A stretch of DNA of 64,000 nucleotides, from the NCBI RefSeq assembly GCF_026914265.1, contig NC_069136.1, forward strand, positions 33,193,368 through 33,257,367, given 5' to 3'. Positions 1-64,000 of the stretch are shown here, piece after piece (the first letter of the stretch is position 1; each line of letters starts with the position of its first letter). The notes below the pieces were generated by a model. That model searched no databases. It was given only the letters and a program-made list of their open reading frames with translations, and was not told the DNA's origin. Origin of the DNA: Mya arenaria (lineage: Eukaryota; Mollusca; Bivalvia; Myida; Myidae). A program made the translations under genes and the position numbers.

Positions 1-1608
1 TATTAAAATAGTTAGCTTTATTTATGTGAGAAGAAGTTCACGTTAACAACAGCATATACATATATAACATTCACGTTTACAACAGCATGTCTTAAAATTT
101 CAATATTTATTGAAAAACCTAAAAGACATTATGCGAACAATTCGTTTTTTGAAAGTATTATGAGCAAAACTAACTTTTAAACGCATGTTTGATTTCTTAA
201 CTATTAATAATGACTAAGAAATGTGTAAAAAACAAAGAATCACGGCGAACACAGCGTTGTACTGTTCTACAAAATTCCGTCGAGTTGAAATTTTGGCCAA
301 GGATTGCATCGTTAAAATACAGGCAAATCCAAAATATTTTACAGGTGAAAAAGCAGAAAATAGGATAGTCTTTTATCGGATAAGGAATATTCATATCTTT
401 TCTCCCCAAAAAGTAATTTAGGAATTATTGTCACTTTCTTGCTTGTTTTCATCGGTTTTGAACCGCGTAGACCCATGTGAGAACCCCGTTGAAGTCACGT
501 GATTCCTCACCCTGATATTTCTTTCACCGACTGGTGCCGTCAAATTGCCGCTGTTAACGAGTGAAAGTGACCTGAACAAGTGACCTGTTGATGAGAATTT
601 CATAATACACGGTAGTTTCTATTTCAATAGACGTTAAACAATAGGAAACGCATGTGAACTCAAACGGCTGTGTAAATGTTTATATTTTCCAAACCCGTGG
701 TAATGTTAAGTCATAAATGTTGATCTTTTCCAAACCTGTTGTAATGTCAATGTTAAAAAAGGTATTTCATGTTTAAATACAAACTTGGAAACGAGTAAAG
801 AGAGGAAGAGGACCATGCAAAGGTAAAATGTAATGAAAGTACGGCCTTTCTTTAGGATTTCGTAAAGGACCACATTATTCCTATTGAATGTTCGCGTTTT
901 TTATCAGATTTGATCTTGTGATTGTGTTCCTACTTGGCCAAGTTGCGAACTCAACGAATATTTTCAATCAGGGAACATTCTTACTAAATTTTAATAAAAG
1001 AAGGATTAAGTAGTAGTCGTTATGAACTTTGCAAAGATAGCGGAAAATTACTCCACGTCAACCCCAAAATTCAGTCTTTACGGATGGTTAAGGATAAGGT
1101 AGGATCTTTAGAATAGGCGCAGAGTACCCGAATTTTAATTCAAGATACTATGGTGATTTTTGTTTTTCTTAGGTTTGCTGAGTTTTAGCCTTAAACTCGA
1201 TACAGATTGTATTTATTTTCGTACTTTATCCGAACAAGTCTGTAATCCGAGTATTTCAGCGCAATAAGCAGGTATATAGGTAAATTTCAAGTGATATGTC
1301 GGTGTTTAACAGATGTTATGGACATATTTCAATGCGAGTATATTGTCTGAACAAAATATTTATGAGTACACTGTCCGAACGATTTCATGTTTACAACATT
1401 TTCATTAATACTTATATAATATTATGTCATTGGTAGATTGTTGCACCACTACAAGTGTGTCCATCGTTAAATCGATTTTGAGGTAAGATTATGTAAGTTT
1501 GCGTTATATTAGCCGTTAATTATGATGTTTTTATAGTAAATGCCTTTACCTTTTTAAACAAATTTATATGTGCAACAAGAACGAGGAACATTTTTTCTGA
1601 TATTACAT
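1..1608. other. AT-rich non-coding stretch
   Basis: I see no recognisable gene or element here. Short open frames at 197-603 on both strands have no family signature, biased composition or matching splice sites, so I treat them as chance. Confidence 0.5.
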
Positions 1609-2242
1609 GTACTGGGTGAGTACCTAAATTGGAACACTTTCGGCAATATTTGTAAAATAGTTTTAGTTAGACTTGCACCACAACTACAAAATTTTCCATC
1701 AGCATACTAGGATTCAAGACCAATTGGTTGATCTTAATGGCATTTTTCAAGATACTATCAATCTGCATGAAAAGTGCTTTTTTAACCACACAATCAAGGA
1801 CTGCCATTTTCATCCTCTGAGTACCTAAATATGGAACAGTTTTAATTTGTTAATTATTTTATGTATTCTTTTAAAATTATTGCTCCATTTTTTGTTTAAA
1901 TAAATTAATACTTTATGTTATTTCCAGCTTGTCCTTTTTGTCATTTTTGTCAGTAAAACTTGATGGTTTCAGTAAAATTCAGGCTGTACCAATATGCTGT
2001 AATTGTGGCAAGCATGAGGTCTTGCCCCCGCATGCCATGTTTTGATATTTGAACATGTAAAACTTTAAATGATCGCAGTATTTGAAATACTTACCGGAGA
2101 ATCCTGTACCTTGGAACTTGTATCTGAAGCAAGCGTCTTTATTGATTAAAATCGTAAATAAACTGACCTCGATCGGAAAAACACTTTTATAACTGGTGTT
2201 CCATATTAAGGTACTGTTCCGATTTAGGTACTTGCTCAGTAC
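1609..2242. mobile_element. MITE-like element with 28-bp terminal inverted repeats
   Basis: The left end (GTACTGGGTGAGTACCTAAA) and the reverse complement of the right end (GTACTGAGCAAGTACCTAAA) match over about 28 bases with few differences. The 634-bp interior has no transposase. A further internal copy of the motif GAGTACCTAAAT lies near 1,818, so the element may be composite. I could not fix a target-site duplication. Superfamily unknown. Confidence 0.6.
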
Positions 2243-2636
2243 AATGTGTTGTATATGTGCTATACTATACACACAATAGGAATTTAGTACAAAACATTCT
2301 CTATATTCGATATTTACTTGGGACATCTATGCCAAATACTAATTCTAGTTTGTTTCTATATTACAACTGTATTCAAATGTAATTTAACTGATACGATGTT
2401 TAATTAGGAATAGGCCCACCCTCTATGATAAGCAAACTCATTTATGTTGCCATTTAATGATTCTACCTTGCGAGAGTAAGTCCATGCCATCTATTAAAAT
2501 GATATGCAATTTAGTTCGTCTGTTTATGGCAGAACAGTATGGCTAACTTTGTCTGCTTAAAAACAGGTAATGAATTTCAACTAAACTTTGGTACACATGT
2601 TGCAAGAAACGATATAAACAAATGCAACAACAACAT

Positions 2637-2640
<4 letters not shown>

Positions 2641-2683
<43 letters not shown>
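2641..2683. repeat. (CAA)n microsatellite
   Basis: About 14 uninterrupted CAA units. A second, shorter CAA run lies at about 3,886-3,909. Confidence 0.95.
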
Positions 2684-2806
2684 TGTTTTTACTTAAATAA
2701 TGTTTGATATGTGTCCCCTTTTAGGCTTTGAAACAGCAAACGAGGAATGGTGTTCGCTATTGTTAAAACAAAACAGTATGTACAATGCATTACACTTTAT
2801 TTCAGA

Positions 2807-3208
2807 ATGCACCGGAAGAAGTCAACACTCGCTTCAGACCACACCAAACCTGGGACTTGGCGAAATGCCACTGAAGGATGCTTGCAAACAAATTTAAACC
2901 TTAAAACAAAAAGGAACATTCTGTTTTCTCCAGCAAAATGTCACACTATTGTTTGTATTCAAGAGATGACACCAGTACTAACTCCTTTGATATCACCATT
3001 TCATTCCCCGCTCTATAAGGTATCTCCATCCAAACATCGTTCCAAGAAAAGCAGTGCTTTTGGAATACCTGTCAGTGGCATTTCAACAGAAGATCAGACA
3101 GATTTAAGAAGCTTACCCGATTTTGATACCTTACAATTAGATTTTGACACCGTTTTTGATTGTGATGTGGCTTGTCTGGGAAATGATGAGGACTCAAGCA
3201 AATGTTGA
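2807..3208 (+). CDS. Unrecognised 3'-terminal coding exon(s), acidic C-terminus
   Basis: I do not recognise this protein. The frame is open to a TGA at 3,206-3,208. Its last 80 residues look truly coding: a Ser/Pro-rich stretch (PVLTPLISPFHSPLYKVSPS), a basic patch (KHRSKK), then an acidic, Asp/Leu/Phe-rich tail (DFDTLQLDFDTVFDCDV) of the kind seen in transcription-factor activation domains. Two plausible splice acceptors precede it: TTTATTTCAG ending at 2,805 and TTTTCTCCAG near 2,933. The second would leave only the convincing part. AATAAA at 3,403 could serve as poly(A) signal. Upstream exons were not found within the window. The transactivation idea is inference from composition only. Confidence 0.4.
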   Translation: MHRKKSTLASDHTKPGTWRNATEGCLQTNLNLKTKRNILFSPAKCHTIVCIQEMTPVLTPLISPFHSPLYKVSPSKHRSKKSSAFGIPVSGISTEDQTDLRSLPDFDTLQLDFDTVFDCDVACLGNDEDSSKC

Positions 3209-3289
3209 CCATTACTGAAACCGAAATTATATTAAAAGAAAAGTGAAAGTAAGAGCTATATATATATTATTTCACGTATGACAATTATT

Positions 3290-3430
3290 CATATCTACAT
3301 ATAGACATTGCCTGTATCGAATCTGTATTATGTGACATGTTGAATTCACGTTATATAAATGTATTTATATTCTATGACTATGTACCTTGTTGGTATACGT
3401 CGAATAAAATTATGTTCTGTTCTGTTCTGT
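3290..3430 (+). mobile_element. Possible LINE 3' tail, (TTCTG)n
   Basis: AATAAAATTATG is followed by about three TTCTG units (3,415-3,430). The LINE at 44.9 kb ends in the same way (AATAAAC then TTCTG units at 47,828-47,847). This segment may therefore be a short LINE 3' fragment rather than the 3' UTR of the exon just upstream. Confidence 0.35.
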
Positions 3431-4324
3431 ATATTTGCATTATGTGTCTCTGAAATGTTAAGCTAAGAGTTAAAATAGAAGGTATTTATGTTTGATGTAT
3501 TCATTTATATTCCTTAGTGTTAACCTTGACTTAATAATCAGAGACGAATTATCTCAATTGTGTAAACATTAAATACCGTATTGCACATTAACAGTTTCTT
3601 TTCTAGTGACTCATAGAAAATAGGATAAAATCACATGGTGAACAAAATAATCAAAACACAAATGATCCTGTAAAATCAAATACATAATTGCACATTTACT
3701 GTTAATGGCACAGTGTGTTTGAAAAAAACATATTTTGAAGACAAAGCGTATGACATGTGTGTTTTTGCGATTGCTTTGCTACAGTGCACTTAATTTTATG
3801 GTTTTTTCAGATCGTGACAAAATATTTGCTCTTTTGTTGTACAAATAGATTTTGTTCTTACCAATAGTATTGTAAATCATTAACAGCAGCAACAACAACA
3901 ACAACAACAAATATCGTTATTACACTCATGTCATACATACATGACAACATGAGGACAATTAAGTTTAGTCAGCAGTGTCAATAAAAGCTTAATTATACTA
4001 ATACGAAGAAGAATGATTTTGTCTCGAGTGGCGGAAATAAAATGGTTTTGTATTATTATTATTTTTTATGGTCGTACATGTATCGAATATATATCTTATC
4101 ATGGAAAAGAGGGAGACAGTTATTTTAAATATCGTTACAAAATATGAGGGATAAAAGGGATATTCAATATAGTGCCAAATTTCAAAGGCTGTGCCTTGTA
4201 CAAGCATATCGTATAAATAAATTACAAACGTTATTGGGGAACTCAGTATAATTAATTCAATTAAAAAAAAACAACTAGAGAAATTACACTGGCTGACATG
4301 CGTTGCGTATTAAATGTTTTACAA
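3431..4324. other. AT-rich non-coding stretch
   Basis: Contains only a short CAA run (about 3,886-3,909). The minus-strand open frame at 3,998-4,207 has no supporting features. Confidence 0.5.
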
Positions 4325-4789
4325 ATAAGGCTACTCTCATAAATGCTACGTCGGAAGGCACTTTTTTGCCTCGAATGAAGACTTTAAACGAAGATAACCA
4401 CTATTTCTTCACCGTTTTAAATGAAACATAGCGCAGTCTACACCGCTTACGGAGCCCCGCATTCGGTATTTACCAGAGTTTAATTGAGAGTTTAGTTTCT
4501 TGAAACACTTCGACAAACCCTTTCACAGTACGGCCGTCTGACAGAGCACTGTCAAAACATTTTTTTGTAAACAGGTTTGTCGAAGTGTTTGGTGAACCCA
4601 AACAACTTATTAAACTTCGGTAATACAACGAATGCGGGGCTCTTGAAGCGGCATAGACTGCCCTTTGTTTTATTTAAAATGGTGTAGAAATAGAAAAGTT
4701 ATCTTTGATTTAAATCTTTATTTTAAGCAAAATGCTGCCTTCTGACGTAGCATATATGACGTAATTTATCACGTGGTATACACACACTG
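4325..4789. mobile_element. Foldback MITE, family F1 copy 1
   Basis: Long palindromic element. The right arm ends in GTGGTATACACACACTG. Both arms carry a GCTACGTCGGAAGGC-like motif. The core carries mirrored copies of TTTGTCGAAGTGTTT. Full-length relatives lie at 58,209-58,691 and 62,972-63,471. The left tip of this copy is worn, so the start is approximate. No coding capacity. Confidence 0.75.
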
Positions 4790-6035
4790 TGTCAATAGTT
4801 TAACATTTGTGCAAGTTAACAGTTCCTTTTATTTAATTGTATTTGGCCTATTGAAATAATAGGTTGGTGGTATTTTTTTCTGACATTTGAAAAGGATGGG
4901 CAAACTAGTAAGTAGTGGTATTCATCACCAACAAGTCGCATTATGCCACATTGTTAAGAACGCAGAAAAGCATATCCGTCTACGTTCGGGCCTAAGTTTG
5001 CATTTTAGATCAATTTCCATACGAATAGTGTTCATATTCGAAATTGCAGTCTAAGCATATTCATATCCATGCGGGCCTCAGTACAAATGTAGAGTTAGTT
5101 TAAGTAGGTGTATTGTTCATGGTAGAATAAGCATGTCTATCCTGGACACTTACTGTTGTTATATAAACTGTTGACACTCACCGTTGTAAGTAAATCTTGA
5201 ACGGACCTTTGGCGGACTAGTGTCATCATTATGTACGGAGCATCGTACAAGGGGGAGGTATTATATTTTGTTATCATACTTTTATTGGTTTATAATTCAA
5301 TGTTGACATAATTTGTGTAAAAAGGGTTTATATCAAGCTTTAAATATATATATATATATATATCTTAAATTTAGGCTTTTAATCGGTATCATTATTTGAT
5401 CTCATAGGTAGAGTTCGATATCTTATTTATTACTTTTTGTACTCGACTGTCTTTCGTCTGCGCTCAGATTATACTTTGGCATTCAAATTTTATTTAAGAT
5501 GTGATGTACTCAATAGTATTTTTAGCTATTGATACCTGTATTAAGGTTACAAATGTGGTAGAATTCTAAATCTTCTATTTAAGGACACATCACACAGTTT
5601 TTTTAAGCCGACATATTTTTTTTTCATTTATCGCAGCAATGTACTGCACAGTAAGACAAGTAAATACAAGTTATAATATAATGCTCATATTTTAGATATG
5701 CACATTTTAAAAATGATCACTATTGGCAAGAATAATAGCAAGAAAATGATTGTTCTCAAAAGTATTAAAATTCACTTTATTATATTAGAACACATTTATA
5801 CAATTACACAATTTTGTGTCCAGGCGCATTTTCAGTTTGTCTTCATCAATACATAAGCAAATTAAAGGGATTTTTTAAACATTGTAAAATCTCTAAATAA
5901 TGGAATATTCAAGGTGCAAAATATGTAACATAATTAAACAGTTTTAGTTATATTTTTTCAGCTGACAGTTTTATTTTATTTATTTGTTCTAATTTTGTAT
6001 TTATATCCTAGCTATAGCCGGTTGCTATTGTGAAA
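4790..6035. other. AT-rich non-coding stretch
   Basis: Nothing recognised apart from a short (TA)n run near 5,345. Confidence 0.45.
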
Positions 6036-6490
6036 AAAAGTGTGCACATTGGGTTAAAATTTTGAAACTTTATACACTTGTATATAATTAAAAAAAGCTC
6101 ATGTTTAGTGATATTTCATGATTATTATTAAGATGTTAAAAGTGAACTCAGTCATAATATCCTTGAAAATGATTAGCATACCGGTTTTAACGGCAAAGAA
6201 TGCTATATTTTCATAAGTTGATGCTTATAACTACAAAAAACTCAAAAAATCAGCACCAAGCAATACAAGATGGCGTTCAAGATGGCCGCCATAAATATCT
6301 AATTGAGTATTTTCTGTCTCTAAATATAGCACACATTTAAATAGATAAAACTGTTTATTTCAACGTATATTGCTCTTATTCCCAATGTACCCTAAATTTA
6401 CATGCTGCATTGACTACCTCAAGGTCAAGGTCAAGGCCATTTCACGGTCAAGGAACGAAAATGCCAAAAAAACCTTGATATTTCCTGTAT
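6036..6490 (+). repeat. Dispersed repeat D, copy 1
   Basis: Shares ordered landmarks with the reverse complement of 10,181-11,050: GTGCACATTGGGTT, AAAAAGCTCA, CAAGATGGCCGCC, then AAGGTCAAGGTCA and TTTCACGGTCA. The ordered match over several hundred bases supports an old interspersed repeat present twice in opposite orientation. No coding potential or clear termini; element class unknown. Confidence 0.55.
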
Positions 6491-6739
6491 AAATTTATAG
6501 TTTGTGATACTTATTTAATTTGTGTGTATCCAGCTTGGAATGACATAAATGTAAATTGAATAGTTTTCATTTAAATCAGCTTACTTTTTATGGAATCGTT
6601 TACATCATTTAGTAAACTGCTAGTGTTATAGTTAGGGTAAGGACCCTCTCAGGATATATACAATATTTCCTCCAACTCTAATATGGCCACCATGTGGCAT
6701 TGACTACTTAATTATATAGCTGCACTTTGGTTTGGTTGG

Positions 6740-8120
6740 CTTTGAATGGGCTTGATTGTTGCCAAAACGTGTAGTATTTGGCACTGAAAAGGCCTACTGT
6801 GATAGCATATGGGTTTATTTGGCTCTAAATCGGCTAAGTTGTTGCCTAGATGTGGTCTAATAGGCACTGAAAATGCTTAATGACAGCTGCACATGAGCTT
6901 GTTTGGCTTTAAATAGGCTTTATGGTTGCCAAAATCTGGACAACTTAGCTGTTAGTAGACTAATGGGAGCTGGACGTAGGTTTGTTTGGCACTGAATGGG
7001 GCCAAACTGATGTGATCTTTAACTCTTAATAAGAGCTACATACATTATGGTGGCGTTACCACAGGGTTATGGTTGCCAAAATTGGTCTATTTGGGCTCTG
7101 AATGGGCTTTATGGTTGTCAAACTGTGTTATTTGGCACTGATTAATCTTAATAAATGTTGGCATGTGTTTGTTTGGCTCTGATTGGGTTTATGGTTGTCA
7201 AAATGCGGCGCTTTTAGAACTGAGCAGGCTTTATTAGAAATGAACATATTATTATTGACATCTAAATGGGCTTGTGGTTCACAAACTGGGTTTTTTTGGG
7301 CACAGATAAGGCTTAATTAGAGCTATACATAAATTCGTTTGGCTCTAATTAAATAGGCTTCATTGTTGCCAAAATGTGGTCCGCTTGGCACTGAGTAGGC
7401 TTAATTTGAGCTGCATATACTAGTATGTAGTTTTAGTCTTTATATGCCTGTATGGCTGCCAATATGTGATCTATTTGGTACTGAGTAGTATGCTTAATAA
7501 GAGCAGCACGTGGGTTTGTTTTGCTCAAAATTGGGCTTATGGTTGCCAAATGTAGTCTTTATGTCACTGAAAAAGCTTTATTACAAATACACAGTTTATT
7601 TTTGCTCTTATCGGCTCCATGGCTGCGAAAATGTGGTCAAGTACTGTGGAGCTACACATGCGCTTGTTTGGCTCTGAATGTGCTTTATTGTAGTCAAAAT
7701 TAAAACGATAGAGAACTGGACTGACTTAAGTATGCACCCTCTGAGGTTTGTTTATATATGAAAATGTGACTACTGTAATTACTAAAGGAATTGTTGGAAT
7801 GGTTTGTGTAGAAGCCTTTTGTGGTTAAGATTGCCGAGTGTAATGCTGCTTTGGTGTTTGCTTGACCCATGATGGACTTAACTGTAGCTGCATTTGTATT
7901 TATTTGGAACTAAGATGGATGCAGAAGAGCCCTCCTTTGGTATGTTGACACTAGATAAACTTTTTTTTTGCAGCAGAATTTGGATTTTTTTACACTTAAT
8001 GGTCTTAAGTATAGCAACACTAGTGTTTATTTGACACTTAATAGAGCTTCATAGCATCTTTATTGTAAGTTCGCATAATATGGACTGGCAAAATGTGGGT
8101 GTATGGTAGCCATAATGTGG
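6740..8120. repeat. Decayed ~84-bp satellite
   Basis: Degenerate tandem units carry ordered words such as GGTTGCCAAAATGTGG, TTTGGCACTGA, GAGCTGCACATG and TTTGTTTGGCTCTGAATGGG, recurring at about 83-86 bases near the left end. Around 15 units can be followed, becoming unreadable after about 7,720. The units are far more diverged than those of the other arrays in this window, so this looks like the oldest one. Confidence 0.7.
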
Positions 8121-10180
8121 TTGAATGAGCTCTGGCTTGACTTTTGTAAACCCCGACTGGTTCTTGTTCAATAATGATTCGGCTTGACTATAGTCACAAT
8201 AGGGATACAGAGGGCTGCTGGAGACATATTGTTTCCACTAGAGGCAATTTGAAATTGCCCCCTAATGAGGTTTGGGGCACTCAGTGGACTTTTAAAATCA
8301 CGATTTGGCTTTCTAAATACTTATTTGACGGGGAAAGTTGTTTTGGGGTTGTTTGGTACTAGAATAATGAAACATCAGGTTGGAAAAACACTTGATAAAT
8401 TTAAAGAGTGATACTTACGGCTGGATAGGACTACAGAAAACTCACACAAATGTTGTATATGAAGCTTGTTAGGCAATGGATGCGCTAAAGTAGGGACATT
8501 TTATAGTTAGCTTGACTTTTAATATTGGGAAAAAGATGAAATACGATTAAAAATGATTAGTGCTATTATCAATGTTATGACTTTTTCAAATAAAATAAAG
8601 AAATAGGTAATAGCGCTGTCAATATTGGTCATATTTGCATTTTGGCATTCAAATAAATTTGATCTTGATTTTGAAATGCTTAAGTGCATCATAAAACAGA
8701 AATATCATATATCAATAAAGATATATGTTTTAATGCCATGTGGGCAAATTTGCACCTTGTGTATTCTTTGGACGTGTTCATTTGGTAATTGAGAACATTG
8801 AATTTATTCAATAAAAGGTAAAAAACAGTAAAAATCTCATCAGATTCGATTGCCGCATTGCTCACTCGACCCGCTACCAAACAATCCGTGCTATGTTCCG
8901 AATGCATACGTGTGCTGTCATTTTGTTTTAAATGTTTTATGTATTTAAAAAAAGAAATATAATTACGAATTATTTGTCATTTATTAAACAATAAATCAAC
9001 AAATATATTCGTTTGCGAAAACTTCACTCAAACCGAATGTATCGTATTGGTAACGTGTAATCGACATTGCAACCTGCACGACAAAGTATTTCACGTCATC
9101 TATAATTCGCGAACGCTGTCATTTTCTGAAATTGTTAATCCGAAATATCGCTATTCCGAAATTATTGTTTGGGTCCCTACGACTTCGGATTAACGGTGTT
9201 TAACAGAAGTTTGTGTTGAAAAGAACATTAGACAATGATGCAGCTAATATTATTAACGTAAGATATCAACATCAGTATGTAATACACCTCTTATTCACTG
9301 AGCGATATTATGTTTCAGTAATTTAAGGAAAGCAAAATAGATATCTGTCTTCAAAAACAGAAATGTCATACTGTCAGAAAACATTTAAACTGCACGCAAT
9401 CACGTTTATTTCATTCTACAAAAATAATCAAGAATGTGTTTTATGTTGATAACTTCTAAAGTATCAGCTTAAATAGAAGTGCGATAGCTTTTATAATTTA
9501 ATGTATTTAAAAGTTTAGCATTTCATTTTGATAGCTTTCACATGCACATATTTGCATCTACGGTTGATTTGCCCAAAGGGGTAAACTTGTCCCTGAGGGT
9601 AAATCTCGTTATATAAACGTAACAATATACTTCAGAGTCAAACATCATATTAATATTTGAACCTCTAGAGAACAGCTCTTTTTGGCGATCGCCTTGGGTA
9701 GCATTCATTTGGATAACACTATTAAAGTTGTTTTCATTAAATCTTAAATACATTGCAAAAAAACCCACTGAATATAGAAAAATATAATAAATTTCATAAA
9801 TTGCCAATTTCTACAGACCCTAGTGTAAGCAAATAAACAAAAAATCTCAGTTGTTTGCCTTTTTTGTATTGACATTTACCTTGATATTGAAGAGGTCAGT
9901 TATTTATGTCAAGATGAATAACAGTATGAAATAGATATATGCCATACATTAAGATATGCTTTTAATTGACACTAGCACAGTTTTTCATAAGACTCTTACA
10001 GAAATAGCAACGTAGTGACCACCTGTGGCATGCTGTAATGTAATGAAACATTGTTTTTTTCACAAAAGATCTGAAAACTTTACCTTAAATATTATTTTTA
10101 TTTAATGAAAATACTATTTTCAAATCAACACTTTTTGACACAAACTAAAAATAAATATACCAAAAAAGGAGAAATGGATA
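8121..10180. other. AT-rich non-coding stretch
   Basis: No gene recognised. A small hairpin (TTAATCCGAAAT with TTCGGATTAA) lies near 9,137-9,195. Open frames on the minus strand here are short and featureless. Confidence 0.45.
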
Positions 10181-11050
10181 TGGGAAAAAATGTGAGGTAT
10201 TTTTCATGCTCTGACCATGAAATGATCATTACCTTGACCTTATAGTGGTCAATGTTGTATGTAAATTTGAAGTACAATATGAGAGAAATAATATCGATTT
10301 GAATATTTATCCGCATTTATGTCAATAAATTTGCCATATTTAAATATAATAATAAATAAATAACAGTTTTACTAAATTGAAATTTATCGATCCACACCGA
10401 GCGTTGGAAATGTATGCTATCACCATACAACATACTTTGCCGAACATGTTGATATATAACGTTACTTGTCACCTTCTCAGGCGAATCGGCCACTTTTGTC
10501 CGGATTGTCACTTTATTATGTGATGCCATTTCAAATAATGATTATTAGCATGATATATAAGAAGCTTTTTGTAGCTGTTGGAATCGTTTCATAATTATTT
10601 TCTACTACAGAGACTTAAAAGAATATCGACAACATATATGTTATGCATGTTTACAAAACAAATCTGGAAAAAAATTGAGCTTTTAGAAGAAAACAGGATT
10701 TGGGTCCATTGCAATAGCGAACGAATCTTTTTTAGATGGAAAATGGCTGCCTTGGCAACAAAACAACTTATTATATGAAAGATATTTGAATTTTATAGGG
10801 TGTCTTTGTAAGATTTTAACAACAAAGTAAATTCAACATAAATACTGTAATTACTGAGTTAATATAACAATTTATTTATTTATGAGAGTTCCATTTTATA
10901 ATATTAAGGGTGATGGCGGCCATCTTGGACTTTGGCAGCCATCTTTGACGAATTTTAGGTTGGTCCTGAGCTTTTTATAACCTTGACATGCATATGTGTC
11001 ATCAGGCAAAATTTGAACCCAAAGTGCACAATTTGATAAAATGTTGTCAA
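10181..11050 (-). repeat. Dispersed repeat D, copy 2 (reverse)
   Basis: Reverse complement of the landmarks listed for 6,036-6,490, in the same order, ending in GTGCACTTTGGGTTC. It is longer than copy 1, so one copy has gained or lost sequence. ORFs inside it are taken as chance. Confidence 0.5.
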
Positions 11051-11070
11051 GATATAACTGGACTACTTAG

Positions 11071-11302
11071 TTTAAACTTATTTATTTTACAACGACTGTG
11101 AAACAAATTACAAAATTATATTAATCACTCTCGTTGGCACGATTTTAGGCGAAAGTGTGATCTTGTGTTGTGGGGGAAACCGGAGTACCCGGAGAAAACC
11201 AACTTGTCCGGCGTGGTTACCCCAACCCAACCTCACATGCGCCCAGGCCGGGAATCAAACCCGCGTCGCCTAGGTGAGAAGCGAGTGCGCTTACCACTGC
11301 GC
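11071..11302 (-). mobile_element. tRNA-derived SINE with target-site duplication
   Basis: Read on the minus strand it starts with a tRNA-like head carrying an A box (TAGCGCAGTGGTAAGCG) and a B box (GGTTTGATTCC). A body follows with CTCCGGGTACTCCGGTTTCC, a conserved-looking block, and then an A-rich tail (AAAATAAATAAG). It is flanked by a near-perfect 16-bp direct repeat, TAACTGGACTACTTAG at 11,055-11,070 and TAACTGGACTACTAAG at 11,303-11,318. The repeat marks insertion by target-primed reverse transcription. The element is non-coding and depends on LINE machinery. It may belong to a widespread mollusc/metazoan SINE group, but I cannot confirm the family. Confidence 0.85.
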
Positions 11303-11496
11303 TAACTGGACTACTAAGAACATACATAGTTTTGAAATGCCAAGTCATAGTGCTTGTTTCAGAGACATGTAGGCTTAAACTATTCTAGCTAAACCAGATT
11401 ATGTAAAAAATAACAGCTGAACCTCGCTTCTACAGTGAAATATATCAATTTAATTTGTTGAAATCAATACAATCTGTAAATAACAGCAATCAAATT

Positions 11497-12315
11497 TGAT
11501 TAAGGAATCATTTGCAAATACAATTAAATGGCTGGTATGTCCCAGTCTCCAAAAAAGTGTCCGGTCTAAGGCAAACCGTCCGTCACTTTTTACCGCGATT
11601 AGCAACCAATTTTGAGACAGCTGATTTGCAATTGTTCTTGTAATTCAAATTGATTTTCAAAGTGAACTTGAATAGAACTTTTTAAAACAATTTTATTGTT
11701 GAAATACCAACATGTATACCATGACCAAAGTGATGACAAATTGAAATATGGACATATTTTAACTTTCGCAAAAACTGTTTGATGTGCCTTTAAAAAGACA
11801 ATAGTAATAATATTTTCTAAGCTATACAACGGCCAACGCTAAATGAGTCAATTAACGTTTTGCCTCCGAGCAGGCACTTGCTGAAATACCAAAATGTCAA
11901 AGTTGGTTTAGGAATCAACTGCAAATACAACTAAATGGCTGGTGTGTCCCAGTGTCCAAGAAAGTGTCCGGTCTTAAGCAAACCGTCCGTCACTTTTTAC
12001 AGCAATCAGCAACCAATTTTGAGACAGCTGATTTTTAATTGTTCTTGTAATTCAAGTTGATTATCAAAATCAGAGTGAACTTGAATAGAACTTTTTAAAC
12101 AGTTTGATTTGTTGAAATATCTACATGTATACCATGACCAAAGTGATGACAAATTGAAATATGGACATTTTTCAATTTTCGCAAAACTGTATGATGTGCC
12201 TTTAAAAAGACAAGTCATAATATGTTCTAAGCTATACAGCGCCCCACGCTAAATGAAACAAATAACGTTCTGTCTCCGAGTAGGCACTTGTTTAAATACA
12301 AAAATATCAAAGGAC
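11497..12315. repeat. ~407-bp tandem duplication upstream of the oxidase gene
   Basis: Two direct copies (about 11,497-11,903 and 11,904-12,315) agree roughly 90% by eye, including GTGTCCGGTCT, AACCGTCCGTCAC and ACATGTATACCATGACCAAA. Neither copy has a credible coding frame; minus-strand ORFs in both are shadows of the same sequence. It ends about 165 bases before the first recognised oxidase exon, so it may lie in the 5' intron or promoter region. Confidence 0.85.
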
Positions 12316-12480
12316 ACAAAGGAGTTTGAAACTAAAACCCTAAAATTTTCTGCTGCTGTGTATAGCAATTGTAGAAACAGTATAGAAACTAATCAAAATC
12401 GTGGGCTGTACAAGAACGTGAATAAATGGCATTTGTTCTGTTTTTGATTTATACGAAAAAGTCAAATTATGTCGTAACAG

Positions 12481-15400
12481 CCGATTCAGCAGGAGGACAA
12501 CTACAAAGATTTCTGCGAAACAATCATCGACGGTGGTCTCAAACATGCCTATTATAAAAAAGAAGATCCATTTTACAAAGGCGAGTACTACCGAACGAAA
12601 GTCTCCACCGACAAGAAACGGAAGGTAACCATCATTGGTGGCGGAATAGCAGGTCTCGTTACGGCATTTGAACTTGCACAGATCGGACACGAGGTTTGTG
12701 GTTTAAATAATAGTATCCTTTTTATGCATGACGAACCCTTTAGCTTAGAATATAGTAAACTCTGATTTATGTTTTTTGGTATCGAGTGAAACTCAAGGCA
12801 AAACGCATTGGTCTCCCAGTGGATGTCAATATTATGTACGATTAAACCTGTGTTAGCGGTCTCCTGTATAAATGAGGCATTTCTAATTAGCAGTCACCAA
12901 AATAAACCATTCATTCTAAAAACACCTCCATTAATAGCAACCTTCGTCATATTTTATAAATTAAATGAGTGGCTGCTTACGGCAGATTGAAGTGTAATAT
13001 CAAAAAACAATTTTGCAGTCCGTCATTTGAAAGAAATGTTTGTTCAAACAATTGCTTAATAGAAATAGATAAATATCCCAACCTTCAATATAAATGTACA
13101 GTTATCAGAAATCAAAACATTTATTTACGATTCTCCTACGTAATAGGTGCAGATTTTGGAACTCCAATCCCGAGTGGGTGGAAGGATCAAGACATGTAGG
13201 GAAAAGTTTTTCGATGGGTTGCACAGCGAAGGTAAGCACATTTTACAGACACGGATCATTTACGGGGTTCTTTTAAAAAATCTGTGATTTATTTATGCTT
13301 CTATTATTTCGTTTACGATGATTAATGCGGCGACAAAGCGACGAATTTAAACGCAAAAACCAGACAAACGGAACATGGTAACTCAATGACGAATTAAAAC
13401 GCAAAAACAAGACAAACGGAACATGGTTACTCAATGACGAATTAAACCGCAAAAACAAGACAAACGGAACATGGTAACTCAATGTCGAAGACAAACGGAA
13501 CATGGTAACTCAATGTCGAATTCTGACATGAAATTGCTGAAATAAGCCTGCATACAACCAAGACGTTGGTAATTGTAATTGTTCATCATCATGTTGATCA
13601 GTTTGTTTTACCTACATTAAAATATGTTGGTTGTCCGTGCTGCGCTATGTATATGTTCAATGTCTCAGTAATGTAAAGATAAAAATTATGTCGACGTAGT
13701 TGTTTATTCAAATATGTGAGACGATCAAAGCGCACTGAATGCAGTGATGGTCGCCTAGAACTATTTAGCAATCGAAAGTAGATGACTGCAAATAGAAAAA
13801 TCAAACAATGAATTTGCAGCTTGTATGTAAAACCTATATCCATTTCATTCCGACAGGTGGCGCCATGCGTATACCAAGGAATCACTTCCTAACACACGCC
13901 TACCTGGACAAGTTTGACATTGAATTGAGACCGTTCCAAAACTACCAGGAAAATGCTTACATGTATCTCTATGGCAACAAAATAACAGTAAAAGGTATAA
14001 GCATGCGCACTTGAAGTAAATCTGTAAATAAACGTAGCTGTCATCATTTCATTTATAATTATTGAAAACTGTTTAATAATCAGAAGAATGTTTAACTTAC
14101 TTTGCCAACACTTTTAATCATTATTCATTTGGTTGATTGCACTATTGCTTATGACTTTTCACCACAGTGAGACTGTCCGATTTCCATAAAAAGTATTCAT
14201 TATCAAATTCAAAAATCAGTTATTTAAGTAATGTAGAAAATGTAAACACATTTTCATAAGGCAAGTGGGATTTAATGAAGATCTCCCAATTGATTTTTTT
14301 TCAAATTTAGCCTCTACGTGTAAGATTATTCGGATTGAAAGTGCCAAAAAAACTTGTCGCTCTCAATCGTTTATTTCATTTGAATTCCCACGAACATTGC
14401 CGAATTTAGCCGACCATGAGCAATAACGCACAAATACACAAGCTGTCCGGGAGCCTCGGCATATCTCCGTACAGGCATAGTATAAGAACATTGCGAACAA
14501 TTGCGGCTGCATTTGGATAGTAGTGGTGTACAAACGCGGCACTTTGCGTAGTTCGTGTTAATTGCCGAAAACAATTTAAAAAAGGAAGTACTACTTCTTT
14601 GCCAGTACTTTATCATAACATTTCATTTCAAATCAACTCCAAATTATATTGCTACACAGACATACGTTATGCGCCTTAAAGTAGAGCATCACGCCCTACT
14701 GTAAAAAAATGCACATGGTCTAGACATGATGATGGTAAAATATGGAAAATACCACAGTGATTTAACACAAACTTTAATGTGTTTTTTGCAGAATTTTCAG
14801 AAAACAATAAGAAGTACTGTGACCTGTATTGGCCTGGTTGGGATGCAAATCTCCCAAGCGATTTAAAAAAAGAAGTTACAGGTGTTTGTACGTATTTAGA
14901 ATATTGAGGTTTATACATTATAATTGTAGCATAATTAATAAGAATATTGAGAATTATACAACATAATTGCACTGTTATTATTAAACGTTATAATTGTAGT
15001 GTAATTGTAAAGATTAATTAGAATTATTTATTTTCTTTTTGTAGTCAAAGTATTTAGAATATTTAGAATTATACATTATAATTGTAGTGTTCGCATTTGA
15101 AGGTAAATCTAAATATATAGTGGCATTTTGTTTCGAGTATGTGTGCTACATTTAACGTACTGTATTGTTTTATGTACATGTTTATTAATCTGAAGGTATC
15201 TTATGGGGTTGTCAGAACGGTTATCTATGTTTCATAACATCTGATTCATGCTGACGTGTATAACATATGTATGTATATACACACGTCACTATACTAAAAC
15301 ATTACATACTCAACAGTTCAATTAATAGTAATGTCTGCGAGAGATGATAAATAAACTGACCCCGGTCCTAAAAACAATATATTTTGGTTTAACATGCAAA

Positions 15401-18186
15401 ACTAAATACAACCGTTAATAGCGTGTTTTACTCTTTTGTTATATCATTATTAATTGTGTATATTTCTTAACAACGCTATTATAGTTCGAATACCATTGTA
15501 AAGCCAAGCCAGTTCACTACAACGCACTACCATTATGTGTTCAACTGCACGAATTTAATAATGTTGGTGAACTATTATCGAATTTGAGACGATTTGCTCG
15601 TTATATGTGTATATGTACATATGCAACTGTCCATTTGCGTTTTATATTACCTGGCCTTATTTTTCACAACCATTCAATTTTCATCCGTATTGTTACAAAA
15701 CACAGTGATCGTCAAAAGTGTTTTCATCAAATAATTTTAAAGGTAACTTTTATTGCTAGGATGTTGCTATACATTCGGGAAACCTCCAACGGAGCCCTAT
15801 CATTAGGTTTCGAGAGCCTTAATGCGAAAGCAAATTGCATAAGTCTGGTTGTGTTGTGTTTAAAGCCCTTTTAATAACTTTGATCACAATAATATAGTTA
15901 CCTGCTTAATTGTTTTCAGAGATATAAAACAGAATGGCTTGAATAAGACATAAACAGAATGATACGAACAGCTATTTGAATATATTAACAAAAAAAGATC
16001 AAGAAACGTTTATAGATGTTTATTTTATGAAACAATACTTCTGTGGTGAATAGAATAAATATAAAAATGCTTATTTTGAAATGTTTCTGACATTGTAGAA
16101 TTTTTATTACACGCTCTTTAGCATATATATACATCTTTGTAGTGGACTACTTCGAGCGAACAACGGCCCCCGTGATGGAACATATAAGAAATAACCACAC
16201 CATTGACGGCTGGAATGATTGGTTAAAGACATGGAGCAAGCTTTCGGTTGAGGACTTCCTGAGGACAGACCCAAAAGACTTACTGAGGACCACAGACCCA
16301 AAAGACTTCCTGAGGACCACAGACCCAATAGACAAACTGCTGCGTCCTTGGCTCCCTTGGCCTGAAGTTGCTATCAATGCCTATAAGGTTGGTCCTTACA
16401 TCTTTAAATGCCCGAAAGTAGCCATATAATGACCACACCGTATGTCTGCACGTATCTATTAATTATTGCTGAATTTGTAACTCTAAAAGCATTCGTAATT
16501 TTGCAGACTTCTAGATAGAAGATCAAAACTTAAAAAAATATGTGCCAAATTCGCGTCATGACTCTAAATTTAATAATATGACGTTTTCGAGGGCTTCTTA
16601 AAAATCCACCTTCTTGTATTGAGGGTAAGCACATGTTTCGCGTTAATAACAGTGTATCTGTTCAGGTAATGCGTTCGAGACAGCCCTGAATGTGAACACT
16701 GGTCAACTAGCTTCCCTGGTCCAAACACTTCTTTAAATCAATCTTTGAATAATAAATCCAAATCACCGATATCGAGTTGAGGATCCATATTTAACGTATA
16801 AAAACTTTTGACACACATCTGAAATAAATAAAATGTGCCAAAAAGCTGTCGGCAAATCAAAATGTAAATTATTCAAGTTAGATAGAGCATATTAAGTAAA
16901 ATGTTATTGATTAAAGAGGGGGAGCCGTACAATACATTACACTTAATATGCTCTAAGAGTTACTTAATATTTTTTTCACATTAACTATTTCCATGTTTTA
17001 TTTTAAGTCTTATATACGCGACTGAAGCTTTGCGACCTGTTTTCAGGTAGCATCATACTCCCCGATGTTGGACAGTTCGTTGGTGTTTTGGCTACGCGAG
17101 ACACTAGGTCACTGGTGGGCAAAGCGTCTCCAGACACCTGTGGAAGGAATGGACACTCTTCCAAAGGCCTTCCTTCGAAAAAACAATGGCTACCATAAAG
17201 ACATCAATCTTTCAAGGAAAATTTTCTTCAACATGAAAGCAGAGAAGATCGAGGTATCTGAAAAAGGTCGAGGCAGGACAACGACCGTTTTCGCCAGGAA
17301 CGTTACCAATGGTCAGCAGTACAAGTTCCACGGTGATGCTGTTTTTGTAACTGTCCCCTTACACATTCTGAGAGACATCGAGATGCCAAAGCTCCTCACA
17401 CCGCAGCTGAGTGATGCAATCAGTGACATGAACTACACTGCATCCACAAAGATAATGCTACAGTCAAGAGAAAGGTTCTGGGAAAAACAAGGTATTATTG
17501 GAGGCTTCAGCAAGACCAACATGACAATAGGCCAGTTGCACTATCCCGGTTACGAGACCGGCCAGGAAGACGAGGACGAAAAGGAGAAAGAGAACGAGGA
17601 GAACGACGGTGTCGACGAGGGTGACAAGGACAAAGACGACGAGAAAGACGACGAGGACGACCACGTTTCTGAAGATAAAAGAGGCATACTGATGGTTTAC
17701 ACATGGGGCACTGATGCTCTAATACTTGGCTCACAGACGCACCAAGAAGCTATTCAGACCGCTGTCAATCAAATCAGCAAAATCCATCCAGAATTTATCG
17801 ATGACAATCAGTTTGAAGTTGCAATGGTACAAGCTTGGGAAAACGACCCGTCGGCACAAGGAGCTTTTGTCAGTCTGAAGCCACACGAGTATCTCGATAA
17901 CATGAAAACCATCTTCAAATCCAGTCCACCTGTCTATTTCGCAGGGGAAGCGATCTCTTGGGCGAATGGATGGATTCAGGGTGCGATATTCTCTGCTTTG
18001 CTACAAGCTTTCCGTTTCCAAGCTCACTTGGAAGTCCCTCAAAATAACCTAGAAGCGTTGATGTTTGACAATAAGTTTACCAGATTTTCTTCACCAAAGC
18101 CTCCACACGATGGACGTGGCAAGAAACGTTCCCAAAGAGATATACCAAGTCAGCAAACAGGGGTACCAAATAAGAAAAGAAAGTAA
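12481..18186 (+). CDS. Flavin amine oxidase, L-amino-acid-oxidase type (5' exon missing)
   Basis: Predicted FAD enzyme that oxidatively deaminates an L-amino acid or amine, giving keto acid, ammonia and H2O2. Six phase-compatible exons: 12,481-12,693, 13,147-13,231, 13,857-13,994, 14,792-14,881, 16,143-16,387 and 17,047-18,186, encoding 636 residues. Exon 1 has the dinucleotide-binding GGGIAGL motif. Exon 2 gives LQSRVGGRIKT, and exon 3 GGAMRIPRNHF. The last exon ends with the FAD-contacting VYFAGEAISWANGWIQGAI. Using the acceptor at 13,146 restores the family's GHEV-x-ILE spacing. The family is usually about 500-520 residues. The excess comes from a roughly 33-residue Asp/Glu/Lys insert (about 17,566-17,664), a 9-residue tandem repeat in exon 5, and a basic tail (KKRSQ... 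NKKRK). An upstream exon with start codon and probable signal peptide was not found. No internal stops; the gene looks functional. Substrate is inferred only. Confidence 0.9.
13335..13520. repeat. 48-bp minisatellite in oxidase intron 2
   Basis: Three full copies and one partial copy of a unit with GACGAATTAAAACGC and GACAAACGGAACATGG. Non-coding in context, although the 48-bp period keeps a frame open on the minus strand. Confidence 0.85.
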
Positions 18187-18399
18187 CGACATAGTACATT
18201 GAGTTACTACCAAACACTATGAGATTGAGTTATGCCTCTCAACTACCGCATACACTTCTTATGACCTTCCTCAACAACTATATTTCAATCAGTAATATAA
18301 AACAATAACATGTTTCTTACATTTATTCCTTTATCGCCAATTTACACGCATATACACATTGAATACATATTTTTATCGTAAAAACATAAGCCTATTGCA

Positions 18400-18405
18400 A
18401 ATAAA
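18400..18405 (+). other. Candidate poly(A) signal of the oxidase gene
   Basis: AATAAA 214 bases after the oxidase stop. A second candidate lies near 18,648. The stretch from 18,406 to 19,755 holds no recognised gene, only the hairpin listed separately. Confidence 0.45.
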
Positions 18406-18905
18406 GCAGTTTATTTATTTTATCGTCAAATACAATGCTCTTATATAATTAATCGTCATTTTCCCCTGTAATACCTATGAAATCGCATTGAGACATAATA
18501 GTTCATACATTAAAAGCTTTCTTGTATACGTACATTACTTACATAAATATATCGTGTTTTTCTTGTAATTATTATTAAGACACAGGTGCATCTCAGTCGG
18601 ATTCAACACCACTGAAAAGCCAGTGAAATCAAAAAGACAATGTAGAAATAAATGAGTGTACATGTATAGTAAAGACATTATTGATACAAGTTTGACGAAT
18701 CTTGAATTACATAATCTTAATTTCTAGCTCGTGTTTTTTACCCCTCTCTTACAATACTACTTTAAGAAGTGAAAACAAGTTTAACCTTTTTACTTTAGAT
18801 TGCTTGGATCTCATAATACATGTGTCAAGTTTATCATTAAAATTTCAAGATACATATGGTTCAGAGTGTGTTTCATTTTTCTGATCCTGTCATCGAGACG
18901 TTAAT

Positions 18906-18962
18906 GCCAGAACCTGATATCTCTTTTACAAATACTTCTTTTGATAGCAGGTTCTGGCAATA
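18906..18962. repeat. Hairpin / small inverted repeat
   Basis: Arms of about 18 bases (ATGCCAGAACCTGATATC and the complement of GATAGCAGGTTCTGGCAAT) surround a loop of about 20 bases. It may be a minimal foldback element; no second copy was seen. Confidence 0.5.
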
Positions 18963-19755
18963 ACCCATCGACGTGTCTCTTAATGGGTTATATGGATAAT
19001 ACCTAAACTAATAATGGCCATGCTTCTGATAAAAACATACCAGAAACAAACTGGAAATACTTGCACTTTTGATACCAATGTACGTAACTGAGTACATATT
19101 GGAAACGATTTCTACGAGTACACGGCAATTGATAGCTATATATCCTGATTGCCCACATCCATTTACCATGAATGTGAAAGGTCATATATGTTTCCCTTTG
19201 TTATTTGTAAGGGGATGGTAAGAGTGACGCGAGCCACACTTGCTTTGAGGCTTCGCCCTTCTAATAAGAGTCCGTTCCCAGGTATAACACCTCGCTGTAA
19301 CTTTCGCTTAGTAGTGCTCTCAAACATAACAGTTGTTGTTAACATATAGGATATATATATACTCTTAATTTGAAAACAATGTCCTATTATAATGAAGCTT
19401 CATTAACACATTGAATCAATACGCATACAAATTGTATATAGCTAAAATCTTTTCTCGTTAGTTGAGGCAGGGATTTTATCTGTTCGTCAATGGATATCAT
19501 CGCGTAGGAGCTCACCCACTTTGTTAGGTGAGTTATGCGCAACAAGACGACAATTTGAAATAGTGAATGTATGTATGTATGCAATTTAAATCAAGGCTAT
19601 TCAAAACAACAAAAGCAATTAACGAAAGGAATGAAATACCCTAAATAACCACATTTCAGGACCATGTCTTATATGGCAACAAACTGAAACGATAAGTCAA
19701 ACAAAATCAAATGTTATGAATGCGTATAAAAAAGAATACCCGGTTATAATTTCTT

Positions 19756-20119
19756 TCATTGTTGTTGATTTTTCATACACCCACTTATATTCGTTTCAAT
19801 TCTTTGTAGGGTTGCTTCTATCTGGTCTATTTTCTGGCTCATTTGAACAATTGTTTTCAAATTGTCTTCGTTTTCAAACTGTTTAAAGTTTCGTATTTGG
19901 AATTGTTCTAGAATCGCCTGGATTTGCAAAGAAAAGGCCTCCTGGAGTAATACGGACTTGGTATTGATTAAACAATTTCAACTGAATATCATCAACCAAC
20001 CATTTAAATACTATTGTCTTGAAACAGATAAATGGCTCTTCGATTTCGAATAAACCTTCTGTGAGTTCAGTTGCCGCTCTAAATTTGGATTCTTTTTTCA
20101 CTGAATGGTATTGTTCCAC
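19756..20119 (-). CDS. Unrecognised minus-strand coding fragment
   Basis: I do not recognise this protein. A 78-codon frame (20,119 to 19,883) has unusually even composition for this AT-rich DNA, with stretches such as FRAATELTEGLFEIEEPFIC and VRITPGGLFFANPGDSR. Directly downstream, after a possible acceptor (TTTAAACAG), a second open stretch (19,878-19,756) reads as a Gln/Glu/Ile-rich heptad-like segment (VQMSQKIDQIEATLQRIE) that would form a coiled coil. They may be neighbouring exons or a decayed gene. No start, promoter or partner domain was found. It lies just upstream of, and opposite to, the DIRS-like fossil. Confidence 0.3.
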
Positions 20120-20635
20120 ATATTTTTCCGATTTTGAATAAAAATGCAGGATCTATATATATTCACATGAAGAAGAAATGAGAACATCTATTCTCCTAAA
20201 CAAAATATAACCACATAGTGTCAAATGCAATCAAATACGTTTCAATAAAATGTATACATATAGAGTTTATGTTTACGTTGACATAGAAAAAGAAAACAGA
20301 AAAAGTAAATACACGGCATATGAGAGCGAAACGTTCAAGACCTAGTCAAAATGCAATGATTTCGACCAGGTTACAAGAAGCTTTAAAACGTTACAAAACT
20401 AACGGAGCATGCCAAGAAGGAAAACATTGGCATGTGTCATTAAAAAACAGAACGGTGCATTCCGGTCCACTACAACATAATACATATAGGGACGAATTCA
20501 GAACATCCACTCTCACTCACACTCCAACCACATTCCCGTAAGGGACACTCAAGTGCTCACTTGAGTGAAATAAGGGGAGTGACCCTCAAGTGATCTGATT
20601 ACAATACTTAGATTTCGACAATGCTGTTCATATGG

Positions 20636-22240
20636 TCAGACGCCTAGGTAAAGGCACGTGGATGGGAAATATTGATTAAAAAATGCATTTCGTCTGTTAC
20701 CTTGTTTCCCAAGGGATTTTGATTTCTTAGTCATTAAGCTTGGTGATATGTATTTTAGTGATAAATGCATGCCAATGGGCTGTTCAATTAGTTGCTCTAC
20801 ATTCGAAACAGTCTCCACATTTCTTGAATGGGCTATTAAAATGAGGACAGGAATGAATAATATTGACCATTATTTAGTTTAGATGATTTCATTTTTATGT
20901 CAATATTTAAGGATCAATGCAAATTACTTTTGGATGAGTTTTCTTGTTTGTGTCAGGAATTAGCTATCCCTGTCGCTGACGTAAAAAACGTTGGTCCGGT
21001 TACATGTATAACCTATCTTGGTTATGAGCCTGACTTAACTTGACTTGAGCTTTAGCATTCCGCAGAACAAAATAATATATATTTTGCAGCAGATTGAATT
21101 TATCTTGTCCAAGTCAAAAGTATCTTTGCGCCAGTTGCAGTCCTTGACTGGTTCATTAGCCTTTTGTACAAAGGCAATGCCATTAGCACGTGCATTTGCT
21201 CGCCGCATATATTCCGCAATGTCTCATGCGACGCGACCACACCATAGAGTTAGGGTTAAAAAAGGCATTCAAAAAGACATTGAGATGTGGAGGTTGTTTC
21301 TCACTAAATATAACGGTGTTTCTGGTATGCTTGAAAATGAATGGTTGACTCACAGCGACCTCCAGCTTTACACTGACAGTGCTGGTAACTCACAATTCGG
21401 CTGCGGTGTGTACTTTAAGGGATCCTGGACTTTTCTGCAGTGGCCAGAGATTTGGATGAACAGCGAGATTCTGTCAGACATAACATATTTGGAAATGGTA
21501 CCAATTGCATTAGCATCCTATTTGTGGAAGGACATGTTTTGCTCATTGAAAATATGTTTTAATTGTGATAACATGGCCGTTGTTCAGATTCTTAACTCGA
21601 AATCATCCAAATCGGAGCGAGTGATGTCCCTTGTCCGTCCAATCGTCATGTGGTCTATGCAATTTGGTGTTCAAAAATGTGCATTTTCCACAATAAATGC
21701 CTATTTGTCTGGGAATCTATTTTTTCTAAAGGTCAAAAATTTACAAGATTTCACTCGAGCATTCATAATACAGAAAATGCTATGTTGTTTACTGCGGAAT
21801 CGCTCCGTAAAAGAACCAAAAAATCCTCTAATCATTGATATTCTTAAGCAGATATTGAGAGCATTGCCTTCTGTAGCATCGTCAACTTATAAAACAAGTC
21901 TCTTTAATGAAGCACTTGTTAGTGCATTTTTTGGTTTATAAGGATAGGAGAAATCGCAGTAGATGGGAAAGCAGGTCCCTACACGAAAGTGGCACAGATT
22001 TCGGATATAGTATTATCCGAATGCAAGTGTTCACTTCTCATTAGGTGTTCAAAAACAGACCAGAATGGCAAATCTGTTTCATTGATATTTACACATTTTT
22101 CGAAAAGTAATATATGCCCTGTACTGGCCGTAAAGTTTTATCTATCGGTACGTCCTAACACTGACGGTACCCGACAGAATAAACTGCTATTGGTCCTGGC
22201 AGTTGTTAAAATGTGGTCAACAAAGATGGCATGCTAATTA
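20636..22240 (+). mobile_element. DIRS-like (tyrosine-recombinase) retrotransposon fossil, broken
   Basis: Parts visible in order are a reverse-transcriptase remnant (about 20,636-21,040), an RNase H / connection region (about 21,045-21,941) and a remnant of the tyrosine-recombinase end (about 21,955-22,240). The order and the style of the RNase H region fit DIRS/Ngaro-type elements, which integrate by a recombinase rather than a DDE integrase. The copy is incomplete at both ends and clearly broken, with roughly half a dozen interruptions. No terminal repeats were found. It looks old and inactive. Confidence 0.75.
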
Positions 22241-22454
22241 ACACTAATTAAAATGTTTGTCAAAAATTTTGTATTGTTGGCGTGAGCGCACTGTGGGATC
22301 ATTGGCGGATTTTTTTTGACAATTAATCCATGAACATATGAAGTTCATATTAGAACAATTCTTAAGTAATAATCGTTACAAACAATTTTATATAATCGTC
22401 TATGCACTGAATACCTTATCAATACTGTTTGGAATCACCAACAGATATATGTAT

Positions 22455-22900
22455 CAACTCAACTCAACTCAACATCTTTATTAACCCCATGGTTGGAGAT
22501 ATTCATGATATAAACAAACATTGATAGACATAAAACGTATATAATATATGTATAATAATAGTACAGTTCAAAATTATTGCATATTGGTGTCAAAATATTT
22601 ATACAAACATTGCAGGATATAACTTCATATCTAAGTATAAATAAAAAACTTATATTCTACATGCAAATAAGATTAGTCTATTTGACTTCCATGATAGTAT
22701 GGTTGTATGTGATTCGCCGCTTGGATGCAAAAATCTTGTCAAAACGAAATACAATATTTCTTTGTCGTTTGTACAGTTATTGGTACTTACAGCCTTGGAC
22801 TTGTTGGATTACAAGTCAATATTGTTTGTTCGCTTTATTCATTATATCATTATTGTTTGAATATTGAATTAGTGATTGTATGTAAAAACAATGATTGCAA
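22455..22900 (-). mobile_element. LINE 3' end, minus strand, (GTTGA)n tail
   Basis: On the minus strand the sequence runs into TTAATAAAGATGTTGAG followed by GTTGA units. This is the same AATAAA-plus-short-repeat ending seen on the other LINEs here. Only 3' untranslated sequence is visible; the right-hand limit is approximate. Confidence 0.55.
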
Positions 22901-23039
22901 TATTGATTAACATTTGATTGATATAATAATTGATTGACTTTGAAGATTGATTAATATTGAACATTGAAAACTGTTGTCGACTGCCTGGCCATATTCTTCC
23001 AAATAATAAACTGTTGTATGGATACAAGTATTGTTGAAT

Positions 23040-23620
23040 TTATTTCCGTAAAATGTTTTATCCAGGATACCAGAGTGGCATCTGGGATTTATCACTCACC
23101 AGAAATGTTTTATGCAGGATACCATAGTGAACACTTCAGTACCGCATTAACCAGTAACGTTTTATCCAGGATACCAGAGTGGCATCTGGGATCGATCACT
23201 TCAGTACCGCATTCACCAGTAACGTTTTATCCAGGATACCAGAGTGGCATCTGGGATCGATCACTTCAGTACCGCATTCACCAGTAACGTTTTATCCAGG
23301 ATACCAAAGTGGCATCTGGGATCGATCACTTCAGTACCGCATTCACCAGTAACGTTTTATCCAGGATACCAGAGAGGTATCTGGGATCGATCACTTCAGT
23401 ACCGCATTCACCAGTAACGTTTTATCCAGGATACCAAAGTGGCATCTGGGATCGATCACTTCAGTACCGCATTCACCAGTAACGTTTTATCCAGGATACC
23501 AGAGAGGTATCTGGGATCGATCACTTCAGTACCGCATTCACCAGTAACGATTTATCCAGGATACCAAAGTGGCATCTGGGATCGATCACTTCAGTACCCT
23601 GTACCAGAGTTTTATATGGG
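23040..23620. repeat. 65-bp minisatellite with two-unit higher-order pattern
   Basis: About nine units containing GTTTTATCCAGGATACC, ATCTGGGATCGATCACTTC and CGCATTCACCAGTAAC. From about 23,301 the variants AAAGTGGCAT and AGAGAGGTAT alternate, giving a 130-bp dimer period. The open frames across it (22,964-23,287 and 23,439-23,756) follow the repeat and are not taken as genes. Confidence 0.9.
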
Positions 23621-23759
23621 TTCTGGGATCGATTTCTTAAGTAATGAATCAACAAGAACGTTTAAGCTAGGAGACAAGAACTGCATATGCACCACAAAGT
23701 GTTCTCAAAAGAGCATCATTAACTGTTATAAATATTTTTTTAATTTTAATTTATAAGTG

Positions 23760-26590
23760 ACATTGGTTAAATTTTATGAAAAAAAAACTTCATTTAAACA
23801 CTAGTGTTGTTTTATTGAAAGTGTATGTAAGGAGATTTTTATTTCCTTTACATGTACTTTACAAATCTTCAGTCTGCAGTTATGCTTATATATTATAAAT
23901 TATTTTTAAACATCGGGCACAATTGTCTATTTGTCATTGTTGTAGAATTACCATGCCATGTTTTTGTACCATATCTTATTTAGCTAATAAACCAGGTCCT
24001 GATTCCATTTTATTTCCAAATTTTATAGATATATGTTAAATTTTGGCACAAAAAATCAAGATATTGAATATTCATTTTTGAGAGAGTTGTATAAAATAAT
24101 GTGAAAGCGCTGTATATAATGCTGGTACTAACATGAGTTAGCCTAGTAAGTTCTGAATTTAAATATTATATCAAAATAAAATGAGTCATATAACATTCAA
24201 ATATACTGGTATGATATCAAAAGTCCGGACATAGAGGTTTAAGATACTTTATTGCTTTGTTGTAATCATTTCTCATATGATGATAATGACTTAAACTGCT
24301 TTGAAACAAGTATTATATATATTGAAATAAGGTAGCAATGTTTTATGATAATTCCAAAAGCAAAGACAATATATATATCTGGAAAGCTTACATGCAGTGT
24401 GTATAATGTTTAGTCACTCTTCTAATGAAGAATGTTCTCACACAACAATGCAAATTAAGAAGAGAAATCTTACAAAGAAAACAAACGTTGATTTAACTGT
24501 GTCAGTAAAGAAGATTTGAATCGCTGTTTCAAAAGCTACATTTTAGGAAATGAACTTTCTAGAAAATTACATAAACGAAGATACACAAACACAAAGAGGG
24601 CTTATATAATTCACATGAAAAGTGGGCAATGATGTTTTCTGAAATGCATTTTAGCAAAGACCACAATGTCAATGTATCAATAGAAACCTATGAAAGTTAA
24701 GCTTCAACATCAAGGTAATATAGTGCTCAGATTAAAAAAAATAAGTTGTAAGCTGTGTTATAACTAATAAGAATACCTAAGTACATCAAAATATGATCTT
24801 ATTTCTTGGCAAATGGTTAAAATATTACATTTCTTTTAATATAACATCTTATGCACCAATAAAATGGGGGGGGGGATATAGATTAGCCCTTGGTCGTCTG
24901 TGATTCCGTCTGTAGGTGATATGCCAACTTGTGTCACTTAGAACTCGATTATACCACCTGAAGTCCAGACCCTCGGGCGCTATTTAGGTAATGATGTTTT
25001 GCATCTGGGGTTTCTTTTCCCACTGCACTTAGTAAAACCAGAGTTATTATAATTTAATCAAAAAAGTATTTCACAGGAAAACATACGAACCTCAATCCAA
25101 GTGATGACTTCAGAGTTTACAAACTTGACACTTTATAATTATGAGACTGTTTGCAATTGGATAATGTTGCTATGATTTAATGTTTAATTACGCGTAATCA
25201 TCGTAAAGTGAAAAATAGCAATGCATCAAGTTAGCAGTATTCTTTTCTTGTTGCAAAAATGCAGCAAAAGAAAGTTGTTGTGAAAAAGGCGAAAAAACTA
25301 TTCTTTACATAAAACCATATATAACAAACTTTATTATAACTGCATGATTTACACTGTTAGCTATACATGTAATACATAACTTATACATTTTATAAAACCT
25401 AAATATCCATTTCACTCAACTGTACATGTCATTGAGTATGTTTGGGTTGATATTGATACTTTTGTAGTAAGTAGACAGATTACGTTATCTTAATGAAAAG
25501 TATAAATAAAAATCCCATGTATAAAGTTATTCCGTTCGAAATTAAATCAAACGATAAGACTGAATATTTTTCTTTTATGTACTTCAATGTTTCATTTCTT
25601 TACTATGGAATCAATGATTATGGTGTGTTTTTTTCATTTTCATGAATAGTTTAAAACTAAAGTAAATGATATAAATTGATTTTTCATAGTCATCATGAAT
25701 TTTTGTGCAGAAATCATACTGAAGTTGTATATCCTTCTGACCCCCAAACTGACCAGGGAAGAGTGGTTGATGGGCCCCTGCTGACAGAAATTGGTTATCT
25801 CAATAACATGCATAATAAACACCTAGCTGTGAAGTGAGGCTTCGAAAATGGACCAAAATCAAGAAACCTGGCATAAACTGTAGGACTGTATATGCACACA
25901 ACAGCCCATCTTGCATTGCTATTTCAAAAGATATAGTATTAAACTGGATAAGCTAATAATTCAGTTTAAAGTCTCATACTTTAAATAATTAAATATGTTT
26001 ATTCTTTTTGCATACATTGTTATATTCAGTGATTGAATGGCGTTAACAACGTCAACTACAGGGTATTAATACTCATTTCAAACTTCTGAGGGGGTCAAAC
26101 CATTTTTCCGGGTTATTTGCAGAAGCTTAAAAATCTAAAATATATACACAGTGCTGTTTTACATATTAAAATAGTTAAGTACAGGTTGATTGTCAGATAA
26201 TTATAGAGCCTGTGATAATTTATTTTAACCAAACTCAATCTGTTTTATTTACCTTGTTATGTTTAAAGTAGGAATCATTATTTTGTAATATTACGTGCTT
26301 GTATGATATTCAGTTTTGGGTAATCAGTAAATGTATTGTGTTTGTATTTATGAGTATTCTCAACCATTAAAATATTCAATTTCTTTTGCATTGCCTTCAC
26401 CTTACTTGTGATGCACATAAATGATCTTGTTAATCATAGTCATAGTCGTGGTATGTCCTATAAAATCAATTTTGCCTTTAACTCTTGTTTACCTGGGAAA
26501 AATTGTGCGGCATAAGCAGTTTTTGTAGTTGATAACATTCCTAGAGCCCGTCCAAGGCAATGCCTTATTTCATATTATTAGATAAACAGA
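23760..26590. other. AT-rich non-coding stretch
   Basis: No gene, RNA or repeat family recognised in about 2.8 kb apart from a short G run near 24,866. Confidence 0.45.
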
Positions 26591-26599
26591 AAACCTACT

Positions 26600-27360
26600 T
26601 ATATAAAATCCCTCAAAGTATTCTCCCTTGGAGCGAATGACTGAATTCCATCTTCTTTGCAATGCTTGGATACCGGTTGCTAGACAACTGAATTTAATAC
26701 GTCGGATTTCCCCGTTCACTACCGTCCATCTAAACTATTATAACGTATTCCACGAAGTGGTTCTTTCAATTTGGAAACACATCGAGATTAGGGGGAGAAA
26801 GTACGGAGTACGGAGGATGATCAAGCGATTCCGAACCATATCCCCCTAGTAGCTCCTTTACAACCTTAATTTTGTGAGAGAACGCATTGTCGTGCAAAAT
26901 GAGCGGTGTACTGTCAGTCAGTTCTGCGGCGTGATGCTGGACGAAATATTGTCATAAAAACATCGGCGGTACCCGATGTGATGTAAATACGCCGCGAACG
27001 TCATAAATTATGCAGTTATCATCATTATCTCGGGACAGTTATGACATCGGCGGAATTAAACCGGTATTGGCATTCCATCGAATCCAATTTTCATCATGGC
27101 CAACGATTCTATGCAACATGTTATCGCCTTTTTCATCGTTACTTTGTATAAGTGAGCGAGCGATATTCACACATTGGTGTGTCTGAGTGGATGTTGGGTA
27201 CCCAACGTGCAGTCAGAATGGCCACCATCTCAAAATGCAAAAACAACACCAAAGGTGGCACGAGGTCATCGGATTCGTGTACACTAAGGTCTAGACTATC
27301 ACAATGTGCAAAAACATTTTCTATACACCGTCATTCAAGGTTTAGCTAAGATACCCCATT
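26600..27360 (-). pseudogene. mariner-type transposase relic
   Basis: On the minus strand the mariner landmarks occur in order: a first-Asp block (GHDENWI), a middle block (IIYDVRGVFTSHRVPP), the second-Asp block (ILHDNAFSHKIKVVKELL) and the third-Asp region (DHPPYSVLSPPNLDVF). LKEPLRGIR and a C-terminal remnant follow. The pieces lie in several frames with internal stops, for example directly after IPPMS. The third catalytic Asp aligns with Asn, beside a lost residue in the usual YSPDL. So this is a dead DNA transposon copy. Terminal inverted repeats and the N-terminal DNA-binding region were not identified. Confidence 0.8.
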
Positions 27361-27399
27361 TGGCTGCCGGACTATAGTGAAATTGTTGTCGACTAAGAC

Positions 27400-28600
27400 T
27401 GCTAAATGCTCCAATAAAGATTATAATTATTAAACATTACGCTGAGTGTTTCCTACATGAATATGAAACCATTCTTTTACTTCCCTAATTAAGGCCAACC
27501 AATGAATAAGTTTGGTGCCAGTGACATGCCTGAAATAGACAGAGGTAAGGTGGTTTGAATAATTTGTGTTACTAGAATACCAGTAGAATTCATCATTTAA
27601 TCTTTTTTGCTTCATGCGTGCATAAGTTTTTTTTATTTGTCTCGTCTTGAACTGAAGCACCAGTTTGAGTGTACCGTTTCGCTTTTCGTATTAAGTTATC
27701 GCCAGAGGGAACAGGCTCTGAGCACCCAACCTGAGGTCTCTTCGGTGCGCATTAGATGTGTGGGTCTCTGAAACAAGTCGATATTGACTTGCATAATATG
27801 TGTTATTTTCTTGGAAACATGATTTATTTTGAAACCTTGCTTAATTTAATAGTCCATAAAATCCGTATTTTTATCATTATATCGTTCACAACAAATAGCT
27901 ATAAAAGGTGGAATGTCCAACAAAATGCCCATGGTAGATTGTTTCCTCCTCAGTTTAAGGACAGATTTATTTCCACAAAATTACGAGCCATACATAGACT
28001 AATATAAACCACTGTCAGGTAGATTCCTGCATGGTTAGTAACCAGTACCGAGGTGTCCAATACCAGAGGCCAATATAACTTCATTGCCATGGCTCAAATC
28101 TCTTAAGAGAGAGGCGTACACCATCCATTTTACAACTCAATAGATATAACTGTAAGGACTTGTAGATGGTCAAAACTTTCCAATGAGATGGTAGTTATGG
28201 TGTGCCTTCAAAGGGTGTATATGAGGGAAAATGTGCGCCCCTTATGAAATAAAATCGGTAAATATGTGTATCATGCAATAGGAATACGGTGGAGAAGGAA
28301 TATCAATTTTGGCTTGTTGCCAGAATTATAGTAAATTCAAGTGTAAGTTCTTTAAGCCATATTCCTTCCGTTAACGAATAAGTTTGAATTTCTTATGTGC
28401 TGTTAATCAAGCAATACACTATGCAGTTCATGTAGTGTTCAAAAACATAAATAATGCTGGAAAATGTTAAAAATAAGATATGCACATATCTATAAAACAG
28501 TGATCAAGTGACGTCCGATCAAACCCTAATCCTTTTTTGATATACAGTTATAACATGGTGGTTTAAAATTAATTGTCCAATTTTCCTTTATGAATGTGTA
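27400..28600. other. AT-rich non-coding stretch
   Basis: No gene recognised. Open frames at 27,430-27,660 (-) and 27,756-28,007 (+) lack any family signature. Confidence 0.4.
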
Positions 28601-28604
28601 CCCT

Positions 28605-29175
28605 GTCAGGTAGCATGCATTATTGACAACGATAACTTTGTGTTGTATCTGAAGTCACTGTTATAGAGAAAAATATCCGTTATTTTCCCCGTAAATAAGG
28701 AGACGGGAAACACTTTCATAGTGTATCTTGAGTCATTGTCATAGGGAGAGGATTCCATATTTGTTTCCGTTAGTTACTGTGTACAAGTATTTGGAATCAC
28801 TGTTGTAGAGAAGGGTTCCATAACATTTTCCGTAAAGTAGGAGGACATCTTCATTTTGATTATCGGGAGTAAATATTGAAGAAAAACACGTCATTTCCAT
28901 TATGAAGACATTCGTTGTATCGTATATGGAAACATTTTATGTTTTATATAAAGCTTCCCCAACTTTTCAGTAAAAGAAGAGCGGGAACCATTTTCATAGT
29001 GCTGTATCTTGAGTTAATGTTTTGTTCTTCCTTAATTTTATTTCAAACTTTGAGACACATTCATTTTGTTATATTTGGAGTTGTAGAAAATTATGTTTTT
29101 CATATTTGCCATTAATAAATTGACAGGAGACACTTTCAGTTGTATTGTATCTGGATACACTGTAGAAGAAATAAG
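28605..29175 (-). repeat. Decayed tandem copies of the end of the neighbouring last exon
   Basis: About six degenerate units of roughly 90-95 bases repeat the pattern of the last-exon end at 29,180-29,260. On the + strand each has a TTTCCGTAAATTAGG-like block, then GGGA, a CACTTTCATAGTGTATCTTGAG-like block and a TCACTGTCATAGAGAAGGG-like block. In gene orientation they lie directly downstream of the stop codon, so they are 3'-flank duplications. Divergence grows with distance from the exon. Confidence 0.65.
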
Positions 29176-29185
29176 TCCAATGATT

Positions 29186-29853
29186 TCATTTCCGTAAATT
29201 AGGGGGCGGGAGGGGCTGTGTTGTGTCTGAGGTCACAGTCATCGAGAAGGGAGCGGGATTTGTTGTCGGTGACACTACTGTAGGGCCAGGATTTGGCTCG
29301 GGTGAAGCTGGTGTCCTAGATTCTGATCCTGCGGTTACTCCCTCTAGTAAGACAAACAAGTATTTTGAAAAAAAAAACAATACAAAATAAATTGTATTGA
29401 TGTAAGCGTTTATGTTAAGATCCAATTGACTCAGTTAACAATGTAAGTTGCCTTTTTTAAATAAAAAATCGTTTCATACATGTAATTATTATCACGTTCT
29501 AATATATGAACTACAGAAGCTAAATAAGCTAACTTACTTCCTTTTGGCTGATCTCTTTTAACGGATAAATTGAGGTCTTTTCCTGCTGAAAAGTGTTAAG
29601 CAACCTTGGAATATGTCTTTTAATCAACACGAATTAAACATAAAATAGTTTAATAGGTTAATTGAGTAAGTGTGTATCAAAACGGATTGCCTGGTTCTTG
29701 AAAATAGTGAGTCATACATCCAGTATACTTCATAAAAATCACTAGACAATTCCTCTTTGTATATTGAGACCGATCTTTGTTAAATAAATATTATGAACAA
29801 CAAAAAAAATCAACGATAAGTTTCTTACCCGGTTGAGGAAAAATACATCCCAT
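29186..29853 (-). CDS. Small MGC-starting Pro/Thr/Ser-rich protein, three exons
   Basis: Unrecognised gene assembled from three minus-strand exons: 29,853-29,829, 29,585-29,538 and 29,343-29,186. Both junctions are in the same phase with GT-AG borders (GG|GTAAG, TTTTCAG|CA, AA|GTAAG, TTACTAG|AG). The 76-residue product starts MGCIFPQPAGKDLNLSVKR and ends in a Pro/Thr/Ser-rich, likely disordered tail (SPEPNPGPTVVSPTTN, then QPLPPPNLRK). A Gly-2, Cys-3 start is a known setting for N-myristoylation plus palmitoylation, so a small lipid-anchored membrane protein is a reasonable inference. There is no catalytic domain. The gene is divergent from the oxidoreductase at 36.3 kb. Matching phases, clean borders and the absence of stops are the main support; I found no family match. 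Confidence 0.6.
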
Positions 29854-30189
29854 TTTAGTCTGATTTTCTTAATTACTTCATATTGGTTTCTGTTCTACAT
29901 TTGTATGAATATTAATAGATCACTTCCTTGTATTCACATTGTTCAAATCGATAATCAATAGTCGAGGTATTCAATACTAGCCATATAGTATGAGCTGTTG
30001 CTCTAAATAGTGTAGATTATAGCTGACTAAAACGTGCCACTCAAACACAGACCCTATTGCTGCAACCTTTGAAACTGTCATTTTTGAAGTGCTAACGTGT
30101 GTTAACATTAACGTCATTAAATGTCATCAATGTCATTTATAATTAGTCCATTTTAGAAAAGAAAACATTTTAACTATTTAACAAGTGCT

Positions 30190-33100
30190 GGACCAATGTT
30201 CAGATTGTTGCCTTTAAAACGTGTTTAACCAACGTTAGATTGTTTCTTTCAAAGCGAATTGAACCAATGTTCAGATTCTTTGTCTTGTTGACATGCTGGA
30301 TATTATTCAAATTGTGTGCCTTTAAAACTTGTTGGATAAATGTTTTCATTGTTACCTCTAAAATGTGTTGGAACATTTCTCAGATTGTGTGCCTTTAAAA
30401 TCTGTTAGACTAACGTAAGATTATGTGCCGTTAAAACTTGTTGGATTAATGTTGAGTTTGTGAACATTTTTGATTATGTCAAATTGATAATGTCATACAT
30501 TTATATTATATGGGAACACTGTTAAGATTGTGTACCTTTAAAAAGTGTTTAAGCCAATGTTGTTCTAATTGTGTGCATGTAAAAGTAAAGGTGTTGGACC
30601 AATATTTAGACGGTGTGTATGTGTTATTCCAATGTTCAAATTGTGTGAGTTTTAAACCTGATTGACCAATATTTAGAGTGTGTTTCTTTAAAACATGTTG
30701 GTCCAACGCTCAGATGCGTGAATGTAAAACCTTTTCAAATAGTATTCTTAAAGTGTAAATTTAAAACGTGTTGCACCAATGTTCTGTGTGTGCCTTTTAA
30801 AGAGGTTGGACCAATGTTCAGAGTATGTGGCTTTAAAATGTGTTGAACCAATGCTCGTAGTGTGTGCCTTAAAACGTGTCTAACCAATGAAGGGAGTGTC
30901 TGACTAAAGTGTTTGACAACTGTTCAATGTGTGTGCCTTAAATGCCTGTTGGACCAATGTTTAAATTGCTTGTCTTTAAAACGTGTTGGACAAATGTTCA
31001 TAGTATTTGCCTTTAATTCGTGCTGGTCCAATGTTCAGATTGTTTGCCTTTATAACGTGTTCGACCAATGTTCACTGAGTTTGCCTTTATAACTTGTTGG
31101 AGAAATGTTCAGTTTGTTTGCCTTTAAACGTGCTGGTCCAATTTTCTAAATGTCTACCTTTTGAACGTGTTGGTTTAATTTTCAGACGATGTGTCTTAAA
31201 ACGTTTTGGATCAATGTTCAGAGTGTTTGCCTTTAAAACGTGTCGGCCCAATGTTCAGAGTGTTTGCCTTAAAAACGTGTCGGTCCAATGTTCAGAGTGT
31301 TTGCCTTTATAACGTGTCGGCCCAATGTTCAGAGTGTTTGCCTTTAAAACGTGTTGATCCAATATTCATAGTGTTTGCCTTTAAAACGTGTTGGACAATG
31401 TTCAGAGTGTTTGCCTTTAAAACGTGTTGGACCAATGTTCAGAGTGTTTGCCTTTAAAACGTGTTGGACCAATGTTCAGAGTGTTTGCCATTATAACGTG
31501 TTGGTCCAATGTTCAGAGTGTTTGCCTTAAAAACGTGTCGGCCCAATGTTCAGAGTGTTTGCCTTTAAAACGTGTCGGTCCAATGTTCAGAGTGTTTGCC
31601 TTTATAACGTGTCGGTCCAATGTTCAGAGTGTTTGCCTTTATAACGTGCCGGCCCAATGTTCAGAGTGTTTGCCTTTATAACGTGTCGACCCAATGTTCA
31701 GAGTGTTTGCCTTTAAAACGTGTCGGCCCAATGTTCAGAGTGTTTGCCTTTATAACGTGCCGGCCCAATACTCAGAGTGTTTGCCATTATAACGTGCCGG
31801 TCTGTTCAGAGTGTTTGCCTTTAAAACGTGTTGGCCCAATGTTCAGAGTGTTTGCCTTTATAACGTGCCGGCCCAATGTTCAGAGATTGCCTTTAAAACG
31901 TGTCGACCCAATGTTCAGAGTGTTTGCCTTTAAAACGTGTCGGCCCAATGTTCAGAGTGTTTGCCTTTATAACGTGCCGGCCCAATGTTCAGAGTGTTTG
32001 CCATTATAACGTGCCGGTCCAATGTTCAGAGTGTTTGCCTTTAAAACGTGTCGGCCCAATGTTCAGAGTGTTTGCCTTTATAACGTGTTGGTCCAATGTT
32101 CAGAGTGTTTGCCTTTAAAACGTGTTGGTCCAATGTTCAGAGTGTTTGCCATTATAACGTGCCGGCCCAATGTTCAGAGTGTTTGCCTTTAAAACGTGTC
32201 GACCCAATGTTCAGAGTGTTTGCCTTTAAAACGTGTCGGCCCAATGTTCAGAGTGTTTGCCTTTATAACTTGCCGGCCCAATGTTCATAGTGTTTGCCTA
32301 TAAAACGTGTCGACCCAATGTTCAGAGTGTTTGCCTTTAAAACGTGTCGACCCAATGTTCAGAGTGTTTGCCTTTATAACATGCCGGCCCAATGTTCAGA
32401 GTGTTTGCCTTTAAAACGTGTCGACCCAATGTTCAGAGTGTTTGCCTTTAAAACGTGTCGGCCCAATGTTCAGAGTGTTTGCCTTTAAAACGTGTCGACC
32501 CAATGTTCAGAGTGTTTGCCTTTAAAACGTGCCGGCCCAATGTTCAGAGTGTTTGCCATTATAACGTGCCGGCCCAATGTTCAGAGTGTTTGCCATTATA
32601 ACGTGCCGGCCCAATGTTCAGAGTGTTTGCCATTATAACGTACCGGCCCAATGTTCAGAGTGTTTGCCTTTATAACGTACCGGCCCAATGTTCAGAGTGT
32701 TTGCCTTTATAACGTACCGGCCCAATGTTCAGAGTGTTTGCCTTTATAACGTACCGGCCCAATGTTCAGAGTGTTTGCCTTTAAAACGTGTCGGCCCAAT
32801 GTTCAGAGTGTTTGCCTTTAAAACGTGTCGGCCCAATGTTCAGAGTGTTTGCCTTTATAACGTGCCGGCCCAATGTTCAGAGTGTTTGCCATTATAACGT
32901 ACCGGCCCAATGTTCAGAGTGTTTGCCTTTATAACGTGCCGGCCCAATGTTCAGAGTGTTTGCCATTATAACGTGCCGGCCCAATGTTCAGAGTGTTTGC
33001 CATTATAACGTGCCGGCCCAATGTTCAGAGTGTTTGCCATTATAACGTGCCGGCCCAATGTTCAGAGTGTTTGCCATTATAACGTGTTGGCCCAATGTTC

Positions 33101-34056
33101 AGAGATTGCCTTTAAAACGTGTCGACCCAATGTTCAGAGTGTTTGCCTTTATAACGTGTTGGTCCAATGTTCAGAGTGTTTGCCTTTATAACGTGTCGAC
33201 CCAATGTTCAGAGTGTTTGCCTTTATAACGTGTTGGTCCAATGTTCAGAGTGTTTGCCTTTATAACGTGTTGGATCAATGTTCAGAGTTTTTGCCTTTAA
33301 AACGTGTCGACCCAATGTTCAGAGTGATTGCCTTTAAAACGTGTTGGTCCAATGTTCAGAGTTTTTGCCTTTAAAACGTGTTGGTCAAATGTTCAGAGTG
33401 TTTGCCTTTAAAACGTGTCGACCCAATGTTCAGAGTGATTGCCTTTAAAACGTGTTGGTCAAATGTTCAGAGTGTTTGCCTTTAAAACGTGTCGACCCAA
33501 TGTTCAGAGTGTTTGCCTTTATAACGTGTTGGTCCAATGTTCATAGTGTTTGCCTTTATAACGTGTTGGTCCAATGTTCAGAGTTTTTGCCTTTAAAACG
33601 TGCTGGCCCAATGTTCAGAATGTTTGCCATTATAACGTGCCTGCCCAATGTTCAGAGTGTTTGCCATTATAACGTGTTGGCCCAATGTTCAGAGATTGCC
33701 TTTAAAACGTGTCGACCCAATGTTCAGAGTGTTTGCCTTTATAACGTGTTGGTCCAATGTTCAGAGTTTTTGCCTTTAAAACGTGTCGACCCAATGTTCA
33801 GAGTGATTGCCTTTAAAACGTGTCGACCCAATGTTCAGAGTTTTTGCCTTTAAAACGTGTCGACCCAATGTTCAGAATGATTGCCTTTAAAACGTGTCGA
33901 CCCAATGTTCAGAGTGTTTGCCTTTATAACGTGTTGGTCCAATGTTCAGAGTTTTTGCCTTTAAAACGTGTCGACCCAATGTTCAGAGTGTTTGCCTTTA
34001 TAACGTGTCGACCCAATGTTCATAGTGTTTGCCTTTATAACGTGTTGGTCCAATGT
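30190..34056. repeat. 37-bp minisatellite, about 100 copies
   Basis: The unit contains CCTTTAAAACGTGTCGG and CCCAATGTTCAGAGTG. From 31,200 to 34,056 (about 77 copies) units are nearly identical, with variant classes (TTTAAAACGTGTCGACC, TTTATAACGTGCCGGCC, CCATTATAACGTG). From 30,190 to 31,200 they decay steadily to the left. A short-unit variant (CAGAGATTGCC) recurs at about 31,880, 33,105 and 33,695. The 37-bp period is not a multiple of three, so long open frames cycle through three readings; they are not genes. The 330 bases between this array and the MGC gene hold nothing else recognised. Confidence 0.97.
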
Positions 34057-34106
34057 GAATTTTAAATGATTGGAACTGAATTCAAACAATCAAAATTTCC
34101 TTCAAC

Positions 34107-34315
34107 TTAAAGCTGCACTCTAACAGATTGACCGTTTTGACATTTTTATTTTATTTATTCTCTTAGAATCATTAAATGCTTGCGTAAATATCTGGAGATC
34201 AGAGATATAAGACTGCTGACAAAAAATAGATCGCAGGTTTTCATATTGACGTTTATTTTTTTTCTTATAGCGTTAGAAACGCTTTTAGCTATAAAACATT
34301 AACTTTCGAACTTTC
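34107..34315 (+). mobile_element. TTAA-MITE family F2, partial copy ending at poly(G)
   Basis: Starts TTAAAGCTGCACTCTAACAG and runs like the left half of 61,921-62,281 (GATCGCAGGTTTTCATAT), then stops at a 14-base G run at about 34,316-34,329. TTAA at the border and a GCTGCACTCTCAC-type terminus suggest a piggyBac-like MITE; this is inference. The flank from 34,330 to 34,967 holds nothing recognised. Confidence 0.6.
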
Positions 34316-34967
34316 GGGGGGGGGGGGGGCGAATCAGTTACACTAGTCTTGGAATTTGAATGTGTATTGTTACTATTTCGCCTTTTAACATACTTACGTC
34401 AAACACAGCTATACTTTGTGGAGACAGTCTTTGGAATCATTTAGTTTGGTAATTATAAGCCTTCTTTCGGTCGTATTTAACCTGCTATTTATTTCTGTTT
34501 TTGTTATATAGACAAATATACTGGCCAGAACAGAGCGTGCTGCTTTAACGAAAGTGAAGAGCCTCCATATTTTGGCCTGGATGTGAACTCATTTAAAACC
34601 ACTTATTGACCACTATCAGTAAGGTGCATTCATGTCCATGTGCATATTTGTCTTATCATTTTATTAAAGTTTATTTGCAAATATTCTTCCCTAAGCAAAC
34701 TTCATTTCAGAGATAAGTGCGCGCCCGATTATATTTAAGTTAAATAGAGCTTTAAGATTGGTTTAGACGTTGAATAATATATGATGTTGTTTCGGAGATG
34801 TCTTAAATTTACTGGATCAAAATGGAATACCCATAATTTACTGTTTTCTGGAGCAATTTACAGCGCACAGTCGGAAGTAAATTGTGTTAGTATGCCTTAT
34901 AACTTAGATATCTGTAGAATATTTGCAGTCATAATAACTAAAGGCTGACGGACAGTTGAACACTTAG

Positions 34968-36215
34968 ACAGACGGACGGATAGGTAGGCCCACAGCAAGC
35001 CAGACAGACGTACGTTCGGATAAGTAGGCCCACAGCAAGCCAGACGGGCGGATAGGTAGGCACACAGCAAACCAGACAGACGGATAGGTAGGCCCACAGC
35101 AAGCCAGACAGACGGATAGGTAGGCCCACAGCAAGCCAGACGGACGGATAGGTAGGCCCACAGCAAGCCAGACGGACGGATAGGTAGGCCCACAGCAAGC
35201 CAGACGGACGGATAGGTAGGCCCACAGCAAGCCAGACAGACGGATATGTAGGCCCACAGCAAGCCAGACGGACGGATAGGTAGGCCAAAAGCCAGTCAGA
35301 CGGACTGATAGGTAGGCCCACAGCAAGCCAGACGGACGGATAGGTAGGCCCTCAGCAAGTCAGACGGACTGATAGGTAGGCCCACAGCAAGCCAGACAGA
35401 CGTACGTTCGGATAGGTAGGCCCACAGCAAGCCAGAAAGACGTACGTTCGGATAGGTAGGCCCACAGCAAGCCAGACGGACGGATAGGTAGGCCCACAAC
35501 AAGTCAGACGGACGGATAGGTAGGCCCACAGCAAGCCAGACAGACGTACGTTCGGATAGGTAGGCCCACAGCAGGCCAGACAGACGGACGGACGGATAGG
35601 TAGGCCCACAGCAAGCCAGACTGACGTACGTTCGGATAGGTAGGCCCACAGCAAGCCAGACGGACGGATAGGTAGGCCCACATCAAGTCAGACGGACGGA
35701 TAGGTAGGCCCACAGCAAGCCAGACAGACATACGTTCGGATAGGTAGGCCCACAGCAAGCCAGACGGACGGATAGGTAGGCCCACAGCAAGCCAGACGGA
35801 CGGATAGGTAGGCCTACAGCAAGCCAGACGGACGGATAGGTAGGCCCACATCAAGTCAGACGGACGGATATGTAGGCCCACAGCAAGCCAGACGGACGGA
35901 TAGGTAGGCACACAGCAAGCCAGACGGACGGATAGGTAGGCACACAGCAAGCCAGACAGACGTACTGGCGGATAGGTAGACACGCAGCAAGCCAGACAGA
36001 CGTACTGGCGGATAGGTAGACACGAAGAAAGTCAGACAGACGGAGAGGTAAACAGGCAGCAGTTCAGACAGACGTACAGACGGAAAGGTAGGCACGAAGC
36101 AAGCCAGACAGACGTACGGACGGAAAGGTAGACACGCAGCAAGCCATATTGGCGAATGGATAGATAGGCACGCAAAAAGCCAGACAGACGTACAGACGGA
36201 GGGGTATGCGCACAG
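34968..36215. repeat. 32-bp minisatellite, about 39 copies
   Basis: The unit contains GGATAGGTAGGCCCACAGC and AAGCCAGACGGAC. Some units carry a four-base-longer GTACGTTCGGATAGG form. It decays towards the right (35,950-36,215), about 120 bases before the start of the oxidoreductase. The minus frames are open for up to about 170 codons because the unit lacks stops; the predicted peptides are pure repeat, so I reject them as proteins. Confidence 0.97.
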
Positions 36216-36333
36216 CAAGCAAGGAATTAAACTTGTTAAGGAGTATTTAACCTCCAACTCAATCCAAAATGTATCAATATAGTTTTTACATGTATCACTT
36301 ACAATGATTTGAAAAGGCAAAACAACATGATTT

Positions 36334-39300
36334 ATGAGGTGTTTATTACAGACACTGGGTCGACGCACATACGTTACACAAGGTTCAAACCAAAGAAAAC
36401 GCTACAACGTTGGCCTGTTTGGTTGTGGGCGGATTGCAGGTAGGAACCTTTTTTAGATTCTCTGTTTTCCGAAAAAAGTCAAGGTTTTGTGATAGCGGTT
36501 GTGTGTCGTAGTGGACACTGAAAACTTTAACCTCGGTCATAACTAAAAAACCATTCAAGATAGTCCCAGGAAATTGTTACATAGATTCCCAGAGACTATA
36601 CTTACATGTATAATAAGTCTCATATCTCTGGTTTTCAATAAATGTTGGGTTATCCCTCTTACTCGATTTGACAGCAAAAACAGACGAACGTTGGCGTTGG
36701 CTCCGTGGCGCTATTGTTTATAATATCCGACTTTATATACTGCATCGAAAGAAGTAAAGTTACCCCGAACAATTACACTGCCCTTGTGGCCTAATACACC
36801 ATTAAACATTTGCAATCATGTATTTAATTTCAGGCGTCCATCTTAAAAACATTCTGAGCAACCGTCGTCTGGACTTGAAATGGATTGTGGAAAACGATAT
36901 GAGGCGAATACAGGAAGTGAAGGACGAGTTCTACCTCGATGGAAACACTCCTTTCTTCCCCTCCTCGGAGAGAGACAGACTTTTGTCGGATAAAAGGTAA
37001 AATGACTTATCTATGGTAAAATTAAATTCTTTCGGGTACAGGAAAATGAAGGATGAGTTCTACCTCGAAGGAAACACTCTTCTTTCTCCTCCACGGAGAG
37101 GGACAGACGTTTGTAGGATAAAAGGTTGGATGATCTATCGATGGTAAAATGATTATCTTTCGGGTACAGGAAATTGAAAGACGAGTTCTACCTCGAAGGA
37201 AACACTCTTTTTTTCTCATCCACGGAGAGGGACAGACGTTTGTAGGATAAAAGGTAGGATGATCTATATAGGTATGACGTCACCATTGCGTCATATGTGC
37301 TTCCATTGTGTGGATAATTCTCAATAAAAAAAGAAGTTTTTTATGACTGATAGACATGTTTTCACATGCTCAATACACTGTAAATCAAAAATATAATTAT
37401 TCCTGAAACTTTTATACCTTGAGTATCTATTATTGCTTGATTTATCATTTAGAATAGAGATTTAAGCATAAACTGCTGCCCTATAGTTGAAAGGTCATTT
37501 TGGAAGAACTGTCATGGCGGACTGTGCAATTTTTAGAGTTTGTTTTTCAAGTGGAGAGATTTTTCTTAGGAATAACTTGACCCCCCCCCCCCTTTTATTG
37601 GCTTAAAAGATAATTTAAAGCTTGTACTTTAAGAATATATATGTTTATCATAGTCTGCATTCGCTCGAAATGCCTTTAAATGTTGTCTAAAAATAATCAT
37701 TTCACTTTGAATTATAGAGGAAATGACAATGGTGGTGTGTAACCTATATGGTAAAATGATTATGTTTCGGGTATAGGAAAATCAAGAACGAGTTCTACCT
37801 CGAAAAAACACTTCCTTTTTCTCGTTCATGGAGATGGACAAATAATGTCGGATAAAATGTAGAATGATCTATCATTTGTTATATTATTGCCGACTTAAAT
37901 CATCAATTTGTATGTCCATAAAGGAAGTAATGGACAGGCTTTTGAAGGATTAAATGTCAAATGAGTTATCTGTGGTTGGGATATTTCTGCCTTTAAATTT
38001 GTTTAATCTATTGGCGGGTACATGGCGTGATGGACGAGTTCTACCTATGTCGGAACTTCCCATCTTTCCGACATGATAGGTAAAGGGACTTTTTACCGAA
38101 CTTGATAAAAAATAAATATACTATTAAAGGGGAAAATGGAAGACCCTATAAAACATTTGATACTGGACGATATTAAAGTAGAAACTCGAGGTTCTAGTGT
38201 TTAGAACAAGTACGTTTTGAATTAAAACCTTATATTTCAATTGAGTTCGTATATTCCATACAGCCTCGACGCCGTTGTGGTCGTGTCACCCACCAGCACA
38301 CATACAGAGTACATCGTCCAGAGCCTCAAACATGGTAAACTTCATGCTTTGGAAAAGTATTCATATTAACGACAGTTATACCAATAGTTCATCCAACCAC
38401 GCAACTTGCTGTTTACTTCGTATATCATACCAACCTCATGGCATTTTATGTTTATTTCCTACGAGCCTCAGAGCATATACTGTTTAATTCGTACGAGCCT
38501 CAGGGCATATACTGTTTATTTCGTGCGAGTGTCTGGGCATATACTGTTTAATTCGTACAAGCATCAATGCATATACTGTTTAATTCGGACGAGCATCAGG
38601 GCATATACTGTTTAATTCGTGCGAGTGTCTGGGCATATACTGTTTAATTCGTAGAGCATCAGGGCATATACTGTTTAATTTGTACGAGCATCAGGGCATG
38701 TACTGTTTATTTCGTGCGAGTGTCTGGGCATATACTGTTTAATTCGTATGAGCATCAGGGCATATACTGTTTATTTCGTATGAGCATCAAGGCCTATACT
38801 GATTAATTCGTACGAGCATCAGGGCGTATACTGTTTATTTCGTACAAGCATCAAGGCATATACTGTTTAATTCGTACGAGCATTAGGGCATATACTGTTT
38901 ATTTCGTATGAGCATCAAGGCATATACTGTATAATTCGTACGAGCATCAGGGCATATACTGATTATTTCGTACGAGCATCAGGGCATATACTGTTTATTT
39001 CGTACGAGCATCAGGGCATATACTGTTTATTTCGTACGAGCATCAGGGCATATACTGTTTATTTCGTATGAGCATCAAGGCATAATTATACTCTTTAATT
39101 CGTACGAGCATCAGGGCATATACTGATTATTTCGTACGAGCATCAGGGCATAAACTGTTTATTTCGTACGAGCATCAGGACATATACTGTTTATTTCGTA
39201 CAAGCATCAGGGCATATACTGTTTATTTCGTACGAGCATCAGTGCATATACTATTTATTTCGTACAAGCATCAGGGCATATACTGTTTATTTCGTATGAG

Positions 39301-42300
39301 CATTAAGGCATAATTATACTGTTTAATTCGTACGAGCATCAGGGCATATACTGATTATTTCGTACGAGTGTCTGGGAATATACTGTATACCTACCGCATG
39401 ATATACCTTTTTACTTAATACAAACCGCATCGGATACGGTTTATTCGTTCAACCCAAAGGACATACTGTCAATTTCGTACATACTGCAGGACATACTGTC
39501 TATTTCGTAAAAATCGCAGAGCATACTTCTGTTTATTCGTACATACTATAGGACATACTGTCTATTTCGTACAATCCGCATAGCATATTTTTTATATATT
39601 CATTGCGTACCACATGGCTCTATTTTCTAGATTAAGTCTATACAGCTTACTTAATTAAACAATTTCTGTATATGTTAAACTAACCAGTTATATCATATGC
39701 ATCAGAACGCAAATAGGAAAGCACTTTTATTTCGAGGCAAGGACGTGTTTACGGAGAAGCCAGCGGGCGAGTCTGTGTCCGACATTCGGCTGTGTTACGA
39801 GACGGCCGAAAATACCGGAAGGACTTTCCTCACAGGATTTACTAGGTGATTTTGGTGTTTTTATTCAAATCAACATTTTAGTAAGAAGTAATTACACGGC
39901 CTCTAAACGCCAGCTGCACCACTTTACAGTGGTGCAAAGAAAAAGAGCTGTCGACACTTCCGTGGTGGAGCTGTGCCCTATGTTTACATGAACAAACGTG
40001 CGTATGATTTATATTTTATTTGATTGATAATTTTATTTAACCTACATATTTCGAAAATCGGAGAATGTGGTACCGTGTAAGAACACTTCTACTGTAGGCT
40101 GGTTACTATTTCGTTTCAAAATTGTGCAAACTGTGGTGCCAGGAGCTTTTCTTCTGAATCGGATTTGTGCATATTTTGAGATCTGATTGCATAGCAATAT
40201 GGTGTTTTCTTTGCACCACCGTAAAGTGCTGGAGCTGGCGTTTAGAGGCCGTGAATTAAGAAAGCGCTTGTATGCTTAGGAATATACGGTACTCCCTCAT
40301 GAACATTCTGACAATTTATAGTCCGAGATGGCGCATTTCGAGCATATTTTGAATACTAGTACTTTTTTATCTCCGATATTGAGATTAAAAGGACACTTCC
40401 ACGATTTTAGGGGTGAGGGTGGGGGTGTCGGGCGGGGGGAGCCACAACCTCAATCCGCTTATGATTTCAACACGACAAATAGTAGTAACCATGTCGTATG
40501 AAACAAGTACGGTATTAAAGTGTTCTATCATTTGTCATATGCTCAGACGAGCAATGTCATCTCTTCTTTTTCCATGAGCTTCTGGGAACATCATTTATGA
40601 AAAATCACATGAAGAAGAAACACCTTATTCATTCAATTCAACAAGCATTAGGTGACAAGGCTAACGTAAAACAAACGGAAAACACTACACATTAGATGGT
40701 TTCGCTGTATTGGTCTGGTACCGGTTACTAAAGTTGTACCCAGTCTGCAGAACCCGTCCTAGCCCGGGGCGGGGGAGGGGGTAGTTCCGTCAAGAACCCT
40801 ACACACCTCTTTGCTCTTTAGGATATATTTTCAGCAGTAAAACTGCACCTTACTGTTAAGATATTCCTCGGAAAAATCTTGCCTTTCGAACTCCTGATGG
40901 CATCCACGACCTCCAGGGTCACAGTGTTCGAATGCCATAGCATCTAGAGTTGACTTAAAATGCTATATGCTAATATTATATTCACACACTCTCAAACGAT
41001 ATATTTTTAACATTTTGCAGACGTTTTGACGATTCGTATCGAGACGTGAAGTCTGCTATCGACAATGGAACCTTGGGGAAATTACAGGTCATCAAAACTA
41101 CGACCAGAGACTCGCCCAAACCGTCGTACGAGTTTCTTAAGTCCATCGGTCAAAGTGACGTAACGTCATTTCACTTCAGACTGGGCCACTCGCTTTAACG
41201 CTGTGCTTTATCGTTATTTTTTACGTACGACCGGAGAGTTTACGAGACGTTTCTGAAACGCCTTTATGATTATCGTTAAGTTGGTCGTTATTACGATCGT
41301 AAATTTACGATAATGGCAGATCGTAAAATCTATCTGAAACGCACCCCTGGTTTGCTCTTTCCAAGAAAAAAAAAGTTGTTGCAAATGGTATATCTGTGAG
41401 AGTGCAGCTTTAAAGATGCAGAGTAAAGGTGGTTGCATTTTGTTTATGTAGATGCATTATCATGTTGACTTTAATGATTAAAAAGCATGATGTGTGTACA
41501 AATAAAATCATATTAGCGATATTTTGGCGTTTTTTGAACGCGAGAGTTTGTGGCCACGTACCCATTATATTTTTATATAGGCTAATATTTTGTTTATCCA
41601 TACACGAATCATATGGGTTTTTATATATCCTTAATAACGTATACACATCCTGGATGACGTAATGCACACAAATGCAATACGTACAGGGTCGCGATTACGT
41701 ACTGTTTTTCAAATACCCTGCAACAATTCTGGTATTTCCGATCGTAATATTATTATACACCTATGACCATTAAACTGTGAACTAAGACGTTAAAAACATG
41801 TTGTCGATACTGATTATTTGGAGAAGTAAACTATCTGAACTGATATATTACCGAAAGATATCCTCATGTCAACACTTAATGACAATAAAGGTGTGTATCT
41901 CATCATGATGAGGACGATGAATGTTATATAAGCAGTTGTCGTGGCCGAGTGGTTAAGGCGATGGACTAGAAATCCATTGGGATCTTCCCGCGCAGGTTCG
42001 AATCCTGCCGACAACGCATATATTTTTTTCCATTTAACTTCAAATAAATCACCTGTTCCAAATTTAAGGTATTTGGCACAGGCGGTATGGCACTGGCAGA
42101 GAACCCCCGGGAGATTTCTACAGTTATAGACGGGGAAAGTGGTGGTTCCACTCGTCGACTCTTTAACTCCTTCCCACAGAGGTTTGAGGCACCATTTGCT
42201 GCGGAGCTGGACCATTTCATTAACTGCATGGATGGTAAGAGTTTATGCCGCAGGGTCAGACCAGATTTACGTTAGAGGAACGCGCTGGGGTTGAATGAAT

Positions 42301-44089
42301 GGATGGTAAGTGTTTATAATGCAGGATCAGACCAGATTTACGTTAGAGGAACTCGCTAGGGGTTGACTGAATGGATGGTCAGAGTTTATGCCGCAGGGTC
42401 AGACCAGATTTACGTTACAGGAACGCGCTCGGGGTTGACTGAATGGATGGTAAGAGTTTATAATGCAGGGTGATACCAGATTTTACGTTTGAGGAACGCG
42501 CTGGAGGTTGACTGAATGGATGGCAAGATTTTATAATGCAGGGTGATAACAGATTTTACGTTTGAGGAACGCGCTGGAGGTTGACTGAATGGATGGTTAG
42601 ATTTTATAATGCAGGGTGATACCAGATTTTACGTTAGAGGAACGCGCTGGAGGTTGACTGAATGGATGGTTAGATTTTATAATGCAGGGTGATAACAGAT
42701 TTTACGTTTGAGGAACGCGCTGGAGGTTGACTGAATGGATGGTTAGATTTTATAATGCAGGGTGATAACAGATTTTACGTTAGAGGAACGCGCTGGAGGT
42801 TGACTGAATGGATGGTTAGATTTTATAATGCAGGGTGATAACAGATTTTACGTTAGAGGAACGCGCTGGGGTGGAATGAATGGATGATAAGAGTTTATAA
42901 TGCAGGGTGATAACAGATTTTATGTTAGAGGAACGCGCTGGAGGTTGACTGAATGGATGGCAAGATTTTATAATGCAGGGTGATAACAGATTTTACGTTT
43001 GAGGAACGCGCTGGAGGTTGACTGAATGGATGGTTAGATTTTATAATGCAGGGTGATAACAGATTTTACGTTTGAGGAACGCGCTGGAGGTTGACTGAAT
43101 GGATGGTTAGATTTTATAATGCAGGGTGATAACAGATTTTACGTTAGAGGAACGCGCTGGGGTGGAATGAATGGATGGTAAGAGTTTATAATGCAGGGTG
43201 ATAACAGATTTTATGTTAGAGGAACGCGCTGGAGGTTGACTGAATGGATGGCGAGATTTTATAATGCAGGGTGATAACAGATTTTACGTTTGAGGAACGC
43301 GCTGGAGGTTGACTGAATGGATGGTTAGATTTTATAATGCAGGGTGATAACAGATTTTACGTTAGAGGAACGCGCTGGGGTGGAATGAATGGATGGTAAG
43401 AGTTTATAATGCAGGGTGATAACAGATTTTACTTTAGAGGAACGCGCTGGGGTGGAATGAATGGATGGTAAGAGTTTATAATGCAGGGTCAGACCAAATT
43501 TTACGTTAGAGGAACGCGCTGGAGGTTGTCTGAATGGATGGTAAGAGTATATAATGCAGGGTCAGACCAGATTTTACGTTAGAAGAACGCGCTGGAGGTT
43601 GTCTGAATGGATGGTAAGAGTATATAATGCAGGGTCAGACCAGATTTTACGTTAGAAGAACGCGCTGGAGGTTGTCTGAATGGATGGTAAGAGTTTATAA
43701 TTCATGAAGTGCCCACTTATAAAGGAACCGACAAATATAAATTCTTAATATTATATTTGAGTTTAAGATATAACATGTTTTTTATTTGGCTAATTTAGTT
43801 TTAAAAATGTTGTTCATGTGTTTTTTCTACCACAATAAATGCAAAGTTCACTTGGATGATCTTTGGGTTGACGGGCCAATTATCCGTAAGTTTTACACAA
43901 CAAAGGTAGTGTCCGATGATTATTACAATGGCAATGGTGTGTCCATGACTTACGACCCAAAGAATCAAACGTATTTCGGTTCCAGGAACTACTACTCCAC
44001 TTGTTACGAAGGAAGAAAGTCTGTGTGTTGCTGACATTATCGAAAAGGGTGTACAGTCGTACAGAGAAAAACGTGTCGTATTTTTCTGA
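36334..44089 (+). CDS. Gfo/Idh/MocA oxidoreductase (YrbE / inositol 2-dehydrogenase-like), middle exon missing
   Basis: Predicted NAD(P)-dependent sugar or inositol dehydrogenase. Exons: 36,334-36,439, 36,834-36,996, 38,264-38,334, 39,737-39,845, 41,021-41,148, 42,069-42,234 and 43,986-44,089. The first five join in phase and give the Rossmann start (YNVGLFGCGRIAGVH), LDAVVVVSPTSTHTEYI, the family's catalytic-lysine block (GKDVFTEKPAGES) and GFTRRFDDSYRDV. The last two join in phase and give VFGTGGMALAENP, AELDHFINCMDG and the C-terminus IIEKGVQSYREKR. Between 41,148 and 42,069 the phase does not fit. The block of about 65-70 residues carrying the family's HD-x-x-x-HD-type active-site motif is absent. 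The model has about 282 residues against about 340-350 expected. It is either a decaying gene or a missing exon in this copy or assembly. The start ATG at 36,334 is uncertain because an acceptor (TTTATTACAG) lies just after it. Confidence 0.88.
36908..37290 (+). repeat. Tandem copies of exon 2 of the oxidoreductase (pseudo-exons)
   Basis: The second half of exon 2 plus its donor is repeated twice more with an exact 128-base period (anchors 36,908, 37,036 and 37,164). Each extra copy keeps GAGTTCTACCTCGA and GGATAAAAGGT. Each is preceded by a possible acceptor, TTTCGGGTACAG. The copies are one base shorter inside the coding part, so they could not be spliced in without shifting frame. Worn relics lie at about 37,745-37,870 and 38,015-38,085. 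Confidence 0.9.
38400..39600 (+). repeat. 32-bp minisatellite in intron 3 of the oxidoreductase
   Basis: About 30 units with TTCGTACGAGCATCAGGGC and ATATACTGTTTA; decayed units continue to about 39,600. The oldest units read CGAGCCTCAGGGCATA, which resembles the exon 3 end and donor (AGAGCCTCAAACATGGTAA) 60-130 bases upstream. So it may be seeded from the exon border. Open frames inside are repeat artefacts. Confidence 0.9.
39895..40253. mobile_element. MITE with ~48-bp TIRs and AATTA duplication
   Basis: The left end starts CACGGCCTCTAAACGCCAGC and the right end is its complement. The arms match over about 48 bases with a few differences, and both sides are flanked by AATTA (39,890-39,894 and 40,254-40,258). 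It is non-autonomous at 359 bases, inserted in intron 4 of the oxidoreductase. Superfamily not assigned. Confidence 0.85.
40409..40440 (+). other. G-rich tract, potential G-quadruplex
   Basis: Several runs of three or more G separated by short spacers (GGGG, GGG, GGGGG, GGG, GGGGGG). A second G-rich tract lies at about 40,768-40,783. Both are in intron 4 of the oxidoreductase; no function is shown. The rest of 40,259-41,020 holds nothing recognised. Confidence 0.5.
41345..41413 (-). mobile_element. TTAA-MITE family F2, end fragment
   Basis: Matches the right end of 61,921-62,281: TTGCTCTTTCCA, then ATGGTATATCTGTGAGAGTG and CAGCTTTAA, ending at TTAA. Confidence 0.6.
41935..42015 (+). tRNA. 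tRNA-Ser (anticodon AGA)
   Basis: Full cloverleaf with no intron. The acceptor stem GTTGTCG pairs with CGACAAC. The A box is TGGCCGAGTGG. The anticodon stem TGGA/TCCA encloses AGA at 41,968-41,970. A long variable arm (GGGA-TCT-TCCC) is typical of serine tRNAs. The T arm is GCAGG-TTCGAAT-CCTGC. A run of seven T after position 42,020 can stop RNA polymerase III. It reads UCU codons. It lies on the coding strand inside the oxidoreductase intron, 53 bases before the next exon. Confidence 0.96.
42225..43705 (+). repeat. ~72-bp minisatellite seeded at an exon-intron border
   Basis: About 20 units containing TGAATGGATGGTAAGAG, TTTATAATGCAGGG and GAGGAACGCGCTGG. The first unit overlaps the last ten bases of the exon ending at 42,234 (TGCATGGATG|GTAAGAG), so each unit carries a copy of that exon tip and its donor. 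Many units also hold an acceptor-like TATAATGCAG. Donor variants are GTAAG, GTTAG and GCAAG. It fills the last intron of the oxidoreductase. Confidence 0.95.
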
Positions 44090-44110
44090 GTTTATGTGAA
44101 GTAGATAGAC

Positions 44111-44116
44111 AATAAA
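44111..44116 (+). other. Poly(A) signal of the oxidoreductase gene
   Basis: AATAAA 22 bases after the stop at 44,087-44,089. The stretch from 44,117 to 44,883 contains a C run near 44,295 and no recognised gene. Confidence 0.6.
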
Positions 44117-44883
44117 TAGCTTAAAAAATAGCTTCTTATTCATGCCCCGTCCTTACCAAAGAGCACATGTAATCAAGGACTACTCATGGACACTTGGGCG
44201 TGTATGACTTCTGACATGAATTGGGGTATATGAGCACCCCCGGGGTCGGCATGTAGTATATATAGATAGATATAGATAGCAGGTAATTCTCGACCCCCCC
44301 CCCCAATCAAGGATTGGTGAGGCCTGATATACCTCCAGGGTATGATACTAAATATTGACTTAGCCCCCTGCGTGAACCCAATGGTTGGGCACGGATAAGT
44401 ACACCAATATCATGAAACTATGTGTTTCAAACTGTACATTAATTGGCCCGGTATTTATTTATATACTTTTACCGGTAATAGACCAATCACAGCAATGTAT
44501 ATAGCAAATAAGCCTTTGATTCCCTCCCAAATTCTTATTCTATAAAATATTTGTAAAATGTCTGATTTGTCTAGAAACAAGTACAGTTTAAACCAACTCA
44601 CGGATAGGGTCTACAAATAAAAAAGAAATCAATTTCGCTAGTCTCATTTATTTCTTATGTCTGCCAATCATGCACATGAATGTATGAAGAAATGCCTATA
44701 ATGTAGAAGACATGCTCCCTTTTTCATACTTCATGTATACAATTACAACAATTCTTAACAAAATCCAGTAACAGCTTGCACTTAACTATATACAAATCCA
44801 CATTCTACCACGGGCGCCATACATTGTTCTTGGACACTTGACCACTTTCAGCCTCCTCACTCCGGTCAAAAGAAATACAGCTA

Positions 44884-47847
44884 TGTAGGACCTTATGCGG
44901 CATTTATTGATATGTCCAAATGTTTTGACAGTGTATATAGAAATGGTCTGTGGTACAAAATTTATAAACAACTTGGTTTACGGGGCAACATGTTTAGAAT
45001 TATTAAGAACATGTATGAAAATGTACGAGTACAGGTACGGCACTGCAATAGTTACTCCGATTTCTTTGATATAGCTACCGGCTTGAAGTAGGGAGAAATA
45101 TGCTCACCTTTGTTATGGGCCATGTTTATCGAAGATCTAGAATTATTTTTACAATCTAATCCAGACAGTGGAATCACGTTGAAACAAATGACTTTGATAT
45201 TATTCCTTTATGCCGACGACATGGTAATATTAGCGGAAACGGCCGAAGATCTACAACGAAGTTTGAACAGTCTATCCGATTATTGCAAGCGTTGGGGTTT
45301 GCAAGTCAATGTCGATAAAAGTAAAATCATGGTTTTCAGAAAACGAGGAAGGCTGAAATGTGGCGAAAGTTGGATCTATAACGATAAAGTAGTAGAAATA
45401 GTTGACCAATTCACGTACCAAGGAACAATATTTAGTAGTAACGGCCAATTCAACAATAACTAGCAAATGCGAGCGGAAAAAGCTTTAAAAGCTATGTATA
45501 CTTTAAGTGGAAATTTAAAGGGCTTTGATTTGAGCCCAAAGACACAGTGAGACCTTTTTGACGCGTGTATTGGTTCGATATTAAGTTATTAGTGTGAAAT
45601 ATGGGGATATTCCAATGCTAAAGAATTGGAAAGAGTACATCTGAAGTTTTGCAAGCGTATGCTAGGTGTAAAACTTTCAACAAATAATGTAGGTGTTTAT
45701 GTTGAATTAGGACGCTACCCAATACAAATTAAAAGACAGACTCGAATGGTGAAATATTGGTTTAAAGTCATCAATACTAACAACTGCGTAATTAAGGCAC
45801 TTTATGACGAATTAGTTGCTGACAACAATATTAGACATTTAGATAACTGGTCGTCAAAGATAAAGGACCTACTTTACAGACACGGTTTCGGGAATCTATG
45901 GGAAAATCCATCCACTATAAAACCTGACCGTTTTGCTCAATTGTTTAAGCAGCGTCTTATTGATCACTTCAGCCAAGAATGGCACACTTCCTTCCGAAAT
46001 AATAACGTACTTACTTTATATAAATATCTAAAACCAAAGATTGAATATGAACAGTATCTTGACGTTATGAACTCAAAGCGTTATCGACATGTGTTTAGTC
46101 AACTGCGACTATCATCACATAAACTCAGAATTGAGACTGGTCGTTACGGGAGAAACCGAGAAGAGAGACATGATCGAATATGTGTATTTTGTGATAGCAG
46201 GGACATTGAAGATGAGTTTCACTTCATGTTCAAGTGTGATATATATAAAAATATAAGAAAAAGATACATAAGTCGTTATTCCTGGCATAATCCAAGTATG
46301 TTTAAGCTTATAGGACTGTTACAAAGTAAAAATAAGAATGTATTAAACAACCTTTCTTGTTATATAAATAGTGCGATTAAAATTAGAAATAACTTAAACA
46401 ATACCTTAAGGAAAATACGGTTTCTGTTTTATGTTTATTTATACATATGCTACAAAAAATATAGTAACATAATAATAAATAGAGGATATTTGTTTATTTA
46501 AGTGTAAGATCGTATTTTATTTCACGAGTGTCATAGAAAAACATAATTTCACGAGTGGCGAAGCCACGAGTGAAAATGTAGTTTTTTATGATCACGATCT
46601 TACACTGAAATAAACAATTTTCTGTTTCTTTTATGCTTATTTTCGGAGTTTTATTTGTTTTTTTTTATCTATTTCTGAATTACCCCTTTTTTGAAAAGGG
46701 TGGGCTTTACGCCGCTTCCTGTGGGGCGCCCCTCTTGCATAATTATAGCTGTCAACTTTTCTACTTTCGGTTTGCGAAGAAATAGTTCTCTGCTATTCAT
46801 GTTTATGGCTTAATATTCGCTCGTTTTTTATTGCAAAGCTTTATGAACAGTATACAATGAAGTATTATTAGTGCATATATGTTCCAAAAAATAATGAAAA
46901 CACTTTTTATTTTAAGATGGGCATGAATTCATAACCAAATTACTACGCCGCTATTTAAAGAATGAACATTTGGAAGGTCAAATGTGTTAGCAAAACAAAT
47001 GTGGATACTCATTGGTTTTTAACCATTCTTCTTAGTTTAAGACTGCATGTACGCGTGTTTTCATAGTAAGTTAATATTCAGTCATCTTACTGTCAGAGAC
47101 CAGTCTGTTTCGCTTTAAAATGTTTGTTTTCCAGATAAAGAGTAAATGTCACGCTAGTTTGTTGACACATTTTGAGGTGTGGGTGGGGTAAAAAATATCG
47201 GATCTATCTGTAAATTGTTGTGTGAATTCTCCAGGAAGCTCATTTTACGTACTACAACGGTTAACAGTTCAAAATACATTTGAACGATGATATAAAATTT
47301 TATTTACAGTTGTTTTTGTCTGTAATTCGTTTGGTATGAAAGCAAATGTTCGAACATTCAGCTTCAAAGATCAGTAAAATGTTTGATAAACGGGATAACC
47401 GGTAATAAACGGTAAGTTGTTAATGTCCAATTATATTTTTTTATTAATTTTAAACATTTTTTGACATAATTTACTTAATTTAAGTCCATTGTTCTGTTTT
47501 GATCAAGGCAAGTTCATGTAACAACAAAGGAATTTAAAAATAGTTCTGAAAGTTGATATTTTCACTCCTTATTTTGCAGTGAAAATATCAAATTTTCACT
47601 GTTGTTATTTCACTGTTAAAACCCCATATATCATCGTAAAGCATGATAGAAATGGTTTTCTGAACTTTTTATTACTACCCTCCACATTGTTTTCTTTGTA
47701 TTATTATATGTTTTGTTTTATTTTTTGAATGTATTATTTGTATGTGTATGGGTTTGTTTTTGAGTGTATGTACATTTCTGTGATTGTTTGTATGATGAGA
47801 GACTATGAAGTCTAAATCAAAATAAACTTCTGTTCTGTTCTGTTCTT
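44884..47847 (+). mobile_element. LINE 1: 5'-truncated non-LTR retrotransposon
   Basis: One frame runs from 44,884 to about 46,490. It encodes the reverse transcriptase from the block AFIDMSKCFDSVYR through the catalytic YADD box (LYADDMVILA, near 45,210), the thumb region and a C-terminal Cys/His domain (CVFC ... DEFHFMFKC). The frame is not shifted, but has four stops: TAG at 45,089, TAG at 45,461, TGA at 45,548 and TAG at 45,590. The 5' end, with endonuclease and ORF1, is missing. The 3' end probably resumes at about 47,640 and finishes at AATAAAC plus (TTCTG)n at 47,828-47,847. Between them lie a hairpin element and about 1 kb of foreign or unassigned DNA. The clade (Jockey/CR1/I-like) is not resolvable by eye. 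Confidence 0.85.
46490..46617. mobile_element. Hairpin element inserted in the LINE 1 3' end
   Basis: The arms are about 55 bases: GTTTATTTAAGTGTAAGATC on the left matches the complement of the right end. At the centre is a near-perfect palindrome around CACGAGTGGCGAAGCCACG. The LINE reading frame ends inside the left arm. Another small hairpin (TTGATATTTTCACT with its complement) lies at 47,553-47,591. Confidence 0.75.
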
Positions 47848-47849
47848 AT

Positions 47850-49225
47850 TTTTACCAGATCATATTCTTCCCACTTGCGTAAAATAGGATCCTATTCTTC
47901 ACAGCTGGGAAAAATAAGATCTCATTTGTCACACATTTCTAGCATATATGTCACAGCTCCTGGGAAATTTGTGATCGAAGCCGGTTTTTTATGTATCATG
48001 AAATCACATTCCTCACAGGTAAAAAATTGCATCATTTTTTAAATAAAAAAAGTAAATTTTACAACTCAGTCACATTTGTCACAGATTGCTATTTCCAGTA
48101 TTGCAGATATATTTTGTTGATATAAATGTATGCGTATATATTCTAGTCATTAAGAATCGTTGATAATGTTGTTGTCGTTTCTGTTGTTGTTATTGCTGTT
48201 TGTTGGCTGTAGGCGCAATCCGGTTGTTATAGAGATAGTTGTTTTATTTTATTTTACATTTTTATGTTGTTGCTGTACGAGTATTAGTGGTAGGAATAGT
48301 ATTGGTTCTTGTAAGCACCGTTATAGTTGGGGTATGCCTAGTTAAGGTAGATGGCACTGTGTTTGATGTCGTGAGTTGTGTTGGCACAGACAGATGTACT
48401 GGAAAAAGTATTTCCAACGCTTTCAACGGCTAAAATTCGGGCAAGCAGCGAATACCGCAGTGCTAGAAGAGCTTTGGTTTAAAGATAGTTCTGTTCCGAG
48501 CTTGCCTGATATGGTCGAGCATTTACGATAATGTTACAATTCACCCTCGGGGACACAAATATAGAGAAAAGTTTAGTTTAGTGGTCGTGGTGTTGTTGTT
48601 ATTGTTGTTATAAGAATATGTTTTATTGTTTTTGTATAAGGCGTAGTTTTAAGAATATGTGTTTTTGTTGTTGTTGTTGTTGTTATTCTGTATCTTCTTC
48701 TTCTTCTCCTCATTATTACTATTATTATTATTATTATTATTATCATTATTACTTTTATCATGCTATTATTATTTTTTTTATTATTATTCTTTTATTTTTT
48801 ATTATTACATTTTTAATATCAAATTTATCAAACAGCAATGTCATCGACAATATCTACAAAGATGGTACACATCTATTAATTACTTATGACTAACATTAAC
48901 ACTAACATAAAAGTACAACGACCATCTTAAGTTTAAACTACAAGAGTACAAAATATTACAATACAAAATGTTCAATTTTCGTTTTGAATGGTTAAATATT
49001 ATTTTCTTTATTGCGGTAAAATGACTGATGGATTAAGAAACCAAAATCAGTTGAAAATTCTGAAAATGGCTTCGTTTCATAACGACAAAATTCCCCTTTC
49101 AAATATAATGTATACATATATACTATCGGTATTTTTGTTATACGCTAAACATAAAAATATTTCTGTTACGGAGTTTATTGCTTATTAACAATTTTAACCT
49201 TTCATTATATTCTGATAACTAGGAT
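47850..49225. other. Non-coding stretch with simple repeats
   Basis: Contains (TTG)n near 48,590-48,610 and 48,664-48,685, and (ATT)n at about 48,715-48,755. Repeated CACAGCTGGGAAAA/TCACA-like words lie at 47,900-48,080. The open frames over the simple repeats are composition artefacts. Confidence 0.6.
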
Positions 49226-49315
49226 TAACTTTCCTGCAAACAGTCTCCGAGTAAAATATTACTCAAACTTTCCTGCAAACAGTCTCCGAGTAAAATATTA
49301 CTCAAACTTTCCTGC
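49226..49315. repeat. 39-bp tandem repeat, 2.3 copies
   Basis: Units start AACTTTCCTGCAAACAG and contain TCTCCGAGTAAAATATTAC. The array abuts the tRNA-like SINE fragment to its right. Confidence 0.85.
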
Positions 49316-49319
49316 AAAC

Positions 49320-49580
49320 AACAAAAACCAGCGGAGTACGACACAGCCGAGGGCACCAACATTTACCTGCTGTATTAAATTCTCGAATGGCGGACAGGGG
49401 TGTATGGATATAAGTAAGGTGAACGGGCGCTCGGTGAACGTGCGCTCGTATATAGCAGTTACACAGGATCCCCGTTGTACGGTTCTCCAAAAAGACTATT
49501 CATTACTTTAGCGGCGAACCGGCGACCCCTGGATTGACAGTCAAATGTTTTACCACTAGCTAGACCACGGGTCCACCACA
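49320..49580 (-). mobile_element. tRNA-derived SINE fragment
   Basis: On the minus strand it starts like a tRNA: a GTGGTCTAGCTAGTGGTAAA A-box region, ACTGTCAATCCAGG (an Asp-like anticodon loop, GTC) and GGGTCGCCGGTTCG in place of a B box. About 190 bases of unrelated body follow. The acceptor stem does not close and the B box is damaged, so it is not a working tRNA gene. The stretch to the right, to 50,042, holds nothing recognised. Confidence 0.55.
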
Positions 49581-50042
49581 ATGACGCACACAAATAGGTT
49601 CACCTCATAAAGATACCAACTGCACGAGCAGCAACCTCCAAATCCATTACTAAAAGGCCAAACAGTCTAATAAACAAACTAAAATGATAACAACATGAAG
49701 TACGTATTGTTCGAAAGACACCTTATAAAACATAAGAACACCCACAAGGAAAGCTGAATATTCAAAACAACAACAGCATCCTCTAATAATAATTTAATGT
49801 CACAAAGAGCAAACGCATAGAACATAAATAACAAAACAACTTCAGATATAAAAACTCGATAAGGGGGGTTTGTGGTAATTGTGGTTATCTAAAATACGTA
49901 CGTATCGTTCAATCACTTTTTCGAAATTGTATTTCTAAGAAGTAATCATATAATGGTCAGCTTTGGTGAAGTTTATTGGATTTTGCAAATAAAAGTTTTT
50001 ATCTGATTTTTTGATATTTAAAAAACATTTAATTGAAATTCC

Positions 50043-50429
50043 TGGCCCCAATATCACGAAAATACTTAAGTCAAATCTCAATCTCCATCTAAACTCATTT
50101 TTCCACATTACAGTATGACATTATTAAAAATACTAATGTTTTACTATTTTTAAAAGCACATTCTCACATGCATTATGTTGATTAACATAATTGCTCAATA
50201 TTCTGAAAAAAAAAAATTCTACAGCACAAAATGTACTTGAGTAAAACTCAAAAATAATAAATTGGACTCAAGTACAATTTTTGCTCTTTTTTTTTATCAA
50301 CATGATGAATGAGAGAATGCAATTTTAAAAAGGGTAAAACATTTAGAATCATGTGATGCTGTAATTAGATAAAAAGAGTTGAGACTGAGTTTGAGATTTG
50401 ACTTGAGTGTTTTCGTGATTTGCGGGCCT
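50043..50429. mobile_element. Palindromic MITE (~390 bp)
   Basis: The left arm has AATATCACGAAAATACTTAA and GTCAAATCTCAATCTC. The right arm is the inverted match (complement AAATCACGAAAACACTCAAG). The core is also palindromic (TTGAGTAAAACTCAA, CTCAAGTACAATTTT). No coding. The left tip of a similar GGGGCC-type element is seen at 56,718. Confidence 0.7.
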
Positions 50430-50434
50430 GACCT

Positions 50435-52830
50435 TACGATATTTGTCGTATGCTTTCGATAAGTTAGCCCTATATGCATTACTATGTGAAGTTGTATGTG
50501 TGCATTACCTTTCACCCAAGCGGTCGTGAGCTCGAGGCAAATAAATGGTTTCTACTCAAGAGACGGGGTCGAGATTGACTCTTCACAGATGTCGTCACAG
50601 TAGAGCTGAAATTAATCCGTGAAGATAACACAAAAATAGCATCGATATAGAAAGACTGAAGATTACATATCAATTTCAATATTTTTAATATGATGTCATT
50701 TCTACAAATTCACGATTTTAACTTCACAGTTTCAACTTTGCATAAACGATATCATGTAATATTGAAATCGTGAAGTTGAAACCATGAACTATTAAATTTG
50801 AAATGTCACCTCCAACAAAACCATGTTAAATAAATGTCAGTTCTAATGTGTGGAAATTTGAAATTTGAGTAACGCCAAAACATTGCGATTCACTGAGTAT
50901 TGTTCGAATGTCCTTTGATGAGAACAACAAGAGGTACTGGTGTAAGAAAGGAAGCGTCCCCAGTATTATCCCAATCTAACGTGTTCTTATTTTGATTTAT
51001 CATTGATATGGGAAACAGAAATAGTCAATTGCAACGCTGTATATCCTTACTTGATATCGATCAAAAGAAGGTTCTTCATTAGCGCGCACGGGACGCGTTT
51101 CAAATAAAGATAGGTAGTCTTAAGATAGCAAAATTCCAGTCGTAACATCGTTTTTGGTGTAAACTGCGTTTCAATAAAACTATCGTAATGACATCTACCG
51201 CATAAATTCTGCCCGTAACTTTACGAATGTACACGAGCTCTTTTAAGCAGCCCAAATAATAAGGTTTACGACTAAGATAGCTTATTAAGGGGGGTCCGGC
51301 CCTTTCTCTGCGTATTGACCCAGACAATATGTCGCCCTGGCCCATCACGCATATTTATGTGGTGTTGTCGTACAAGCGCAACAAGTGCATATAGAAATGT
51401 CGTTTCAGCGCCCTTAAATTGTCGAACAAGCGTGATGACATGATTGAGACAAAATAAACCGCATCAAACACCACAAAAACAGATTTATCGTTATGATAAG
51501 TTGTTTTGTACGTCAACACACCAAATCGAGGAGATATTTTATGCAATACTGAGCAAAATGACTGATTTGGTTAGGCTTAGCAGGCAGCAATACTCGTTTT
51601 TTTCCCTGTATTGCTTTCTTGTTATCGAGTACTTTTATAAACAGGGCATTGAAACGATATACAAACAAAACAAGCACAAAAAACGTAGGTTGAATCAATA
51701 AACTGGAAATCCTTTTTAACAACACGTGTCCCTATTTAAGCAGCCGATTACGGAGTTAAATCAGTCTTGAAACACTTAAGGAATAGAGAAGGTAGGTTTT
51801 CGTCAGTAATATGAACGTGTTTTGTTTAACTGATTGACTTGTAATAAGATATTTGTTAACAGTATTAAGAAGTTCAACGGGGCCTTTTATCTCTAGCTAT
51901 TTATCAAAAATAAAATAATAAAATAATTCCATTTTCAAATATAAAGTTTTGTAAAATTGTGATCAATTACGTAGGTTTTGATTGTAAAATCATTAAAATT
52001 ATATATCTACAATCATTACGAAAACAATGAAAATACATAATAAGAAACGGCAAAATGCATGTGAATGAAATTTTCGGTCGTAAAACCGGATTATTGATCT
52101 TGTGATAATTGGTAGAACAAAAGATGACATAATTGCAGATTACCGCAAATTCATTTAATCAATCTAATGAGATAACTCCATGAGATAAATGCCGAGTGAT
52201 GTATGGTATGTTACTCAACTAAGGACACTCTATCGCAAATGCTTTTATAATGTGAATTGCAGTTAAGTGAAACACTTCTTCAATTTTACATTTGATAACA
52301 TTATCAGTGCTAAAGTTTAAAGGAAATTTCACAAAAAAAGTGACAGAAATGAAACCCATTTTGATTCAAAGAAAACTTCATATGGACTACCTAATTCTAG
52401 TGCTAATGCATACACTATTTCCATAAAATATTTGTAATGATTGATCATTTCGATCTAAGCAAGCAATTCCTATAATTTTGTATTTTTGATACCTTATACT
52501 ATTCCTTCGCATATGAAATATACCGTATTTTTAAAATTCCTAAATATTGTATTATTTTTCTGGCTCTAATATTTGGAACTGTGTATTAATTATTTGAGAA
52601 ATAAACGAATGTGATTGATTTTGAGGAATTTAAACAAATTCGAATATGCATATTTGACGATACATTTCAATCAATGTATCACATGACTAAAATCAACCAA
52701 TTCAAAAATCTGTTTTAATTATATTTTTAAATAAACTTGTTTGCCTTTTACGACCTATGCATATTTATTCACTTTTTCAAACTTATATACACAAGTCTCT
52801 AGTAACTAAATCGGTATATCTGTTTCTATA
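50435..52830. other. AT-rich non-coding stretch
   Basis: No gene recognised in about 2.4 kb. Segments around 51,080-51,300, like 41,200-41,345 and 60,960-61,140, share loose words (GTTTCAAA, AAACGC, TTACGA) typical of worn MITEs, but I could not define ends. Confidence 0.4.
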
Positions 52831-53200
52831 AGATAGATAGATAGATACTTTTTATTCCTCCATAAGTGAAGAGATTAACATATATACAGATGAATACAAA
52901 GAATATATACACACATCGATGATATGATATAAACGAACATCAAAAGATCATTATGATATCATATAGATGGACATTATGAACATTAAACATTTCGAGTAAT
53001 CATTTACAAAACCAACATCTTCCGTGCACATATAATTATGTATATATAGTCAGATGTAGTCTTAATTGACAAAATATATGAACAATAATTATTCAGAGTT
53101 ATCTACTCAAGATGTATTACATACAATCTATACATTTTGTACAAACTGGTCTTTAAGTCCTTGCAACCGGTGAGGTTTCTAATGACGCTTAACACTAAGT
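52831..53200 (-). mobile_element. LINE 3' end, minus strand, (TATC)n tail
   Basis: On the minus strand it ends GGAGGAATAAAAAGTATC followed by TATC units. Only untranslated 3' sequence is visible. Its truncated 5' side abuts the plus-strand LINE 2. Confidence 0.55.
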
Positions 53201-53259
53201 TATTTTGATGCATATGTGGACTGTTTTTACGTTTTATGTTTCTTGTTCAGCGTCTTTAA

Positions 53260-54608
53260 TTTTTTGCTACTGGGCTTGTCCCTGTAGTTTTCAACGTATA
53301 ATAGATAATGTTTATACTTATTCTCATAAATGGGGTCTGAAAATTAATGTAAATAAGACAAAAGTGTGTATATTTGAAAAACGTAAATCCAGACACATGT
53401 TTGTGTGGACCGTGAACGGTGAAATCATTGACCTTGTTGACTCGTTTACATATTTTGGAATTAAGTTCCATTACACTGGGAATATGAAGTATGTTGTACA
53501 AACATTGCATGAACAAGCACTTAAAGCCTATCATAGTCTATTGTCTATATTTAGCAAAGTTCATCTTGATGTTAAATCTAAACTAAAACTATTTGATTCA
53601 CTCATTTCCCCCATTCTGATGTATGGCTCTAAAATATGGGGCATTTATAATTATAAAGAAGTTGATAGATTACATCTTAAATTTTGCAAACACCTGCTGG
53701 GTGTCAAACCTCAGACTTCTAGTGCAGCAGTTCTTGAAGAACTGGGTGGATATCCATTGTTTGTTAAATGTAAGGAACGTGCACTAAGGTATTGGTTAAA
53801 AATAATGAAAAATACTGATAACCCTATATATATGTTTTATTCAGAACAGTTACAAGCTGTACACTTAAATAAAAATAATTCTTGGGCTTTTGCTTTAAAA
53901 ACATTGTTAGACAACATGGGATTCAGTGATACCTTCACAGCTTTCAATAATGATGTTAATTACTTACCTCTGTTTAAACAAAGATTGTATGACCAGTATA
54001 AACAGGAGTGGAACACAACTGTAGCTAGCCAATCAAAATTAGATTTTTATAGACTATTTAAAAGTGAGCTTAAATTTGAAAACTATATTGATGTTATTAA
54101 TAATGATTATATTAGAAAAGAAATTTCGAAATTACGTTTGTGTTCTCACTCTTTGGAAATTGAAACGGGCAGATATCTAAATATTGATAGAAATGCTAGA
54201 CTTTGTAAATGTTGTAATTTGAGAGTAGTCGAAATCCGAATACCATTTTATTTTATGCTGCCCACTTTATCGTAATTTAAGGCTAAAATATTGTATAAAT
54301 GTAGCATTCCCGACTATTCAAAAGTTTATTAAGTTAATGTCGTGTGAAAAATAAAAAAACAAGTAGAAATGTTTTTAAATATATTCATCATGCTATGCTA
54401 AATAGACAAGAACAACTTGATAATATACCTGCTTCTTAACTTTTGCTTAATATCCATCTATATGTTCTTTAAAACATGTACTCCTTATAACTATACATGT
54501 TATTGTGTTGTAAAAAATATCATTCGACCGTCTGTTCAATGTTAAATATGTTTAATGGCCAAAGGTATTGTTATATGCCGATTTGTCAATAAACTTTGAA
54601 GTTGAAGT
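53260..54608 (+). mobile_element. LINE 2: 5'-truncated non-LTR retrotransposon
   Basis: Begins beyond the catalytic box of the reverse transcriptase, at the thumb region (YSHKWGLKINVNKTK). It continues through VDSFTYFGIKF, LKFCKHLLGVK and the shared C-terminal motif LEIETGRY, then a Cys/His segment (CKCC). The frame shifts after RVVE (about 54,235) and again near 54,350. The adjacent frames still read the family's HF-x-LCCPLYRNLR. The 3' end is at about 54,608 (CAATAAACTTTGAAG then TTGAAG). The stretch from 54,609 to 55,300 holds nothing else. Confidence 0.85.
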
Positions 54609-55316
54609 CGTATTACGAAAAACAATCGTAGAATACAAAGTGACACATCGTTGAATTTGTTTAACATACATATAATACGGAAAATCAGATACAGAATTAA
54701 ACCTTTTTGGTCATGGGAAGGAAAATGAATTGAGCGGGTATTACTATAAGCTTAAATATGCACTCTTACTCCCAAATAACATTTACCACAATTAATACTA
54801 TTGTTTTAATATTCCAAAAGGATGAATAAATGTCGAAAACAATGGTTCTTATGAAGGATACCGAGTTTAATTTGAAAGAAATGTGCATAAAACATGGTAT
54901 TTCTACCTTATGAGACTATTGTAGACCACAGTAAATATTTTAGCATTTACCAATCATTTAATATTTTTGCGTTTTCCGCTATTAAATACACGGTTACAAA
55001 CTTGTTATAAGTAATTCATATTTTCCATAATTGCATTATTTAGAAAGTATTTGAGGTTTATCAGTCAAAATTGATGTTTATTATACATGTGTATGTATTA
55101 AATTTTAAATAAGAGTGTCACTAATACCGGGGATTTGGTATACATGAATTAATAGCATCATTACGACGACTCTATTTGATAACAATTGGCATTCTTTTCC
55201 TTGAATCGATATTTACATGTGCAGATATTCCTTTTTTGAACGAATTTTGCATTCGCGCATTTGTTTTTAAACCCTTTATATCGTTTTTCTTCAGAAACTG
55301 AGAAAGATCCAACACA

Positions 55317-56555
55317 ATGCTGTTCAAGTACACCCTGGTATTGCTCGTCTGCGTAATCCTGATTGACCCATCAGATGCGTGGTTATGGGGCAAAAGAAAT
55401 AAGAAAAAGATTAAGATTAGGGGAAAGGATGTGGATATAACGATAACGGAAACAAGCAGAGGAATGGCTGCAAAGCCGGAGAAGAAACTAGACTGTAAGG
55501 TAAAGCCAAGAACACAAGAAACCCAATACTCTACACAATTTGCAAGAATTTAGTGGAGACTTCCCGTTTTTAGTGTTTTAAAAACTGATATCAATGCTAT
55601 TTTCGGGATTTTTTCGTAATCAAGATCTTAGATAATTTAAATATTTTCAAATGAACGATAATTTCTTATCAACATGTTCACTACATTGAACGTTTAATAA
55701 TTTTTTTCTTTCCATCTCTTTATTCAGCCCGAACAATCGTTTTTTGAACCCTTAGAACATAATGAACGCTGCACAAATACATGTAAACCATATCTCATCG
55801 AACCCTATTATATGCTAGACAAGCCTTATAATTGGATATGAATATCTTCCAGGATATCGAGGGTTGCGGAAAGATAGCGGATGGAACTGCCGGCGCAGGA
55901 AAGCTGTGGAACTGCCGCCACAGGGATTGCCGACGGAATTGCCGCCATGAAAGATGCAGTTGCAGCTGCTGGGGTTACTTAAAGTAACTGAAATCTCGAT
56001 TAAAATGATTATTGTTATGCATTTTAATCATCAATGAGCCGATTATTCAGTATTTTGTTCCGGTTAACAACGTTGTTAAGTGGTTACTTTAAAACATTTA
56101 CTGCTATGTACGCTTAAAGGATACAATTGTGCTCGGCCGAATTTCAAACACAATTTAAGTTAATTGATTAAATCTGTATTTGTTTCATTTAAATATATGG
56201 GCTCATAATCAAATAGTTAAACAACAGTGTCGTTGACCATATTGGTAACATTAACAAAGTTCTGAACAATCGGCCAAATGTTTGCTATCCAGAAATAGTT
56301 CCTGTTAGTAGCAAACTGCATTCAGAGACTAATTACGCATACATATTAATGAAGTGGTTGCTATTTCTGAGTGGTATTCGTTGACAAAAGGATTTTGAAA
56401 TGCACAGAAGCTTTTGCTCATTTCTTTATTAAGAATCATTAAATTCATTTACATCATATTTGAACATTGAACCATTCTTTAAAACTGGACGAATGTTTTT
56501 TTTTATTTTTTCTTGCAGATGTCAGGCATTTCAAATCTACAAACACAATGAATAA
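55317..56555 (+). CDS. Secreted cysteine-rich basic peptide precursor
   Basis: Unrecognised small secreted protein. Exon 1 (55,317-55,499) encodes a signal peptide (MLFKYTLVLLVCVILI, probable cut after DPSDA) and a strongly basic stretch (WLWGKRNKKKIKIRGK). Exon 2 starts at 55,853 in phase 0 with DIEGCGK and a dense Cys/Arg segment (NCRHRDCRRNCRHERCSCSC). Reading on, a TAA at 55,985 overlaps a good donor (AAA|GTAACT). If spliced at 55,983 to the strong acceptor at 56,518, the frame continues KCQAFQIYKHNE and stops at 56,553-56,555, just before AATAAA at 56,564. The product has 105 residues with 8 Cys, or 116 with 9 Cys. Even cysteines favour the short form; the well-placed exon 3 favours the long one. 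An antimicrobial or other disulfide-rich effector role is inference from composition. A likely 5' UTR acceptor (TTTTTCTTCAG) precedes the ATG. Confidence 0.75.
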
Positions 56556-56574
56556 CGTCTGACAATAAAGGATT

Positions 56575-56924
56575 TTAGCTGCCTTCGAAGTTTATGTATA
56601 TCTTATGAATTATGTGCTTTTCTCTTAACAATAAATTTATTTCTCAAAGAAACAAGACTTCTGATTGGTCGATATACAAGTGGATTTGTATGAATTCTTA
56701 AACGATTCACATCTTCCTGGGGCCGTATTCAATAACAACCTTAGAATTAACTTAAATTTAATAGTAGAATCTGAGTATTTTTATTGTAATGTGAAATAAA
56801 TTGGCAAGTGAATGGAATCACTGAGGCACGTTTAGGGAGAGTATAAGACTACATTTTTTATATCACGCCTCCAACATGAATTATCAAAGCCGTTGGTCCT
56901 GGACTTGTCAAGCGGTGACCTCAT
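56575..56924. other. Non-coding stretch
   Basis: Contains a MITE-like tip (GGGGCCGTATTCAATAACAA, 56,718) without a visible partner end. Confidence 0.4.
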
Positions 56925-57905
56925 ATTATTTATATCTTTATTAGAGTCTCGTCCATATACATACTAAAAGTTACATGCAACACATAAAACAAATAATTAT
57001 ATGGCCATTCTATACAGAATTACAGGAGACTATTTGACAAATACACAGAACATATTAATACAAAATAAAATACAGACTTGTTATAAAATATGTGACTGAT
57101 ACTGACTGGTAAAACAACAACAACAACTGTACTTACAAATTAAACACTAATATGCCACACGAACAAATTTCTTCCATCAATGAGCATAAGATTTGCTTTA
57201 AGAGCCCATAGAAAAAAATGAAACAACCGACTTAATACTGACAGAAGCTCCCAGAAACACTAAAACAAGCAGGTGAAATTGGATTTACCGACCATTATAT
57301 CGGAGGTTCATTTAATAACAAGGGACCAATATCATTTGTGTGACCTGTTAGAATATCACAAAGTACAATAAGTAAACATCTACATACTTATAAGTATATA
57401 CATGAACGCAATGACTATTTACACAGATAAAACTGTCTTCTCTTTAAAATCAAATTACAGTTTTGGCAGCAAGTCGTAACAATGCAGAATTGCAGAGTAT
57501 AAATTTCAACTTTTCAGTATTACTCATAGTTAGAAATAAGTTATCAGTTTCAACGGCCTTAGCAAACAATGTAACACGGTAATCATCATATGCTCTACAC
57601 TCAAGGATAACATGAGACTCGTTTTCTACAGTATCACAAAAGGGGCATTTTCTAGCTTCAACCGGTAAGTTTTCATATCTGCCAGTTTCAATTCGTAGAG
57701 GAGCTACACTACATCTAAATTTACTCAGTGCCGACCTATGCTGCAGCGGCATGATTATTTTACAGTACTTTTCTGTACCAAATTTAGTTTTCAACAAACA
57801 GTATGTACGCAATTTCTTGCGCCCTCTACCTGATGTACCAACGGTACTATTAATCTGAGCCAACCAGCCCTGCGTAAACTGATGCAGCAACAACTCCTCT
57901 ACTTT
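56925..57905 (-). mobile_element. LINE 3: 5'-truncated non-LTR retrotransposon, minus strand
   Basis: A 147-codon minus frame (57,893-57,450) is the C-terminal part of a LINE ORF2. It has the same signature as LINEs 1 and 2 (APLRIETGRYENLP) and an intact Cys/His motif (CPFC ... ESHVILEC). The tail is on the left (minus: AATAAAGATATAAATAATATG). The reverse-transcriptase core is missing. Confidence 0.8.
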
Positions 57906-58208
57906 ACTTAAAATAGCATGTTTAGGTATAACGATTTCAATACTGCAATAAATATATATGTTTCCATATTTACCAAAATGGCGTCATATTTTTCGATACC
58001 GATTAATGAATGAAACATTTCCTATAAGTTGGTAAAAACGGGGCGCTGGAAAACATTCTGGGTACGTGACTCGCTCTCACGCGAAATGGTTTTCTTTGCC
58101 CCGTATGTCCCAAAATGGGATACTTCTAATCCTTAACTTATATAAGTTCACCTCACGTGGTTTGTCAATGTGAGATTCTCATAAACACGACATTAGCAGA
58201 TCCGTATT

Positions 58209-58691
58209 CAGTGTGTGTATACTACGTGATAAATTGCCTCATCAATGCTACGTCGGAAGGCAATAATTTGATTTGAAAAAGGCTTTAAGCAAAGATAACT
58301 TCACTATTTTTCACAATTTAAAATGAAACATAGCACAGTCTACGCCGCCTACGGAGCCCTGCCTTCGGTCTTTTACCAGAGTTTGATTGAGAGTTTAGTT
58401 TCTTTAAACACTTCGACAACCTTTTTACAATACGGCTGTCTGACGGAGCACTGTCAAAACATTATTTTGGAAACAGGTTTGTCGAAGTGTTTGATGAAAC
58501 TAATGGCCTTATTAAATTTCGGTAATAAAACAAATACGGGACTCTTTAAGCGGCATAGACTGCCCTTTGTTTCATTTAAAATGGTTTTGTAAATGAAAAG
58601 TTATCTTTGATTTAAGTCTTCATTTTAAGCAAAATGTTGCCTTCCGACGTAGCATATATGACGTAATTTATCACGTGGTATACACACACTG
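58209..58691. mobile_element. Foldback MITE, family F1 copy 2 (483 bp)
   Basis: The ends CAGTGTGTGTATACTACGTG and GTGGTATACACACACTG are inverted. Both arms contain GCTACGTCGGAAGGCAA and the core contains inverted TTTGTCGAAGTGTTT words. The open frame 58,323-58,592 inside is a by-product. This is the best-preserved copy. Confidence 0.85.
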
Positions 58692-59294
58692 GCATTGTAC
58701 TGTACCCTTTCACATTACGCTTTTCATCGGGGGATCCGATTATCTTTCCCTCGTGTGGGTCTTAACTTTTTTCTCAAGGACCTTGGTGCAACAGTCGCTT
58801 ATAAAATATAGTTAACAATTATCGTAAGTAGACGCAAAATCTAGAAATTGAAATTTTAATTAAAAGGAAACAGTTCATCATATTAAGTCATTATGACGCG
58901 GGAACTTTTTCAATCACTTTATTGTTGGTTTACAATATTTGTTGGGTATGAAAAAATAGTTATCAGATCCCATGTAGGGTGATAGCATACAATCTTAACC
59001 TTTGAAGCGGTTATGTAACCCATCGGCTAACGCCTATGTTGACAAGAACATTTTCGGGTTAACATTGTATACTTTCACCCTCCATGGGATCGGATGTTTA
59101 TATACCATTAAATAGGGTCTCTAATTGAAGTATCTTCGCGTGTTTTGATCGGTAATATGTACAATGGATCAATATTCAACTAACCGTATATTCTTTTAGT
59201 TGTTAATAAAATAAGAGGTTTATTTTCATGAATATACAGGTGTGTGAATATATTATATAACTATTCACTGCCTTGAGTTCTTGACAATGCATAT

Positions 59295-59664
59295 TGTCAA
59301 CCCGAGGTACATGCTGTCAACCCGAGGTTCATGCTGTCAACCCGAGGTTCATGCTGTCAACCCGAGGTTCATGCTGTCAACCCGAGGTACATGCTGTCAA
59401 CCCGAGGTTCATGCTGTCAACCCGAGGTTCATGCTGTCAACCCGAGGAAAATAATGTCAACCCGAGGTTCATGCTGTCAACCCGAGGTAAATGATGTCAA
59501 CCCGAGGTTCATGTTGTCAACCCGAGGTAAATGATGTCAACCCGAGGTTCATGCTGTCAACCCGAGGTTAATGCTGTCAACCCGAGGTTAATGCTGTCAA
59601 CCCGAGGTAAATGATGTCAACCCGAGGTAAAAGCTGTCAACCCGAGGTACATGCTGTCAACCGA
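59295..59664. repeat. 20-bp minisatellite, about 18 copies
   Basis: The unit is TGTCAACCCGAGGTTCATGC, with variants at the last seven positions (GTACATGC, GTAAATGA, GTTAATGC). There is no spacer between units. Open frames across it are repeat artefacts. Confidence 0.97.
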
Positions 59665-59669
59665 GACGA

Positions 59670-61183
59670 AGCCTCAAGGCTGTCAATGTCTATTTTACCA
59701 TGGCGAACAAAAAAACTTTAATGGGATTTCATGACAGAGGGAAACAATGCGGCAGAGGTAGATAGTACGGGATGAAAAGCGAAAGTATTGCTTTTGCATT
59801 TTTACTATCTGTTCTAAAAGAGTGCAGTACAATATTTATTATATATAGTGTGTCGTCTGCAACATAACTCAGTTTTTGTTCAACAGTTCCATTAAAGTGG
59901 TTTGATTCCGCATTATCTTCTATTTGTAGATAACGATCAAGTAAATATGATATATATTTTGCTTCATCGATGGCTGTCTGGACCAGGTAGTGACTTTCAA
60001 TTTATAGCTATAGGTCATTTAACAAGATCACAATTTATTAATGTTGAAATTTGAAGGCGGAATTAAAATAGTGGGGCGATCGTTCTTTATACGCATTGTC
60101 GCAGGTTGCAAAATGTTACAACATAAAAAAGCAGGATCGCAGAATTTAATGGCCGATAATTTACCATGAATTTTAACGTGATGGATGATACAGGATACAA
60201 GAATCTTTATGTACAGAAGGGTATATGATCTCAAAAATACATTAGCTCAGTGAGCGAATTTCCGACATGATGAACCATGTTCCGACATAAGCACTCGGTT
60301 GTTGATTATGAGCGCAATTAGCTTTTATCATAAATGTTCAAAATAATAGAAAACAACAAAAAACAACAACACATAAACATCTTCAATCAGATTCATTTTA
60401 TTCAACAAACCAACAAATAAAAAATGAAACTCATGCGCAAAAAGAACAAAAAGGTAAATGCATCCATTATCTGTGGTAAGCTATGTGAGTATTATAAACA
60501 CATAGAATAAATAAAAAATAAGCAATTTACCAAACATTTTTATATTCCTTATAACAGGAACATTCTAAGCACACTGTTTCTTTTTGCGTATAAATAGTGT
60601 TATACGTTTATAGTTTAAGGCCTAAGACTTGTGACTTTATACGGGCCGTTTATAGGGACCGTCTATTTTTGTCGTTATTTGAAATTACCTTAGTGTTATA
60701 TGTTCATTATTTTGCTAAATATTTGATTGAACCAACTTAAGTCAGTATATAAAATGAATATAAGTAGAGGACATTAATATATAATTATAAAATTTATTTT
60801 TGCCACTTTATACAGATTTAAGGTTATTTTTATTACGGCTTAACTCCTTCATTGAAACGACCCCTAATTGATTGTTGGCTTCTGGACTTAGGCTTATCCA
60901 TGGAGTTTTTACGGTATTGTTGATACTTTTAATGGGCCCTGTTTTAATATGATATATAAGGCGTAAACCTTACGCTGCATTAGAGTGCTCGGGAATATCC
61001 GTAAAGTTAAGGATATAATATATCCAATAAAAGTTCTTACGATTTACGACATTCTTTTGAAACGCAGAATGTGCCCAAAACTGGGTACGATGGAATTTGC
61101 GATTTGTAGCCTTACACTTTTTATTAAAACGGGACCCCTGAAGGCATCGAATACATTCAAATTCTAATAGACATAATTCATAA
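59670..61183. other. AT-rich non-coding stretch
   Basis: No gene recognised; the nearest coding is the last exon of the EF-hand gene at the right border. A worn MITE-like piece may lie at 60,960-61,140. Confidence 0.4.
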
Positions 61184-62631
61184 TTATGCGGCGGTGTTGA
61201 CTTCCAAAGAGGTGGCGTTTGCTGGCGCTTCATCCTTTATAAATTGGTGGTAATAAGCATCTGAAAAAGGAAAATGTAGTTGCAAAAATTCAAATTTTCT
61301 GAAAATATATAAACAAATTTCAGTTACAGAAGCAGTCAAAAATAATACCATGAAAGCAAATGAAAAAATTAAAACATTTGTAATGTTTCGACAACAAATG
61401 TGACATCATTTCACAACGATTTTTCCTTGCTGTTTTTATAAAATGTATACAACATCCAATATCTATCAACTATGGCTTGTTAAATAAGATAGAAATAAAG
61501 TTTGTTCTTTTTATATATTGTTTTAAACCGATAAATTATACTTACGGGCAAAGAGGAAAGGCGCTCCATTAAACTCATCTGTATTGAGCTCCCCATCCAC
61601 TACAAGATAAACGATGATATATGAATATCATTGGCACGTCAAGTGAATTAACATATTCAAATTATGCAGCAAATGCTAACAAAAGCCCTTTTATAATATT
61701 TTCCGTTACTCGAAGAAAAGACAGTTTAACTGGAGCTATATAACTTAGAGTAACAAGTATTTGAATATTGGATGCATGGTGATTTCATTTTATTCTGTTT
61801 ATTAAAAACGTTCATATTGAGAGAAAGAATATATAAAAACAATACTTAAAATTTCACGTCCAATATCATTTAACTCAAAACATACTGCGATAGTTGTCTA
61901 TTATAATTTATTTTCGGACAATGAGGCTGCACTCTCACGGATTGAACGTTTTGACATTTTTCTTTTGCGAAAATCCATGGAAACCAGTTACATATGACAA
62001 AAATTAGATCGCAGATTTTTATATTTAAGTTCAAGAATTGATGTTTTATGCATTTTTCTTAAACCGTTAGGTTTATGCCATAAAATATTAATTTTCGAAC
62101 GGAAATATGAAAATCTACGTTCTGAATTTTTGTCAGCAATCTTATATCATTGGTTTGCATATATATACGCAAAAAATTGCTCTTTCCATGACAAAAAAAT
62201 AAAAAAAGTTGTCAAAACGTTCAATCTGTGAGAAAGTTAAAAAGTTGTAAAAATGGTATATCTGTGAGAGTGCAGCTTTAACGTAAAGGTATTGTCAGAA
62301 TCGAAATAAATGCGACTAAGATTAAGGTCGACGTGAATTAAATCTCATTGAAATAATATTGGCAATACTCTCTTCACAACTGTTCACACCGATATGAATT
62401 TTTGTAAATGATGTTAATGTTAACTCTCTGATTAAACAATTTATGACAAATCGTCAACTCACGATTAAAGTCCGCGAAGTTGAACGGTTCCCTCAGCTCC
62501 AACGGCTCTGCCAACTCCACTGTCCTCATGACGGTGAACACAAACTCCTCATATTCAATACGCTTGTCACCATTCATATCGTAGTCCCTAAAGTCGTCTG
62601 AGAACGCCAGCAACTCCACGCCGTTTCTAAC
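61184..62631 (-). CDS. EF-hand calcium-binding protein (3' part)
   Basis: Three phase-matched minus exons: 62,631-62,463, 61,599-61,546 and 61,260-61,184. Exon one carries a full EF loop (DMNGDKRIEYEE) after an F-helix-like start (VELLAFSDDFRDY). The second loop, DFNLDGELNTDE, is split: DFN comes from the first exon and LDGELNTDE from the next. Joining at 62,463|61,599 restores the canonical positions 1, 3, 5, 6, 8 and 12, which strongly supports this splice. The tail reads FLFAHAYYHQFIKDEA and ends NATSLEVNTAA, with a possible N-glycosylation site (NAT). The protein probably binds two Ca2+. Exons upstream of 62,631 are not certain. The family (secreted or intracellular) cannot be fixed. The intron holds a TTAA-MITE. 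Confidence 0.85.
61921..62281. mobile_element. TTAA-MITE family F2, full-length palindromic copy
   Basis: Inverted ends GGCTGCACTCTCACGGATTG and GTGAGAGTGCAGCTTTAA. The arms continue with TTGAACGTTTTGACA and its complement TGTCAAAACGTTCAA. The right end closes on TTAA. A TTAA border suggests piggyBac-type mobilisation (inference). It lies in an intron of the EF-hand gene. Confidence 0.8.
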
Positions 62632-62971
62632 CTTCGAGAGAAGAAGACACATTCAATGTCTTGACCAGCAGTTACATTGACGCTTATGTTCGAGATCTTG
62701 ATAATACTAAATAACGCGCAAGAGTGATCAGGTTTTGTTAAAATAAGGGAAGCGCCAACGATACTAAGCGTTCACACGCGACGATATCTGTTTCCAAGCA
62801 TACCAAGAACATGCTCTATTATGATGATGATGATTATTATATATATATTCATACCCTTTCAAAATCACAGATACAGGTTTGAAAAACAATCTGTACAAGT
62901 AGCGATGATAATTCAGTGAGCCATATACATGAAGCAAGTTGTGAATGCTGTAAGCAGTGTACATGCATATA

Positions 62972-63471
62972 CAGTGTGTGTATACCTTGTGATAAATTAC
63001 GTCATATATGCTACTTCAGAAGGCAACCTTTTGCTTCATAGGAAGACTTAAATCAAAGATAACTTTTCTTTTAATACACCATTTTAAATGAAACAATTAT
63101 GGGCAGTCTATGCCGCTTACAGAGCCACGCTTTCGATTCATTACCGGAGTTTGATAAGGTGATTACTTTTTCAAACACTTCGACAAACCTGTTTCCAAAA
63201 TAATGCTTTAACAGTTCTCCGTCAGACGGCAACTACGTGAAACGGTTTGTCTTTTTAAAGCCGTATCGTGAAAAGGTTTGTCGAAGTGTTTTAAACTACA
63301 CTCTCAATCAAACTCTGGTAAAAGACCGAAGGCGGGGCTCCGTAAGAGGTGTAGACTGTGCTGTGTTTCATTTAAAAGAAATAGGAAAGTTATCTTTGTT
63401 TTAAGTCTTCATTCGAAGCAAAATATTTTCCTATCGTTTATGACGCAAAATCTCACGTGGTATACACACTG
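62972..63471. mobile_element. Foldback MITE, family F1 copy 3 (~500 bp)
   Basis: Starts CAGTGTGTGTATACC and ends GTGGTATACACACTG, in the opposite core orientation to copy 2. The core palindrome AACACTTCGACAAAC / GTTTGTCGAAGTGTT is well kept. Confidence 0.85.
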
Positions 63472-63649
63472 ACTGATATAGCTATGGTGCCATTTTTCGA
63501 AACATCTTATTAATAATTACTTTCAAAAAATGAAAACAAAAGTGATATGATAATCATCAAGTTAGTTTCCTTAAAAAAGTTCAGAAGTTTTTAAAATGAG
63601 AATATTACATAAATAATACCAAAACAAAAAAATAGAGAGCTGTTCTTAC

Positions 63650-63786
63650 ATCCTGTTACAAGGGACTTTAGATGTTTTGAGAAATTGGGGCCTCTGTTTA
63701 AACCCGTTGTTTGGAACAAATGATTTCACATTCGGAGCTCCTCGGCCATTTTTATCGAAAACAACCTTGGATGTATGCCGTGACAT
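63650..63786 (-). CDS. Candidate 5' coding exon, possibly of the EF-hand gene
   Basis: On the minus strand an ATG at 63,786 opens 45 codons (MSRHTSKVVFDKNGRGAPNV and onwards, rich in Lys/Pro/Asn) and ends at a good donor, GGAT|GTAAGA, at 63,650. The phase at that donor (two bases) does not fit directly onto the exon starting at 62,631, so another exon would be needed. It could be an unrelated exon. The remaining sequence to 64,000 shows nothing recognised. Confidence 0.3.
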
Positions 63787-64000
63787 CAGTTTAAGTAGTT
63801 CGTATTTTTTTTAATTATATCATTAATTAAATGTAGTGTTTTAGCTTGTATTTATTGATCTAAGTTTAAATTGATTGCCAGTGAAGTGATTTATTGCAAA
63901 CATAATTAAGATAAGTTAAGTCATCAAGTTTAACTGCTAAATTAAATTACTACCGGATCTACTAGCAGCGGACTTAAACACAACGATTTCTAAGTATGAC

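Follow-up and report, generated by a model that had tools for sequence, protein, structure and literature searches.

Exon ends and splice donors at the start of intronic repeat arrays in an inositol 2-dehydrogenase-like gene family of Mya arenaria

How does a tandem repeat array come to begin inside an exon, and does its recurrence within one gene call for a mechanism acting at splice borders? The question is raised by a 64,000-nt stretch of the Mya arenaria genome (the window; C15:33193368-33257367), in which the initial annotation saw repeat arrays in several introns of an oxidoreductase gene, each apparently grown from the exon–intron border just upstream, and suggested repeated seeding by a local process such as replication slippage or repair at transcribed splice borders. 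We searched a genome of 1,216,080,610 bases in 18 contigs and find that in two introns, those after exons 2 and 7, the repeat units begin within the preceding exon and include its donor, the paralogous loci H and I pointing to the border as seed in the case of exon 7, and that the case of exon 3 does not hold. What we see is probably accounted for by tandem duplication of the ordinary kind in a genome rich in minisatellites, the copies surviving where a functional donor remains ahead of them.

The gene copy in the window and its relatives

The exons in Table 1 are predictions, derived from translation, splice signals and comparison with paralogs rather than from RNA. When joined, they matched PF01408 (Gfo/Idh/MocA oxidoreductases) with 75.5 bits, above the curated cut-off of 24, and their top match was TIGR04380 (inositol 2-dehydrogenase; E 1.1e-48), at 165.8 bits against a cut-off of 355. 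Because exon 6 and the C-terminus are absent from the query and the TIGR04380 score stays below its cut-off, we name the predicted gene at 36354-42234 inositol 2-dehydrogenase-like, of the Gfo/Idh/MocA family. Exon 6 (..LGVHDIDMVVW.., which holds HDID) is matched in loci B, C, D, Dx and I, and weakly on C9 and C16; it has no match in the window copy (hereafter W), which falls short of a complete gene by TIGR04380. With no recognisable exon 6 and an altered exon-5 donor, the window copy is, to judge from its sequence, probably a broken gene and not functional. A tRNA-Ser (AGA) gene lies on the same strand at 41935-42017, in the interval from exon 5 to exon 7 that lacks exon 6.

Table 1. Predicted exons and repeat units of the gene in the window
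Feature	Position in window	Strand	Remarks
Exon 1, coding part as recognised	36354..36439	+	Last residues ..GLFGCGRIA, then donor GTAGGA; left border provisional; from translation and family matches of joined exons
Exon 2	36834..36996	+	Translation; paralog identity
Unit 1, 128-bp array	36909..37036	+	Exon 2's own last 88 nt, donor, 40 nt of intron; TRF and copy search
Exon-2 tail copies 2 and 3	37037..37274	+	Starts 37037 and 37165; identity to copy 1 84 and 85%; TRF and copy search
Exon-2 tail copy 4	37772..37886	+	Diverged, 75% to copy 1
Exon-2 tail copy 5	38019..38137	+	Most diverged, 66% to copy 1
Exon 3	38266..38334	+	Left border +/- few bases; translation; kept in B, C, D and E
32-bp array, 29 copies	38449..39386	+	TRF; similarity to exon-3 end not significant
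Exon 4	39738..39846	+	Borders +/- few bases
Exon 5	41023..41149	+	Donor GTCAAA in window copy, GTGAGT in loci C and Dx
Exon 7	42067..42234	+	Left border inexact
73-bp array	42223..43701	+	TRF, 20.4 copies; unit made up of 12 nt from the exon-7 end, donor GTAAGAG and 61 intronic nt

Related pieces were located at several places on C15 and also on C8, with more distant relatives on C9 and C16. Locus B (L030, L012, L013) is a very similar gene region about 217 kb from the window with the same arrays, and is the copy in which all recognised exons are present; exon 2 is 100% identical there, and 94, 90 and 90% identical in three other places. Loci F and Gg, and K and L, form further very similar pairs, which may be recent duplications or unmerged haplotypes. 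Beyond the arrays considered below, intron 4 contains an inverted repeat at 39895-40253 (49-nt arms, 94% complementary, 261 nt between them), perhaps a small non-autonomous DNA transposon. Large arrays upstream of exon 1, of 37-bp units (85 copies) and 32/40-bp units, occupy 30921-34056 and 35017-36200 and have similar counterparts in loci B and C, and a reverse transcriptase fragment (PF00078, E 7.5e-14) lies downstream of the gene at 45092-45463.

Arrays after exons 7, 2 and 3

That the exon ending at 42,234 (exon 7) gives its tip and donor to an array of about 20 copies proved correct, with a period in TRF of 73 rather than 72 bp. The first unit opens with the final 12 bases of the exon (ACTGCATGGATG) and continues into the donor, and alignment of the unit consensus to the exon-7 end scored 23, a value that no background segment out of 4505 and no shuffle out of 300 attained. 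With head-to-tail units of tens of bases, 73 bp repeated 20.4 times, the array is a minisatellite. Paralogs H (24.49 Mb) and I (34.62 Mb) each contain a single copy of the exon end with the intron sequence behind it, and after the copy in H the sequence resembles, by eye, the flank past the arrays of W and B. A donor at the exon-7 position also occurs in paralogs free of the array, namely H and, as a GT after the matching exon end, C9 and C16. Given the single-copy state in H and I, the unit is most simply a copy of a pre-existing exon–intron border, so that the border is probably the source of the 73-bp unit; alternatively, copies may have been lost in H and I. A comparison of H with W by eye revealed no clear microhomology at the first junction.

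Array length differs widely among the paralogs, with 3 unit starts in E, 10 each in F and Gg, 18 in B and 21 in W. Identity of the 73-bp units did not vary with distance (rho −0.08 in W, −0.33 in B and −0.25 in F, all P > 0.2), and neighbouring units in W were slightly more alike than all pairs (0.938 vs 0.912). At locus J (L025 8739 to L026 416), a 73-bp array stands without a recognised exon ahead of it, and a 110-bp array stops just before.

Exon 2 was described as having its second half and donor triplicated. The copying is confirmed, and the number is revised: TRF reports 128 bp × 2.8 from 36909, again a minisatellite, and a search with the first unit recovers five copies, the exon itself included. 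The same unit matches 5 places in B, 6 in C, 2 in D, 7 in Dx and 3 in E. In a tree of 26 copies, from which two short matches (in C and Dx) were left out, copies group across loci: E_2, E_3 and D_2 with B_4, W_4, C_5 and Dx_6, C_3 with Dx_3, and C_4 with Dx_4. Support is mostly moderate, 3 of the 20 inner branches carrying the program's strong mark. Since copies of different loci cluster together, the exon-2 duplication looks older than the paralogs. Moreover, copies become less similar to the exon-proximal one with growing distance from the exon (rho −0.53, P 0.034; 16 copies, not mutually independent, with B omitted as a near-duplicate of W). This gradient fits repeated addition beside the exon as well as homogenisation near it, and does not separate the two.

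The third supposed case was the 32-bp array after exon 3, said to resemble that exon's end and donor. The alignment that singled out exon 7 gives a score of 8 here, reached by 22% of the 4505 background segments. Two other versions of the 32-bp unit scored 8 (23% of background) and 9 (9%) against the exon-3 end and 10 and 12 against exon 4, and the window consensus scored 8 and 9 against exons 4 and 5. In paralogs C, D and E, where related arrays follow exon 3, the same similarity test yielded 6, 5 and 5. TRF places the start of the array 115 bp past the donor, although diverged units may start somewhat earlier. With an alignment at chance level and the resemblance lost in paralogs, exon 3 is ruled out as the seed of this array.

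Could the copies have been kept by selection because they are useful to the gene, whether as alternative exons, as decoy donors or as splicing regulators? In locus B, GTAAG is intact in all 17 later 73-bp units, and exon-2 copies are frequently flanked by AG before and GT after the exon-like part, some of them, such as the second copy of C, being open. The motif is kept, however, in only 8 of 20 later units of W (6 of 9 in F), several exon-2 copies carry stops or frame shifts, and the window gene, for the reasons given above, is itself probably not functional. Units are also alike through recent copying, so their intact donors are not independent; as regards selection against decoy donors, the donors of such mutually copied units were simply counted. 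We regard a functional role as very improbable.

We give equally little credence to the idea that the picture stems partly from assembly error or unmerged haplotypes, which the similar pairs (W/B, F/Gg and K/L), the full identity of exon 2 between W and B, and a perfect exon-5 repeat in Dx might suggest: array lengths differ inside the W/B and K/L pairs, and neither single-copy paralogs nor diverged copies can be produced in this way. The repeat in question (L035, reverse complement 4948-5211) comprises the whole of exon 5, preceded by its acceptor and followed by the first bases of its donor, as two identical units of 132 bp.

Array placement compared with chance

Duplications at exon borders are not confined to the close relatives of the window gene. 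In loci K and L (C15:44.20 and 44.28 Mb), near-identical distant relatives, an array of 74-bp units opens with an exon's terminal 8 nt (GTATTGAG), followed by the donor, and in L the next recognised exon carries the protein on (..GRIE / VDEPFHCPT..); this is a third, independent donor-spanning case. A TCP1 chaperonin exon (L049, reverse complement 242-321) contains a perfect 41-bp × 2 duplication that spans the acceptor, possibly an alternative acceptor, so that borders are hit at both sides. We rejected the 79-bp array of locus I as an exon-tip array, as it starts past the exon and its unit is like the intron of B and C by eye. At L045, a 25-bp × 2 repeat lies over the start of the match.

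Arrays are dense in this sequence, the window holding 18 in 64 kb (0.28 per kb, 14% of bases); 29 control loci held 5 in 17,476 bases. Random placement of the five arrays of the gene let at least two start inside an exon and run past its donor in 5.4% of 20,000 trials; excluding places that would break an exon raised this to 9.4% of 20,000. In both cases old, shared arrays are treated as freely placed. We then considered 43 donors that had not been chosen for their arrays: those of 20 TCP1 exons (from 61 matches), 9 P450 exon ends (among the 100 matches listed, donor side only), 6 on C9 from one gene, 5 on C16 from one of six copies at 44.8-45.6 Mb, and 3 in L, K being left out as a near-copy of L. 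This sample is small, 20 of its donors come from chaperonin genes, borders in C9, C16 and L are estimated from match ends, and the three L donors include the 74-bp array. An array spans 1 of the 43 by sequence and 2 by script, compared with 1.8 expected for exons of 130 nt; at L050 the script calls spanning since the HMM match overruns the donor, and by sequence the array begins 3 nt into the intron. The rate at other donors is hence compatible with random placement, and exon overlap commoner than chance is not seen in this small control.

Exon–intron borders near donors might even so be hot spots of array birth throughout the genome, with R-loops, or repair at transcribed splice borders, as conceivable causes. 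In keeping with this, array starts lie at most 30 nt from the control donors in 3 cases vs 0.84 expected (P 0.053), which may reflect a slight crowding; the exon-7 and K/L arrays begin 12 and 8 nt before their donors, and in locus I the 79-bp array begins 8 nt past the point where the exon-6 match stops. These counts are tiny, however (shifted windows gave 4 array starts in 181, vs 3 in 43 at donors), and an acceptor-spanning duplication turned up within just 20 TCP1 exons. Nor are donor 9-mers in repeated form clearly enriched. Repeats of CAGGTAAGT, counted on both strands, numbered 550 vs 504 for the reversed string at gaps of 30-60 nt and 356 vs 532 at 60-90 nt, and those of AAGGTGAGT 241 vs 534 at 30-60 nt. 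Such counts hold many matches per array and are weighted most by large arrays: among the places listed for C1 and C2 in the 30-60 nt comparison of CAGGTAAGT, we distinguished by eye about 8 separate spots on the donor side and about 10 in the reverse comparison. Genome-wide over-representation of the donor motif among short-period repeats was not found with these two exact 9-mers, which miss arrays whose donors differ from these motifs or have altered, the arrays of this gene among them. On balance we consider a genome-wide hot spot unlikely.

A related proposal is slightly less likely still: in this genome, new arrays would arise by preference no more than a few tens of bases from a 5′ splice site, each intron would lengthen away from its conserved exon end, and the exon would serve as a protected template for renewed seeding. 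Such reseeding is hinted at by the age gradient of the exon-2 copies; the 73-bp arrays lack one.

Since both arrays are common to paralogs, they are most simply old single seedings. Together with the loss of exon 3 from the set, the 5-9% frequency of at least two spanning arrays by chance, the control donors, the acceptor case and the 9-mer counts, this argues against repeated seeding by a local mechanism at the donors of one gene. In a genome so rich in tandem repeats, the small control comes out at about the chance rate, and no special mechanism is needed. In the ordinary tandem duplication that we favour, the left end of the duplicated segment would fall by chance within an exon and the right end in the next intron. 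The exon-proximal copy would retain the reading frame and a working donor, and later copies, lying behind it in the intron, would be spliced out and so be nearly neutral. Copies would then multiply through slippage or unequal exchange and subsequently decay, each array going back, most simply, to a single seeding in some ancestor of the gene family, with later changes of length separate in each paralog. Three observations count against this reading: three independent donor-spanning arrays (exon 2, exon 7 and K/L) in one enzyme superfamily are more than we would have guessed, two of the three start no more than 12 and 8 nt inside the exon, and array starts near the control donors exceed expectation as given above.

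Relation to known repeat and duplication systems

The locus offers a clear worked example of how an intron may lengthen from an exon border without obvious harm, the single-copy state being still visible in paralogs. If array starts truly crowd at donors genome-wide, repeat-rich molluscan genomes would provide a direct test of whether transcribed splice borders are prone to duplication. We found no earlier report of exon-border minisatellites among the literature entries listed, and PMC3039753 is not relevant to array seeding.

Three known systems invite comparison. Like intronic minisatellites in general, the arrays have units of tens of bases, a copy number that varies between paralogs and neighbours that are slightly more similar; they differ in that the first unit reaches into the exon and the units bear an exon tip and a donor. 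Tandem exon duplication is resembled by the exon-2 tail copies and the exon-5 repeat of Dx, which are coding sequence in tandem. However, the first half of the exon is absent from the exon-2 copies, many of which have decayed, and the Dx repeat alone comprises an entire exon together with its acceptor and the start of its donor.

Introns have reportedly also arisen from tandem arrays, in work by Zhuo and others of 2007. A close parallel in the literature lies in tandem genomic duplications that bear splice signals and are a source of new introns (PMC3443670, a review, within which Gao and Lynch 2009 and Hellsten 2011 are cited; PMC2891723, Drosophila; PMC4974935, potato RdRp). In those duplications, as in ours, splice signals are carried along and an exonic copy ends up inside an intron, whereas here, with no new intron position seen, an existing intron has been lengthened and its unit amplified to many copies.
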